NCBI GenBank assembly: GCA_007134215.1 | Contig: SLLG01000099.1 | Coordinates: 1-47,174 of the forward strand | Source: Opitutales bacterium | GTDB lineage: Bacteria > Verrucomicrobiota > Verrucomicrobiia > Opitutales > Oceanipulchritudinaceae | Length of the DNA stretch: 47,174 bases | Reading direction: 5' to 3' | Shown: one piece after another, positions 1-47,174 of the stretch | How the letters are laid out: the number at the start of each line of letters is the position of its first letter | How positions within the stretch are numbered: position 1 is the first letter of the stretch | Made by a program: the position numbers and the translations under genes | Notes under the pieces: model-generated | What the model was told of the DNA's origin: nothing | Seen by the model: the letters and a program-made list of their open reading frames with translations, nothing else | The model's database searches: none

Positions 1-230
1 TCCTCGTTGTAGAGCGTGAGGCGAACGGCCACCTCGCCGCGGGCGTTCACCATAGGACTGTGGAAGCCCTCGTAAAGGGCGTCCCCCGCGGGCACCGGTG
101 TCTCGGAGATGGCCAGCAGGGTGAGTCGCCCGGCGCTTGCGGCGCAGGGCAAAAGGAAAAAAGACCCGAGCAGGCACGGCAGGACCGCGCACACCCGCCG
201 CGCGCGGGAGGTATTCGACAGCATTTTCAT
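1..230 (-). CDS. Secreted DUF7453-like protein, amino-terminal fragment
   Basis: This frame runs off the left edge of the window, so only the first 76 codons are visible. It starts at ATG 230, with a second ATG two codons later. The amino-terminus is a signal peptide: a basic stretch (SRARR), a hydrophobic core (VLPCLLGSFFLLP), and a likely cleavage near CAASA-G. The mature start reads LTLLAISETPVPAGDALYEG, then a segment resembling PxxNxxGEVAVRLTL. That pattern, a value-threshold phrase followed by 'pviNaaGqvAF', is typical of secreted DUF7453 repeat proteins. The family call rests on a short stretch. Function is unknown, and the protein probably acts outside the cytoplasm. Confidence 0.6.
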   Translation of the reverse strand, partial: MKMLSNTSRARRVCAVLPCLLGSFFLLPCAASAGRLTLLAISETPVPAGDALYEGFHSPMVNARGEVAVRLTLYNE

Positions 231-295
231 TTTTCTGACCGGGTAGAGGTGAATGGGAGACCGCCGCCCCCGGATTGCGGACGGAAGAACCGCCA

Positions 296-314
296 ACGGT
301 CAGAGACACGGTCA
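296..314. promoter_or_regulatory. Tandem ACGGTCA repeat in the 231-412 gap
   Basis: The 182-bp gap between the secreted-protein gene and the cNMP-domain gene holds two exact ACGGTCA heptamers separated by 5 nt (296-302 and 308-314), a 12-nt period. On the minus strand they lie 66-84 bases upstream of the start at 230. Direct repeats with about one helical turn of spacing are typical of activator or response-regulator sites, but no cognate regulator is identifiable. The rest of the gap shows an A/T-rich patch near 366-392 and no open frame I would support. Confidence 0.25.
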
Positions 315-412
315 AACCAGTGAAGAGAAGGCTCGATCCTGAACCCTCCGTGCAACCCGGTCGAGAAAAATACTTATTATTTCCAGAAAACGCGCTTATC
401 CGGCGGCGCGCC

Positions 413-790
413 CTATTTCACCGACCACAGCGGGTTGTCGCGGGCCGTGTCGATGAGTTTCTGCGTGGTGCGGTCGAGGCGGCTGGCAAGGGTGCGGATG
501 ATCTTGGCGGCGATTTCCGGCTGCATTTGCACCAATTCCTCGAGGCTGCTCGCCTCGATATGCGTAATGACGGCGTTGTTCTTTGCTTTGACCGTACAGG
601 TGCGCGGGCGGCCGAGGATGTCGCCCATCTCGCCGAAGATGGTGCCCGGATACATGAGCACGGCGAGCAGCACGTCGTCCTTGAAGACTTCGAGCGTCCC
701 CTTCTTCAGAACGAAAAACCCGGAGCCTTCCTCACCTTGTTCGATGATGGTCTGGCCGGGCGCGACTTCGATATCCTGTTCCATGAGCAA
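413..790 (-). CDS. Stand-alone cyclic nucleotide-binding domain protein
   Basis: The protein is 125 residues and consists of a single cNMP-binding (CAP/PKA regulatory) beta-roll. Visible landmarks are the first strand and turn PGQTIIEQGEEGSGFFVLKK, and the phosphate-binding cassette FGEMGDILGRPRTCTVKA, which keeps the Gly-Glu pair and the Arg expected to contact the cyclic phosphate. A carboxy-terminal helix follows (ASRLDRTTQKLID). There is no DNA-binding or catalytic domain, so it is probably a small sensor or adaptor. The start is uncertain: TTG 790 or ATG 784, with no clear ribosome-binding site for either. The frame stays open upstream to a stop near 837 without another ATG. Confidence 0.82.
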   Translation of the reverse strand: MLMEQDIEVAPGQTIIEQGEEGSGFFVLKKGTLEVFKDDVLLAVLMYPGTIFGEMGDILGRPRTCTVKAKNNAVITHIEASSLEELVQMQPEIAAKIIRTLASRLDRTTQKLIDTARDNPLWSVK

Positions 791-945
791 GCGGGTTACG
801 CAGCCACTGAGACTACGGAAGATGCGGATAATGACTCAAGTTTCCCGTCGGAATCAAGTCCAAGTCGAACACCCGGATTGAAGAATCCGTAAAACGGCGC
901 GGCGAAGGTCTGTTGAGCCCATCGAACGCGGATGCCGCCCGCCGT

Positions 946-972
946 GGCCGACTGCCGTCCCGGCGGTCGGTC
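946..972. repeat. REP-like palindrome, copy 1 (downstream of uvrC)
   Basis: A hairpin with arms CCGACTGCC (948-956) and GGCGGTCGG (962-970), loop GTCCC, and outer G-C/G-U pairs. It lies 59 bp beyond the uvrC stop codon. A near-identical element lies on the other side of uvrC at 2603-2629, with conserved flanking bases (CGCCGT before, TCCGG after). There is no T-run, so it is not a standard intrinsic terminator, although it could stabilise the 3' end of the mRNA. Repetition with a variable loop and conserved stem fits an extragenic palindrome family. Confidence 0.6.
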
Positions 973-1030
973 CGGGGTGCCGGAGAGGCGGCAAACCGGC
1001 CGTCCCCCTCCGCGGTCGATTGGGGTTGCC

Positions 1031-2506
1031 TCAACTGCGCTCCCGCAGGAAGGCGCGGAGCCGTTCCGCGAGCTTCGGGCCGATGCCGTCGACCGCCTGC
1101 AACTCCTCCGCCGTGGCCGCCCGCAGGCGCTTGAGCGTGCGGAAGCGCTCCAGCAGCGCCGCCCGGCGCACCGCGCCAAGGCCCTCGAAGTCGTCCAGCA
1201 CCGACTCGCGCATGCGTTTGCCGCGCAGTTCCGCGTTGTAGGTGTTGGCGAAGCGGTGCGCCTCGTCGCGCACGCGCTGCAGGAGCATGCGCGCGGGATT
1301 GTGTGCGCCGAGTTGCAACGGCGCGCGTCCGTCGCAAAAGACGACGGTCTCCTCCCGCTTGGCGAGGCCGACGAGCGGTGGAGGCTCCAGCCCCTGCGCG
1401 AGAAAGGCCTTCAAGGCCGCGCCCACCTGCCCCGCCCCGCCGTCGACCACGACGAGGTCCGGGAAAGCCTTGCCCTCGTCGTTCAGGCGGCGGTAGCGCC
1501 GCCCCACGACTTCCTCCATCGCGCGGAAATCGTCGTTGCCGACAAAGCTCTTCACCCGGTAGCGGCGGTAGCCCGCGCGGTCCGGCCGCCCCTCGAAAAA
1601 CGAAACCATCGACGCCACACAGAAGGTTCCGGAAATGTGCGAGATATCGAAACATTCGATGCGCCGCGGCAACTCCGGGAGGACGAGGCGGTCCCGCAGT
1701 TCCTCAAGGACCGGCAGCGTATCGCCGTCGCGCCGCGGCGTGCGCACGAACTTGCGCGTGCGCGCGAGGGTCCCGCGCAGCGCAAAGACAACGTCCCGCA
1801 GGTTCGCCGCCTTTTCAAAATCCCGCTTCTCCGCCGCCGCCTGCATCTCCGCCTCCAGCTCGCTCAGCCACTCGCGCGAACGGCCTTCCAGAAACACACA
1901 TGCCGCCCGCACGCGCTCCCCGTAGGCCTCCGTCGTGACTTCGTTGGCGTGCCCGTAGATCTCCGCCCGCGCGTCGTCGTAGAGCCGCCATGAACCGTCA
2001 TCCTCCCGCCGCGGGCTGGCGTCGCCAAGGAGGATGCCGAAACGCACCCGCATCTCCCCGAGCGTCTTGCGCAGAAGCCCGGAGTGCGCGAAGGGACCGA
2101 AATACAGCGACTGCTCGTTCTGCCGGAACCGCACCAGCCGGAAGCGCGGCAGCGGATTCTCCACATCCACGCGCACGAGCAGAAAGCGTTTGTCGTCCGT
2201 GAAGTCGGTGTTGTAGCGGGGCTTCCACTCCTTGATCAGCTTGCCTTCCAGCAACAGCGCCTCGCTCTCGTTGCGCACTTCGATGTATTCGAAATCGTGG
2301 ATGAGCCCCAGCATGGCGCTGATCTTCGGCTGCTGCACCGCCTTGCGCCGCGAAGACTGAAAGTAGGTCGCCACGCGCTTGCGCAGGTCTTTCGCCTTGC
2401 CCACGTAAAGCACGCTCCCGAGGCGGTCCTTCATCAAATACACGCCGGGGCTCTGCGGCAACCGCCGGACTTTCGCCTTCAATCCTTCTGTGTCCCGTGA
2501 ACGCAT
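1031..2506 (-). CDS. uvrC: UvrABC excinuclease subunit C, short form
   Basis: UvrC makes both incisions around lesions marked by UvrA and UvrB in nucleotide excision repair. The amino-terminal GIY-YIG nuclease for the 3' cut is clear (SPGVYLMKD, then VLYVGKAKDLRKRV). A UVR motif that contacts UvrB follows (EKRDFEKAANLRDVV). The carboxy-terminal RNase H-like nuclease for the 5' cut shows IECFDISHISG, VVDGGAGQ and DEAHRFA. The protein ends in a helix-hairpin-helix segment (AVDGIGPKLAERL). At 491 residues it is about 100 shorter than the classical protein, but all domains are present. ATG 2506 is preferred over GTG 2533 because it places GIY-YIG at the usual distance from the start. Confidence 0.95.
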   Translation of the reverse strand: MRSRDTEGLKAKVRRLPQSPGVYLMKDRLGSVLYVGKAKDLRKRVATYFQSSRRKAVQQPKISAMLGLIHDFEYIEVRNESEALLLEGKLIKEWKPRYNTDFTDDKRFLLVRVDVENPLPRFRLVRFRQNEQSLYFGPFAHSGLLRKTLGEMRVRFGILLGDASPRREDDGSWRLYDDARAEIYGHANEVTTEAYGERVRAACVFLEGRSREWLSELEAEMQAAAEKRDFEKAANLRDVVFALRGTLARTRKFVRTPRRDGDTLPVLEELRDRLVLPELPRRIECFDISHISGTFCVASMVSFFEGRPDRAGYRRYRVKSFVGNDDFRAMEEVVGRRYRRLNDEGKAFPDLVVVDGGAGQVGAALKAFLAQGLEPPPLVGLAKREETVVFCDGRAPLQLGAHNPARMLLQRVRDEAHRFANTYNAELRGKRMRESVLDDFEGLGAVRRAALLERFRTLKRLRAATAEELQAVDGIGPKLAERLRAFLRERS

Positions 2507-2602
2507 GGTATACGTAAATCCCACCCTAGCCACGTCCCTCCCCCGCGCGAGCCAAAGCGGTTTTCCTTCGCCCCGACGCCGCAGTCCGGAACGGTCGCCG
2601 TA

Positions 2603-2629
2603 GGCCGACTGCCTTCCAGGCGGTCGGTC
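2603..2629. repeat. REP-like palindrome, copy 2 (upstream of uvrC)
   Basis: Second copy of the 946-972 element in the 189-bp gap between uvrC and astB. The arms CCGACTGCC (2605-2613) and GGCGGTCGG (2619-2627) match copy 1 exactly, and only loop bases differ (TTCCA against GTCCC). It is followed by another small inverted repeat, GGAGC...GCTCC (2631-2647). Both copies are in the same orientation relative to the + strand. The gap shows no supported gene. Confidence 0.6.
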
Positions 2630-2695
2630 CGGAGCGTTCGAAGCTCCGCACGCCTGCGATACCGCGTCCGATGCAAGCGCCCTCCTTCGCAGCTC

Positions 2696-4093
2696 TCACT
2701 CCCCGGCATCCGCCGCAACCCGTCCCGGAGCCGAAGCCGCAATCCCTTGAAACGGATAGATCCAGCCGAGCCGGAGGATTCCCGTCAGCTCGTCCAAAGC
2801 CCGGCGCGACTCCTCCAGAAGGGACGGATCGGCGAGGTCGGCGGGCGCAAGCGTCTCGCGGTAGTGCCGCCGCACCCAATCCTCCAGCTCCCCGAGGAGG
2901 ACGTTATCGACGACCACCCGCGCGCCGAGCGACACAAGGTCCTCCCCCCGCAGAACCATACGCAAACGCAAACATGCCGGACCGCCGCCGTTGCGCATGC
3001 TTTCACGCAAATCAAAATGCAGCACCTCGACCAACGGGCACTCCGGGTCGGCAAGGCATTCGTCCAAATAACCACGGACCACGTCACTGCGCCGGCATTC
3101 CTCCGGCGCCACAAGCAGACACCCGCCCCCCGGTAAATCAAGCAGTTGGCTGTTGAACAGGTAGGTCCGCACCGCCTCCTTCAGAGAAACGCGGCTCTCC
3201 GGCACGCGAACCAAACGCAGGCGTCCCCCCGTAACCTCCGCGAAACGGCGCCCGATTTCTCCATGCGCATTCTCCCCGCCGGAAAAGGCACGCTCGTGCG
3301 TGAAGAGCGTGTCGAGGTGACCGACGCAAATCACATCATTGTGAAAAACGCCCGCGTCGACCGCCTCCGGATGTTGCTGCAAATACAGCGCATTTGCTTC
3401 CGAGATGCCGTGCCGCCGCGCCACCGCTTCCGAAGCCTCCAGAGTCTGCCGCGCCGGGAAACTCCGCGGACCGCTCTCCCCGCGGGCGGCGACCGACCGA
3501 CCGTAGACGAAAAGATGCAGTCCCGGCCCGCCCTGCCCCCACCCAAGCCGCGTGTGGTTCGCCGCCCCCTCGTCCGCAAGGGCATCCCCGCCCGACAGAG
3601 CATCGTGCACACAAAACCGGCCCGCATCGCAGAAAATCCGGCGCAGAATAGCCGTGGTACCCTTCGCTTCAATCGCCCGGTGCGGCATCGCCAATAAATT
3701 CGCCGGAGTCAGGTGCAGACGACCGTCCCGCGTATCGCCCGCGGGCGTCACCGTCGCCGCGTTCGCTGTCCACATCGCCGAAGCCGATGAAGCCGCGGCA
3801 AGCCACTCCGGTCCCCGCCGCGCCGCCTCCGCCAGGACCTCCGCGTCATTCCGCCCATGGAATCCAAGGTGCCGCAACCATCCCACCGCCGGACGCTCAT
3901 GCGGCGGAAGCACCGCCTGCGCAAAACCCCGCGCATGCAACGCCCGCATCTTTGCCAACCCCTGCAAAGCCGCGCGCCGCGGCGACGATACATGCCCGCG
4001 ATTCGCCGACGACGCCACATTCCCGCGTGACAAACCCGCGTAGTTGTGCGTCGGCCCCACCAACCCGTCAAAATTCACCTCGATGCAGTCCAT
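2696..4093 (-). CDS. astB: N-succinylarginine dihydrolase
   Basis: AstB hydrolyses N2-succinylarginine to N2-succinylornithine, CO2 and two ammonia in the arginine succinyltransferase catabolic pathway. The 465-residue length is close to the usual 445. The amino-terminus EVNFDGLVGPTHNYAGLS is a family signature. The expected catalytic triad is visible: Glu175 (LADEGAANH), His251 (VFHNDVICVGH) and the nucleophile Cys374 in NGGGPACLRLR. No other ast gene (astA, astC, astD, astE) is next to it. The neighbours are uvrC downstream and a RAYT on the other strand upstream, so the rest of the pathway is elsewhere or AstB has another role here. ATG 4093 has no better alternative. Confidence 0.93.
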   Translation of the reverse strand: MDCIEVNFDGLVGPTHNYAGLSRGNVASSANRGHVSSPRRAALQGLAKMRALHARGFAQAVLPPHERPAVGWLRHLGFHGRNDAEVLAEAARRGPEWLAAASSASAMWTANAATVTPAGDTRDGRLHLTPANLLAMPHRAIEAKGTTAILRRIFCDAGRFCVHDALSGGDALADEGAANHTRLGWGQGGPGLHLFVYGRSVAARGESGPRSFPARQTLEASEAVARRHGISEANALYLQQHPEAVDAGVFHNDVICVGHLDTLFTHERAFSGGENAHGEIGRRFAEVTGGRLRLVRVPESRVSLKEAVRTYLFNSQLLDLPGGGCLLVAPEECRRSDVVRGYLDECLADPECPLVEVLHFDLRESMRNGGGPACLRLRMVLRGEDLVSLGARVVVDNVLLGELEDWVRRHYRETLAPADLADPSLLEESRRALDELTGILRLGWIYPFQGIAASAPGRVAADAGE

Positions 4094-4161
4094 TCAGTCC
4101 CGTCACGAATAACGCTGAATGAAACCCAATCCCGCCGAAAGACAATCTCAAGGACTTTGTC

Positions 4162-4224
4162 GTCAACAATTATTAACCCGGTTAAATATTTATTACACAA
4201 TAAAAAACCGGGTTAATAAACTTG
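4162..4224 (+). repeat. RAYT upstream element, copy A
   Basis: An A/T-rich island in GC-rich DNA, with perfect 14-bp inverted arms TTATTAACCCGGTT (4170-4183) and AACCGGGTTAATAA (4206-4219) separated by 22 bases. It begins with GTCAAC and ends with CTTG, 33 bases before the RAYT 1 ATG. The same block, read on the minus strand, precedes RAYT 2 (22001-22058): GTCAAC, then AACCCGGT, then AAAAAACCGGGTTAATAAA and TTTG. It could be a RAYT recognition palindrome, an autoregulatory operator or an untranslated-leader hairpin. The conservation is seen directly; the role is inferred. Confidence 0.75.
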
Positions 4225-4257
4225 CCTTTCTGGGACATAGGTTCCATTCACTTCGCT

Positions 4258-5277
4258 ATGAGTAAGAAGGAAACCGGATTCCCGACCCGTCCGCCGCGCA
4301 GGATTGTCCTCCACGGGCGGGATGCCGTGTATCATGTTGTCGCGCGGAGCGCGGGGCAGGCGTTTTTATTCGGCGAAGCGGAGAAAGAGATGTTCCGGGC
4401 ACAAATGCTGGCGACCGCGCTCTTTTGCGGTGTGGAGGTTTTGACATTCTGTCTGCTGGACAACCATGTGCATCTGTTGGTGCGCGTGCCTGCGGAAAAG
4501 CCGGAATTGACGGACAAGCAGCTCCTCGACCGCTGCGCCGGCCTCTACGGTGGGAAGGACCACAGCCGCCATGCCCTGACGCTGGACAGTATCCGCGACG
4601 CGCTCGCCGAAGGCGGCGCGGCACGCGAGCGCATGCGCGGGATGCTCATCGGGCGCATGTGCGATCTGTCCATGTTCGCAAAGCTGCTCAAGCAGCGCTT
4701 TTCCATTTGGTACAACCGTACACACGGTCGCCAAGGCACGCTTTGGTCCGGGCGGTTCACGAGCGTACTGGTTGAGGGCAAAGGACTACCGCTCGCCATT
4801 GTCGCGGCCTACATTGATCTCAACGCCGTTCGCGCGGGCATCGTAAACGATCCCGCGCAATACCGCTGGTGCGGCTTTGCGGAAGCGTCGCTCGGCGTGA
4901 AATCCGCGGTAGCGGGGCTCCATGGGATCAGCGGAGGCGGTTCGCCCGCCGAGGGGCTCTCGCGCTATGCGGCGCTCCTTTACCACCGCGGCGCGGCTCC
5001 GGGACGGGGCAAACCGCCGGATGCGCGGGTGCCGCCGGAGATTGTCCGCAAAGTGCGCGAACGCTACGGAACCCTCGAACCGTTCGCCAACCTGCGACGT
5101 AGGCTACGGCACGCCACGCGCGGGGGAATCGTCGGCTCCACGGAGTTCATCGAATCGTGGTTCAGCGAAAACCAGAAGCGGTTCGGCAAACGCCGCAGCG
5201 GAGCACGCAGAATCCGCGGCGGCAACTTCGGCGGTCTCCGTAGTTTCCGCGATGTCCGTCCGGATGAGTCGCAATGA
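4258..5277 (+). CDS. RAYT (REP-associated tyrosine transposase) 1
   Basis: A 339-residue single-domain HUH/Y1 transposase-like protein. The metal-binding HUH motif is DNHVHLLVRVP (His70, His72). The probable nucleophile is Tyr185 in AAYIDLNAVRAG, matching the position of the catalytic tyrosine of Escherichia coli TnpA-REP. A family box, WYNRTHGRQGTLWSGRF, precedes it. The protein aligns without gaps to RAYT 2 over about the first 190 residues, and both end in a basic GAR-RGG-LRSFRD tail. At about 340 residues it is twice the length of E. coli RayT. ATG 4258 is chosen over an in-frame TTG at 4222, which lies just after the upstream inverted repeat. The stop overlaps the next gene by 4 nt. RAYTs are usually single-copy and not self-mobile; they are thought to process REP palindromes. 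Confidence 0.88.
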   Translation: MSKKETGFPTRPPRRIVLHGRDAVYHVVARSAGQAFLFGEAEKEMFRAQMLATALFCGVEVLTFCLLDNHVHLLVRVPAEKPELTDKQLLDRCAGLYGGKDHSRHALTLDSIRDALAEGGAARERMRGMLIGRMCDLSMFAKLLKQRFSIWYNRTHGRQGTLWSGRFTSVLVEGKGLPLAIVAAYIDLNAVRAGIVNDPAQYRWCGFAEASLGVKSAVAGLHGISGGGSPAEGLSRYAALLYHRGAAPGRGKPPDARVPPEIVRKVRERYGTLEPFANLRRRLRHATRGGIVGSTEFIESWFSENQKRFGKRRSGARRIRGGNFGGLRSFRDVRPDESQ

Positions 5278-6242
5278 CACCACCCCTTGCCATCGCGCTG
5301 CACGGCGGCGCGGGTATCCTCAAACGGTCAAAGCTGGATGCCGCGGCGGACCGTGATTTCCGGACCGCGCTGAGCGCCGCACTCGACCGCGGATGGGACA
5401 TTCTGCAAGCACGGGGCAGCGCTCTCGACGCGGTCGAAACCGTTACCCGCGCCCTCGAAGACAGCCCCCTCTTCAACGCCGGACGCGGCTCAGTGTACAC
5501 CTCGGCGGGCACCCACGAAATGGATGCGGCCATCATGTCCGGACGGGAAGGCGACTTCGGCGCAGTGGCCGGCGTGACCGCAGTGCGCAATCCGGTTTCG
5601 CTGGCTCGGGCAGTCATGGAGCAGTTGGACGCCGTTTTCCTCGTCGGCACGGGCGCCGGGGATTTCGCACACGCGTGCGGCATGGCAGTGGAACCGCCGG
5701 AATACTTCCACACCACTGCCCGCGTTGAGCAACTGGAGTCGGCGCGACGGTCAAACCAAACACCTCTGGACCACGACGCTGAGGTGGAGAAATACGGAAC
5801 CGTCGGTGCGGTGGCGCTCGACGCGGCAGGCGACCTCGCGGCGGCGACGTCGACCGGTGGCATTACCAACAAACGGCCCGGGCGAGTGGGCGACTCGCCT
5901 GTGCCCGGCGCAGGCACTTTCGCGGACAACAGCACATGTGCGGTGTCGTGCACCGGCGAGGGCGAAGCCTTCTTGCGGTGCTGCGCGGCCCACGAGGTGG
6001 CAGCGCGCATGCGCCACGGCGGGGCGGGCCTCGCGGCGGCGGCGCACGCCGTCATCCACTCAACCGTTCCCGGCAAGGGCGGTCTCGTCGCGGTAGACCG
6101 AAACGGCACCGTCGCCCTGCCCTTCAACACGGAGGGAATGTTCCGCGCGTGGCGTACTTCCGGCGGGCGCGGAGGCGTCGCGATTTACCGCGGCGAACAG
6201 GGAGAAACCGCCTCACCAGCGGAACGGCCTTGGGCCCACTAG
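5274..6242 (+). CDS. iaaA: Isoaspartyl peptidase / L-asparaginase (Ntn hydrolase)
   Basis: A 322-residue plant-type asparaginase that hydrolyses L-asparagine and beta-aspartyl dipeptides. These enzymes are made as a precursor that cleaves itself before a threonine, which becomes the nucleophile. Here the cut is expected at EKYG-TVGAVALD, making Thr176 the new amino-terminus, with ATSTGGITNKRPGRVGDSP forming the substrate pocket. The alpha-subunit begins LAIALHGGAG and contains PLFNAGRGS. The start ATG overlaps the stop of RAYT 1 (ATGA), suggesting translational coupling to the transposase gene. The 3' end overlaps the convergent fmt by 30 bp. Confidence 0.93.
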   Translation: MTPPLAIALHGGAGILKRSKLDAAADRDFRTALSAALDRGWDILQARGSALDAVETVTRALEDSPLFNAGRGSVYTSAGTHEMDAAIMSGREGDFGAVAGVTAVRNPVSLARAVMEQLDAVFLVGTGAGDFAHACGMAVEPPEYFHTTARVEQLESARRSNQTPLDHDAEVEKYGTVGAVALDAAGDLAAATSTGGITNKRPGRVGDSPVPGAGTFADNSTCAVSCTGEGEAFLRCCAAHEVAARMRHGGAGLAAAAHAVIHSTVPGKGGLVAVDRNGTVALPFNTEGMFRAWRTSGGRGGVAIYRGEQGETASPAERPWAH

Positions 6243-7211
6243 CGGTGCCATTTCGCGTGATTCCAGCACCGTGCCTTCCCGCAGCGGGTAGCCCCGCAGA
6301 AATTCGGCAGCCGGCAGCATGCGCCCGCCGGGCCGCTGGAGCCGGTCGAGCCGCAATGCGCCGCGCCCGCACGCCACCACAGGCGAGCCCTCTTCGTCGA
6401 ACCGCACCGTTCCCGGTCCATCTCCGGCGGCATCCCCCGCCACCGCCGCGGCCGCGCCGATCCTCAGGTCGTGACCGCCGTGCGGCACCACCGCCCCCGG
6501 CCACTGCTGAAAGGCCCGTACGCGGCAATCGAGCACACGGGCGGGTGCGTTGAAGTCCAGCCACGCGTCTTCCTTGCGGAGAATACGGCAGTAGGTTGCC
6601 TCCGCCTCGTTCTGCTCGGCAAACGCCAGCCCGCCGGCCCGCAGCCGCTCCACCGCCCGCCGCCAGAGCGGAACGCACGCCTCCCCCACCCGCTCACGGA
6701 GGGCCTCAAGCGTGTCGTCCTCCAATACCGGCACCCGCTCCACATCCGCGACCGGCCCGGCGTCCATGCGCAAGACCATTTTCATGAGGGTAACCGCCGT
6801 TTCGCTCCAACCTTCGGCGAGGGCTGTGGCGATGGGCGATGCGCCGCGCAGCCGGGGCAGCGGAGAGGCATGGAAATTGACCGCGCCGAGCGGCGGCCGT
6901 TCGAGCAGCGAACGCTTGAGCAGTTGTCCGTAAGCCATGACGACGATGAGGTCGACCCCTTGCTCCACGAGCCATGCCTCCTCGTCCGGGCCGCAGCGCG
7001 GGGGTTGGCGCACGGGAAGCCCAGACTCCACCGCCCACTCCTTCACGGCGTTCGTGCGCATACGCATGCCGCGGCCCGAACGCCGGTCCGGCTGCGTGAA
7101 CACACCGGCCCACTCGATGCTCCCGGCATGCGCCTCCATGCTGTCACGGAGGAACGGCAGCGCGATGGCGTCCGACCCCATGAAAACCGCGCGAATGCGT
7201 TGCGCTCCCAT
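6213..7211 (-). CDS. fmt: Methionyl-tRNA formyltransferase
   Basis: Transfers a formyl group from 10-formyltetrahydrofolate to initiator Met-tRNA. The 332-residue length is slightly above the usual 315. The catalytic segment NFHASPLPRLRGASPI supplies Asn112 and His114, and MDAGPV supplies Asp150. The amino-terminal Rossmann strand (IRAVFMGSDAIALPFL) and the QPDRRSGRGMR loop are also typical. The carboxy-terminal OB-like domain that binds tRNA is present (RVRAFQQWPGA onward). It sits 6 nt downstream of the DUF4380 gene, so fmt, DUF4380 and der probably share a transcript. No def gene is next to it. Confidence 0.95.
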   Translation of the reverse strand: MGAQRIRAVFMGSDAIALPFLRDSMEAHAGSIEWAGVFTQPDRRSGRGMRMRTNAVKEWAVESGLPVRQPPRCGPDEEAWLVEQGVDLIVVMAYGQLLKRSLLERPPLGAVNFHASPLPRLRGASPIATALAEGWSETAVTLMKMVLRMDAGPVADVERVPVLEDDTLEALRERVGEACVPLWRRAVERLRAGGLAFAEQNEAEATYCRILRKEDAWLDFNAPARVLDCRVRAFQQWPGAVVPHGGHDLRIGAAAAVAGDAAGDGPGTVRFDEEGSPVVACGRGALRLDRLQRPGGRMLPAAEFLRGYPLREGTVLESREMAPLVGPRPFRW

Positions 7212-7217
7212 GCCTTC

Positions 7218-8138
7218 TCACCCGTGCAGGCCGCGCCGCCATGCTTCGACCGCCGGCACAAGCGACTGCGCGTAGGCCTCGTCGGAATCAAACCGCGGTA
7301 TCCCGCCGAGCACACCCCAGAATTCCACGTGCTCCGCCGTTTCACCGGGGGCAACCGTGCGCAGCGGCGAGAGCGTCTCCAGCTCGATCATCCAGTCGCA
7401 GTGGAACGTCTCGAAAGCGCACCCGAAATCCGGATACCGCGCCCCCGCCTCCACATCGGCGGCGAGAACAAACGTCCCCGCCTCCTGCCAATACGCCGAC
7501 CATCCCGGATAATTACTGAGCCCGAGCTTCTGCGGAATCCGCGACTTCGACACATCAATGCCGATGAAGTCGCGGTGCCACCGCCACGCGGGCTCGGAAA
7601 AGTCAGTATAAGTCCACGGCACCATATGGTATTTCGGCAGAAGGTTGCCCTCGTGCGATTCCTTGGGCAGAAGCGGAATCGCGGCGTAACCGCCGTGCCG
7701 CATGACGCTCAGCGCCCACACGGAGAATTCCACCGGCCAGAGGCCCTCGTTCTTAATCCGGTGCGTCACCTTGAAGGTGCGTGCGTTGACGGTTTCAATA
7801 CCGATCTCCTTGCACATGCCGGTCTTCGCCTCGACCGGCTGGCGGATGACAAGGCCGCGGCCCGAGCGGTCAACCTCGATATCTACCGGGCTATTGTCGA
7901 GGGCGTAGGTGCGCTTTGGATCCTCCGGCGAGTGCCACAGCCGGTGCCCGCCGCGGATGCACCAGTGCGCTTCACCGCGCCCACCGGCCTCGTCCGCCTT
8001 TTCCGCAAAGAGATTTGCGCCGCCGTTCAGGCCGCAGCGCACGACGCGCGGGCCGACGTCCTTTGGAACGACAAGCTCCGCCTCTTCGGTGGCGAGCCGC
8101 AAGCAGTCCCATCCGTTGAATACTGTCTCTTCGATCAT
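7218..8138 (-). CDS. DUF4380 family protein (mutarotase-like fold)
   Basis: A 306-residue protein matching the pattern of DUF4380: GPRVVRCGLNGGANLF, then IRGGHRLWHSPEDPKRTYALDN (a run of conserved polar residues), TGMCKEIGIE, and ELETLSPLRTVAPGE near the end. The family is predicted to have the galactose-mutarotase beta-sandwich fold, and the conserved GGHRLWHSPE block could line a sugar-binding groove. No signal peptide is visible. The start overlaps the stop of der by 4 nt, so it is probably translated together with der. Substrate and reaction are unknown. Confidence 0.8.
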   Translation of the reverse strand: MIEETVFNGWDCLRLATEEAELVVPKDVGPRVVRCGLNGGANLFAEKADEAGGRGEAHWCIRGGHRLWHSPEDPKRTYALDNSPVDIEVDRSGRGLVIRQPVEAKTGMCKEIGIETVNARTFKVTHRIKNEGLWPVEFSVWALSVMRHGGYAAIPLLPKESHEGNLLPKYHMVPWTYTDFSEPAWRWHRDFIGIDVSKSRIPQKLGLSNYPGWSAYWQEAGTFVLAADVEAGARYPDFGCAFETFHCDWMIELETLSPLRTVAPGETAEHVEFWGVLGGIPRFDSDEAYAQSLVPAVEAWRRGLHG

Positions 8139-9535
8139 GGTTTTTTATTCGCGTAGCGGACGGCCTTGCCCCGCAGGTCGAAGCGCACGGGGCAGCCGCC
8201 AAGGTTGAATTCTTTAGTAAAACCCGTCTGCAGGTAGCGCCGGTAGCCGTCGTCGAGCTTCGTCGCACGGTTGCAGAAGAGCCGGAAAGTAAACGGGCGC
8301 GTGCGCGTCTGCACAGCGTAATAGACCCGGAAACGCTTGCCCTTGACGACGCGCGGGGTACGGCGGGCAAAGAGGCGCTCGACCAGCGAATTCACGCGCG
8401 GTGTCGGCAGCGTGCGCCCGGAGATCTCCTGGAACCGGCGCGCCGTCTGCAGGAGGCGGCCGATAGCGTGGCCCGTCTTGGCGGAAGTGAAGACGACCGG
8501 ACACTCCGGGTAGAAAAACAGCTCGGCACGGACCGACTCGGCAAACGCCGAGCGGAAGGCCTCGATGGAATCGTATCCGGACACCGGTTCCTCGCGCCAG
8601 CGCTCCACGGCCTCGTCCCACTTGTTGACGACGACGGCTAGACACCGGCCAGACTCCGCCACCTCGCCGGCGATGGCCTTGTCCAGCCGCGTGACACCAC
8701 CGAGCGCCTCGATGACAAGAAAGACGATGTCGGCGTCGCCGATGGCGTCGTGCGTGCGCAGTCCGGAGAAATACTCGACGGACGTGTCGAGCCGGCCGCG
8801 TTTGCGCAGCCCCGCGGTGTCGACGAGGAGGAACGGCCAATTCGACCCGTCCCGGCCGGTGTAGTCGAGGTTCAGCTCCACGGCGTCGCGCGTCGTCCCC
8901 GGCACCTCGCTCACGACGAGGCGCTCCTGCCGCAAGAGCGCGTTGCAAAGGCTGGATTTGCCGACATTCGGGCGCCCCGCGAACGCGATCTTGAAGCGTT
9001 CGGGCGGAGCATCATCTTCCGCGGGCGGCGGTCCGAGACGGTCGAGGATCGCCTCGCGCAGCCCGCTTTCATTGTATCCGTGCTCGGCGGACACCGGCAC
9101 ACCCTCTCCCAGACCGAGCCGCGCGAACGCAACCGTCCGCTCGCCGAGAAAGTCATTGTCCGCCTTGTTCACCACGAGGAGGACGTCGCGGCCCGAGCCC
9201 CGCAGGCGCGCGGCGATCTCCTCGTCGAGCGGCATGAGCCCCTCCCGCGCGTCGACGACCATGCAAATCAACGATGCGGTCTCGAGGGCAAACCACACCT
9301 GCTCCTCGGCGGCGGCGACCAACTCGCGGAGCTTCATGTCGGCCACCAGTCCTATGCCCCCGGTGTCGAGAAGGGTGTAGCCCCCCTCTCGCATATCGAC
9401 GGCGTTGACATCGCGCGTCACGCCTGGCTGGTCGTGGACAATGGCAATGCGCCGCCCGGCGAGCCGGTTGAAAAGCCGGCTTTTGCCTACATTGGGGCGC
9501 CCTACAAGGGCCACGGTGCGTTGGGATGCGGACAT
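8135..9535 (-). CDS. der: Ribosome biogenesis GTPase Der (EngA)
   Basis: Der has two consecutive GTPase domains and a KH-like domain and is needed for 50S subunit assembly. Domain 1 shows GRPNVGKSRLF (G1), DTGG (G3) and NKAD (G4). Domain 2 shows GRPNVGKSSLC (G1), DTAG (G3) and NKWD (G4). The KH-like region begins around LPTPRVNSLVERLFARRTPRV and ends in KAVRYANKKP. The 466-residue length is normal. ATG 9535 is the first codon of the conserved amino-terminus (RTVALVGRPNVGKS). It is divergent from the antiporter operon, leaving a 127-bp gap (9536-9662) that must hold both promoters. Confidence 0.97.
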   Translation of the reverse strand: MSASQRTVALVGRPNVGKSRLFNRLAGRRIAIVHDQPGVTRDVNAVDMREGGYTLLDTGGIGLVADMKLRELVAAAEEQVWFALETASLICMVVDAREGLMPLDEEIAARLRGSGRDVLLVVNKADNDFLGERTVAFARLGLGEGVPVSAEHGYNESGLREAILDRLGPPPAEDDAPPERFKIAFAGRPNVGKSSLCNALLRQERLVVSEVPGTTRDAVELNLDYTGRDGSNWPFLLVDTAGLRKRGRLDTSVEYFSGLRTHDAIGDADIVFLVIEALGGVTRLDKAIAGEVAESGRCLAVVVNKWDEAVERWREEPVSGYDSIEAFRSAFAESVRAELFFYPECPVVFTSAKTGHAIGRLLQTARRFQEISGRTLPTPRVNSLVERLFARRTPRVVKGKRFRVYYAVQTRTRPFTFRLFCNRATKLDDGYRRYLQTGFTKEFNLGGCPVRFDLRGKAVRYANKKP

Positions 9536-9662
9536 TTGGATCTTACCTCGGGAAAAACCTTCCGCTTATGGCAGGCCGCGCCCGCATGGCCAACAAAATC
9601 CTCGAAATGCGGTTCGGCTTGAAACCGCGCACATGCCGGAGGAAGAATGTAACGACTTTCCG

Positions 9663-9959
9663 ATGGGCATCTTCTACATTGTATTGACGCTCTTTCTCCT
9701 CGCCAACATGGCGGCGGCCATGGCGCGGGTGTTCCGCGGTCCCACGACGGCGGACCGCCTCATGACGGCGCAGCTCTTCGGGACCACCGGCGTGGGAATC
9801 CTCGTGCTCCTCGCTGAGGCAGCCTCCATGCCCGCGCTGCGGGACGTTGCGCTGGTCTTCGCGCTTCTGGCCGTCCTCGTCGTGCTCGCCTTCACCCGCG
9901 GCCGCACAGCGGACGAAGCGCCCGCCGCCGACAACGGAAACGGAGGCGACGCCTCATGA
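9663..9959 (+). CDS. mrpF: Mrp-type Na+/H+ antiporter subunit F
   Basis: First gene of an eight-gene antiporter operon. The product has 98 residues with three predicted membrane helices. The family signature is RVFRGPTTADRLMTAQLF, where the conserved R-GP--DR lies at the end of helix 1. MrpF is a small membrane subunit of Mrp cation/proton antiporters and the matching modules of Mbh/Mbs complexes. ATG 9663 puts the first helix at the start. An in-frame ATG at 9633 would add ten polar residues. A GGAGGAAG run at 9637-9644 is too far from 9663 for ideal spacing, so the start is not settled. Confidence 0.88.
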   Translation: MGIFYIVLTLFLLANMAAAMARVFRGPTTADRLMTAQLFGTTGVGILVLLAEAASMPALRDVALVFALLAVLVVLAFTRGRTADEAPAADNGNGGDAS

Positions 9960-10264
9960 GCGCCGCCGACTGGGCGACGGTCGCCTTCGGTGTCGCCGGA
10001 GCCTTCTTCTTCCTCGGCGGCACGCTCGGGCTGCTGCGCTTCCCCGATCTGTTCTGTCGTCTCCATGCCCTGACAAAAGCGGACAACCTCGGCCTCGGGT
10101 GCCTCATCGCGGGCCTGCTCTTTCAGGCAGACTCCCTCGCCGCCGGGTTAAAGCTTCTTCTCATCTGGGCCCTCGCCCTGCTCGCGGGTTCGAGCACGTG
10201 CTACGCCATCGGGCGGCATGCGCTCACCCGCTCGGGCAGCGCGCGGAAAGGGGGTGGCCGGTGA
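9956..10264 (+). CDS. mrpG: Mrp-type Na+/H+ antiporter subunit G
   Basis: A 102-residue three-helix membrane protein with the diagnostic motif GTLGLLRFPDLFCRLHALTK, followed by ADNLGLG. This is the best-conserved signature of MrpG/MnhG/PhaG. The start overlaps mrpF by 4 nt (ATGA), and the stop overlaps the GTG of the next gene (GTGA), so translation is probably coupled on both sides. Confidence 0.92.
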   Translation: MSAADWATVAFGVAGAFFFLGGTLGLLRFPDLFCRLHALTKADNLGLGCLIAGLLFQADSLAAGLKLLLIWALALLAGSSTCYAIGRHALTRSGSARKGGGR

Positions 10265-11274
10265 CTACCGTCGGGATCCTCTTCGATCTGCTGCTGGCGA
10301 CATTCATCGTCCTCCTCGCGTGGCGCGCCCTCGCGGCGGCGATGCTCTACCAGGCCGCCATCTTCTTCATCGCGTTCGGCCTCGCCATGGCCCTCGCGTG
10401 GGCCCGCATGGGCGCGCCCGACGTGGCCCTTGCCGAGGCCGCTATCGGCGCCGGCTTGCTGGGCGTGCTCCTCATCGATTCACTCGCCGCCTTCAGCCGC
10501 GGTCGCCAGAGCCGGGAAGCGCCGAAAGGGAACATGACCGGTGCGCCGACGGCAGACCCCGGCGGCAGGCGGCCCAAATCCCGCGCCGCCCTTGCGACCG
10601 CCGTTGCCGCCGGTGTTGCCTTCACAGTCGTTTGGATTGCCGCCGTCGCCCGCATGCCAGACGGCGGGGGCCTCACCGCCGCCGCCGACGCGTCGATGGC
10701 GGACTCCGGCGTGGAACACCCGGTCACCGCCGTGCTGCTGAACTTCCGCGGCTACGACACATGGCTCGAGGTCGGCGTGCTCCTCCTTGCCATGCTCGGT
10801 ATCTTCTGCGCGGTTGGAAGAACCGGTTTCGAGCGCGAGCGCCGGCCCGCCGTCAACGACCTTCTCATCGATTGGCTGACACGAGCGCTTGTCCCGCTCA
10901 TGGTATTGGTTTCCGGATACATTTTGTGGCTTGGAAAGTCCGACCCCGGCGGGGCCTTCCAGTCCGGCGTCATCCTCGGCGCCGCCGGCATCCTCCTGCG
11001 CATCGCGGGGTTCCGGGCCTTCGGCCACCTTCCGGTGTGGGCGTGGAAGACGGGCCTCGTCTTCGGCTTCGCTCTCTTTCTCGCCGTCGGCGTGGCCGCC
11101 CTGCCCGCCGGGCGGGCGTTTCTTGAATACCCGGCGGAAAGCGCCGGAGCGTGGATACTTGTCGTCGAAACAGCGTGCGCGCTCTCCATCGCCTTCACAC
11201 TGCTCGCCTTCTTTGTGTGCCTCAACGCGGCGGGCGAACGCGAAGCCGAAGCACAGCACCGCAACGCCGACTGA
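10261..11274 (+). CDS. Fused antiporter subunit: DUF4040 (MbhD) + MbhE + MrpB
   Basis: Three subunits that are separate genes in Mbh-type systems, or split between the MrpA tail and MrpB, appear here as one 337-residue chain. Residues about 1-75 are the DUF4040/MbhD segment (MGAPDVALAEAAIGAGLLGV). Residues about 150-190 resemble MbhE (HPVTAVLLNFRGYDTWLEVGV). Residues about 205-330 are MrpB/MnhB (VLVSGYILWLGKSDPGGAFQ, then SGVILGAAGILLRI). A polar linker of about 35 residues joins the first two parts. GTG 10261 is chosen because it overlaps the mrpG stop and begins exactly at the first helix. An upstream in-frame extension would run antiparallel to domain logic through mrpF and mrpG, so it is not used. 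Confidence 0.85.
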   Translation: MTTVGILFDLLLATFIVLLAWRALAAAMLYQAAIFFIAFGLAMALAWARMGAPDVALAEAAIGAGLLGVLLIDSLAAFSRGRQSREAPKGNMTGAPTADPGGRRPKSRAALATAVAAGVAFTVVWIAAVARMPDGGGLTAAADASMADSGVEHPVTAVLLNFRGYDTWLEVGVLLLAMLGIFCAVGRTGFERERRPAVNDLLIDWLTRALVPLMVLVSGYILWLGKSDPGGAFQSGVILGAAGILLRIAGFRAFGHLPVWAWKTGLVFGFALFLAVGVAALPAGRAFLEYPAESAGAWILVVETACALSIAFTLLAFFVCLNAAGEREAEAQHRNAD

Positions 11275-11278
11275 AGCC

Positions 11279-11593
11279 ATGACCGTCGAACCGCATGTGA
11301 TCTACATGACCGCCGCCGGCTTCGTCTTTGCCATCGGCCTTGGCGGGGTATTTCTGTGTCGGCACTTTTTCCGCAAGATCATAGCCACGAAGATGCTCGG
11401 GGCCGCCGTCTTCCTGCTCTTTATCAGCATTTCCAAGCGCGACGCGCTGGAGGCGCCCGACCCCGTGCCCCACGCCATGGTCATCACCGGCATCGTCGTC
11501 GCCGTAAGCGCAAGCGCCTTTGCCCTCGCCCTTGCGCGGCGTATCCGCGCGGAGACGGGCCGCACCACCTTCGAGGAGGACGGCGAACCATGA
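11279..11593 (+). CDS. mrpC: Mrp-type Na+/H+ antiporter subunit C
   Basis: A 104-residue, three-helix protein of the MrpC/NuoK/MnhC family. Signature segments are GVFLCRHFFRKIIATKMLGAA and the stretch DPVPHAMVITGIVVAVSASAFALALA, where the D-P--H-M-ITGIVV run is typical of MrpC. It lies 4 nt after the fusion gene and its stop overlaps the next ATG by 4 nt. Confidence 0.92.
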   Translation: MTVEPHVIYMTAAGFVFAIGLGGVFLCRHFFRKIIATKMLGAAVFLLFISISKRDALEAPDPVPHAMVITGIVVAVSASAFALALARRIRAETGRTTFEEDGEP

Positions 11594-13107
11594 CCGGCGC
11601 ACTCGTCACGCTTCCCCTCGTTCTCCCCGTCGCCGGGGCGCTACTCTGCCTTTTCCTTCCAGTGCGGATGCGGTCGGGCGCGGGACTTGTGACCTCGGGC
11701 GCAATCCTTGCCGCAGTCCTCGCCCTCGCCCGCGCGACGGTCGTCAGCGGCGAGCTGACACACCCGCTCGGCGGCTGGGAGGCACCCCTTGGTATCGGCC
11801 TGCGCGTCGACGGGCTCGCCTGCGTATTCCTCCTCCTCAATGCCTTTGTCGGACTGCCGGTCGGCGTCTACGCGGCGAAATATTTCACTCTGCCCGTCGG
11901 GGCGAAAGGCGAATCCACCCTCTTCTGGCCGTTGTGGCTCTTCCTCTGGGCAGCGATGAACGGTATTTATCTGTCCGTCGATCTCTTCAACCTTTACGTG
12001 GTTATCGAGGTCCTCGGGATATCGGCTGTCGCGCTGGCCATTCTTTCCGGCCGGCCCGCCGCCCTCATCGGCGGTCTGCGTTACCTGCTCGCCGCGCTGG
12101 TCGGCTCGATGGCCTATTTGCTCGGCGTTGCCCTTGTCTACGGCTCCTTCGGCACACTCGATCTCACACTCCTCGGCGCACTTGTGGACACCGGCTTCAC
12201 CACCCGGCTCGCTCTCGGGCTCATGCTCACCGGCCTGCTAGTGAAGACAGCTCTCTTTCCACTGCACTTCTGGCTGCCTTCCGCTCACGCAGCCGCCGAC
12301 CCGCCCGTAAGCGCGATTCTCTCAGGCCTCGTCGTGAAGGCATCCTTCTACCTGATTCTCCGCCTGTGGGTGGACGTCTTCGACGTTACGCTCACCTATG
12401 CGGTCGGGCAGGCGGCGGGAGCGCTCGGAGCCGTGGCCGTGGTCTGGGGTTCCTACCAGGCGCTGCGCCAAAAGAGCCTCAAACTCATGGTCGCGCACTC
12501 CACCGTAGGGCAAGTCGGCTACCTCTTCCTCCTCTTCCCTCTCATCACCGTGGCGTATGAAGGGCTTGGCGACAGCCCGTGGCTCGTGCACGCGTGGACC
12601 GGCGGCATCTACCAGGCCCTCGCGCACGGATTTGCCAAAGCCGCGATGTTTCTCGCGGTGGGCGTGTTCGTTCTTGCCACAGGAACGGACGAACGGGATT
12701 CGATTGTCAACATGGTGAGTCATCTGCCCATGACGACCTTCGCCTTCGCTCTCGCCGGCGTGAGCCTCATCGGCCTGCCGCCGAGCGGCGGCTTCGTCGC
12801 CAAGTGGATGCTCCTCAAAGCCGCGTTCGACAGCGGACAATGGTGGTGGGCGCCAATGGTTCTGTGGGGCAGTTTCCTCACGGCGGGTTACGTATTCATG
12901 ATCCTGCGCGTAGCTTTCGCGCCGGCGCGGGGAAAGCGCGACAAACCCCTGCGCCGCGTGCCGCGGGTGCTCGAGGCCGCCGCCCTCGCTCTCGGCATCG
13001 GCGCGATCCTCATCGGCTTCCGCGCTGAGGAAATCCTCATGCTTATCGATGTGGAGTCGCCCTTCGCCGACCTCGTGGATCCGGAGGAAGGAGGTATCTC
13101 GCCGTGA
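11590..13107 (+). CDS. mrpD: Mrp-type antiporter subunit D, first paralogue
   Basis: A 505-residue multi-helix protein of the complex I NuoL/M/N-like proton-translocating family. The key membrane glutamate is Glu140 (DLFNLYVVIEVLGIS) and the lysines are Lys219 (LLVKTALFPLHFWLP) and Lys250 (SGLVVKASF). These match the functionally required Glu137/Lys219/Lys250 of characterised MrpD proteins closely in position. This is the most orthodox of the three D-type subunits here, so the symbol is given to it. It overlaps mrpC and the next gene by 4 nt each. Confidence 0.9.
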   Translation: MTGALVTLPLVLPVAGALLCLFLPVRMRSGAGLVTSGAILAAVLALARATVVSGELTHPLGGWEAPLGIGLRVDGLACVFLLLNAFVGLPVGVYAAKYFTLPVGAKGESTLFWPLWLFLWAAMNGIYLSVDLFNLYVVIEVLGISAVALAILSGRPAALIGGLRYLLAALVGSMAYLLGVALVYGSFGTLDLTLLGALVDTGFTTRLALGLMLTGLLVKTALFPLHFWLPSAHAAADPPVSAILSGLVVKASFYLILRLWVDVFDVTLTYAVGQAAGALGAVAVVWGSYQALRQKSLKLMVAHSTVGQVGYLFLLFPLITVAYEGLGDSPWLVHAWTGGIYQALAHGFAKAAMFLAVGVFVLATGTDERDSIVNMVSHLPMTTFAFALAGVSLIGLPPSGGFVAKWMLLKAAFDSGQWWWAPMVLWGSFLTAGYVFMILRVAFAPARGKRDKPLRRVPRVLEAAALALGIGAILIGFRAEEILMLIDVESPFADLVDPEEGGISP

Positions 13108-14594
13108 CCTTCCAAGCATGGCTGCCCCTCGCGATTGTCGCCAGCTCGCTCCTCCCCGGCGTGCTCATTTTCTTCCTCGCCGAAACACAAACGCGCGCGC
13201 GAACCGTCTTGAACCTCACCGGCGCCGCGGCGAAGGTCGTTCTGATCGCGGTCGTGGCGCGCGGGTATTTCCAGGGTGAAGAGTATTCATTCCGCTACGA
13301 CATCGGTGTCGATCTCGCCTTTCATCTTCGTGTCGACGCCCTTGCTCTCCTCTTTGCCGGGCTTTCGAGCGTCCTCTGGCTGCTCACCACCATCTATGCC
13401 ATCGGTTACCTTGAGGGCTCCGCTTTCCGGCGTCGGTTTTTCGGATTTTTCAGTCTTTGCGTAACGGCCAGCACCGGCATCGCGCTCTCGGGCAATGTTG
13501 TCACGTTTTTCATTTTCTACGAGTTCCTCACGATCACGACTTACCCGCTCGTCGTCCACCGGGGCACGGACGCCGCCCTGCGCGCCGGACGCACCTATCT
13601 TTGGTACACGATCGGCGGCGGCACGGTGTTGTTTGTCGGCGTCGTCTGGCTATTCGTCCTTGTGGGCCCGGTTGACTTCGGGGACACACACCTCCTCCGC
13701 GAGATTGCAGGCGGCGAAGGGGTTCAGGTGTTCCTTCTCTTTTGGGTACTTATCCTCGGCCTTGGGGTAAAGGCGGCGCTGCTGCCCCTGCACGGCTGGC
13801 TCCCCGTCGCCATGGTCGCCCCCGCCCCGGTGAGTGCACTGCTGCACGCCGTTGCTGTTGTTAAAGCCGGTGCCTTCGGGATCACACGGATCGTTTACGA
13901 TGTTTACAGCATCGAACTCGCGCGCGAGATGCACCTCCTCACACCACTGGCCGTCCTTGCTTCCGCGACAATCATTTACGGCTCCCTGCGCGCCCTCACG
14001 CAGGACAACCTCAAGCGCCGCCTTGCTTACTCCACCGTCAGCCAGCTTTCCTACATTGCCCTCGGCGTGGCGACGCCCGGCATGCTTGCTTCTGTCGGCG
14101 CCATCGCCCATCTCGTCCATCAGGGTGTAATGAAAATCACACTCTTTTTCTGCGCCGGCAACATCGCGGAGACCCTGCACCTCCATAAGGTAAGCGAACT
14201 CAATGGCGTCGGGCGCCGCATGCCGTGGACGATGGCCGCCTTCACCGTCGGCGCGCTCGGAATGATCGGCTTGCCGCCGACCGCCGGTTTCGTGAGCAAA
14301 TGGTTTCTTGGACTCGGCGGGCTCGAAGCGGGCCAAGGCTGGGTCATCGCCGTGCTCCTCGCAAGCAGCGCGCTCAACGCCGCTTACTTTCTGCCAATTC
14401 TGCATGCCGCGTGGTTCCGCCAACCAGACCGCGAGTGGACGACCCACCGCGAATCCCGCTTCGAGACCCCGTGGATGCTCCTTGTTCCCGCCATCGCCAC
14501 GGCCGTGATGTCGCTCGCACTCGGGCTTTTCGCCGCCGCCCCGTGGAGCGTTCTCCGCTGGGCCATGGCCATCGCGGAAAGGTGGTACAACTGA
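13104..14594 (+). CDS. Mrp-type antiporter subunit D, second paralogue
   Basis: A 496-residue NuoM/NuoN/MrpD-like proton channel subunit. The conserved helix-5 glutamate is Glu140 (NVVTFFIFYEFLTITTY) and the lysine-bearing helix is GLGVKAALLPLHGWLPVAM. A second lysine lies in LLHAVAVVKAGAFG. GTG 13104 overlaps the previous stop (GTGA). Two or more D-type subunits are found in some Mrp and Mbs operons, where one can replace the antiporter half of MrpA. Which partner this one corresponds to cannot be told by eye. Confidence 0.88.
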   Translation: MTFQAWLPLAIVASSLLPGVLIFFLAETQTRARTVLNLTGAAAKVVLIAVVARGYFQGEEYSFRYDIGVDLAFHLRVDALALLFAGLSSVLWLLTTIYAIGYLEGSAFRRRFFGFFSLCVTASTGIALSGNVVTFFIFYEFLTITTYPLVVHRGTDAALRAGRTYLWYTIGGGTVLFVGVVWLFVLVGPVDFGDTHLLREIAGGEGVQVFLLFWVLILGLGVKAALLPLHGWLPVAMVAPAPVSALLHAVAVVKAGAFGITRIVYDVYSIELAREMHLLTPLAVLASATIIYGSLRALTQDNLKRRLAYSTVSQLSYIALGVATPGMLASVGAIAHLVHQGVMKITLFFCAGNIAETLHLHKVSELNGVGRRMPWTMAAFTVGALGMIGLPPTAGFVSKWFLGLGGLEAGQGWVIAVLLASSALNAAYFLPILHAAWFRQPDREWTTHRESRFETPWMLLVPAIATAVMSLALGLFAAAPWSVLRWAMAIAERWYN

Positions 14595-14596
14595 CG

Positions 14597-16336
14597 ATGC
14601 TCTGGACTGCAGCATACACCGCTCCGCTCCTTGCCGCGCTCATGCTTATTTGCGTGCGGCCGCGCGGCGCGTTGTCCGGTGCGCTCCTCGCCGCCGCCGC
14701 GCTTCCCGCCCTCTTCCTAGGCTGGACCGGCGGTGCGGCGGACGGACCCCGTGCCGAGGGCTTACTTCTCGGCATGGAGTTCGGCCTCGACCCGTTCCGC
14801 GCCACGCTCCTCACATTCACGGCGCTCTTGTGGAGTCTCGCCGGCTGGCTCAGCGGACCTTATTTCGCGGGTGACCGACGCCGAAAACCCTACGATATCT
14901 TCTTCGCCGTCTCCATGGCGGGCAACTTCGGGCTGATCATGGCGGCGGACGTGCCCACGTTCTACGGGTTCTTCGTCCTAATGACATTTGCCTCCTATGG
15001 GCTCGTCATTCACAACAACACCGACGAAGCCCGACGCGCGGCGCGGGTGTACCTCATTATGGCAGTCATCGGCGAGATTCTCCTCCTCGCCGCGCTGTTC
15101 CTCGCCGTGGACGCCGCCGGGTCGTTCGCGCTCTCCGGCATCCGCGAAGCCGTCGCGCAGTCACCGCTGCGCGACCTCACAATCGCCCTTGCCCTCGCCG
15201 GATTCGGGGTCAAGGCCGGGGCTGTTCCGCTCTACTTCTGGCTTCCACTCGCCCATCCCGTCGCACCCACACCCGCCAGCGCCGTGCTCAGCGGTGCCAT
15301 GATCAAGGCCGGACTGCTCGGCTGGTTCCACTTCCTCCCGCTCGGAGAAGCCTCACTCCCGGCATGGGGCGGCGGGATCATCGCCGCGGGAATGTTCGCC
15401 GCGCTATGGGCAGCGGCCGTCGGCACGCTCCAGACCCATCCGAAGACGATCCTCGCCTACTCCAGTATCAGCCAGATGGGCGTCATAACCACTCTCCTTG
15501 GAATCGGTCTGTCGAATGAATCTCTCTGGCCCGCCGTCGCCCCCGCCTTGACACTTTACGCCGCTATGCACGGCTTGGCCAAAGGCGCGCTCTTTTTCGG
15601 AACGGCCCTGCACCCTGCGGCCCACTCCGCGCGTATCGCGGTCCTCGCCGGTCTCGGGCTTGCCGCACTCGTCATCGCCGGCGCGCCCCCGCTCGCCGGA
15701 TTCGTCGCTAAATACGCCCTTAAGGATCTTGCGGAGCACGCCCCGTCGGTCTGGTCCGGAGTCCTGCCGCCCCTCATTACGGTGTCCAGCTTCGCAACCG
15801 CTCTTCTGCTCACACGTTTTTTGTGGGCCTCCGCCGGAGCCGCCCTGCCGAATGCGAAGAATGGCGGCACACCCGCTGTCAGTGCCATGGCCCTGCCGTG
15901 GATGCTGGGCATCGCCTCCGCCGGCGCCGGCCCCTTCATCCTCAACGGACGGTACGGTGCGGCGGTCGAATTTCCCGCGCTCACGGCGGGCGGGCTCTTC
16001 ACCTCCATCGCACCCGTTGTCCTCGCGGCGGCCTGTATCGTCCTCGTCATGCGCTCGGCGGCGGCGCGGCCGCGCATTCCGTCCGTGCCCCCGGGCGACT
16101 TCATTGTCCTCATCGAGCAAGTAATCGGCCAACTCCAGCGCGCAATCCGCTTCGGCGAACGTATCAACCCCCACTACGAATGGCTCAATGTCGTGCACCT
16201 GTCCGACCGCATTATCGCCTTTGAGACGACCAAAGCATGGGTTGACCGCGTCGAGGCACGCCTTGAGACATGGTCGTGGGTAGGGTTCTTTTTCATCCTC
16301 TTCATTCTCGGTTTTCTTGCACTCTTCCTCGTATGA
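14597..16336 (+). CDS. Mrp-type antiporter subunit D, third paralogue, lacking the helix-5 Glu
   Basis: A 579-residue member of the same proton-channel family. It keeps the lysine helix GFGVKAGAVPLYFWLPLAHP and a second lysine in SGAMIKAGLLGW. At the position of the conserved glutamate of the other two paralogues it has Val127 (DVPTFYGFFVLMTFASY), aligned without gaps to NVVTFFIFYEFLTITTY. It also carries a carboxy-terminal extension of about 75 residues with an amphipathic segment and a final helix (WSWVGFFFILFILGFLALFL). ATG 14597 lies 2 nt after the previous stop. The extra length and lost glutamate suggest a modified or structural role. Confidence 0.87.
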   Translation: MLWTAAYTAPLLAALMLICVRPRGALSGALLAAAALPALFLGWTGGAADGPRAEGLLLGMEFGLDPFRATLLTFTALLWSLAGWLSGPYFAGDRRRKPYDIFFAVSMAGNFGLIMAADVPTFYGFFVLMTFASYGLVIHNNTDEARRAARVYLIMAVIGEILLLAALFLAVDAAGSFALSGIREAVAQSPLRDLTIALALAGFGVKAGAVPLYFWLPLAHPVAPTPASAVLSGAMIKAGLLGWFHFLPLGEASLPAWGGGIIAAGMFAALWAAAVGTLQTHPKTILAYSSISQMGVITTLLGIGLSNESLWPAVAPALTLYAAMHGLAKGALFFGTALHPAAHSARIAVLAGLGLAALVIAGAPPLAGFVAKYALKDLAEHAPSVWSGVLPPLITVSSFATALLLTRFLWASAGAALPNAKNGGTPAVSAMALPWMLGIASAGAGPFILNGRYGAAVEFPALTAGGLFTSIAPVVLAAACIVLVMRSAAARPRIPSVPPGDFIVLIEQVIGQLQRAIRFGERINPHYEWLNVVHLSDRIIAFETTKAWVDRVEARLETWSWVGFFFILFILGFLALFLV

Positions 16337-16830
16337 CAGCCGAACCGCACAACCTTTCCCGATGGAAAACGGAAGCCGCCTCGTTTACCTTGCGCACCGC
16401 GGTCTTCACCGCCGCATGGTGGATCCTCGCAGAAGGCGATGTCGCCGACTTCGCCATGCCCGCGGCCTTCATTCTTTGTGCCGCCGCCTCATCGCGCGCA
16501 CTCTGCCCGCCCCGCGCATGGCGCTGGCATCCTCTCGCCGTCGCACGGTTCGTCCCGTGGTTCCTGTGGAACTCATTCCTCGGCGGACTTGATGTCGCAC
16601 TTCGCGCCTTCCGGCCTTCCATGCCGCTCAAGCCGGAGATCATCGAGCTGGATATCGAGGTCCCTGAAAAACCGGCCCTTCTTCTCGCATGGATCGTCAG
16701 TCTCCTGCCGGGCACCGCCTGCGTTCACCTCGGCGAAAGCACAATACGGATCCATGTCCTCGATACACGCGTCTCCACAACCGAAAAGACGCGCGACCTC
16801 GGGCGACGCCTGAGAAAACTGTGCGATTGA
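16333..16830 (+). CDS. mrpE: Mrp-type Na+/H+ antiporter subunit E
   Basis: Last gene of the operon, encoding 165 residues. MrpE/MnhE features are two or three amino-terminal helices and the central FVPWFLWNSFLGGLDVALRA block. A conserved cytoplasmic domain follows with SLLPGTACVHLGESTIRIHVLD, where S-LPGT is the family hallmark. Its usual place is first or before mrpF; here it closes the operon. The ATG overlaps the previous stop by 4 nt. It converges with the subtilase gene, with only 20 bp between stops and no obvious intrinsic terminator. Confidence 0.9.
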   Translation: MTAEPHNLSRWKTEAASFTLRTAVFTAAWWILAEGDVADFAMPAAFILCAAASSRALCPPRAWRWHPLAVARFVPWFLWNSFLGGLDVALRAFRPSMPLKPEIIELDIEVPEKPALLLAWIVSLLPGTACVHLGESTIRIHVLDTRVSTTEKTRDLGRRLRKLCD

Positions 16831-16850
16831 CGCGCCCAGCCGACCTGTTT

Positions 16851-19800
16851 CTACCGCCGCCACTCAAAGAATCCGTCCACCGCCGCGGGATCGAAAAACA
16901 AGGGCGGCTCCGCGCCGGATTCGATGAAATAGATCCAGCCGCCGCGGGCATGACTATAGATCCAAGGATAAACGTCCGCACCGGTGAAGAGCCAGCCCAA
17001 TTCGGGAGCCTCGTGCCCGAACCAGAATTCGCCGCCGCCCTGCCACGCCGCGTAGAGCCAGCCCAACTCCGCATGCCTGACCCACGGAAACTCGTCGCCG
17101 AAGAGATCGCCGAAAACAGGTGTATGCCACAAGCCGCTCCCGTAGTCCCTTACCTCCCCGAAAAACTCGACAAACCCTGCCCACGGAGGCTCCGCCACGG
17201 TCCATTCCGGCCGGTCGAGCATCGCGTTGAGTTGCAGAGCCCCGCGCGTGCGGGTGGTCGTCCCGGAGCCTTCCGGAAAATCCCACAGCGCCCAAAGTCC
17301 GTTCGCCGAATCCGGCACCTGTACGTCCATCCATTGACGAATCTCCGGTCCCGAGAGCACGCGGTTCCACACGCGCACCTCGGCGATCTCCCCTTCGAAC
17401 GCGCGCTCTCCGCTCGCCGCCTCACCGATGCGGGCCGGATCGGCGGAGTTCACCGCAATCCCCGCACCTGTCTGCGGCCGCGGTGAATCGTCGATCGGGT
17501 AGCGAGCGTTGTGGGCCGTGCCGTTGATATAAAAAACCACCGGATTGGCCGCACCCGCATCGTAAGTCACCACGACGTGTTGCCAAGTGTTCAACTGAAT
17601 GAGTCTGGGCGGACTGTTCGCCGCCGAGGTGCCGTTCACCGTCTCGGCGAAAAATACAAGACTGCGGTCGCCGTAGCGGTCGTGCTCGAAGCCATTGAGG
17701 AAAAAAATCGCCTTGGCCTTGTCGAAAATCCGCCCGAAGCCCGTGAAATACTCACCCCATCCGCGCGGGCGGATCCACGCCTCGATAGTGAACCGGTCAC
17801 GCAAATCGAAGTCCGCGTGCGGCTCTGTCAATACCTCATCGTCCACGCCGTCAAAATCGAGAATAAAATCCGGCTCCTCCACCACTATGACCGTTACCCA
17901 CGCACTGCCTTCCTGTCCTCCCGGTGTGGATACCGTATACGGAAAGCGATCCGCGCCGACAAACCCCTCCCTCGGCGTATAGAGCAGGCGGCCCCCGCTG
18001 AGCGGAGCAACCACCCCTCGCCTTGGTTGGCCGAAGTCCTGCAGAGCGACTTCGCCGCCCAACGGATCAAACGCGGCGTCGAGCACGGGCACCTCCACCG
18101 AACTGCCGCGGACAGTCGCCAACTGCGTATTCACCGCGCCCGGAGTCGGGTTCACGACGGTGAAGACACGGCGCAGCGTCCCCCCGCGCCCGTCCGAAAG
18201 CGTTACCCCCACGCGGTCCCGGCCTCGGTGCAGCGGATCCATTGTGTAGCGAAGGAACCCGTCGCCGTCGGCCTCCACCGTGCCGTGCGCCGGCCGGTAG
18301 ACAGAGATGAGTCGCAGCGGATCACCGTCGGGGTCGGCTGCGTCCGCCAACGGGTCAATGACGGCGGGAAAAACATCTGTCACCATCTCCACATCCCCGC
18401 CGACGGGAGGCCGGTTCTCATTCGGCAGCGTAGCGCTTCCGTGAATACGTATCCGCCAGTTATTGAAGTCTCCCGATCCCTGCATCCCGGTGTCACTCAC
18501 CCGAAAGCGCCATGTACCCGGCGAGGCCTCGCCCCAGTGCCGGACCGACATGTAGGTCCATGAGGTCGGCGAATTGCGGTGAAAATGCGGCTCGGAGAGA
18601 GTGGAGACGGTTCCGGCCGGCGATTCAAGCGAGATCACCAAATCTCCCCAATTGGAATGCGTGCTGATAAAATCAATCTCGACGTGTTCGACCGTGATAT
18701 TCTCCGCCGTGGAGAAGGTTTGTGTGACTGTCCGGCCTTGGGTCAGGGATCTCTGGTTCAAGGGCACCGCCCGTGTGCCGGAGTCCACGGTCCTCCGCAC
18801 GCCGACGGTCGCCGGGCTCCACTCCTGGGCCAGCGCGACCGCCGCACCCGCGTCCACGCGACCGAAGCCGTGCTTGTCGTGTACCCAGAAGCCCGCGCCG
18901 TTTTGCCGCCACTCCGGACTCTCATAGTCGGTGCGCACCGCCGTGCGGGCAAGTATGTGCTGGACGTCGCGCCAGTCCAGACCCGGATTCGCCTCTAGCA
19001 TCAACGCGACCACGCCCGCCACCATCGGGGCCGCCGCCGACGTGCCGCTGAAATTGTAGGTCATATTCTCATTGGTGTACCCGCTCACACCGACATTGTC
19101 GGTCGTGAGGATGCCGGCCCCGGTGCCACGACTGGGTGCGGAGACGAACACGCTCGCCCCCGGCTCGCTGTATATCGCCGCCCGGCCGTCCTTCCCGAGA
19201 GCACCGACGGAAATAGTGTAGGGAAGGTTGTTGTATCCGTCGAAATCCGCGCGGTCTCCGTCCTGCGCGCTGTTGCCCGCCGCCCACACATAAATACTTC
19301 CGAGGCCGCCGCGTCCGAGCCGCGCGCCGTCACGGATCGCCGTGCGCGTGAGGGTGCCCGGACCACCGTAGCGGATAGGGCCGCCCGGGTCTTGTCCCGG
19401 TCCCCAGCTATTGTTGTAGACATGCACCTGATCGTGCGGAAACAGATCCAGATTGAAGCCGAGCGCCTCGGCAATCTCGCTGTCCGTCGCGCCGCCTCCC
19501 GGCGCGCCGCGCTGCCGAATGAGCCGGACAGCACCAAAACGGGCGTCATACGCGATCCCCGTACCGTAGATATCGTTGCGCGCGGCGGCGATGATGCCCG
19601 TGACCGCCGTGCCATGGGCTTCGCCCTCCTGCCGCGGAGTGGGATCGTCGCCACCGTCGAGTATATCGCGTCCAAAGTCCGCCGAGTAATTCGGAGCAAG
19701 GTCCGGGTGCGTGACCTCTGTTCCCGTGTCGACCACGACAACCGTCACCCCCGCGCCGGTATATCCCTGCGCCCAGGCCGCCTCGGCATTGATGTCCTTT

Positions 19801-20270
19801 CCCGGGGTGGCGCCGCGCTGGCCGATGCTGTGCAAGTGCCATTGCTCGGCATAGAGAGGATCCTGCGGCACGAAGCGTGTCTCCAAGGGCATCCGCACCT
19901 GCTGTTCGCTCCAGAGCACCGCCGGTTGGTAATCCATCGTCCGCTCGACCGCCGCGCGTAGATCCGCCTCGTCGGGGTGGGCCGACAGCGGACCTATGAA
20001 CTCAAAACGGTGGATTCCCCGGACGTTGTCGACGGGTCCGCGGTAGAGTGCTCCCGCCGCACGCGCGACCTCGCGCGGGTCCGCGCCCTCCGCAATGTGC
20101 ACCGCCCAGACCGCGGTCGGCTCCCCGCCAGGTGGTTCCGGTTCCGGAACTTCGACCGCCTTGGCCGCGGCAAATACGCACGCGAGCAGGAAAAAGACTA
20201 AGGAAACCCTCCGGGGCGACGGCTGCCGGATGCTGTGCGTGGACGGGTGCATGCGGTTAAATACGTTCAT
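16851..20270 (-). CDS. Secreted subtilisin-like protease with P-domain, LamG and Trp-rich carboxy-terminal repeats
   Basis: A 1139-residue multidomain exoprotease. A signal peptide spans about residues 1-38 (RRVSLVFFLLACVFAAAKA). The S8 catalytic domain has Asp181 (VVVVDTGTEVTHPDL), His219 (GEAHGTAVTG), Asn333 (WAAGNS) and Ser411 (FSGTSAAAPMVAG). Residues about 500-612 form a proprotein-convertase P domain (ENITVEHVEIDF to GDFNNWRIRIHG). Residues 620-800 hold two cadherin/VCBS-like repeats. Residues 800-985 are a LamG/concanavalin-like domain (FTIEAWIRP to IAEVRVWNR). The last 90 residues carry repeats with PW-, GWLY/GWIY motifs. It is probably exported, acting at or beyond the outer membrane. 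It begins 9 nt after folA and probably shares its transcript. Confidence 0.92.
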   Translation of the reverse strand: MNVFNRMHPSTHSIRQPSPRRVSLVFFLLACVFAAAKAVEVPEPEPPGGEPTAVWAVHIAEGADPREVARAAGALYRGPVDNVRGIHRFEFIGPLSAHPDEADLRAAVERTMDYQPAVLWSEQQVRMPLETRFVPQDPLYAEQWHLHSIGQRGATPGKDINAEAAWAQGYTGAGVTVVVVDTGTEVTHPDLAPNYSADFGRDILDGGDDPTPRQEGEAHGTAVTGIIAAARNDIYGTGIAYDARFGAVRLIRQRGAPGGGATDSEIAEALGFNLDLFPHDQVHVYNNSWGPGQDPGGPIRYGGPGTLTRTAIRDGARLGRGGLGSIYVWAAGNSAQDGDRADFDGYNNLPYTISVGALGKDGRAAIYSEPGASVFVSAPSRGTGAGILTTDNVGVSGYTNENMTYNFSGTSAAAPMVAGVVALMLEANPGLDWRDVQHILARTAVRTDYESPEWRQNGAGFWVHDKHGFGRVDAGAAVALAQEWSPATVGVRRTVDSGTRAVPLNQRSLTQGRTVTQTFSTAENITVEHVEIDFISTHSNWGDLVISLESPAGTVSTLSEPHFHRNSPTSWTYMSVRHWGEASPGTWRFRVSDTGMQGSGDFNNWRIRIHGSATLPNENRPPVGGDVEMVTDVFPAVIDPLADAADPDGDPLRLISVYRPAHGTVEADGDGFLRYTMDPLHRGRDRVGVTLSDGRGGTLRRVFTVVNPTPGAVNTQLATVRGSSVEVPVLDAAFDPLGGEVALQDFGQPRRGVVAPLSGGRLLYTPREGFVGADRFPYTVSTPGGQEGSAWVTVIVVEEPDFILDFDGVDDEVLTEPHADFDLRDRFTIEAWIRPRGWGEYFTGFGRIFDKAKAIFFLNGFEHDRYGDRSLVFFAETVNGTSAANSPPRLIQLNTWQHVVVTYDAGAANPVVFYINGTAHNARYPIDDSPRPQTGAGIAVNSADPARIGEAASGERAFEGEIAEVRVWNRVLSGPEIRQWMDVQVPDSANGLWALWDFPEGSGTTTRTRGALQLNAMLDRPEWTVAEPPWAGFVEFFGEVRDYGSGLWHTPVFGDLFGDEFPWVRHAELGWLYAAWQGGGEFWFGHEAPELGWLFTGADVYPWIYSHARGGWIYFIESGAEPPLFFDPAAVDGFFEWRR

Positions 20271-20279
20271 TCCGGAAAC

Positions 20280-20822
20280 TCAGACGCGTTCGCTGCGAGA
20301 AAATTTCCCGTTGCGCCGGTAGACGCGGAAAAACAGCGGAATCGCTCCCCGCCGGCTCACGCGTTCACTGTGCAGGCGCGGAAATTCACCCGACCATTCG
20401 GGAAAGTAAGTGTCGCCACTGATTTCAGCGTCGACCAATGTTAAAACCAACTCCTCTGCCACGGGAAGCGACTCCTTGTAGATCCGCTCGCCCCCGCAAA
20501 TCCAAACTGTCCGCCCTGCGGATTTCGCCGCCTCCAGCGCAGAAGGAAAATCCGGAAAACAATCCGGCCCCGAACGGGTCGTGGAGACGATAAACGGACG
20601 CCTGGAGCCGTCCTCAAGCGCACCGGTGGCGCCCAGCTCCTCAAAACACCGGCGCCCGAGCACAAGGCTCCCGTCGCGGGTCGATTCGAGAAAGTGATTC
20701 CAGTCCTCCGGAAGGTTCCATGGCAGGCGCCCGTTGCGCCCGATCACGCGGTTGCGGGCGACAGCGACAATGATCTTCACGGAGGCATCGGACGGATCCG
20801 GACTGGAGGCATTCGGTTTCAT
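20280..20822 (-). CDS. folA: Dihydrofolate reductase
   Basis: Reduces dihydrofolate to tetrahydrofolate with NADPH. The 180-residue protein shows KIIVAVARNRVIGRNGRLPW, then NLPEDWNHFLEST with the active-site acidic residue at Asp40 (E. coli Asp27), LVLGRRCFEEL, RPFIVSTTR and the cofactor-binding IWICGGERIYKESLP-like stretch. An amino-terminal extension of about 14 residues precedes the usual start, and ATG 20822 is the only good ATG. A thymidylate synthase gene, a common neighbour, is not present. The gap 20823-20954 upstream shows nothing I can name. Confidence 0.94.
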   Translation of the reverse strand: MKPNASSPDPSDASVKIIVAVARNRVIGRNGRLPWNLPEDWNHFLESTRDGSLVLGRRCFEELGATGALEDGSRRPFIVSTTRSGPDCFPDFPSALEAAKSAGRTVWICGGERIYKESLPVAEELVLTLVDAEISGDTYFPEWSGEFPRLHSERVSRRGAIPLFFRVYRRNGKFSRSERV

Positions 20823-20954
20823 AAAAAGGCATCCGTCCGGAAAAAGACCGGCGCAGTCCTTAAGCGCCGTCGGAATTAGGACCGCTCGTCCACTCCGGAG
20901 GACCCATAAGAAATAACGGATTGCCGCACCCGCCGCAACCCGTGGCCCGAATTC

Positions 20955-21968
20955 TCATCCGGGCTTCTGGAGATCGCGGAAACTCCGCAAATCCCCCCAC
21001 TCTCCGCCGCGCAGACGACGTGCGCCGCTTTGCCGTTTCCGGAAGCGATCTTCGTTCTCACGAAACCATCCCTCCACAAACCGCCCCGTTCCCAGAACGG
21101 CACCGGCAGTCATATACCGCACCCGCGCACGCAACTGCTCAAATATGCCCGGATGCCCGAAGCGCTTTTCAACGGCCTCCAGGATCTCCGGTGACACCCG
21201 ACCGCCATCCGGCTTTCCGAAGCCCGCTGAAACGCCCCTTCCATACAGCAACAGCCGGTACTGCGCGACGGCGGAAGCTGCCTTCTCCTCCCCGCAGATC
21301 CGGCAAACACCCGAGACCGCCGCCTTCACCCCGGCCATCGCCTCGGAATAACCGCACCAACGATACTCCGCAGGATCCCGCACAATTCCCGCACGCACCG
21401 GGTTTAGGTCAATGTATGCAGCCACCACCCCGACCGGCAACCCCGTCCCTTCCACCAGCACACTCTTGAACCGGCCCGACCACAGCGTCCCGTGACGCCC
21501 GTGCGTACGGTTGTACCAAATCGAATACCGCTGCTTCAGTAGTTTCGCGAACATCGACAAATCGCACATCCGCCCGATCAGAAGATTCCGTATCTCTTCC
21601 CGCTCTGCCCCTCCGGAAGCCAGCGCCGCGCGGATCGTCTCCATGTCCAGCGCATGGGCACTCCGCTCCTTCCCTCCATAAAGCGCGTCGCAGCGCCGCA
21701 GCAACTCCGCGTCTTCGATTACGGGTTTCTCTCCCGGCACCGACACCAGAAGATGCACATGGTTGTCCATCACGCAGAACGTCAGCACCTCCACCCCGCA
21801 GAATAACGCCACTGCCCGCATCTGCGCACAGAACATCTCTTTCTCCTCCGCACCAAACAGCATAGCCTGCCCCGCCGTGCGCGCAATCACATGATACACC
21901 GCGTCACGCCCCGGCAACAATGCCCGCCGCACTCCAACCCGCATCTTCTTCCCTTCAAAATCTTTCAT
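20955..21968 (-). CDS. RAYT (REP-associated tyrosine transposase) 2
   Basis: A 337-residue close paralogue of RAYT 1. The HUH motif DNHVHLLVSVP places His70 and His72 at exactly the same residue numbers. The probable catalytic Tyr185 lies in AAYIDLNPVRAG, and WYNRTHGRHGTLWSGRF is nearly identical. The carboxy-terminal tail KRQSGARRLRGGEWGDLRSF matches RAYT 1 in pattern. No frameshift or missing catalytic residue is seen, so it is probably functional. It shares the upstream inverted-repeat block (22001-22058). It lies downstream of sufT on the same strand, 147 bp away, and upstream of folA. Confidence 0.88.
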   Translation of the reverse strand: MKDFEGKKMRVGVRRALLPGRDAVYHVIARTAGQAMLFGAEEKEMFCAQMRAVALFCGVEVLTFCVMDNHVHLLVSVPGEKPVIEDAELLRRCDALYGGKERSAHALDMETIRAALASGGAEREEIRNLLIGRMCDLSMFAKLLKQRYSIWYNRTHGRHGTLWSGRFKSVLVEGTGLPVGVVAAYIDLNPVRAGIVRDPAEYRWCGYSEAMAGVKAAVSGVCRICGEEKAASAVAQYRLLLYGRGVSAGFGKPDGGRVSPEILEAVEKRFGHPGIFEQLRARVRYMTAGAVLGTGRFVEGWFRENEDRFRKRQSGARRLRGGEWGDLRSFRDLQKPG

Positions 21969-22000
21969 TCAGCCAACAAGCCAAAACTTCGCCCGCATGT

Positions 22001-22058
22001 CAAATTTATTAACCCGGTTTTTTATAATTATCTTTTTACCGGGTTGATTATCGTTGAC
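22001..22058 (-). repeat. RAYT upstream element, copy B
   Basis: The counterpart of copy A, oriented toward RAYT 2. On the minus strand it reads GTCAAC (22053-22058), then an AACCCGGT arm, an A/T spacer, and AAAAAACCGGGTTAATAAA near 22005-22023. The inverted arms match except at two positions (ACCGGGTTGATTA against the expected ACCGGGTTAATAA). The spacer is about five bases shorter than in copy A, yet the dyad remains, which suggests that the arms are what is conserved. The block ends 33 bases before the ATG at 21968, the same distance as copy A. The remaining gap to sufT (22059-22115) shows nothing else. Confidence 0.75.
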
Positions 22059-22115
22059 GCAGCAGGAACAGTGACTTTGTACATACCATACCCCACCCCA
22101 TACGTCATGCGCCGA

Positions 22116-22679
22116 TCAGAGCAGCCCGAGCTCCATCTTGCCCTCTTCCGTGATCATGTCTTGGTTCCACGGGGGGTCCCAGACGATGTCGACGGAGGCT
22201 TCGGAGACGCCGGGGACTTGCTCGACTTTGTATTTGGCGTCTTGGGCGATGGCGGGGCCCATACCGCAGCCGGGGGCGGTGAGGGTCATGTCGACTTTGA
22301 CGTCACAGCGTCCTGTATCGTCAGGCTCGGAAAGTTCCATCGTGTAAATGAGACCGAGGTCGACGATGTTTACCGGGATTTCCGGATCGTAGACTTGGCG
22401 CAGGGCATCCCAGACCGCGTCCTCGGAGGGCGGACCGCCTTCGTAGGGCGCGTCATCCGCAGCGGGGACAGCGGGCTTGGCGACCTCCTCGCCGAGCGCG
22501 TCGGCGTCTTTGCCAAGGATCTGGGCCATCCCGCCTTCCCATGTTACAGTGAAATTTCCGCCGAGCCGGTGGGTGATCATGACGCGTGTGCCCTCCGGGA
22601 TGGTGACTTGATCGCCGTAAGGCACGATTGTCGCGGTGACTTCGCGGGAAAGGGTGCGTTCGTTATCGGAGGAGCGCAT
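22116..22679 (-). CDS. sufT: Fe-S cluster assembly factor SufT (MIP18/DUF59 family)
   Basis: A 187-residue SufT. The amino-terminal half is the SufT-specific module ([19 protein letters not shown] and [10 protein letters not shown]). The carboxy-terminal half is the MIP18/DUF59 domain, with [27 protein letters not shown] (including the conserved Cys) and [13 protein letters not shown]. SufT helps mature or deliver Fe-S clusters, mainly when demand is high. It is the last suf gene, 42 bp after sufD. No sufS, sufE or sufU follows; the next gene is RAYT 2. Confidence 0.93.
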
Positions 22680-22721
22680 TTCTCAGATTCAAGCGTTGAG
22701 TGTTGATTCCAGATGCCGCCC

Positions 22722-24053
22722 TCAGGCGAGGAATTTGTCCGCCATGCGACCGCGCACATAGTTTTCGAGTGCTTCGTCGCCGAATTTCCCGATGACTTCC
22801 TCGAGGAATCCGAAAACCATCAGCTCATGCGCCTTCGCGCGGGGAATTCCGCGAGCGAGAAAGTAGAACAGATTCGACTCGTCGATCCGCCCGGTGGTCG
22901 CACCGTGCGAGCACTTAACGTCGTTTGCCTTGATCTCCAGACCGGGCAACGCGTTGCTCTCCGCGTCCTCGCTAAGCATAAGGTTGTTGTTCGTCTGGTA
23001 GGCATCCGTCTGCTGGGCACCCTCCTCCACAATGATGAGCCCGCTGAAAATCGTGCGGCTCTTGTCGAGCAAGGCGTTTTTGAAGAGCAGGTCGCTGCGG
23101 CTGTTCGGAGCGATGTGCGTCTGCAACGTGCGCTGGTCAAACTGCTGATCCCTGCGGGGAACATTGACCGAATACATCTCAACATTCGAACCACTGCCGA
23201 AAATCTTGCCATGGACCTCCTGCCTCGCCCGGCTGGACCCCACGTTCACAATAATGCTCTTCGCGTTTGTATCGCGCTGGGCATTGTTGGTGTTTAGCTG
23301 GAAGCTAAGTGTATTCGTGTTCCAGTCCTGGATGATCCGGTGGTTCGTTTCCGAGCCGTCTCCGGAAAAGACGTGCGCGTTGGAAATCACCAAGTGCTCC
23401 GTCTCCGCTGAGGCGGCGCTTTGAAATTCAACGAGCGTCGACTTCGAGTGTCTGCCGCTGACAAACAGCGTGTGCGGGAAGATCGCTCCTCCCGGCTGGC
23501 GCGTCCAATTGTAGACGACAAACGGCCGGTCAATCTCGACACCGTCAGGGACATAGAGAAAAACACCGCTGCGAACGAGGGCGACATGCAGCGCCTCGTA
23601 TTTCTCCGAGCCGAGTTGCGGCGTCTCCTTCATGAAATACTTGCGCACAAGATCCCCGTGGTTGTTCAAGGCGTCACCGAGTGTCGTGAAGATGACACCC
23701 TTTTTCTCCAGCTCCGCATCCATGACGCGGGCGGCGGCGAGGTTGTCATCGACAAAAATCAACTGCCCCGCCGGATTCGCCACCGTGTCCGAGCGTTCGA
23801 CCAAATCGTCAGCATCCGGCTTTTCGAACGGCGTGGGAACAAACCCGCCGATTTTCGACAAAGGCCGCAGGTCACTGAAGCGCCACGTTTCGTCGAACCG
23901 CGTCGGTGCCGGGCTTTCAAGAAAGCGCGTCCAATGCTCGCGCTGCATGGCCGTGAACCATGCGGGCAGCCCGCCGGAGAGTTCCTGCCGCGCGGCGAAG
24001 ATCTCGGCGTCACGAATCGCACCTGTGTCGACTGAAAGAGTTTCCGTACTCAT
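22722..24053 (-). CDS. sufD: Fe-S cluster assembly scaffold subunit SufD
   Basis: SufD pairs with SufB in the SufBC2D scaffold complex. The 443-residue protein has the family beta-helix core, with FVSGRHSKSTLVEFQSAAS-like strands, HIAPNSRSDLLFKNALLDKS, and the well-conserved C-terminal block KCSHGATTGRIDESNLFYF, where the His is functionally important. It ends in helices (GFLEEVIGKF). ATG 24053 is selected: it gives MSTETLSV and has a GGATAG stretch 6-11 nt upstream. A longer TTG start at 24104 would add 17 residues overlapping the sufB stop. Confidence 0.93.
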   Translation of the reverse strand: MSTETLSVDTGAIRDAEIFAARQELSGGLPAWFTAMQREHWTRFLESPAPTRFDETWRFSDLRPLSKIGGFVPTPFEKPDADDLVERSDTVANPAGQLIFVDDNLAAARVMDAELEKKGVIFTTLGDALNNHGDLVRKYFMKETPQLGSEKYEALHVALVRSGVFLYVPDGVEIDRPFVVYNWTRQPGGAIFPHTLFVSGRHSKSTLVEFQSAASAETEHLVISNAHVFSGDGSETNHRIIQDWNTNTLSFQLNTNNAQRDTNAKSIIVNVGSSRARQEVHGKIFGSGSNVEMYSVNVPRRDQQFDQRTLQTHIAPNSRSDLLFKNALLDKSRTIFSGLIIVEEGAQQTDAYQTNNNLMLSEDAESNALPGLEIKANDVKCSHGATTGRIDESNLFYFLARGIPRAKAHELMVFGFLEEVIGKFGDEALENYVRGRMADKFLA

Positions 24054-24100
24054 ATTTCTATCCAATTTATTTTCCTGATTGCTTCCGGTCCTGAGTCCGC

Positions 24101-25507
24101 TCAACCCACACTACCTTCCATTTCGAGATCGATGAGGCGCTTCAGCTCCACCGAATACTCCATGGGAAACTCGCGGATGAGGTCATTGACAAAACCGTTG
24201 ACGGAAAGAGACATCGCTTCCTCTTCACTGAGTCCGCGCTGCATCATGTAGAAGATCTGCTCCGCGCTGACCTTCGAGACACTCGCTTCGTGCTGCACGG
24301 TGTTGCGGTTGCCCCGGACGGTGATCGCCGGATACGTGTCCGTCCGGCTATTCGTATTGATGAGAAGCGCGTCACATTCGGTGTTGTTTTTGCACCGTTT
24401 GAGATGCTTGGGCATGGCGACGATCCCGCGGTAGGTCGACCGTCCCTGACCGATGGAAATCGACTTGGAAGTGATATTCGAGGTCGTGTTATCGGCTGCG
24501 TGCACCATCTTCGCACCGGTGTCCTGATGCTGGCCGTCGTGCGCGAGAGCGATGGAGAGCACCTCGCCCCGCGCACCCTCGCCGCGCATCACCACGCCGG
24601 GATACTTCATCGTGAGGCGGCTGCCGATATTGCAGTCGATCCACTTCACCTCGGCGTCCTCCATGGCGACGCCGCGCTTGGTGACGAGATTGAACACATT
24701 CGCCGACCAATTCTGCACGGTGATGTATTGGATTTTCGCTCCTTTGAGCGCGACAAGTTCGACGACCGCACTGTGGAGGGTGGTCGTCTCGAACTTCGGC
24801 GCGGTGCAACCTTCCATGTACGTCACCTCCGCCCCTTCGTCGGCGATGATCAGCGTCCGTTCGAACTGGCCGAAATTCTCGGCATTGATGCGGAAGTAAG
24901 CCTGGAGCGGCTGCTTTACCTTCACGCCCGGCGGAACATAGATGAACGAACCCCCGGAGAAGACCGCGCTGTTGAGCGCGCTGAACTTGTTGTCTCCGAT
25001 GGGAATGACCTTGCCGAACCACTTGCGGAAAATCTCCGGGTGCTTCATGAGGCCCTCCGTCGAACCGACAAAGATCACGCCCTGCTTCCCGAGTTCCTCC
25101 TTCATATTGGAGTACGATGCCTCGGAATCGAACTGTGCTTCCACGCCCGCGAGGTAGGCGCGCTCCTTCTCGGGAATGCCGAGGCGCTCAAACGTATTCT
25201 TCACCTCTTCGGGGACTTCATCCCACGTCCGGCTCGGGCGCTGGCCCTTGGAGAGGTAATAGCGGATCTTGTCGAAGTCGATATTCTCCAGATCCTTCGA
25301 CGCCCAATGCGTCGGCATTGGTTTGTCGTGGAAAATTTTCAGCGCCTTGCGCCGGAAGTCATGCATCCACGCATCCTCCTCCTTTACCCTGGAGATGTAG
25401 TCGACAGTCTCTTCGTTGAGGCCGACACCGGCGTCGAATTCGTAAGTGGTGTCGTAGTGGAAATTTCCCTGATCTCTTTCGATACTAATATCGGGTGTAG
25501 TTGCCAT
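24101..25507 (-). CDS. sufB: Fe-S cluster assembly scaffold protein SufB
   Basis: SufB is the main scaffold of the SUF system, on which clusters are built from cysteine-derived sulfur and iron with SufC ATPase help. The 468-residue protein is typical: [19 protein letters not shown] near the start, [40 protein letters not shown] (with the conserved Cys), and [20 protein letters not shown]. It lies between sufC and sufD, all on the minus strand, with 66 bp to sufC. Confidence 0.97.
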
Positions 25508-25573
25508 AGTTCTATTGCGTTCGATGTGAGTGTTCGCGTTCCGCGGAATGTCCGGAAGTGGGTCCGGGGCGGT

Positions 25574-26335
25574 TCAGGCCGAAGCGCCCGCCGGTTCGGC
25601 ACCGACCGATTCATACCCTTTTTCCTCGAGTTCGAGGGCAAGTTCGGGGCCGCCCGACCGGACGATGGCACCGTCGGCCATGACGTGGACCTTGTCCGGA
25701 ACGATGTAGTTGAGTAACCGCTGGTAGTGCGTGATGACGAGAATTCCAAGATCCGGGCCGCGCATTTTGTTCACGCCCTCCGCGACGATCTTCAGCGCGT
25801 CGATGTCGAGACCGCTATCCGTCTCGTCCATGATGGCATAGCGCGGTTTGAGCATCGCCATCTGCAGGATCTCGCAGCGCTTCTTCTCGCCCCCGGAGAA
25901 GCCCTCGTTCACCGACCGGGAAGTAAACTTACGGTCGATCTTCAATTCGTCCATGCGGGCATACAGCTCCTTGTAAAAATCGGGTGCGCGAAACGTCTCT
26001 CCCTCTTCCATGCGCGAGGTGAGCGCGGCGCGGATGAAGTTGGCAATCGTCACCCCGGGAATCTCACTCGGATACTGGAAGGCCATGAAAAGCCCCGCGC
26101 GGGCGATCTCGTCGGGCTCCATACCGATGATGTTCTCGCCGTCGAGAAGCGCTTCGCCACTCTCGACTTCGTAGTCTTCGTGACCCGCGAGCGCTTTCGC
26201 GAGCGTGCTTTTGCCCGTCCCGTTCGGCCCCATGAGGGCGTGGACTTCTCCCTTCGGTATCGTAAGGGAAAAATCCTTGAGGATACGTTGACCGGCTATG
26301 GAGACGTTCAGGTTTTTGATTTCAAGCGTGTTCAT
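25574..26335 (-). CDS. sufC: Fe-S assembly ATPase SufC
   Basis: A soluble ABC-type ATPase that drives conformational change of the SufBC2D scaffold. Walker A is GPNGTGKST, the ABC signature is [13 protein letters not shown], Walker B is [17 protein letters not shown], and the switch His is in VITHYQRLL. The characteristic SufC signature (GGEKKR) separates it from transporter ATPases. ATG 26335 ([11 protein letters not shown]) gives 253 residues; a TTG at 26344 would add three. It is the first scaffold gene after the fur-like regulator, with a 36-bp gap. Confidence 0.96.
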
Positions 26336-26371
26336 GGATTCCAATAATCGTTGCTGTTTTCTGGAAAAATT

Positions 26372-26851
26372 TCATGCGGAGGCCGCCGCGGCACCCACGG
26401 TTTCCTTCGACTTCACGGCCGACCGACCGTGAAAGTTCAATTCCAAACTGTCCGCCTCGTAACCCTCGGGGAGCAACTCTTTGAGCCGCTCCACAACATC
26501 CTCCGGCAAGTCGACATCGTAAATCCGCCCAGTGCGCCGGTCGTGGAAATGGGCATGTTCGGAAAGATTCGGACAATACCGCGTGGCATCGCGCTCGTGG
26601 TTGACCGCACGGACCAAACCGCACTGCACAAGGGTTTCGAGGCAGTTGTAGACGGTGGCCAGCGAGATCGTCGGGGCCATTGCCTTGACGCGCACGAACA
26701 CCTCTTCCGCCGTCGGATGATCGCGGCGCGCGAGGAGGCTCCCGAAGATCAACTCCCGGTGTCGGGTGCCCCGCAGACCGTGCCGGGCCAGCGCGCCGTC
26801 GAGTAGATCTTTCGCGGCGCGGGGCAATGCGTGGTTGTGTCTGGTTGCCAT
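26372..26851 (-). CDS. Fur/PerR-family metal-dependent regulator, without the usual CxxC pair
   Basis: A 159-residue repressor of the Fur superfamily at the head of the suf cluster. The winged helix is LRGTRHRELIFGSLLARRDH and TAEEVFVRVKAMAPTISLAT-VYNCLETL. The dimerisation and metal domain shows EHAHFHDRRTGRIYDVDLPEDV. The first structural-zinc CxxC expected in that block (usually H-H-C--CG) is replaced by D--TG, and no carboxy-terminal CxxC is seen. The regulatory His/Asp ligands look kept. It therefore resembles zinc-independent members (Irr-type or divergent PerR). ATG 26851 fits. A 21-bp palindrome lies in its own promoter, implying self-control and control of suf. Confidence 0.88.
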   Translation of the reverse strand: MATRHNHALPRAAKDLLDGALARHGLRGTRHRELIFGSLLARRDHPTAEEVFVRVKAMAPTISLATVYNCLETLVQCGLVRAVNHERDATRYCPNLSEHAHFHDRRTGRIYDVDLPEDVVERLKELLPEGYEADSLELNFHGRSAVKSKETVGAAAASA

Positions 26852-26865
26852 ATCAACTGGAACAG

Positions 26866-26886
26866 TAATTAGAATTATTCCAATTA
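26866..26886. promoter_or_regulatory. Putative Fur/PerR-type operator
   Basis: A 21-bp near-perfect dyad 15-35 nt upstream of the regulator's ATG. On the minus strand the left arm is TAATTGGAAT, the centre is A, and the right arm is ATTCTAATTA; nine of ten arm positions pair. Length, A/T richness and the AAT-ATT pattern resemble Fur and PerR boxes. It overlaps the predicted transcription start and the edge of the -10 region, so binding would block transcription of the regulator and probably of sufCBDT. Binding is inferred, not shown. Confidence 0.65.
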
Positions 26887-26913
26887 CAAGGGGCGCTCCT
26901 TGATTTGTGTCAA
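26884..26913 (-). promoter_or_regulatory. Predicted sigma-70-type promoter of the fur-suf cluster
   Basis: On the minus strand a consensus -35 TTGACA (26908-26913) is followed, after 18 nt, by TTGTAA (26884-26889). TGTAAT one base further is an alternative -10. The start point would be about 26877, within the operator and about 26 nt before the ATG. The -35 is a perfect consensus; the -10 is weak, as expected for a regulated promoter. Confidence 0.5.
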
Positions 26914-26928
26914 ATTTTTTGCGGAAAG

Positions 26929-27010
26929 TGCCCGAGGGGGGACTCGAACCCCCACGCCATCCGGCACACGATCCTAAGTCGTGAGCGTCTACCAATTCCG
27001 CCACCCGGGC
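26929..27010 (-). tRNA. tRNA-Leu, anticodon UAG
   Basis: An 82-nt class II tRNA. The acceptor arm starts GCCCGGG and ends CTCGGGC plus discriminator A. The D arm contains GGCGGAATTGGTAGACGC, typical of leucine tRNAs. The anticodon stem is CACGA/TCGTG with loop CTTAGGA, giving anticodon TAG. A variable arm of about ten nt follows, and the T arm contains GGTTCGAGTCC. CCA is not encoded. It is 55 nt downstream of tRNA-Ala and could share its transcript. Confidence 0.96.
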
Positions 27011-27064
27011 CCGGAAAACCACTCCACACCGAAGAGCGGAAGGTCCCGCTTCGGCAAAGTGCCG

Positions 27065-27140
27065 TGGTGGAGCCGATCGGGATCGAACCGACGACCTCCA
27101 CAATGCCATTGTGGCGCTCTTCCAACTGAGCTACGGCCCC
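27065..27140 (-). tRNA. tRNA-Ala, anticodon GGC
   Basis: A 76-nt tRNA including an encoded CCA. The acceptor is GGGGCCG pairing with CGGCTCC (one G-U pair), followed by A and CCA. The D arm reads TAGCTCAGTTGGAAGAGCGC. The anticodon stem is CCACA/TGTGG with loop ATGGCAT, giving anticodon GGC. The T arm has GGTTCGATCCC. Confidence 0.97.
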
Positions 27141-27157
27141 AAAACGGAAAGCGGAGA

Positions 27158-27186
27158 AGGCAAGCGGGTGGAATCCGGCGCGTCAA
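27158..27186 (-). promoter_or_regulatory. Possible tRNA promoter
   Basis: On the minus strand a -35-like TTGACG (27181-27186) is followed 17 nt later by TTGCCT (27158-27163), about 17 nt before the 5' end of tRNA-Ala. The -35 is good, the -10 is poor, and the position suits a tRNA operon. Confidence 0.3.
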
Positions 27187-27221
27187 CTCCTTTTCAGCGG
27201 GAAAATCCGGGATTCCGGGAT

Positions 27222-28352
27222 TCATAGTCTTCCCGGCGGTGAGGCACCGTCGCGGGCGGCCTCGGCGTGGCGCAGGAGGAAACGTTCGACGGCCTCGGCT
27301 TGGGGGACGGGGGCGAAGCGGCGGCGGGCAAAGGGAACAGCGGCTTCGCCCGCGCGGCGGCGGGCAGCGGGGTCGCGGGCGAGGCGCAGGCACTCGTCGC
27401 GGAACGCGTCGAACGCGCCGGGCGGCAGGATGTAACCACTTTCACCCGGATCGCAGCACTCGACGGCACCCCGGCAATCGAAGGCGACGACGGGCAGCCC
27501 CATGGTCTGCGCTTCGATGAGGAAGTTCGGAAGCGAATCCTCAAGGGAGGTCGAGACGGCGACATCCGCCGCGCTGTAAAAAGGCAGCGGATCGGCGGAG
27601 AATCCGAAGAACCGCACACGCGTGCCGAGTCCGTTCTCCGCCGCCCAGCGCTGGCAACGGCGGCGCTCCGGGCCGTCGCCGACGAGCCAGAGGCGCCACG
27701 ACAGCCCGGGATCGGCGTCGCGCGCGCCGCGCATAATCCGCAGAAGATCCATGTGCCGCTTACCGCGCCGAAAGGTGGCGACATTCAGAAAGAGACAAGC
27801 CTCGGCGGGGACGCCGTTGTCCTTCCGCGCCTTCTCCCGGGCGGCGCTTGCCTCCGTCTCCGGCCGCTGGAGAAGGACAGAGTTGTGCACGACGTGAACC
27901 CGTTCCGCCGCGACGCCGCGGTCACGCATGCGGCGCGCCCACCAGTTGCTGTTCGCAAGGACGCCGCGCACAACGCCCATCGACCAGTGGTGCAGGGGGA
28001 AGAGCGTCTTTCCGGTGCGCAGTGTGCCGATGACTGCTTTTTCCGGGAAGCGCCGCTGGACGAACCCGGCGTAGCAGTTGGCCGTCCGTCCCATGCAGAG
28101 GACGATCTCCGCCCCGCTCTCCCGCACGCCGCGCATTAGGCCCGGTGCCCAGAGCGGCAGGTGCCACGCCCGCGACTGGAGGTAATCGACGGGCATGCCG
28201 AGACGCGCGGGTTCACCCGCCAGTTCGCCGCCGGGCGAAAAAACGAGGAGGCGCACGGTGTGGCCGCGGTCGAGGAAGAACCGTGCAAGAAAGAGCGATT
28301 GGCGCTCGGTGCCGCCGACGCGCAGTTGATCCTGGAGAATGAGCAGGTTCAT
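27222..28352 (-). CDS. GT4-type glycosyltransferase
   Basis: A 376-residue GT-B glycosyltransferase. The amino-terminal Rossmann strand and donor-side loop are ILQDQLRVGGTERQSL, the start of the second domain is FLNVATFRRGKRHMDLL, and the EX7E nucleotide-sugar motif is SLEDSLPNFLIEAQTMGLPV. Such enzymes add one sugar to a lipid or glycan using a nucleotide-sugar donor; the substrate is unknown. ATG 28352 overlaps the stop of the upstream dehydrogenase by 4 nt. No polysaccharide polymerase or flippase is adjacent. Confidence 0.88.
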   Translation of the reverse strand: MNLLILQDQLRVGGTERQSLFLARFFLDRGHTVRLLVFSPGGELAGEPARLGMPVDYLQSRAWHLPLWAPGLMRGVRESGAEIVLCMGRTANCYAGFVQRRFPEKAVIGTLRTGKTLFPLHHWSMGVVRGVLANSNWWARRMRDRGVAAERVHVVHNSVLLQRPETEASAAREKARKDNGVPAEACLFLNVATFRRGKRHMDLLRIMRGARDADPGLSWRLWLVGDGPERRRCQRWAAENGLGTRVRFFGFSADPLPFYSAADVAVSTSLEDSLPNFLIEAQTMGLPVVAFDCRGAVECCDPGESGYILPPGAFDAFRDECLRLARDPAARRRAGEAAVPFARRRFAPVPQAEAVERFLLRHAEAARDGASPPGRL

Positions 28353-29161
28353 GCGTCGAGCCGGTAGTAGCGGGCAATCAGACGGCGCAGAATCGCGTCG
28401 CCGAAGAGTCGCCGCGCGAGAGGACCGCCGCACACCTGCACCCATCCGCCGCAGCGCACCGTGCCCGACCGACCGCGCCGCAGGGCCTTTAGCAACGCAG
28501 CCGCGGCGGCCTCCGGCGGCGGACCGGCTTGCAGGTGCCGCTCGACCATGCCCCACACGCGTGCGGACCGCCCGTCAGTCCCCTCTCCCGTCCGCTCCAT
28601 GGCGGTATTGAAGCCGGTGTTGAAGTCACCCGGCTGAAAATCAATCACCCGCACCCCCGAGCCCCGCGCCTCGAGCATGAGCGAGCGCGTGCCCTGCGAG
28701 AGCGCCGCCTTGGCGGCATTGTAGGGAGCCATAAAGGGGATAGGGAACTCCGCCGCAAGTGACGACACATTCACGATCGCCCCCCTGCCCTGCGCCCGCA
28801 TCGGCTCGAACACGCGCTGAGCGAGGCGTAGGGGCGCCAGTGCGAGCGACTCCATCTGTTCACGCAGCGCCTCCGGACCAACGGCGGCAAGCGGACCGAA
28901 CACACCTGCGCCGGCGTTGTTGACGAGGATTTCAACCTCGTCGAGGAACGCGGCGTTTTCGCTCACAAACGCCTCCACCCCGTCCGCGGAGCAATCAAGG
29001 CGCAGCGGTTCGACACCTTCCGGCAAAGGCGCACCGGTCCGGCGCGTCGTCCCCGCCACCCGCAACCCTTCGGCGGCGAGCGCAGCGGCAAACGCGCGCC
29101 CCAACCCCGAGCGGGCGCCCGTCACCAAGACTCGCGCGCCTTTCCGGATTGTGCTGGCCAT
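28349..29161 (-). CDS. Short-chain dehydrogenase/reductase
   Basis: A 270-residue classical SDR. The cofactor motif is VTGARSGLG, NNAG lies in LVNNAGAGVFGPLA, and the active site is Ser in NVSSLA with YNAAK (Tyr-Lys). A basic pair after the second strand (GTTRR) suggests NADP preference. The extended carboxy-terminal region is not distinctive. The substrate is unknown. It is likely co-transcribed with the glycosyltransferase downstream and divergent from another one upstream, which hints at a role in cell-envelope glycan or lipid metabolism. Confidence 0.9.
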   Translation of the reverse strand: MASTIRKGARVLVTGARSGLGRAFAAALAAEGLRVAGTTRRTGAPLPEGVEPLRLDCSADGVEAFVSENAAFLDEVEILVNNAGAGVFGPLAAVGPEALREQMESLALAPLRLAQRVFEPMRAQGRGAIVNVSSLAAEFPIPFMAPYNAAKAALSQGTRSLMLEARGSGVRVIDFQPGDFNTGFNTAMERTGEGTDGRSARVWGMVERHLQAGPPPEAAAAALLKALRRGRSGTVRCGGWVQVCGGPLARRLFGDAILRRLIARYYRLDA

Positions 29162-29215
29162 GGGCAAAGATTGAGAAACTAGATGGCACCCCGGTCGAGA
29201 CAAGTTAATTGCTCC

Positions 29216-30376
29216 ATGGAAGCACCCGCAGACAGCCCGATCCTCATCCTCACCAACGAGTTCGCCCCCGCCCGCGGCGGGATCGCGACTTACGTTGAGG
29301 AAACGGCGCGGGCGGCGGCGGAATCCGGGCGCGAGGCGGTCGTCTGGGCTCCGGGGAGCGCCCGCCCGCGCGACGCCCGGCAGCCCTTCGTCGTGCGGCG
29401 TATCGGGTTGCGCGGCAACCAGAACTGGCCGGACCGCCTGCGCCTCCGCCGCGCCCTCCGCCGTGCGGCGGTCAACTGGCCGCAGACCACGCTGTATTTG
29501 CCTGAACCCGGCCCCATCCGGCTGTGGCTCTACGCCGCGATTCTCGGGCTCCCGCGCCCCGGGCGGCTCGTGCTCACCTTCCACGGTTCGGAGCTGCTCT
29601 ACCTCGGCGCGTGGCCGCACCGGCGCACCCGTCTCGCCCGGTTGTGCGCCCGAGCCGACCGCATCGGCGTCGTCTCGCACTTTGTCGCGGATTTGCTGGA
29701 AAAGACGGTGCCCGGCGCAAGCGCGAAAGCCGTCCTTGTCCCCGGCGCCCCCGCGCGCGTCTACGCAGATCTCGCCGCCGAGATCCGGAGCGGCGGCGAA
29801 AAAACGAACCTTCGCGAAGCCGACGACGCCCGCCCCTTCCGCCTTGTGTCGATTGGGCGGATTCATCCGCGCAAAGGTTTGGGACTCGCCGTCGACGCGA
29901 TAGCCCGCCTGCCCGCCGACCTGCGCGCGCGCATCCGCTACGATATCATCGGACCGGCGCGGAAGCCCGCCTTCGCCTGCGAACTCAGCCGTAAAGCGCG
30001 GGACTCCGATGTGGCCCTGCATTTCCTCGGCACCCTTGAATCCCGCCAAATCGCGGGCGTTTTGCGGTCCGCCGACCTCCTTCTCTTTCCGAGCCGGGAA
30101 CTGCCGAAAAGCGTGGAGGGCCTAGGTCTCTCCATCCTCGAGGCCGGACTCTTCGGCGTGCCGGCTGTCGCTACCCGCACCGGCGGCACCGTCGAAGCCG
30201 TCGAGGACGGCGAAACCGGCCTGCTCGTGCCGCCGGACGACCCCGCCACTTTTGCCTCCGTCCTCGAATCCTGCCTGCGCGACCCCGCATTGCGCCACCG
30301 CCTCGGCGCGCAGGCCGCCGACAGGATCCCCCGCCGCTTCTCATGGGAGCGGAATGTCCGGACGCTCTTCGCCTGA
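29216..30376 (+). CDS. GT4-type glycosyltransferase
   Basis: A 386-residue GT-B enzyme. The start ILTNEFAPARGGIATYVEET is the typical GT4 amino-terminus. VLTFHGSELLYL carries the family's conserved HG-E. Domain 2 begins LVSIGRIHPRKGLGLAVDA, and the EX7E motif lies in ELPKSVEGLGLSILEAGLFG with VATRTGGTVEAVEDGETG after it. The protein has no predicted membrane span. It faces away from the SDR gene across a 54-bp divergent gap. The acceptor is unknown. Confidence 0.9.
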   Translation: MEAPADSPILILTNEFAPARGGIATYVEETARAAAESGREAVVWAPGSARPRDARQPFVVRRIGLRGNQNWPDRLRLRRALRRAAVNWPQTTLYLPEPGPIRLWLYAAILGLPRPGRLVLTFHGSELLYLGAWPHRRTRLARLCARADRIGVVSHFVADLLEKTVPGASAKAVLVPGAPARVYADLAAEIRSGGEKTNLREADDARPFRLVSIGRIHPRKGLGLAVDAIARLPADLRARIRYDIIGPARKPAFACELSRKARDSDVALHFLGTLESRQIAGVLRSADLLLFPSRELPKSVEGLGLSILEAGLFGVPAVATRTGGTVEAVEDGETGLLVPPDDPATFASVLESCLRDPALRHRLGAQAADRIPRRFSWERNVRTLFA

Positions 30377-30447
30377 CGCCGTCACGACGCACCGTCCGCC
30401 CGCCCGAGGTCCGGGACATCCACAACACCCCGTGTCAACGTCCTGCC

Positions 30448-30539
30448 TTGAAATATTTATCTCTTGGATAAATTATACCTTTTTTTATCTACGATTTCAT
30501 TTATTTGACACAATTATTAACTCTTGGATAATTAAATGG
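30448..30539 (+). promoter_or_regulatory. AT-rich promoter with duplicated CTCTTGGATAA motif, upstream of the efflux operon
   Basis: The 284-bp gap between the glycosyltransferase and the TolC gene holds an A/T-rich island. A good promoter is TTGACA (30505-30510), 16 nt, then GATAAT (30527-30532), with a start near 30539. The motif CTCTTGGATAA occurs twice, at 30461-30471 and 30521-30531, exactly 60 bp apart; the second overlaps the -10. Each copy sits in a partial dyad (TTTATC-TCTTG-GATAAA for the first). A regulator bound at both would cover the promoter. The rest of the gap, 30540-30660, is GC-rich leader without a gene. Confidence 0.6.
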
Positions 30540-30660
30540 ACAGGCGCGCGGCTGGGCGGGACGCCGAGGCCGATGCGAGTGGTCCTTCGGTATCCGCGGG
30601 AACGCCGCCTTGCGTGTTGCCACGATGGAAATAATTCCCACCGTTGGGCGGTTCACGCGT

Positions 30661-32172
30661 ATGTTTCGAAAATCCAAGATTCTTTTGATTACCGCAGGCC
30701 TTTCCACCGTTGCGGCATGGTCCGGTGCCGAAGCGCCTGCGACGGAGGCGGCGGACGAGGGCCCTGTCCTCCGCCTCGGCGAAGCCGTCCACCGCGCTCT
30801 CGAGCACAATCTCTCGCTCGGCATCGCCCGGCTGGAGCCGCAGATTGCGGCGGACGCCGAGGTGATCGAGGAAGCGGTCTTCGACTTCAGCCTCTTCGGG
30901 ACGGCGGACTACACACGCCGCGACCGCCCGGTTGCCACGGACGTGACGGAAGGCACGGAGACGACAACGCGGCGCTATTCCTTCGGCGCGCGCCAGCCGT
31001 TTTCGACGGGCACCATCGTCACGGCGGAGACGGCGCTCGTCGAACGCGACACCAATGCCGAACAAGCGATCGGCACCCGCGACGCGGAATTCGCCCTTGG
31101 TCTGAACCAATCGCTCTGGCGGGGATTCGGGCGCGAGGTCAACCTCGCCCAGCTCCGCCGCGCGCGAATCGGCACGGAGACAGAACGCCTGCGCTTCCGC
31201 AACGCGATCCTCGACGTCCTTGCGCAAACGGAAACGGCCTACTGGGACCTCGCGTATGCATACCGCGACCGCGAGTTGCGCGAGTCGAGCATCCGCGTGG
31301 CAGAGTCGCTCCTCGAAGAGACGCGGGAGCGCGAGCGCCTCGGCCTCGCCACCCGCCTCGACGTATTGCAGGCGCGGGCCAATCTCGCCGAGCGGCAGGA
31401 GGACATTCTCTTTGCGCAACAGGAACTGGAAGCGGCCCACGACCGTCTGCTCATCCTCCTCGGCGCGCTCGACGAGTCACTCGCCCTCGACGCCACCAGC
31501 CGCGTCAGCGCGCTGCCGGAGGAATTCGCGGAGCCCCCGGAATTCTCGACTGTTTGGCGGCGCACGCTCGACCAGAACCCGGACACGCTCGTGCAGGAGG
31601 CCGTGGTCGAGCAGCGGCGGCTCGACCGCGTGGTCGCTCGCGACCGCACCCGCCCCACCGTCGACCTTTCCGCCGGGGTGGGCGTTCTCGGCGTCGACAT
31701 CGACGACCGCTGGAGCGCCTACGACAGCGCCCTGAACAAGGACGGGCACTTCTGGCGGGTCGGCGTGCAGTTCAACATGCCGTGGGGGTTCGCGGCGGAA
31801 CGCGCGCAACTCCGCCAAGCGGGCCGTCGTCTCGAGCAGGAGGAAATCCGCCTTTTCGATATCAAGCAGCGCCTGCTCGAGCAAACCCGGCGGGCGTGGC
31901 GTCAGCTCCGCACCAGCGAGGAGCGCCTGAGCGCGGCCAGCCTCACGCTCGAGCTGCAGGAAGAATCCTTCGAACAGGAGCGCAGCCGCTTTGAAACGGG
32001 CCTTTCCACCTTCCGCGCCGTCCTCGAGAGCCAGCGCGACCTCGACAACGCGCGCAACAGCCGTCTGCGCGCCGTGATCGAGCGCATCCGCGCGGAGGTC
32101 GATCTCCACCGCATCGACGGCACGCTCCTCGAACGCCACGGATTCGCCTGGGACGAAGTCGAGGTGCCTTAG
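30661..32172 (+). CDS. TolC-like outer membrane efflux protein
   Basis: A 503-residue outer membrane channel. A signal peptide is visible (RKSKILLITAGLSTVAAWSGA). The two-fold repeat of long helices and porin strands typical of the TolC family is evident: LRLGEAVHRALEHNLSL near the start, ETAYWDLAYAYRDRELRES for the first helical pair, and LRTSEERLSAASLTLELQEE plus RFETGLSTFRAVLESQRDL in the second. ATG 30661 is selected because it starts the signal peptide; ATG 30625 and TTG 30610 would add 12 or 17 non-leader residues. It heads an operon with MacA, MacB and two permeases. Confidence 0.9.
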   Translation: MFRKSKILLITAGLSTVAAWSGAEAPATEAADEGPVLRLGEAVHRALEHNLSLGIARLEPQIAADAEVIEEAVFDFSLFGTADYTRRDRPVATDVTEGTETTTRRYSFGARQPFSTGTIVTAETALVERDTNAEQAIGTRDAEFALGLNQSLWRGFGREVNLAQLRRARIGTETERLRFRNAILDVLAQTETAYWDLAYAYRDRELRESSIRVAESLLEETRERERLGLATRLDVLQARANLAERQEDILFAQQELEAAHDRLLILLGALDESLALDATSRVSALPEEFAEPPEFSTVWRRTLDQNPDTLVQEAVVEQRRLDRVVARDRTRPTVDLSAGVGVLGVDIDDRWSAYDSALNKDGHFWRVGVQFNMPWGFAAERAQLRQAGRRLEQEEIRLFDIKQRLLEQTRRAWRQLRTSEERLSAASLTLELQEESFEQERSRFETGLSTFRAVLESQRDLDNARNSRLRAVIERIRAEVDLHRIDGTLLERHGFAWDEVEVP

Positions 32173-32247
32173 CCGACGCCACGTCGCCGGAAGGCACGAT
32201 TTTGCTTTCCTTTTCGGATCTAAGCCGCAAAACCCCAAAAGCTCAAG

Positions 32248-33558
32248 ATGAAAAAACGTAAAAAGACCCGGGGATGGATCCTGCTCGGTATCGGTCTGGT
32301 GATTCTCGCCGCCGTCATTGGCGTAGCCTTGCGCCCGAAAGACCGTTCGCTCGCCGTCACTGTGCAGACGGCAGACCGGGGTGATATCACAAGCGTGGTC
32401 ACCGCGGCGGGCAAAATCCACCCCGTTGTGGAAGTGCGGATTTCCTCCGAAGTCTCGGGCGAAATCATCAAGCTTCCGGTCAAAGACGGCCAGCGTGTCG
32501 AGCGCGGCGATATTCTCGCCCGCATCAACCCGGACACGCTTGAGGCGCAGGTGGCGCAACAGGAGGCCTCGCTCCGCGCCACACGCGCGCAGAGCGCTCA
32601 GGCCCGCGCCCAATACATGCAGGCGCAACTCGACCTGCGCCGCGTGGAGGACCTTTACGAGCGTGGCTTCGCCACGCGCGAGCAGCTCGACCAAGCAGAG
32701 ACCCGCGTGGAAATCGAGCGCGCCTCGCATGAGGCGTCCGAATACCGCATCGAGCAACAGGAAATGCAGCTCAAGGAAGCGCGCGACCTGCTCGGCAAGA
32801 CGACCATCCACGCCCCGATGAGCGGCACGATCACGAGGCTCAACGCCGAATCCGGCGACCGCGTCGTAGGCACCGGGCAGTTCGAAGGCACGGAGATTCT
32901 GCGCCTCGCCAACCTCGATGCCATCGAAGTCCGCGTCGACGTGAGTGAAAGCGACATCATCAACGTCAAGCTGGACGACCGCGCCTTCGTGGAGATCGAC
33001 GCCTTCCCCGACGAACGCTTCTCCGCGCGGGTGACGGAGATCGCCAACACCGCCGACACCGCGGGCGATCGCACGCAGGAGCAGCTCACCACCTTTCTCG
33101 TCCGCATTCTCCTCGATGAGCCGCCGCCGGGTGTCCGCCCCGGCATGACCGCCACCGCCGACATCGAAACCGAGACGGTCACCGGCGTTGTACGCGTGCC
33201 CCTGCAGAGCGTCACGGTGAGAAGGCCGGACGTCGTGCGCTCGGCCCTCGGTGAGGACGCCGAAAGCAGCGGCTCCGCGGAGAACGCCGAGGGAAACGAC
33301 ACCCGCCGCCGCGGTCGGCGCGAAACCCTTGAACGCGTCGTCTTCATCGTCAAAGACAATGCAGCGGAGCTGCGCAAAGTCCGCACCGGCATCGCGGACA
33401 CGCGCTACATTGAGATCCAATCCGGGCTCGACGAGGGCGAGACGGTTGTCACGGGCAGCCACAGCGTTCTCACCCGCGAACTGGAACACGGCAGCACGGT
33501 GCGCGTGGAGTCGCCGGAAGACACAACGGGCTTCGGCCGCGCACGCCTGCGGTCATGA
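32248..33558 (+). CDS. MacA/HlyD-type periplasmic adaptor
   Basis: A 436-residue membrane-fusion protein linking an inner-membrane ABC pump to the TolC channel. An amino-terminal membrane anchor ([20 protein letters not shown]) is followed by a split biotinyl-lipoyl domain ([20 protein letters not shown] and [14 protein letters not shown]). A coiled-coil hairpin separates the two halves ([20 protein letters not shown]). Beta-barrel and membrane-proximal domains come last. A short acidic-basic linker (about residues 330-355) is unusual. The stop overlaps the ATPase start by 4 nt. Confidence 0.92.
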
Positions 33559-34301
33559 GCACGACAGGCACAACCGCGCGCGCACGGCGGCCAATCATTG
33601 AGATCCGGGATGTGGAGCGCGTCTACGACCTCGGCAAGATCTACGTCCGCGCCCTCGACGGCATCGACCTCGACATCCTTGAAAATGATTACGTCGCGGT
33701 CATGGGGCCGTCGGGAAGCGGAAAATCCACGCTCATGAACCTCCTCGGCTGCCTCGACACACCGACCGCCGGGCACTATCTCTTTGAAGGCGAGGATGTC
33801 GCCGGGATGGATGACGACGAACTTGCCGACATCCGTAACCGCCGCATCGGTTTCGTTTTCCAGAGCTTCAACCTCCTTCCACGCGCGACGGTCCTTCGCA
33901 ACGTCGAGCTTCCCCTCGTCTACGCCGGCATGGGCCGGGAGGAGCGCATCGAGCGCGCACGGGAGACCCTCGGAATCGTCGGTCTTTCGGACCGCGCCCA
34001 CCACCGTCCCAACGAGCTTTCCGGCGGCCAACGCCAGCGGGTGGCCATTGCGCGGGCACTCGTCAACAACCCGTCCGTCATCCTCGCCGACGAACCGACA
34101 GGCAACCTCGATTCCCGCACCGGCGAGGATATCATGGTCATTTTCGAAAGCCTCTACCGCGCGGGCAACACCCTCATTGTCGTCACCCACGAAGACGACA
34201 TCGCCCGCCACGCCCGCCGCGTCGTGCGCCTCCGCGACGGCCGCATCGAGAGCGACGAACCCGTCGAACGCCCCGCCCCTGCGGAAAACGCCCTCCGCTG
34301 A
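33555..34301 (+). CDS. MacB-type ABC transporter ATPase
   Basis: A 248-residue nucleotide-binding protein of the MacB/LolD group. It has Walker [10 protein letters not shown], the Q-loop [11 protein letters not shown], signature [15 protein letters not shown], Walker [13 protein letters not shown] and H-loop VVTHEDD. Unlike E. coli MacB, where ATPase and permease are one chain, they are separate genes here. The substrate could be a drug, toxin, lipid or lipoprotein and cannot be told from the ATPase. ATGA overlap with the adaptor gene. Confidence 0.93.
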
Positions 34302-34318
34302 TCCCACGCCCGCCCGCC

Positions 34319-35570
34319 ATGCGCCGTTTCTTCACCGAATTCGCGGAAAACGCCCGTATCGCGGCGGAACAGATCGGCGCGCACAAGATGCGCTCCCTCC
34401 TTACCGCGCTCGGCGTTATCATCGGCGTCATGGCTGTCACGCTCATGGGCACGGCCGTCAACGGACTCGACAAGGGATTCTCCGACAGCCTCGACATGCT
34501 CGGCACCGACTTGCTTTACGTCGAGCGCTGGCCGTGGGGCGGCGCGGGCGACGACTGGATGCGCTACCGCAACCGCCCTACCTTCCGGACGGATTACGCG
34601 CACCAACTCAACGAGATCATCCTCGACACGCCGAACTCCGCTTTGGAGGCAGCCGTCCCCTGCGCCCTCTCCTTCCGAGCCATCCAACGCGGCGGTGAAT
34701 CCGTATCCAACGTCTACATCGTCGGCACGACGGCGGCCTACGGCTACGTCAACCGCGCCGACATCGAATTCGGCCGCTTCTTTAACGACACGGAGTACGC
34801 CTCCGGTCGTAACGTGATCATTCTCGGATACGATGTCGCAGGAGCCCTCTTCGAAACGGGACGAGAGACCGCCATCGGGCAGGATGTCCGTATCCGCGGC
34901 CTGCGCTACGAGGTGATCGGTGTCTTCCGCCGCCAGGGTAGTTTCCTCGGCTTGCAGAGTTTCGATAACCAAGCGGCCATGCCCCTGCCCGCCCTGCGCC
35001 GCTTCGAACGCGGCAACTGGCACACCCATATCCGCGTGAAAATGCGGCCCGACGCATCCATACACGAGGCCCGCAGCGAACTGGAAGGTGCCATGCGCCG
35101 CATCCGCGGCCTCCTCCCCGGCCAGGAGAACGATTTCGAGATCAACCAGACAGAAATGCTGGAAGACACCATCGGCAACGTAAAGACCCAGATCGCGCTC
35201 GGCGGCTTCTTCATCACCGGACTAGCGCTCTTCGTCGGCGCCATCGGCATCATGAACATCACCTTTGTGAGCGTGCGCGAGCGTACCCGCGAAATCGGCA
35301 CACGGAGGGCGCTCGGCGCGCGGCGCGGCACCATCCTCGCTCAGTTTCTCATGGAGGCGGTGGGCATCTGCCTCATCGGTGGCGCGGTGGGCCTCGCTCT
35401 CACCGTTGGGTTGAAGTTTGTTTTCGGCGCCGCTGTTCCCGCGTTTCCCTTCATTCTTTCGCCGCAACTCATCGTCGCGGCGGTCGTCGTCTCCATCGCA
35501 ACGGGCATTCTATCCGGTTTCGTCCCCGCTTTCCAGGCCTCGCGCCTCGACCCCGCCGAAGCCCTGCGCC

Positions 35571-35578
<8 letters not shown>
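34319..35578 (+). CDS. MacB-like ABC transporter permease, first copy
   Basis: A 419-residue permease. It has an amino-terminal membrane helix ([19 protein letters not shown]), a periplasmic MacB core domain of about 220 residues, and an FtsX-type block of three helices at the end ([20 protein letters not shown], then [14 protein letters not shown] and [17 protein letters not shown]). The [10 protein letters not shown] cytoplasmic loop contacts the ATPase. It ends with DPAEALRHE, the usual terminus, overlapping the next gene by 8 nt. Confidence 0.92.
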
Positions 35579-36845
<1,267 letters not shown>

Positions 36846-36895
36846 GGCCTGTCCGCGCCCTGCCCGAACCCGAAGCCGCGCCCATCCAACCGGAG

Positions 36896-37156
36896 TCAGC
36901 CGCGCTCCCGGCGCTTCTTCTCTTTGTCCACATAGAGCGTCACGTGCGCCTCCTTGTCTCCGAGAATTTCCTTTGCCCGCCGGATCGCTTTCGCCGTTGA
37001 GAGAACCGGATTCTCCCCCGACTCAGGGATGAAGTTCTCCACGCTCAGAACGACCATCATGGGAAGTGCCGCAAGTTTGGCCTCAAGCGTCGAAAAACCG
37101 GCACAAGCGGTGCCGGACAGGGATTTTTCGCCCGGACCGGCGAAAAGGTTGTCCAT
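36896..37156 (-). CDS. Small protein of unknown function (86 residues)
   Basis: I do not recognise this protein. It is an 86-residue, soluble, mixed-charge chain, with a hydrophobic strand (LPMMVVLSVENFI), a short helix (STAKAIRRAKEILGDKEA) and strand HVTLYVD, then a basic tail (KEKKRRERG). The strand-helix-strand order suggests a compact alpha/beta fold. Codon use is close to that of neighbours, and a GGAG lies about 9 nt before the ATG, inside a palindrome. It diverges from the VTT-domain gene and converges with the permease gene. A competing frame on the other strand (36954-37205) looks less protein-like. Confidence 0.55.
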   Translation of the reverse strand: MDNLFAGPGEKSLSGTACAGFSTLEAKLAALPMMVVLSVENFIPESGENPVLSTAKAIRRAKEILGDKEAHVTLYVDKEKKRRERG

Positions 37157-37157
37157 A

Positions 37158-37173
37158 CCCCGGATCTCCGGGG
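37158..37173. promoter_or_regulatory. 16-bp palindrome between two divergent start codons
   Basis: CCCCGGATCTCCGGGG, arms CCCCGGA and TCCGGGG around TC, sits between the ATG of the small gene (37156) and that of the VTT-domain gene (37186), only 29 bp apart. The gap is too short for two ordinary promoters, so the element is within the leaders. It may be an operator or a hairpin masking a ribosome-binding site. Confidence 0.4.
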
Positions 37174-37185
37174 AAAGTGGAGAGC

Positions 37186-37950
37186 ATGAACGCCGGTCCC
37201 AGTGAAGAACCCGCGCCGCCCGAGCCCGCCGAATCCCACACCGCCGTGTGGATTCGCGGGCTCGCCCTCATCGCGGGCATCGTCGTTCTTATCGTCCTCG
37301 CGCGCACCCTGCCGGTGGGGAGCTGGATCGCGGAGTTCAACCACCTTGTCGCGGATCTCGGGGCGGCGGGAGTCCTTGTCTTCATCGCGGTCTTCGCGGT
37401 GGCGATGGTCCTCTTTGTGCCGGGAACTTTCTTCGCTCTGGGAGCGGGGTTCGCTTTCGGCCTCGGCTGGGGAATGTTCGCAGCGGTCTCGGGGGCTACG
37501 CTTGGTGCCACCGCGGCCTTTCTCATCGCCCGCTATGCCGCCCGCGACTGGGTGCGGGGCTGGACGCGGGAGCGGCGCCGTCTCAAGGCGCTCGATCGCG
37601 CCGTCGCGCGCAAGGGCTGGCGGGTTGTGGCACTGCTGCGGTTGTCACCGGTCTTTCCCTTTCCGGTGCTCAACTACGTCCTCGGGCTCACGGGAGTGCG
37701 GCTCGTTTCCTACGTGGCCGCCACCGCCGCGGGCATCCTTCCGGGCACATTTTTGTATGTGGCTATTGGCTACGCCGGGCGCACCGGTCTTCAACCCTCG
37801 CCCGAACCGGGCGACCAATTGCGTCTCGTCATCCTCGGGGGCGTGCTCCTGCTCACTCTCGGCATAACAGTTTACCTCACCGCCTACGCAAGGCGGGTGC
37901 TGCGCGCCGAAGAGGGCTGGGCGGAAGCTCCCCCCGGCGGCGGAGGATGA
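37186..37950 (+). CDS. TVP38/TMEM64-family (VTT domain) membrane protein
   Basis: A 254-residue integral membrane protein of the DedA/VTT superfamily. Visible features are the helices GLALIAGIVVLIVLARTLPV, VFIAVFAVAMVLFVPGTFFAL, the reentrant loop GAGFAFGLGWGMFAAVSGAT, and the VTT core RLSPVFPFPVLNYVLGLTGV, followed by a helix with GILPGTFLYVAIGY. A GGAGAG ribosome-binding site lies 5 nt before ATG 37186. The superfamily is linked to lipid scrambling or transport; the precise role here is unknown. Confidence 0.9.
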   Translation: MNAGPSEEPAPPEPAESHTAVWIRGLALIAGIVVLIVLARTLPVGSWIAEFNHLVADLGAAGVLVFIAVFAVAMVLFVPGTFFALGAGFAFGLGWGMFAAVSGATLGATAAFLIARYAARDWVRGWTRERRRLKALDRAVARKGWRVVALLRLSPVFPFPVLNYVLGLTGVRLVSYVAATAAGILPGTFLYVAIGYAGRTGLQPSPEPGDQLRLVILGGVLLLTLGITVYLTAYARRVLRAEEGWAEAPPGGGG

Positions 37951-37963
37951 CACACGGTTCCAG

Positions 37964-38572
37964 TCAATCCTCCCCGCGCAGCACTACCGCCATGGACTCG
38001 GCGAGCCGCTGCAGCAAGTCGCTCTTTCCGAGGGCGAGCGAGACATAGTCACCAAGCTCCCACGTACCGTCGGCGTCGAAGTGAAAACGCCGGGGCGCCT
38101 CCCTGCGCCCGCGCGTCCATGTCCACGCCGCCTCGAGGCGGATACCGCCGTCCTCCGCCGCGTCAAACCGGTCGATGGAGACGGACACGCGCCCGAGCGT
38201 CCCCGCGCCCTCGCGGGGCGTGTCGATGCCGAGCAGGCGCAGGTGCGCCCGCAGCGTCTCCCGCGCCTCGTCGCCGAATGGCTCGCTCCAAAGCCGCACC
38301 GCATTGTAGTCGATCTCGGCGTCGGCGCGGCGCACGGCGATCTTGCGCCCGTCGAGAAACGCCGGCACACGCAGCGAGTCCACGCGGACGGAGGGTGCGT
38401 CTTCAGGGAGGGACACGTCCTCAGCCGGACGCATCGTGTAGAAGCGGCCGTCGTCTTCCACGGGCCGGAACGGCACGCACGCGCCGGTGACCGCCAGAAG
38501 GCAGACGGCGAGGCAAAAAACAAATACGCGGCGGCGGGCCGCCGGAGACTTCACGCAGGGGGGGGAGTTCAT
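37964..38572 (-). CDS. PqiC/ABC-transport auxiliary lipoprotein
   Basis: A 202-residue protein of the PqiC (DUF330) family. It has a lipoprotein signal with a plausible lipobox ending at Cys32 (LLAVTGAC), then the family opening FRPVEDDGRFYTMRP, and core segments VRVDSLRVPAFLDGRKIAVR and YNAVRLWSEPFGDEA, in which the R-W-EP run is typical. Such lipoproteins are outer-membrane partners of MCE (MlaD/PqiB) proteins in lipid transport. It overlaps the MlaD gene by 4 nt and is translated after it. Confidence 0.9.
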   Translation of the reverse strand: MNSPPCVKSPAARRRVFVFCLAVCLLAVTGACVPFRPVEDDGRFYTMRPAEDVSLPEDAPSVRVDSLRVPAFLDGRKIAVRRADAEIDYNAVRLWSEPFGDEARETLRAHLRLLGIDTPREGAGTLGRVSVSIDRFDAAEDGGIRLEAAWTWTRGRREAPRRFHFDADGTWELGDYVSLALGKSDLLQRLAESMAVVLRGED

Positions 38573-39570
38573 CTTCGCTGTTCCCTTCCGGAAAGGATGG
38601 CGCCCGGATTGCGCTCAAGGTATTCGGCCAGCTCCCGCATGGCGCGGGCGGCGAGCGTGAACTCGCGCATGGCCTCGGCAAAGGCGGCGCGTGCCGGCGA
38701 GTCCGGCGAAACCGCCCCGCCTATCGATTCGGCCATCTCTTCAAATGTATCCATGGCCAGAGCAAGGCGTTCCATCAGCGCCCGAGCGTCGTTGGCGACA
38801 GGGCCGGCGTAGTCGCCGAAGTTGTCCGCCACGCGCCGGAACGCCACCATCGTCTCTTTCGCTTCGTCAATCAACTCCTCCAGCGAACCGTCTCCGGCAA
38901 ACTTGGCCACGGCGTCGGCGGCGGCCACGAAAGAGCGGCTCAGCTCCGGACCGTCGATGCCCGCAACAAGGGTGTTGGTGTTTTCCAGCAGATCCGCCAG
39001 CGACCGGTTCAGCGCCTCGAAATCAATCGACCCGAGCCGCGCGAACAGCTCGGAGGTCGTCGTGCCCACGCGGGCCATGACCGAGGGCGAAGTGGGTATC
39101 TCATTGTATTCGGCGTCTTTCTGGTGGGTGCGGTACGGCGTCTCCGGGTCGTCGAAGTAATCCAGCTCGACGAACAATTGGCCCGTGATGAGGCTCTCCA
39201 ATTGCAGGCGGCCGCGCAGGCCCGCCTTTACCAGTTCCTCCGTCTGCCGACGGTCGCCGAAATCCACTTCCACGCCGAGCACGTCGCGGATGCGCCGGGT
39301 GTCCACCCGCCCGAAAACGGGAATAGCGGCGGAGTCGGCGCGCTGGTTGTAGCGGATGCGGATGTCGCTGACCTGCCCGATGGGCACGCCGCGGAATTTC
39401 ACCGGCGCGCCCACCGAGAGCCCGTTCACCGACTCGTCGAAGTAGAGGACAAACTCTTGGTCCTGCGCGAACAGACGCATCGAACCAACCGTCAGGATGG
39501 TGCCCAGCGCCAGCAGCACCGCCCCGATCCCGAAGGCTCCGATCAACACGTATTTCCGTTCACGCCCCAT
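38569..39570 (-). CDS. MlaD-type MCE-domain lipid transport protein
   Basis: A 333-residue protein with one amino-terminal membrane helix (YVLIGAFGIGAVLLALGTIL), one MCE domain (LYFDESVNGLSVGAPVKFRG, VPIGQVSDIRI, LITGQLFVELDY) and a long helical tail, typically forming a hexameric shuttle for phospholipids between membranes. It is normally encoded with a permease (MlaE) and ATPase (MlaF). Neither lies beside it here: upstream, 71 bp away, is lysine 2,3-aminomutase. Only its PqiC-like partner is present, so the rest of the machine must be encoded elsewhere. Confidence 0.9.
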   Translation of the reverse strand: MGRERKYVLIGAFGIGAVLLALGTILTVGSMRLFAQDQEFVLYFDESVNGLSVGAPVKFRGVPIGQVSDIRIRYNQRADSAAIPVFGRVDTRRIRDVLGVEVDFGDRRQTEELVKAGLRGRLQLESLITGQLFVELDYFDDPETPYRTHQKDAEYNEIPTSPSVMARVGTTTSELFARLGSIDFEALNRSLADLLENTNTLVAGIDGPELSRSFVAAADAVAKFAGDGSLEELIDEAKETMVAFRRVADNFGDYAGPVANDARALMERLALAMDTFEEMAESIGGAVSPDSPARAAFAEAMREFTLAARAMRELAEYLERNPGAILSGREQRR

Positions 39571-39641
39571 TATTTTTCAGCCCGATGAGGGGTGAAGCAT
39601 GCGAAGCGCCCGCGCAACGTAAAACGCACTGCCCCGCCCAC

Positions 39642-40811
39642 TCAGGCCAGCATCCGGACCCCCGCCGGGACCGGCTCGCGCGACCGCAGCGGATAGCGGT
39701 AGATGTCACCCGCGAAATTGCGCAGGACAATTTCGTCGTCGTTGATCTCCTCGATATACTCGGGGTTGACGGGGATCTTCCCGCCCCCGCCCGGCGCGTC
39801 GATGACAAACTGCGGCACGGCATAACCCGACGTAAAGCCGCGCAACCCGCGGATGATGTCGATGCCTTTGCGCACATCGGCGCGGAAGTGGCGCGAGCCC
39901 ATGATCAGGTCGCACTGGTAGAGATAGTACGGCCGCACACGCATGCGCAGAAGGCGGTGCACCAACTCCCGCATGGTCTCCAGATCGTCGTTGATGCCGC
40001 GCAGCAGCACGCTCTGGTTGCCCAGCGGCACACCCGCGAAGCTCAGCCGCTCCGCCGCGTCATACAGCTCCTGTGTGCATTCGCGCGGGTGGTTCACGTG
40101 GATGCTCATCCACACCGGACCGTGACGGCGGAGCAGGTCCTGCAACTCCGGCGTCACCCGCTGCGGCAGAAAGACCGGAATGCGCGAGCCGATACGGATG
40201 AACTCCAAATGCGGGATCGCCCGCAGACGCCCCAGCAGATAGTCGAGCTTCTTGTCGGAGAGCAGAAGCGGATCGCCCCCGCTCAGAAGTACGTCACGGA
40301 TCTCCGGATGCTCTTCGATGTAGCGCAGCGCGTTCTCGTAGTTGGGGTGAAAGTCGTGTCCCTCCGCATTGGAGACGAGGCGGCTACGCGTGCAATAGCG
40401 GCAATAGGCCGCACACATGTTCGTGACGAGGAAGAGACACCGGTCCGGATAGCGGTGGACCAACCCGTCCACGCCCATCGCCGTCTCCTCTCCCACGGGA
40501 TCGAGCAACTCCTCCGGCGACACGTGCATCTCTTCTCCGCGGGGAATGAGCTGTTTGCGGATCGGACAATCGGGGTCGTCCACGTCGATCAAATTAAAAA
40601 AGTAGGGCGTGATCGCCAGCGCCAACTTCTTGTTCGCGTGGGCGCAGCCCGCCTCCTCTTCCGGCGTCAGGTCGATGAAATCGCGCAGACGCTCTACCGT
40701 CGTCACACGGTTGCGCAGCTGCCAGCGGTAGTCCCGCCATTGCTCCGCGGGCACGTCCGCCCAGTAGCCCTGCCCGCGGTACCAGTCCTGCGGTGCTCTA
40801 CTCTCTCTCAT
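39642..40811 (-). CDS. kamA: L-lysine 2,3-aminomutase
   Basis: A radical SAM, PLP-dependent enzyme converting L-alpha-lysine to L-beta-lysine. The iron-sulfur motif is Cys133, Cys137 and Cys140 (NMCAAYCRYCTR). The PLP lysine is Lys345 in DAPGGGGKIPV. The 389 residues are near the length of clostridial KamA and longer than the elongation-factor modifying EpmB. In halophiles beta-lysine is acetylated by AblB as an osmolyte; no ablB is next door, so fermentation, osmolyte or another use remains open. ATG 40811 has a GGAGAG ribosome-binding site about 8 nt upstream. A hairpin with arms GGCGGA/TCCGCC (40836-40854) lies in its leader. Confidence 0.94.
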   Translation of the reverse strand: MRESRAPQDWYRGQGYWADVPAEQWRDYRWQLRNRVTTVERLRDFIDLTPEEEAGCAHANKKLALAITPYFFNLIDVDDPDCPIRKQLIPRGEEMHVSPEELLDPVGEETAMGVDGLVHRYPDRCLFLVTNMCAAYCRYCTRSRLVSNAEGHDFHPNYENALRYIEEHPEIRDVLLSGGDPLLLSDKKLDYLLGRLRAIPHLEFIRIGSRIPVFLPQRVTPELQDLLRRHGPVWMSIHVNHPRECTQELYDAAERLSFAGVPLGNQSVLLRGINDDLETMRELVHRLLRMRVRPYYLYQCDLIMGSRHFRADVRKGIDIIRGLRGFTSGYAVPQFVIDAPGGGGKIPVNPEYIEEINDDEIVLRNFAGDIYRYPLRSREPVPAGVRMLA

Positions 40812-40859
40812 ACAAAAGTCTCTCCGTTTTCGTCGGGCGGAAGATCCCTCCGCCAAGCA

Positions 40860-40888
40860 TTGACATATTCTAAAATCAGAATAATTTA
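40860..40888 (+). promoter_or_regulatory. arsR promoter with embedded dyad operator
   Basis: On the plus strand TTGACA (40860-40865) is followed after 16 nt by TAATTT (40882-40887). Between them lies TATTCT (40866-40871) and AGAATA (40878-40883), a 6-bp inverted repeat around AAAATC. An ArsR dimer bound there would shut the regulator's own promoter. The dyad is also upstream of kamA on the other strand, about 55 nt from its ATG, so shared control is likely. A minus-strand TAGAAT overlaps the dyad as a possible -10 for kamA, but its -35 is poor. Confidence 0.55.
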
Positions 40889-40947
40889 CGAGTAGAAACA
40901 ATGCGCGGTTCTCCGCGGACGTCAAGACACACACCCAAATTCCAGTG

Positions 40948-41298
40948 ATGCCAAACATGAGTGAAAGCGACCGCGATCTGCTCGCGAAACAGCTCTGGAC
41001 GATCGGCGACCAGAACCGTCTCCGGCTGCTCGCGCTGCTGCCGCATTGCCCGGATGCGAAGGAGCCGATCAACGTTTCGCGCCTCGCCGCCGAACTCAAC
41101 CTCAGCCAGCCGACGGTTTCCAACCACCTCGCGCGCCTGCGCACGCTCGGCATCGTGCGCCACCGCCGCCTCGGGCGGGAAGTGCACTACTGCATCGACC
41201 AAGAGGTCGCGCGCACCATTCTCAGGCGCCTGGAAGACGCCCTGAAGACGCGGGAAGCACCGGCCCGTTCCCCCGAAAACGTAATCGCTCAGGGCTGA
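40948..41298 (+). CDS. ArsR/SmtB-family transcriptional regulator
   Basis: A 116-residue winged-helix repressor. The helix-turn-helix is INVSRLAAELNLSQPTVSNHLARLRTLGIV and the wing is RHRRLGREVHYCID. The classical arsenic or cadmium ligands (CxC in the recognition helix) are absent, so the ligand may be organic or redox based. It diverges from kamA and probably controls it. Starts at GTG 40945, ATG 40948 or ATG 40957 are possible; ATG 40948 is reported. The 3' end overlaps the convergent YdbH-like gene by 10 bp. Confidence 0.88.
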   Translation: MPNMSESDRDLLAKQLWTIGDQNRLRLLALLPHCPDAKEPINVSRLAAELNLSQPTVSNHLARLRTLGIVRHRRLGREVHYCIDQEVARTILRRLEDALKTREAPARSPENVIAQG

Positions 41299-44200
41299 AA
41301 ATCGTCGAGAAGATCGAGAATCCAGCCGAATCCGCCGCGCCAGTCGACACCCTCGAGGGCATAATTAAGCCGGATGGAGACGGAATCCGCGCGGAGATCG
41401 GCGGTGCGGACGCCGCCGGACGCACGGATGACGGCAGGAAAGTCAGGCGTGTCAGGATCGAACAGACGGACAGAATAGGCATTGAGCGGAATCCCCTGCT
41501 CAAGGGCCTCGGAGAGCTTCTGCCGCACCCCGATGCGCGGATCGTCGGCGATGCCGGAGAGTACCTGCGCGCGGAGTTCCGGGTCGAGGAGGCGGATGCG
41601 GGCCGTCGTCCCCGGCGACATCTCGAGCCAGCCCGCCATCGGCAGAAACCGCCCGCCCTCGAATCGCACCGGAATACGCCCGGAGAGCCGACCCTCGACG
41701 GAATATCGGTCGTCGGGAAACAACTCCGCGACGGCGGCGGCATCGACATTGTCGACGACAAGCGTCAGGTCGCCGCCGAAGCCTTCGAGCGGGTTGAGGG
41801 CCGCGGGCTCAAGGCGCGCCGTTCCGCCGAGCACATGCATGCTCAGCTCGCGGATTTGAAAGCGGTGCGGCAGCGGCCAGTGCACCCGCAGGCGCAGGTC
41901 GCGCAGGACGAGATCGCCCGCCGTCACCGACGCCGCCCGCACCTCCTGCTCACTCTCCATCGCGGGCAGCCCCACCCATTGCATAGCGATACCCCCGGAC
42001 ACCCCGCGGAACCGCGCCGTGCCGGCCGCGAGAAACGACATATCCTCAAGAACCGCCACGACCGCCGCGCGCGCGTCGATGCTGTCCGTCCCCGAAGCAC
42101 GCCCGCGCAACCGCAGGGTCCCTGTGATGTCCGTGACCGGCGGCGCGGCGCCGAAAAGAGCGGCAAGGCCGCCCGCGACCGCGCCCGGCAACTCAAGGTC
42201 CCAGTCAGCCTCCCATGGTCCGGCGGCGGCGCGGCGTGCGAGAGAGCCCCCGCCGAGCGCCCTGCCGCCGTGGTCGGCGAGGGTCCAGTTTGCCGTCGTC
42301 GCGTCTCCTTCCAAGAGGGCGGTTGCCGCCAGCCGTGCCACGGCGCTGCGGTCGTCCGGTCGTGCGAGCGTCGACGACACCTCCACTGCGGTCCGTTCAC
42401 CGAATAACTCCCGCGCCTCGACGCGCGTCCTCGTCAGCGCGGCGGCGGGAAAGCGGTGCCAACGCAGCGGCGTGGCGGTCACGTCCGTTTTCACACCCTC
42501 GTGGCGCACACGCAGAACAAATGGATCCACCGGCGCTTCCTGCCAAACAACCGATTCGAAGCCGATTTCACCCTCGACCGCAGACTCGTGCCAAACAGCC
42601 CGCGGCGTGACACCGAGGCGCGCCGTCGCCTCCAACGAAAGGTCATCTCCGACACGGGCCGAGACGGCGGAGGTTTCCAGCGAGAGCCCGGCGGCGGCGG
42701 CGTAGGTGCCCGACAATCCGCCCCGGATCCCCGAAACCGCCGTCCCGTCGAAGTCAAAACCAAAGTCCTCGAACTCCACTGAAAATTCCGCTGCGAGGTC
42801 CTGCACATCCGTTCCCGTTGCCGCGCCCGACACATGCAAATCGCCGCGGAATCCGCCCGCCGGCGACTCCGGATCGAAAAACTCCAGCCACGTCCCGAAC
42901 ATCCCGCCGGGCAGGCGGAGGCGCCACCGCGCTTCCCATCGATCCCCCTCGTGCCGACGCGCAAGCGTCCCGCCGCCGAGGGCTTCGTTGTCCGGTCCGA
43001 AGAGATCCCACGCCCCGCGAATGCGCCCGCCCTGCAAGTGGCCCCGGAGGGCAGCGTGCGCCAGCGGTCCGCGATCGGCGGCGCGCGCCGCCGTCGTCAA
43101 GACCTCAAATTCCTTCGATACCCCCAACGGCGACTCCACTAGGAACCGCGTGTCGAGAAACAGGGCCTCCGGATATCCGTCCCACCGCAGAGGACTCACC
43201 TCACCGCGCAAGAGCGTCTCCTCGTTCTGCAACCGCACGGCGAACGGATCCATGCCATGCCCCGCCGCGCTCACCCCGCGCAATCCGATCTCCCCCTCCA
43301 TCGGAGAGGTCCACCATTCCACGCGCGGGGCAAGGCTCAGCCGCAGACCGATCTCGGCCGCGCCGAAGCCTTCCGCACCGGCGGATATTTTCGGCATTTC
43401 CAACGTCGCCCGCTCCGTCTCCGCGGAGTAGAAAAGCGACACTTGCTCCGGCTCGAACCACCAGCCCGGCCCGCGCGCCGCAAAGCTGTTGATGCCGAAG
43501 GACAGGTGGCTCACCGCCTCGGGTCCGAGCTGAAAACCGAGCACGAGCGACGCGAACCGCGCCTCCAGATCCTCGGCACCGTAGGTGAAATCCCGCGCCT
43601 CGATGAGTCCACCTCCGCGCTCGAGCAGGTCGCCGCGTGTCTCCACCGCCGCTTCCCACAGAATCTCGGGCAGCCGCGCCTCCGCCCCGGGCGGGAGCCA
43701 GCGGTCCGGATGCACGTCCACCGTCGGCGGAGACAGGCGCCGCAGCCATTCCACGCCGTCCACCACCGATCCCGCGAGACGGAGCGTGGCGCGGTTGCCC
43801 GCCGGCGGCAGCGTCACCTCGAACCGCTGGAAGAGGTGCGGTCCCTTGAGCCGGAAAAATCCCTCCGCTCCCGATTCATCCCGGCGGAAGAACAGGTCAA
43901 AATCCATCTCTTCGGCGACATCGCCGTAGACTGCCATCAACCGCCCGGAATCCGCGCCCGCCCGCCCCACCGAAACCTCCCGCAGCCGCGACAGGAGCAA
44001 CGGCGTCTCCCACAGCACGCCAGGATGCGGAAGCGGCGGCGGCACCCACGCCTCCGCGACTTCCGGCGGGCGCGGCGGCGGTGCCTCCGGCTCGTCCAAG
44101 TCGTCCGGAGCGGGGGGCTCAACAAAGACATTTTCGCGTAGCCATGCCTCCAAAGCGCCGACATCCACCGAGAGCGCCGGCTCCAAAAAATAGACGCTCT

Positions 44201-44510
44201 CCAGCCTTCCGTTCCACAGCCCGCGCAGGGTGTACTCGAGTTCGAGCCGCCGCCAGGCCACATCCGTCCCGGCGTAGCGGAACCGCGTCTCCCCGAGCGC
44301 GGCGCCCCGCGCATCCGCGCGCTCGACCGACGTGCGGACGGGATGCCCCGTGAACTTCGCGCCCTCCCGCTCGATCCACCGCCCGGCAAGCCACGGCACG
44401 CCGTGCAGAACCACAAAATACCCCAATCCGCAGAGAACCGCCACGGCGGCAATCACCCTCGCAAGCCATGCCCGCGGCGCCCGGCCCGTCACACGATTGG
44501 TTTCCGGCAT
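41289..44510 (-). CDS. YdbH/AsmA-like inter-membrane protein
   Basis: A 1073-residue protein with one amino-terminal membrane helix (ARVIAAVAVLCGLGYFVVLHG) and otherwise a long beta-rich periplasmic chain made of repeating segments. The carboxy-terminal third matches the YdbH pattern: VDNVDAAAVAELFPDDRYSV, EGRLSGRIPVRFEGGRFLPM, GWLEMSPGTTARIRLLD, then IRLNYALEGVDW. YdbH belongs to the AsmA-like bridges that move phospholipid to the outer membrane. Internal repeats are visible, with GIRGGLSGTYAAAAGLSLETSAVSA-like blocks. ATG 44510 is chosen because it begins just before the membrane helix, 13 nt after the upstream gene. Confidence 0.8.
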   Translation of the reverse strand: MPETNRVTGRAPRAWLARVIAAVAVLCGLGYFVVLHGVPWLAGRWIEREGAKFTGHPVRTSVERADARGAALGETRFRYAGTDVAWRRLELEYTLRGLWNGRLESVYFLEPALSVDVGALEAWLRENVFVEPPAPDDLDEPEAPPPRPPEVAEAWVPPPLPHPGVLWETPLLLSRLREVSVGRAGADSGRLMAVYGDVAEEMDFDLFFRRDESGAEGFFRLKGPHLFQRFEVTLPPAGNRATLRLAGSVVDGVEWLRRLSPPTVDVHPDRWLPPGAEARLPEILWEAAVETRGDLLERGGGLIEARDFTYGAEDLEARFASLVLGFQLGPEAVSHLSFGINSFAARGPGWWFEPEQVSLFYSAETERATLEMPKISAGAEGFGAAEIGLRLSLAPRVEWWTSPMEGEIGLRGVSAAGHGMDPFAVRLQNEETLLRGEVSPLRWDGYPEALFLDTRFLVESPLGVSKEFEVLTTAARAADRGPLAHAALRGHLQGGRIRGAWDLFGPDNEALGGGTLARRHEGDRWEARWRLRLPGGMFGTWLEFFDPESPAGGFRGDLHVSGAATGTDVQDLAAEFSVEFEDFGFDFDGTAVSGIRGGLSGTYAAAAGLSLETSAVSARVGDDLSLEATARLGVTPRAVWHESAVEGEIGFESVVWQEAPVDPFVLRVRHEGVKTDVTATPLRWHRFPAAALTRTRVEARELFGERTAVEVSSTLARPDDRSAVARLAATALLEGDATTANWTLADHGGRALGGGSLARRAAAGPWEADWDLELPGAVAGGLAALFGAAPPVTDITGTLRLRGRASGTDSIDARAAVVAVLEDMSFLAAGTARFRGVSGGIAMQWVGLPAMESEQEVRAASVTAGDLVLRDLRLRVHWPLPHRFQIRELSMHVLGGTARLEPAALNPLEGFGGDLTLVVDNVDAAAVAELFPDDRYSVEGRLSGRIPVRFEGGRFLPMAGWLEMSPGTTARIRLLDPELRAQVLSGIADDPRIGVRQKLSEALEQGIPLNAYSVRLFDPDTPDFPAVIRASGGVRTADLRADSVSIRLNYALEGVDWRGGFGWILDLLDDFQP

Positions 44511-44523
44511 CGGCGCGTCCGGC

Positions 44524-45291
44524 TCAGTTCTCCCGGAGGCCTTCCGCCGAGATTCGTGGAGGATCAAAGAAGGAATTGAAGACCCCGGGGTTCATTTCGG
44601 CACGCTTCAGGCGCATTTCCGAAACCCGATCGCCGTTGCGGAACCGCTCCACCCGCATGGCCACCCACACGTCATTCACCTTCTCGTAGTCATAAAAGCG
44701 CGACTCCATCACCACACGCTGCCCGTCGACATAAGAATAGGTGCGTGTGAGGTACTCTTTGAAGGTCCGGGGTTCGATGAGAATCTCCATCCGGTCATCC
44801 CCTTCCGTGATTTCGACCACGTAATACTGCGCGCGGCCGATCCGCTCCGGCGGAGCAAGGCGCATTTGCTGGCCCTCGCGCGGACCCGCCACCAGCGGGC
44901 TGTCGAAGTCGCGGTCACTCTCAAAGCGGAACGCCTCCTCCCCTTCCATGATTTCGAACATCACCGGCGTGCCGTGGCGTTCGAACAACCGCCATGTTTG
45001 CTCCCCGTTGTGCGCGATGGTCAGATCATTCTGCACGTGCCGCAGGATGATGCGCTTGTAGTGGGGACGCTTCTTCACGAGGGCCACCTCGTAGGTCTCA
45101 CCGCCCTCTTCCAGCGTGCCGAACACACGCAGACTCTGAATCTCCGCGAGGTTGTCCGCGCCGCCGTTAGCGTCGATGTACCCCTGCCGCACTTCCTGAA
45201 GGTCCGTCAAAGTGGCCTGGCCGCTCAGCAACGGAGCAAGCCCGATTAGACAGACTACAGCGGAAAAACCACGGCGGAACACGTTTCTCAT
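44524..45291 (-). CDS. LolA-like/outer-membrane lipoprotein-sorting family protein
   Basis: A 255-residue secreted protein. A signal peptide is visible ([21 protein letters not shown]). The mature chain has a LolA/LppX-like pattern: [40 protein letters not shown], then strands of [20 protein letters not shown] and [20 protein letters not shown]. Similar proteins occur widely in Verrucomicrobiota and have no assigned cargo. It lies 13 nt upstream of the YdbH-like gene and is probably its transport partner, both being lipid-handling proteins. ATG 45291 fits the signal peptide. Confidence 0.75.
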
Positions 45292-45453
45292 GACAGGACG
45301 GGAATTGGGATCAAACGACATCTGTCCCCGGAGCATGGGCCCGGCGGAGGCCATTTCAATCCTTTTGCGCGGTCCCGGCGACGGCAAATCCACTTCAACC
45401 CCCGCAATTCCGCGCGTTACGGCCAATTCTGCTTTGACAAGTCTCTCAGGTCC

Positions 45454-46521
45454 TTGGATTTATCTGACCAAAGATCCGCCTCCGGCGGATTATCCAATTT
45501 CCTCAAAGGCATCACCTTGGGCTTCTTTTCAAACGACATCGGAATCGACCTCGGCACCGCCAACACCCTCGTCTTCGTACGCGATAAGGGCATCGTTCTG
45601 CGGGAACCGAGCGTCGTCGCCATCAAGAACGACACCCGCGAGGTCATCGCCGTCGGCGAAGAGGCGAAACGTATGCTGGGGCGCACTCCGCTCGACATCA
45701 CCGCACTGCGGCCGATGAAGGACGGCGTCATCGCCGACTTCGAAATTACCGAGGCCATGCTGCGCTTTTTCATTCAGAAGGTCGGCAACAACATGCGCTT
45801 CGTCCCGCCGCGCGTCGTCGTCGCCGTGCCCAGCGGCATCACCGAAGTCGAGCGCCGCGCCGTGCGCGAAAGCGCGATCCACGCCGGTGCGCGCGAGGTC
45901 CGTCTCCTCCAGGAACCCGTCGCCGCCGCCATCGGCGTCGGCATGCCCATCGAAGAACCCACCGCCAACATGATTGTCGACATCGGCGGGGGCACCACCG
46001 AAGTCGCTATCATTTCTTTCTCCGGCGTCGTCTACACCAAATCCATCCGCGTCGGCGGCGATGAACTCGACGCCGCCATCATCAACTACATGAAGCGCGC
46101 CTACAACCTCATGATCGGCGACCGTACAGCCGAGGAGATCAAGATGAAGATCGGTTCCGCCGCGCCCCTCGACGAAGAACTCACAATGGAAGTCAAGGGC
46201 CGCGATTCCGTCGCCGGGCTCCCCAAAACCCTCCACATATCCTCCCAGGAGATCCGCGAGGCCCTCAACGATACCGTCTCCTCCATCGTCGAACTCGTGC
46301 GCAACGCTCTCGAACGCTGCCCGCCCGAACTCTCCGCCGATCTCGTCGACCGCGGCTTCATCCTCGCCGGCGGCGGCGCCCTCATCCGCAACCTCGACCA
46401 GCTCCTCAGCGACGCCACAGGCCTTCCCGTCATCGTCGCCGAAGATCCCCTTTCCGCAGTCGCCAAAGGCACCGGCCTCGTCCTCCAGAACCTCCACTGG
46501 ATGCAGAAAAACAAGCCCTGA
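45454..46521 (+). CDS. mreB: Rod-shape-determining actin-like protein MreB
   Basis: An actin-fold ATPase forming membrane filaments that position peptidoglycan synthesis. Visible are phosphate 1 ([15 protein letters not shown]), connect and phosphate 2 ([19 protein letters not shown]) and the adenosine motif ([20 protein letters not shown]). The 355 residues slightly exceed the usual 340 because the TTG start at 45454 adds about 25 residues. An AGG lies 6-8 nt before it. No ATG occurs before the conserved DLGTANT. The usual mreC and mreD do not follow: the next gene, on the other strand, is RAYT 3. Confidence 0.95.
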
Positions 46522-46561
46522 GGTCAGCGCCCAACGAACGTTGTCGGCAGTAATGCTTTGA

Positions 46562-46576
46562 AGACGCTGGGCGTCT
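46562..46576. repeat. Perfect 6-bp hairpin at the 3' end of RAYT 3
   Basis: AGACGC-TGG-GCGTCT, in the 54-bp gap between mreB and RAYT 3, touching the RAYT stop codon. Nearby are two other inverted repeats: CAACG-AA-CGTTG (46532-46543) and GCGCCCA (46527-46533) pairing with TGGGCGT (46568-46574). There is no T-run, so a standard terminator is unlikely. The arms do not match the uvrC-flanking palindrome. Confidence 0.4.
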
Positions 46577-47174
46577 CACCCCCGCTCCGCAATGGGTGCC
46601 TCCACCCGTCCTGCACGGCGTCCAACGTCTGCGAAGGCCATCTCTGCATCTTTCAGCACCTCAACCGGTCGCGCTCCGGGCGGCCTGCCCACGCGCGAAA
46701 GCGCATCCGCCCCCGCTCCCTCCCGCAGCCACGCCTCCGTCCCCAGCGCTTTGCCACGCGTGAAAAACCGCGCCCGCAGGCGCAGCAACTCGTGCGCCTC
46801 CAGCTCGCCACCGGCCGCAGCCGCTTCCGCCAGCACCGCCGGGTCGATCCGACCGCCCGTCCCGTCGCGCTTCGACGCCGCCCCCTTCCCCAGCATCAGC
46901 AGGCGGTAGCGCGCCAGCGCACCCTCCTCGCCGCCCTCACCCGGAAAGCAATCCGCCAGCGAGCGCCGCAGCTCCGCGTCCGCGCCGCACAGCGCCGCCG
47001 CATACCCGCTCCAGCGGTAGTCTTCCGGCAGCTCCGCCAAGCCCGCCCGCACCGGATTCAGGTCGATATATGCCGCCACAAGACCCACCAGCCACGGCAC
47101 GTCCTGCACCAAAACGCTCGTGAAGCGCTCCGCCCACAGCGTCCCCACCGTGTCATACGTCTTGTTGAACCACA
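46576..47174 (-). CDS. RAYT (REP-associated tyrosine transposase) 3, 3' part
   Basis: The 5' part, including the HUH motif, is beyond the right edge, so only about 199 codons are seen. The frame is open from WFNKTYDTVGTLWAERF at the edge, then AAYIDLNPVRAG with the probable catalytic tyrosine, then EDYRWSGYAAALCGADAELR. It is clearly the same family as RAYT 1 and 2 but diverged: the middle and tail differ (FTRGKALGTEAWLREGAGAD, RPPGARPVEVLKDAEMAFAD), and the basic GAR-RGG-LRSFRD tail is absent. Whether it has its own upstream element cannot be seen. Confidence 0.8.
   Translation of the reverse strand, partial: WFNKTYDTVGTLWAERFTSVLVQDVPWLVGLVAAYIDLNPVRAGLAELPEDYRWSGYAAALCGADAELRRSLADCFPGEGGEEGALARYRLLMLGKGAASKRDGTGGRIDPAVLAEAAAAGGELEAHELLRLRARFFTRGKALGTEAWLREGAGADALSRVGRPPGARPVEVLKDAEMAFADVGRRAGRVEAPIAERG

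Follow-up and report, generated by a model that had tools for sequence, protein, structure and literature searches.

The window analyzed in this study, by which the whole stretch of 47,174 nucleotides is meant, is contig 332 of a 374-contig, 4.44-Mb, 97%-complete metagenome assembly (G000). Two RAYT genes, A and B, are found on its opposite strands, each of which is preceded by an A/T-rich block with dyad symmetry. The features at the two loci are as follows, the promoter hexamers being putative and the names of the flanking genes being based on sequence.

2696 to 4093, minus strand: divergent gene flanking locus A, which we take from its sequence to be an N-succinylarginine dihydrolase-like gene (astB)
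4162 to 4224, plus strand: block A, an A/T-rich extended dyad at the left edge of the RAYT unit
4162 to 4167, plus strand: GTCAAC, outer end of block A
4170 to 4183, plus strand: left arm of block A, TTATTAACCCGGTT
4206 to 4219, plus strand: right (promoter-proximal) arm of block A, AACCGGGTTAATAA
4222 to 4227, plus strand: putative −35 hexamer of RAYT A, TTGCCT, 36 nt before the ATG (from 57 aligned leaders)
4245 to 4250, plus strand: putative degenerate −10 hexamer of RAYT A, CATTCA, after a 17-bp spacer, its last base not being the favoured T
4258 to 5277, plus strand: RAYT A, 339 amino acids, its stop codon overlapping the ATG of the next gene
5274 to 6242, plus strand: isoaspartyl peptidase/asparaginase-like gene flanking locus A, sharing an ATGA overlap with RAYT A
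20280 to 20822, minus strand: dihydrofolate reductase-like gene flanking locus B
20955 to 21968, minus strand: RAYT B, 337 amino acids, Y1_Tnp, with REP_Tyr_transpos below cut-off
21975 to 21980, minus strand: putative degenerate −10 position of RAYT B, CTTGTT
21998 to 22003, minus strand: putative −35 hexamer of RAYT B, TTGACA, 35 nt before the ATG
22001 to 22058, minus strand: block B, an A/T-rich dyad
22008 to 22018, minus strand: right (promoter-proximal) arm of block B, ACCGGGTTAAT
22038 to 22048, minus strand: left arm of block B (5′ on the RAYT strand), ATCAACCCGGT
22058 to 22053, minus strand: GTCAAC, outer end of block B
22116 to 22679, minus strand: SufT/DUF59-like gene flanking locus B

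Both blocks are about 60 bp long, and their outer ends are mirrored as well (GTCAA ... TTGAC). Block A is laid out as GTCAA - N7 - AACCCGGTT - 22 nt - AACCGGGTT - N7 - TTG and block B as GTCAA - N7 - (T)CAACCCGGT - 17 nt - AACCGGGTT - N7 - TTG. The first-pass annotation, which described a block with GTCAAC and two arms before each of the RAYT genes, was correct as to the positions of these parts and as to the dyad of block A, the arms of which are complementary at all 14 bp. Two of its figures need to be revised: an 11-of-13 dyad was given for block B, whereas ten pairs are formed over the 13 used here, and both blocks were said to end exactly 33 bases before the ATG, whereas their final base, the G of TTG, lies 33 nt before it in A and 32 nt in B (36 and 35 nt, respectively, from the start of TTG), so that the spacing is near-identical. 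The blocks had also been called conspicuous in a GC-rich context, and they are, because the G+C content of the window is 60–68%. A search of the window for 12-mer inverted-repeat seeds with a spacer of at most 40 recovered those of copy A only, and the expectation for a perfect 14-mer dyad in Markov-1 sequences is 0.05.

RAYTs A and B belong to a subfamily, S1, that comprises ten RAYTs, distributed over four orthologous loci of three congeneric genomes, orthology being judged by the upstream neighbour DNA that the loci have in common. Locus A is represented in the window genome and G010, locus B in the window genome and G009, and loci C and D in all three of the congeneric genomes. The block is present upstream of all ten genes, one copy at locus D being reduced to a single arm and another having three. 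In a search of the whole genome, the exact dyad pattern was found at the two RAYT genes of the window only. A covariance model built from nine S1 blocks and searched over four genomes matched ten blocks, four in this genome and six in the two congeners, every one of them at an S1 RAYT promoter; no S1 block was found by this search in G002. One extra, weak match (G000:C55:13153-13221, E = 0.05) is unexplained. The block is thus located at, and limited to, RAYT promoters. With the exception of the extra match, this is the outcome of the genome-wide search that the first-pass annotation had proposed, and the dedicated link to RAYTs that it suggested, against which absence from close homologues or scatter across the genome would have told, has withstood the comparison.

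The position of the block relative to the gene was characterized by aligning 88 upstream regions on TTG, in which the distance from TTG to ATG is mostly 34–39 nt. Among 57 distinct leaders, a T is found at +28 in 61% (P = 1.7 × 10^−7, 108 tests) and an A at +24 in 40%, the leaders being otherwise unconserved. These bases would correspond to the last and the second base, respectively, of a −10 hexamer that follows a 17-bp spacer, and TTG probably acts as the −35 box of a weak σ70-type promoter; given this −10 signature and spacer, the transcript would start at the ATG or within about 5 nt of it. A consensus promoter scan of locus A called no promoter, the −10 element being too degenerate. The centres of the palindromes lie 11–17 bp upstream of TTG, or at about −46 to −52 (manual count). 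A regulatory role had been argued from identical spacing to the ATG; the regulatory position is supported by the −35/−10 signature and the near-constant spacing, although the spacing is not exactly equal. No report of RAYT promoters was found in the set of papers that was searched.

Conservation of the dyad was considered next to that of the genes. Both partners have changed in three of the arm pairs (C-G to T-A, C-G to G-C and G-C to T-A), for example in AACCGTGTT/AACACGGTT. Over nine related blocks, covariation between the arms was 0.137 compared with 0.074 in a shuffle control that ignores relatedness (17 of 500 shuffles were as high), and slid pairings reached at most 0.079; pairing within the arms of the same nine blocks showed no covariation beyond chance. 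These values do no more than suggest that the block is kept as a dyad with modestly covarying arms. Two independent palindromic operators per block were also considered, the arms being near self-palindromic (AACC-N-GGTT), but were rejected as the covariation is between and not within arms. Orthologous S1 RAYT genes have a dN of 0.09–0.15 and a dS of 0.6–1.1, which is near saturation (dN/dS of about 0.13). Since dN is low while dS is near saturation, purifying selection acts on the RAYTs, and that the arms have persisted over the same divergence implies that they, too, are selected. The distance between the arm centres is 25–26 bp for loci B and C, but 31–32 bp for A and D; these two classes differ by half a helical turn and would hardly be tolerated by a rigid double-stranded dimer. 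As single strands, S1 blocks fold as DNA hairpins (z = −5.6 for A, −2.3 for B and −7.3 for L015), more weakly in the case of L053 and L057, and the short S2, S3 and TACCGGTA palindromes of other clades form little or no hairpin.

These other palindromes emerged when the sequences preceding some 120 RAYTs, drawn from five genomes, were arranged in the order of the protein tree. Most RAYT clades of this and a sister genus have a palindrome of their own directly upstream of a CTTGNN or TTGAC box, namely AAATGCCTGGCATTT in clade S2, TTTCTTGAAGAAA in clade S3, TACCGGTA in a G002 clade and AATAATTTG-GCAGT-CAAATTATT in a second G002 clade; some RAYT genes in the comparison are without a clear palindrome. 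Similarity in the block zone correlates with RAYT identity (r = 0.38, with a permutation maximum of 0.08 and r = 0.11 for a control zone). Counts of the S3 13-mer are 16, 43 and 15 for the three congeners, zero for G002 and two for G015, with at most one match to the reversed control pattern; of the 16 in this genome, 14 are at the start of a RAYT, in some cases one cut by a contig end. Orthologous pairs of S3 palindromes with TTGACA are also found at L142 (G000:C49:18649) and L153 (G010:C110:84966-85016), where there is no RAYT; they are located upstream of a conserved 122-amino-acid open reading frame without a Pfam match and are possibly an extra target or a promoter relic. In an order-wide sample, close relatives were present in 30 of 223 genomes; in many of them, and often in families other than that of the window, the corresponding promoter position is occupied by (A)GGGACAGGCTAATAAT-TTGAC or ACCAGGTTAAT-TTGAC. 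At this position in another family, a 31-nt near-perfect palindrome, CAATAATAAATACCCTGCGTATTTATTATTG, lies upstream of RAYT L208. The case described in the first-pass annotation is therefore one instance of a wider pattern, in which the palindrome at this promoter position changes from one clade to the next; as the clades carry their own blocks at the same spot, each enzyme is suggested to recognize, and perhaps to switch, its own promoter.

P0001 and P0002 match Pfam Y1_Tnp, of which there are 47 matches genome-wide, and score 42 and 48 bits with NCBIfam REP_Tyr_transpos, below the curated cut-off of 80, the match being split by a large insertion. By alignment, and in the numbering of RAYT B, the HxH motif is at residues 70–72 and the tyrosine is Tyr185, 113 residues separating His72 from Tyr185. 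A structure model has an HUH fold like those of IS608, ISDra2 and 4er8, at low confidence (mean pLDDT of 62), the C-terminal part included. No further DNA-binding domain was found by Pfam in the extra regions of the RAYTs, and no known double-stranded-DNA-binding domain was recognized in the RAYT. A third RAYT in the window (46577-47174, minus strand), about 44% identical to RAYTs A and B, is truncated by the contig end to its C-terminal part; the RAYT copy number is uncertain because many contigs of the assembly end inside RAYT genes. In eight S2 paralogues of G000 (L027, L028, L030, L034, L025, L029, L017 and L022), the first ∼230 residues are nearly identical and the C-terminal ∼110 residues are very different in sequence as well as in length, which gives the impression of a homogenized catalytic part and a diversified tail. 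In the unlinked pair L075/L086 of G002, the open reading frames are identical over roughly positions 200–900, the 30-nt leaders and the flanks are unrelated, and yet the palindrome and TTGAC are kept (windowed identity). Recent gene conversion is likely for this pair, and the combination of homogenized reading frames, unrelated leaders and a kept palindrome points to gene conversion of the reading frame together with separate selection on the promoter element.

The loci themselves indicate that block and gene behave as one unit, the two being present or absent together through gain or precise loss. Locus B contains both in G000 and G009 and is empty in G010, where the sufT-like and dihydrofolate reductase-like genes are adjacent (208 bp); locus A contains both in G000 and G010 and is empty in G002, where the flanking genes are adjacent (185 bp). 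On its right side the unit at B ends no more than about 10 nt from the RAYT stop codon, and on its left side it ends near GTCAAC, divergence blurring the exact junction. Edges of paralogue alignments near the palindrome were also examined as edges of a mobile unit, but homogenized reading frames with unrelated 30-nt leaders were found instead; as these edges mostly reflect gene conversion and selection on the palindrome, the idea of a mobile unit rests on the empty sites. In one S3 group of G009 (L105, L108, L110, L112 and L114), a conserved inverted repeat, TAATTC-CGGCAAAGTA-GAATTA, is located ∼30–55 nt after the RAYT stop codon and is possibly a right end. The ATGA overlap between RAYT A and the isoaspartyl peptidase-like gene (5274-5277) is found in two species, in the window and at L064; translational coupling of the two genes is possible.

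The reading that is best supported, to which we give about an even chance, is that the block is the recognition element of the RAYT clade itself, adjoining the −35 box of its promoter and giving rise to autoregulation. As would be expected of an autoregulatory operator, it lies at the gene's own promoter and is specific to that gene. The main alternative, which is less probable, is that the block chiefly forms the left end of a RAYT unit that is, or once was, mobile. As a subterminal hairpin or terminal repeat like those of IS200/IS605 elements or TIRtrons, it would then serve in cleavage and strand transfer, its proximity to the promoter being incidental. The joint presence or absence of block and gene at loci A and B, the unit edges near the stop codon and GTCAAC at B and the long DNA hairpins of S1 blocks such as A and L015 would all be explained in this manner, the GGGACAG of other families resembles the TIRYT motif GGGGWSAS (PMC3733652), and three RAYTs of other clades (L056, L061 and L224) have an inverted downstream copy. 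However, no inverted or direct copy of the block was found downstream of the S1 RAYTs, and most other RAYTs likewise have none, the inverted copy being present at those three only. In addition, the same RAYT loci are shared across species with low dN/dS, the S3, S2 and TACCGGTA palindromes scarcely form hairpins, and the promoter spacing is maintained. The two readings are compatible, because transposon ends often contain the promoter of the transposase.

Binding of the block by a host transcription factor or nucleoid protein, or its action as a mere A/T-rich UP element, is considered improbable. UP elements are A/T-rich DNA directly upstream of the −35 box, which is where this A/T-rich block is placed, and some S3 copies are distant from RAYTs, including the pair upstream of the 122-amino-acid reading frame in two species. 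However, an UP element has no need of a dyad, yet the arms covary, and many dedicated host factors would be needed because each RAYT clade has a different palindrome. A classical REP or REPIN, or a transcript hairpin acting as a terminator, attenuator or translational cis-element, is very improbable: dyad symmetry and hairpin potential are present, but GTAG/GTGG is absent from the hairpin foot of blocks A and B, the outer ends of which are GTCAA/TTGAC, neither the pattern search nor the covariance search found dispersed intergenic copies, and there is no downstream partner, so that the first-pass view that the block is not a classical REP is upheld. A terminator or attenuator was rejected, as no T-run follows the dyad and the putative transcript start is downstream of the block.

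Of the known systems that come near to S1, TIRYTs, or TIRtrons, are defined by repeats that flank the gene on both sides; the repeats have the consensus GGGGWSAS, and some of them are said to stand about equally far from the gene (Di Nocera et al., 2013; PMC3733652). As in S1, a long RAYT-type Y1 tyrosine transposase has an inverted repeat just upstream (Y1_Tnp, HxH, the tyrosine and the fold are all present here), and sister families of the order have GGGACAG-type motifs that are near to this consensus. However, S1 has no downstream partner and no GGGGWSAS-like motif in its blocks, which have AACCNGGTTAAT instead, and its element adjoins a −35 box, an association that PMC3733652 does not describe. 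In TnpAREP subclass 2.3, the proteins are long, with an additional C-terminal region and more than one copy per genome, the median distance from HuH to the tyrosine is 110 residues, no REP-like sequences were found at subclass 2.1 or 2.3 genes in the survey, and subclass 2.1 corresponds to RAYT group 1 of Bertels et al. (PMC6006769). The RAYTs studied here resemble subclass 2.3 in these measures and may belong near it, with 113 residues from HuH to Tyr, 337–339 residues in total, an extra C-terminal region and 47 Y1_Tnp matches, whereas a clade-specific palindrome is present at their promoters. REP–RAYT systems (REPtrons; Nunvar et al., 2010; PMC2817692) pair each RAYT type with a cognate palindrome that co-evolves with the protein. 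REPs are headed by GT(A/G)G, are usually numerous and lie on both sides of the gene, none of which applies to the S1 block. IS200/IS605 elements share with S1 the HUH-Y transposase fold (IS608, ISDra2, 4er8) and a hairpin upstream of the gene, but the right-end hairpin was not found for S1, the loci of which are fixed and under purifying selection.

If the block is the recognition element of its own RAYT, the following mechanism may be proposed. The dyad, both inverted AACCNGGTT arms of which have some seven A/T bases and then TTGAC on their outer side, would adjoin the upstream end of the −35 box in a weak σ70-type promoter that produces a transcript from the ATG or a few bases from it. The RAYT driven by this promoter would bind the block, either as a double-stranded dyad or as a hairpin extruded in supercoiled or replicating DNA, and, once bound beside the −35 box, would tune the transcription of its own gene. 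An activator-like role or the blocking of an UP element would be likelier than simple occlusion because the site is upstream of the −35 box. That the RAYT binds the block, that it regulates its own gene and in which direction, and where transcription begins are what we infer from the arrangement described above.

RAYTs are widespread relatives of transposases that persist in the chromosomes of bacteria and show no evident mobility as elements. For the long subclasses 2.1 and 2.3, a clade-specific palindrome at a fixed place in the promoter of the RAYT itself provides a concrete candidate target, and the different palindromes of S1 and of S2 and S3 offer a test of cross-specificity. Such palindromes may also explain how many RAYT paralogues stay separate from one another. 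More speculatively, and in our view improbably, the RAYTs of this lineage may be self-targeting transcription regulators, the dozens of paralogues per genome being insulated clade by clade through private promoter palindromes; the HUH fold or the C-terminal extension would read promoter DNA, and palindrome and RAYT specificity would co-diverge while the catalytic part is homogenized by gene conversion.
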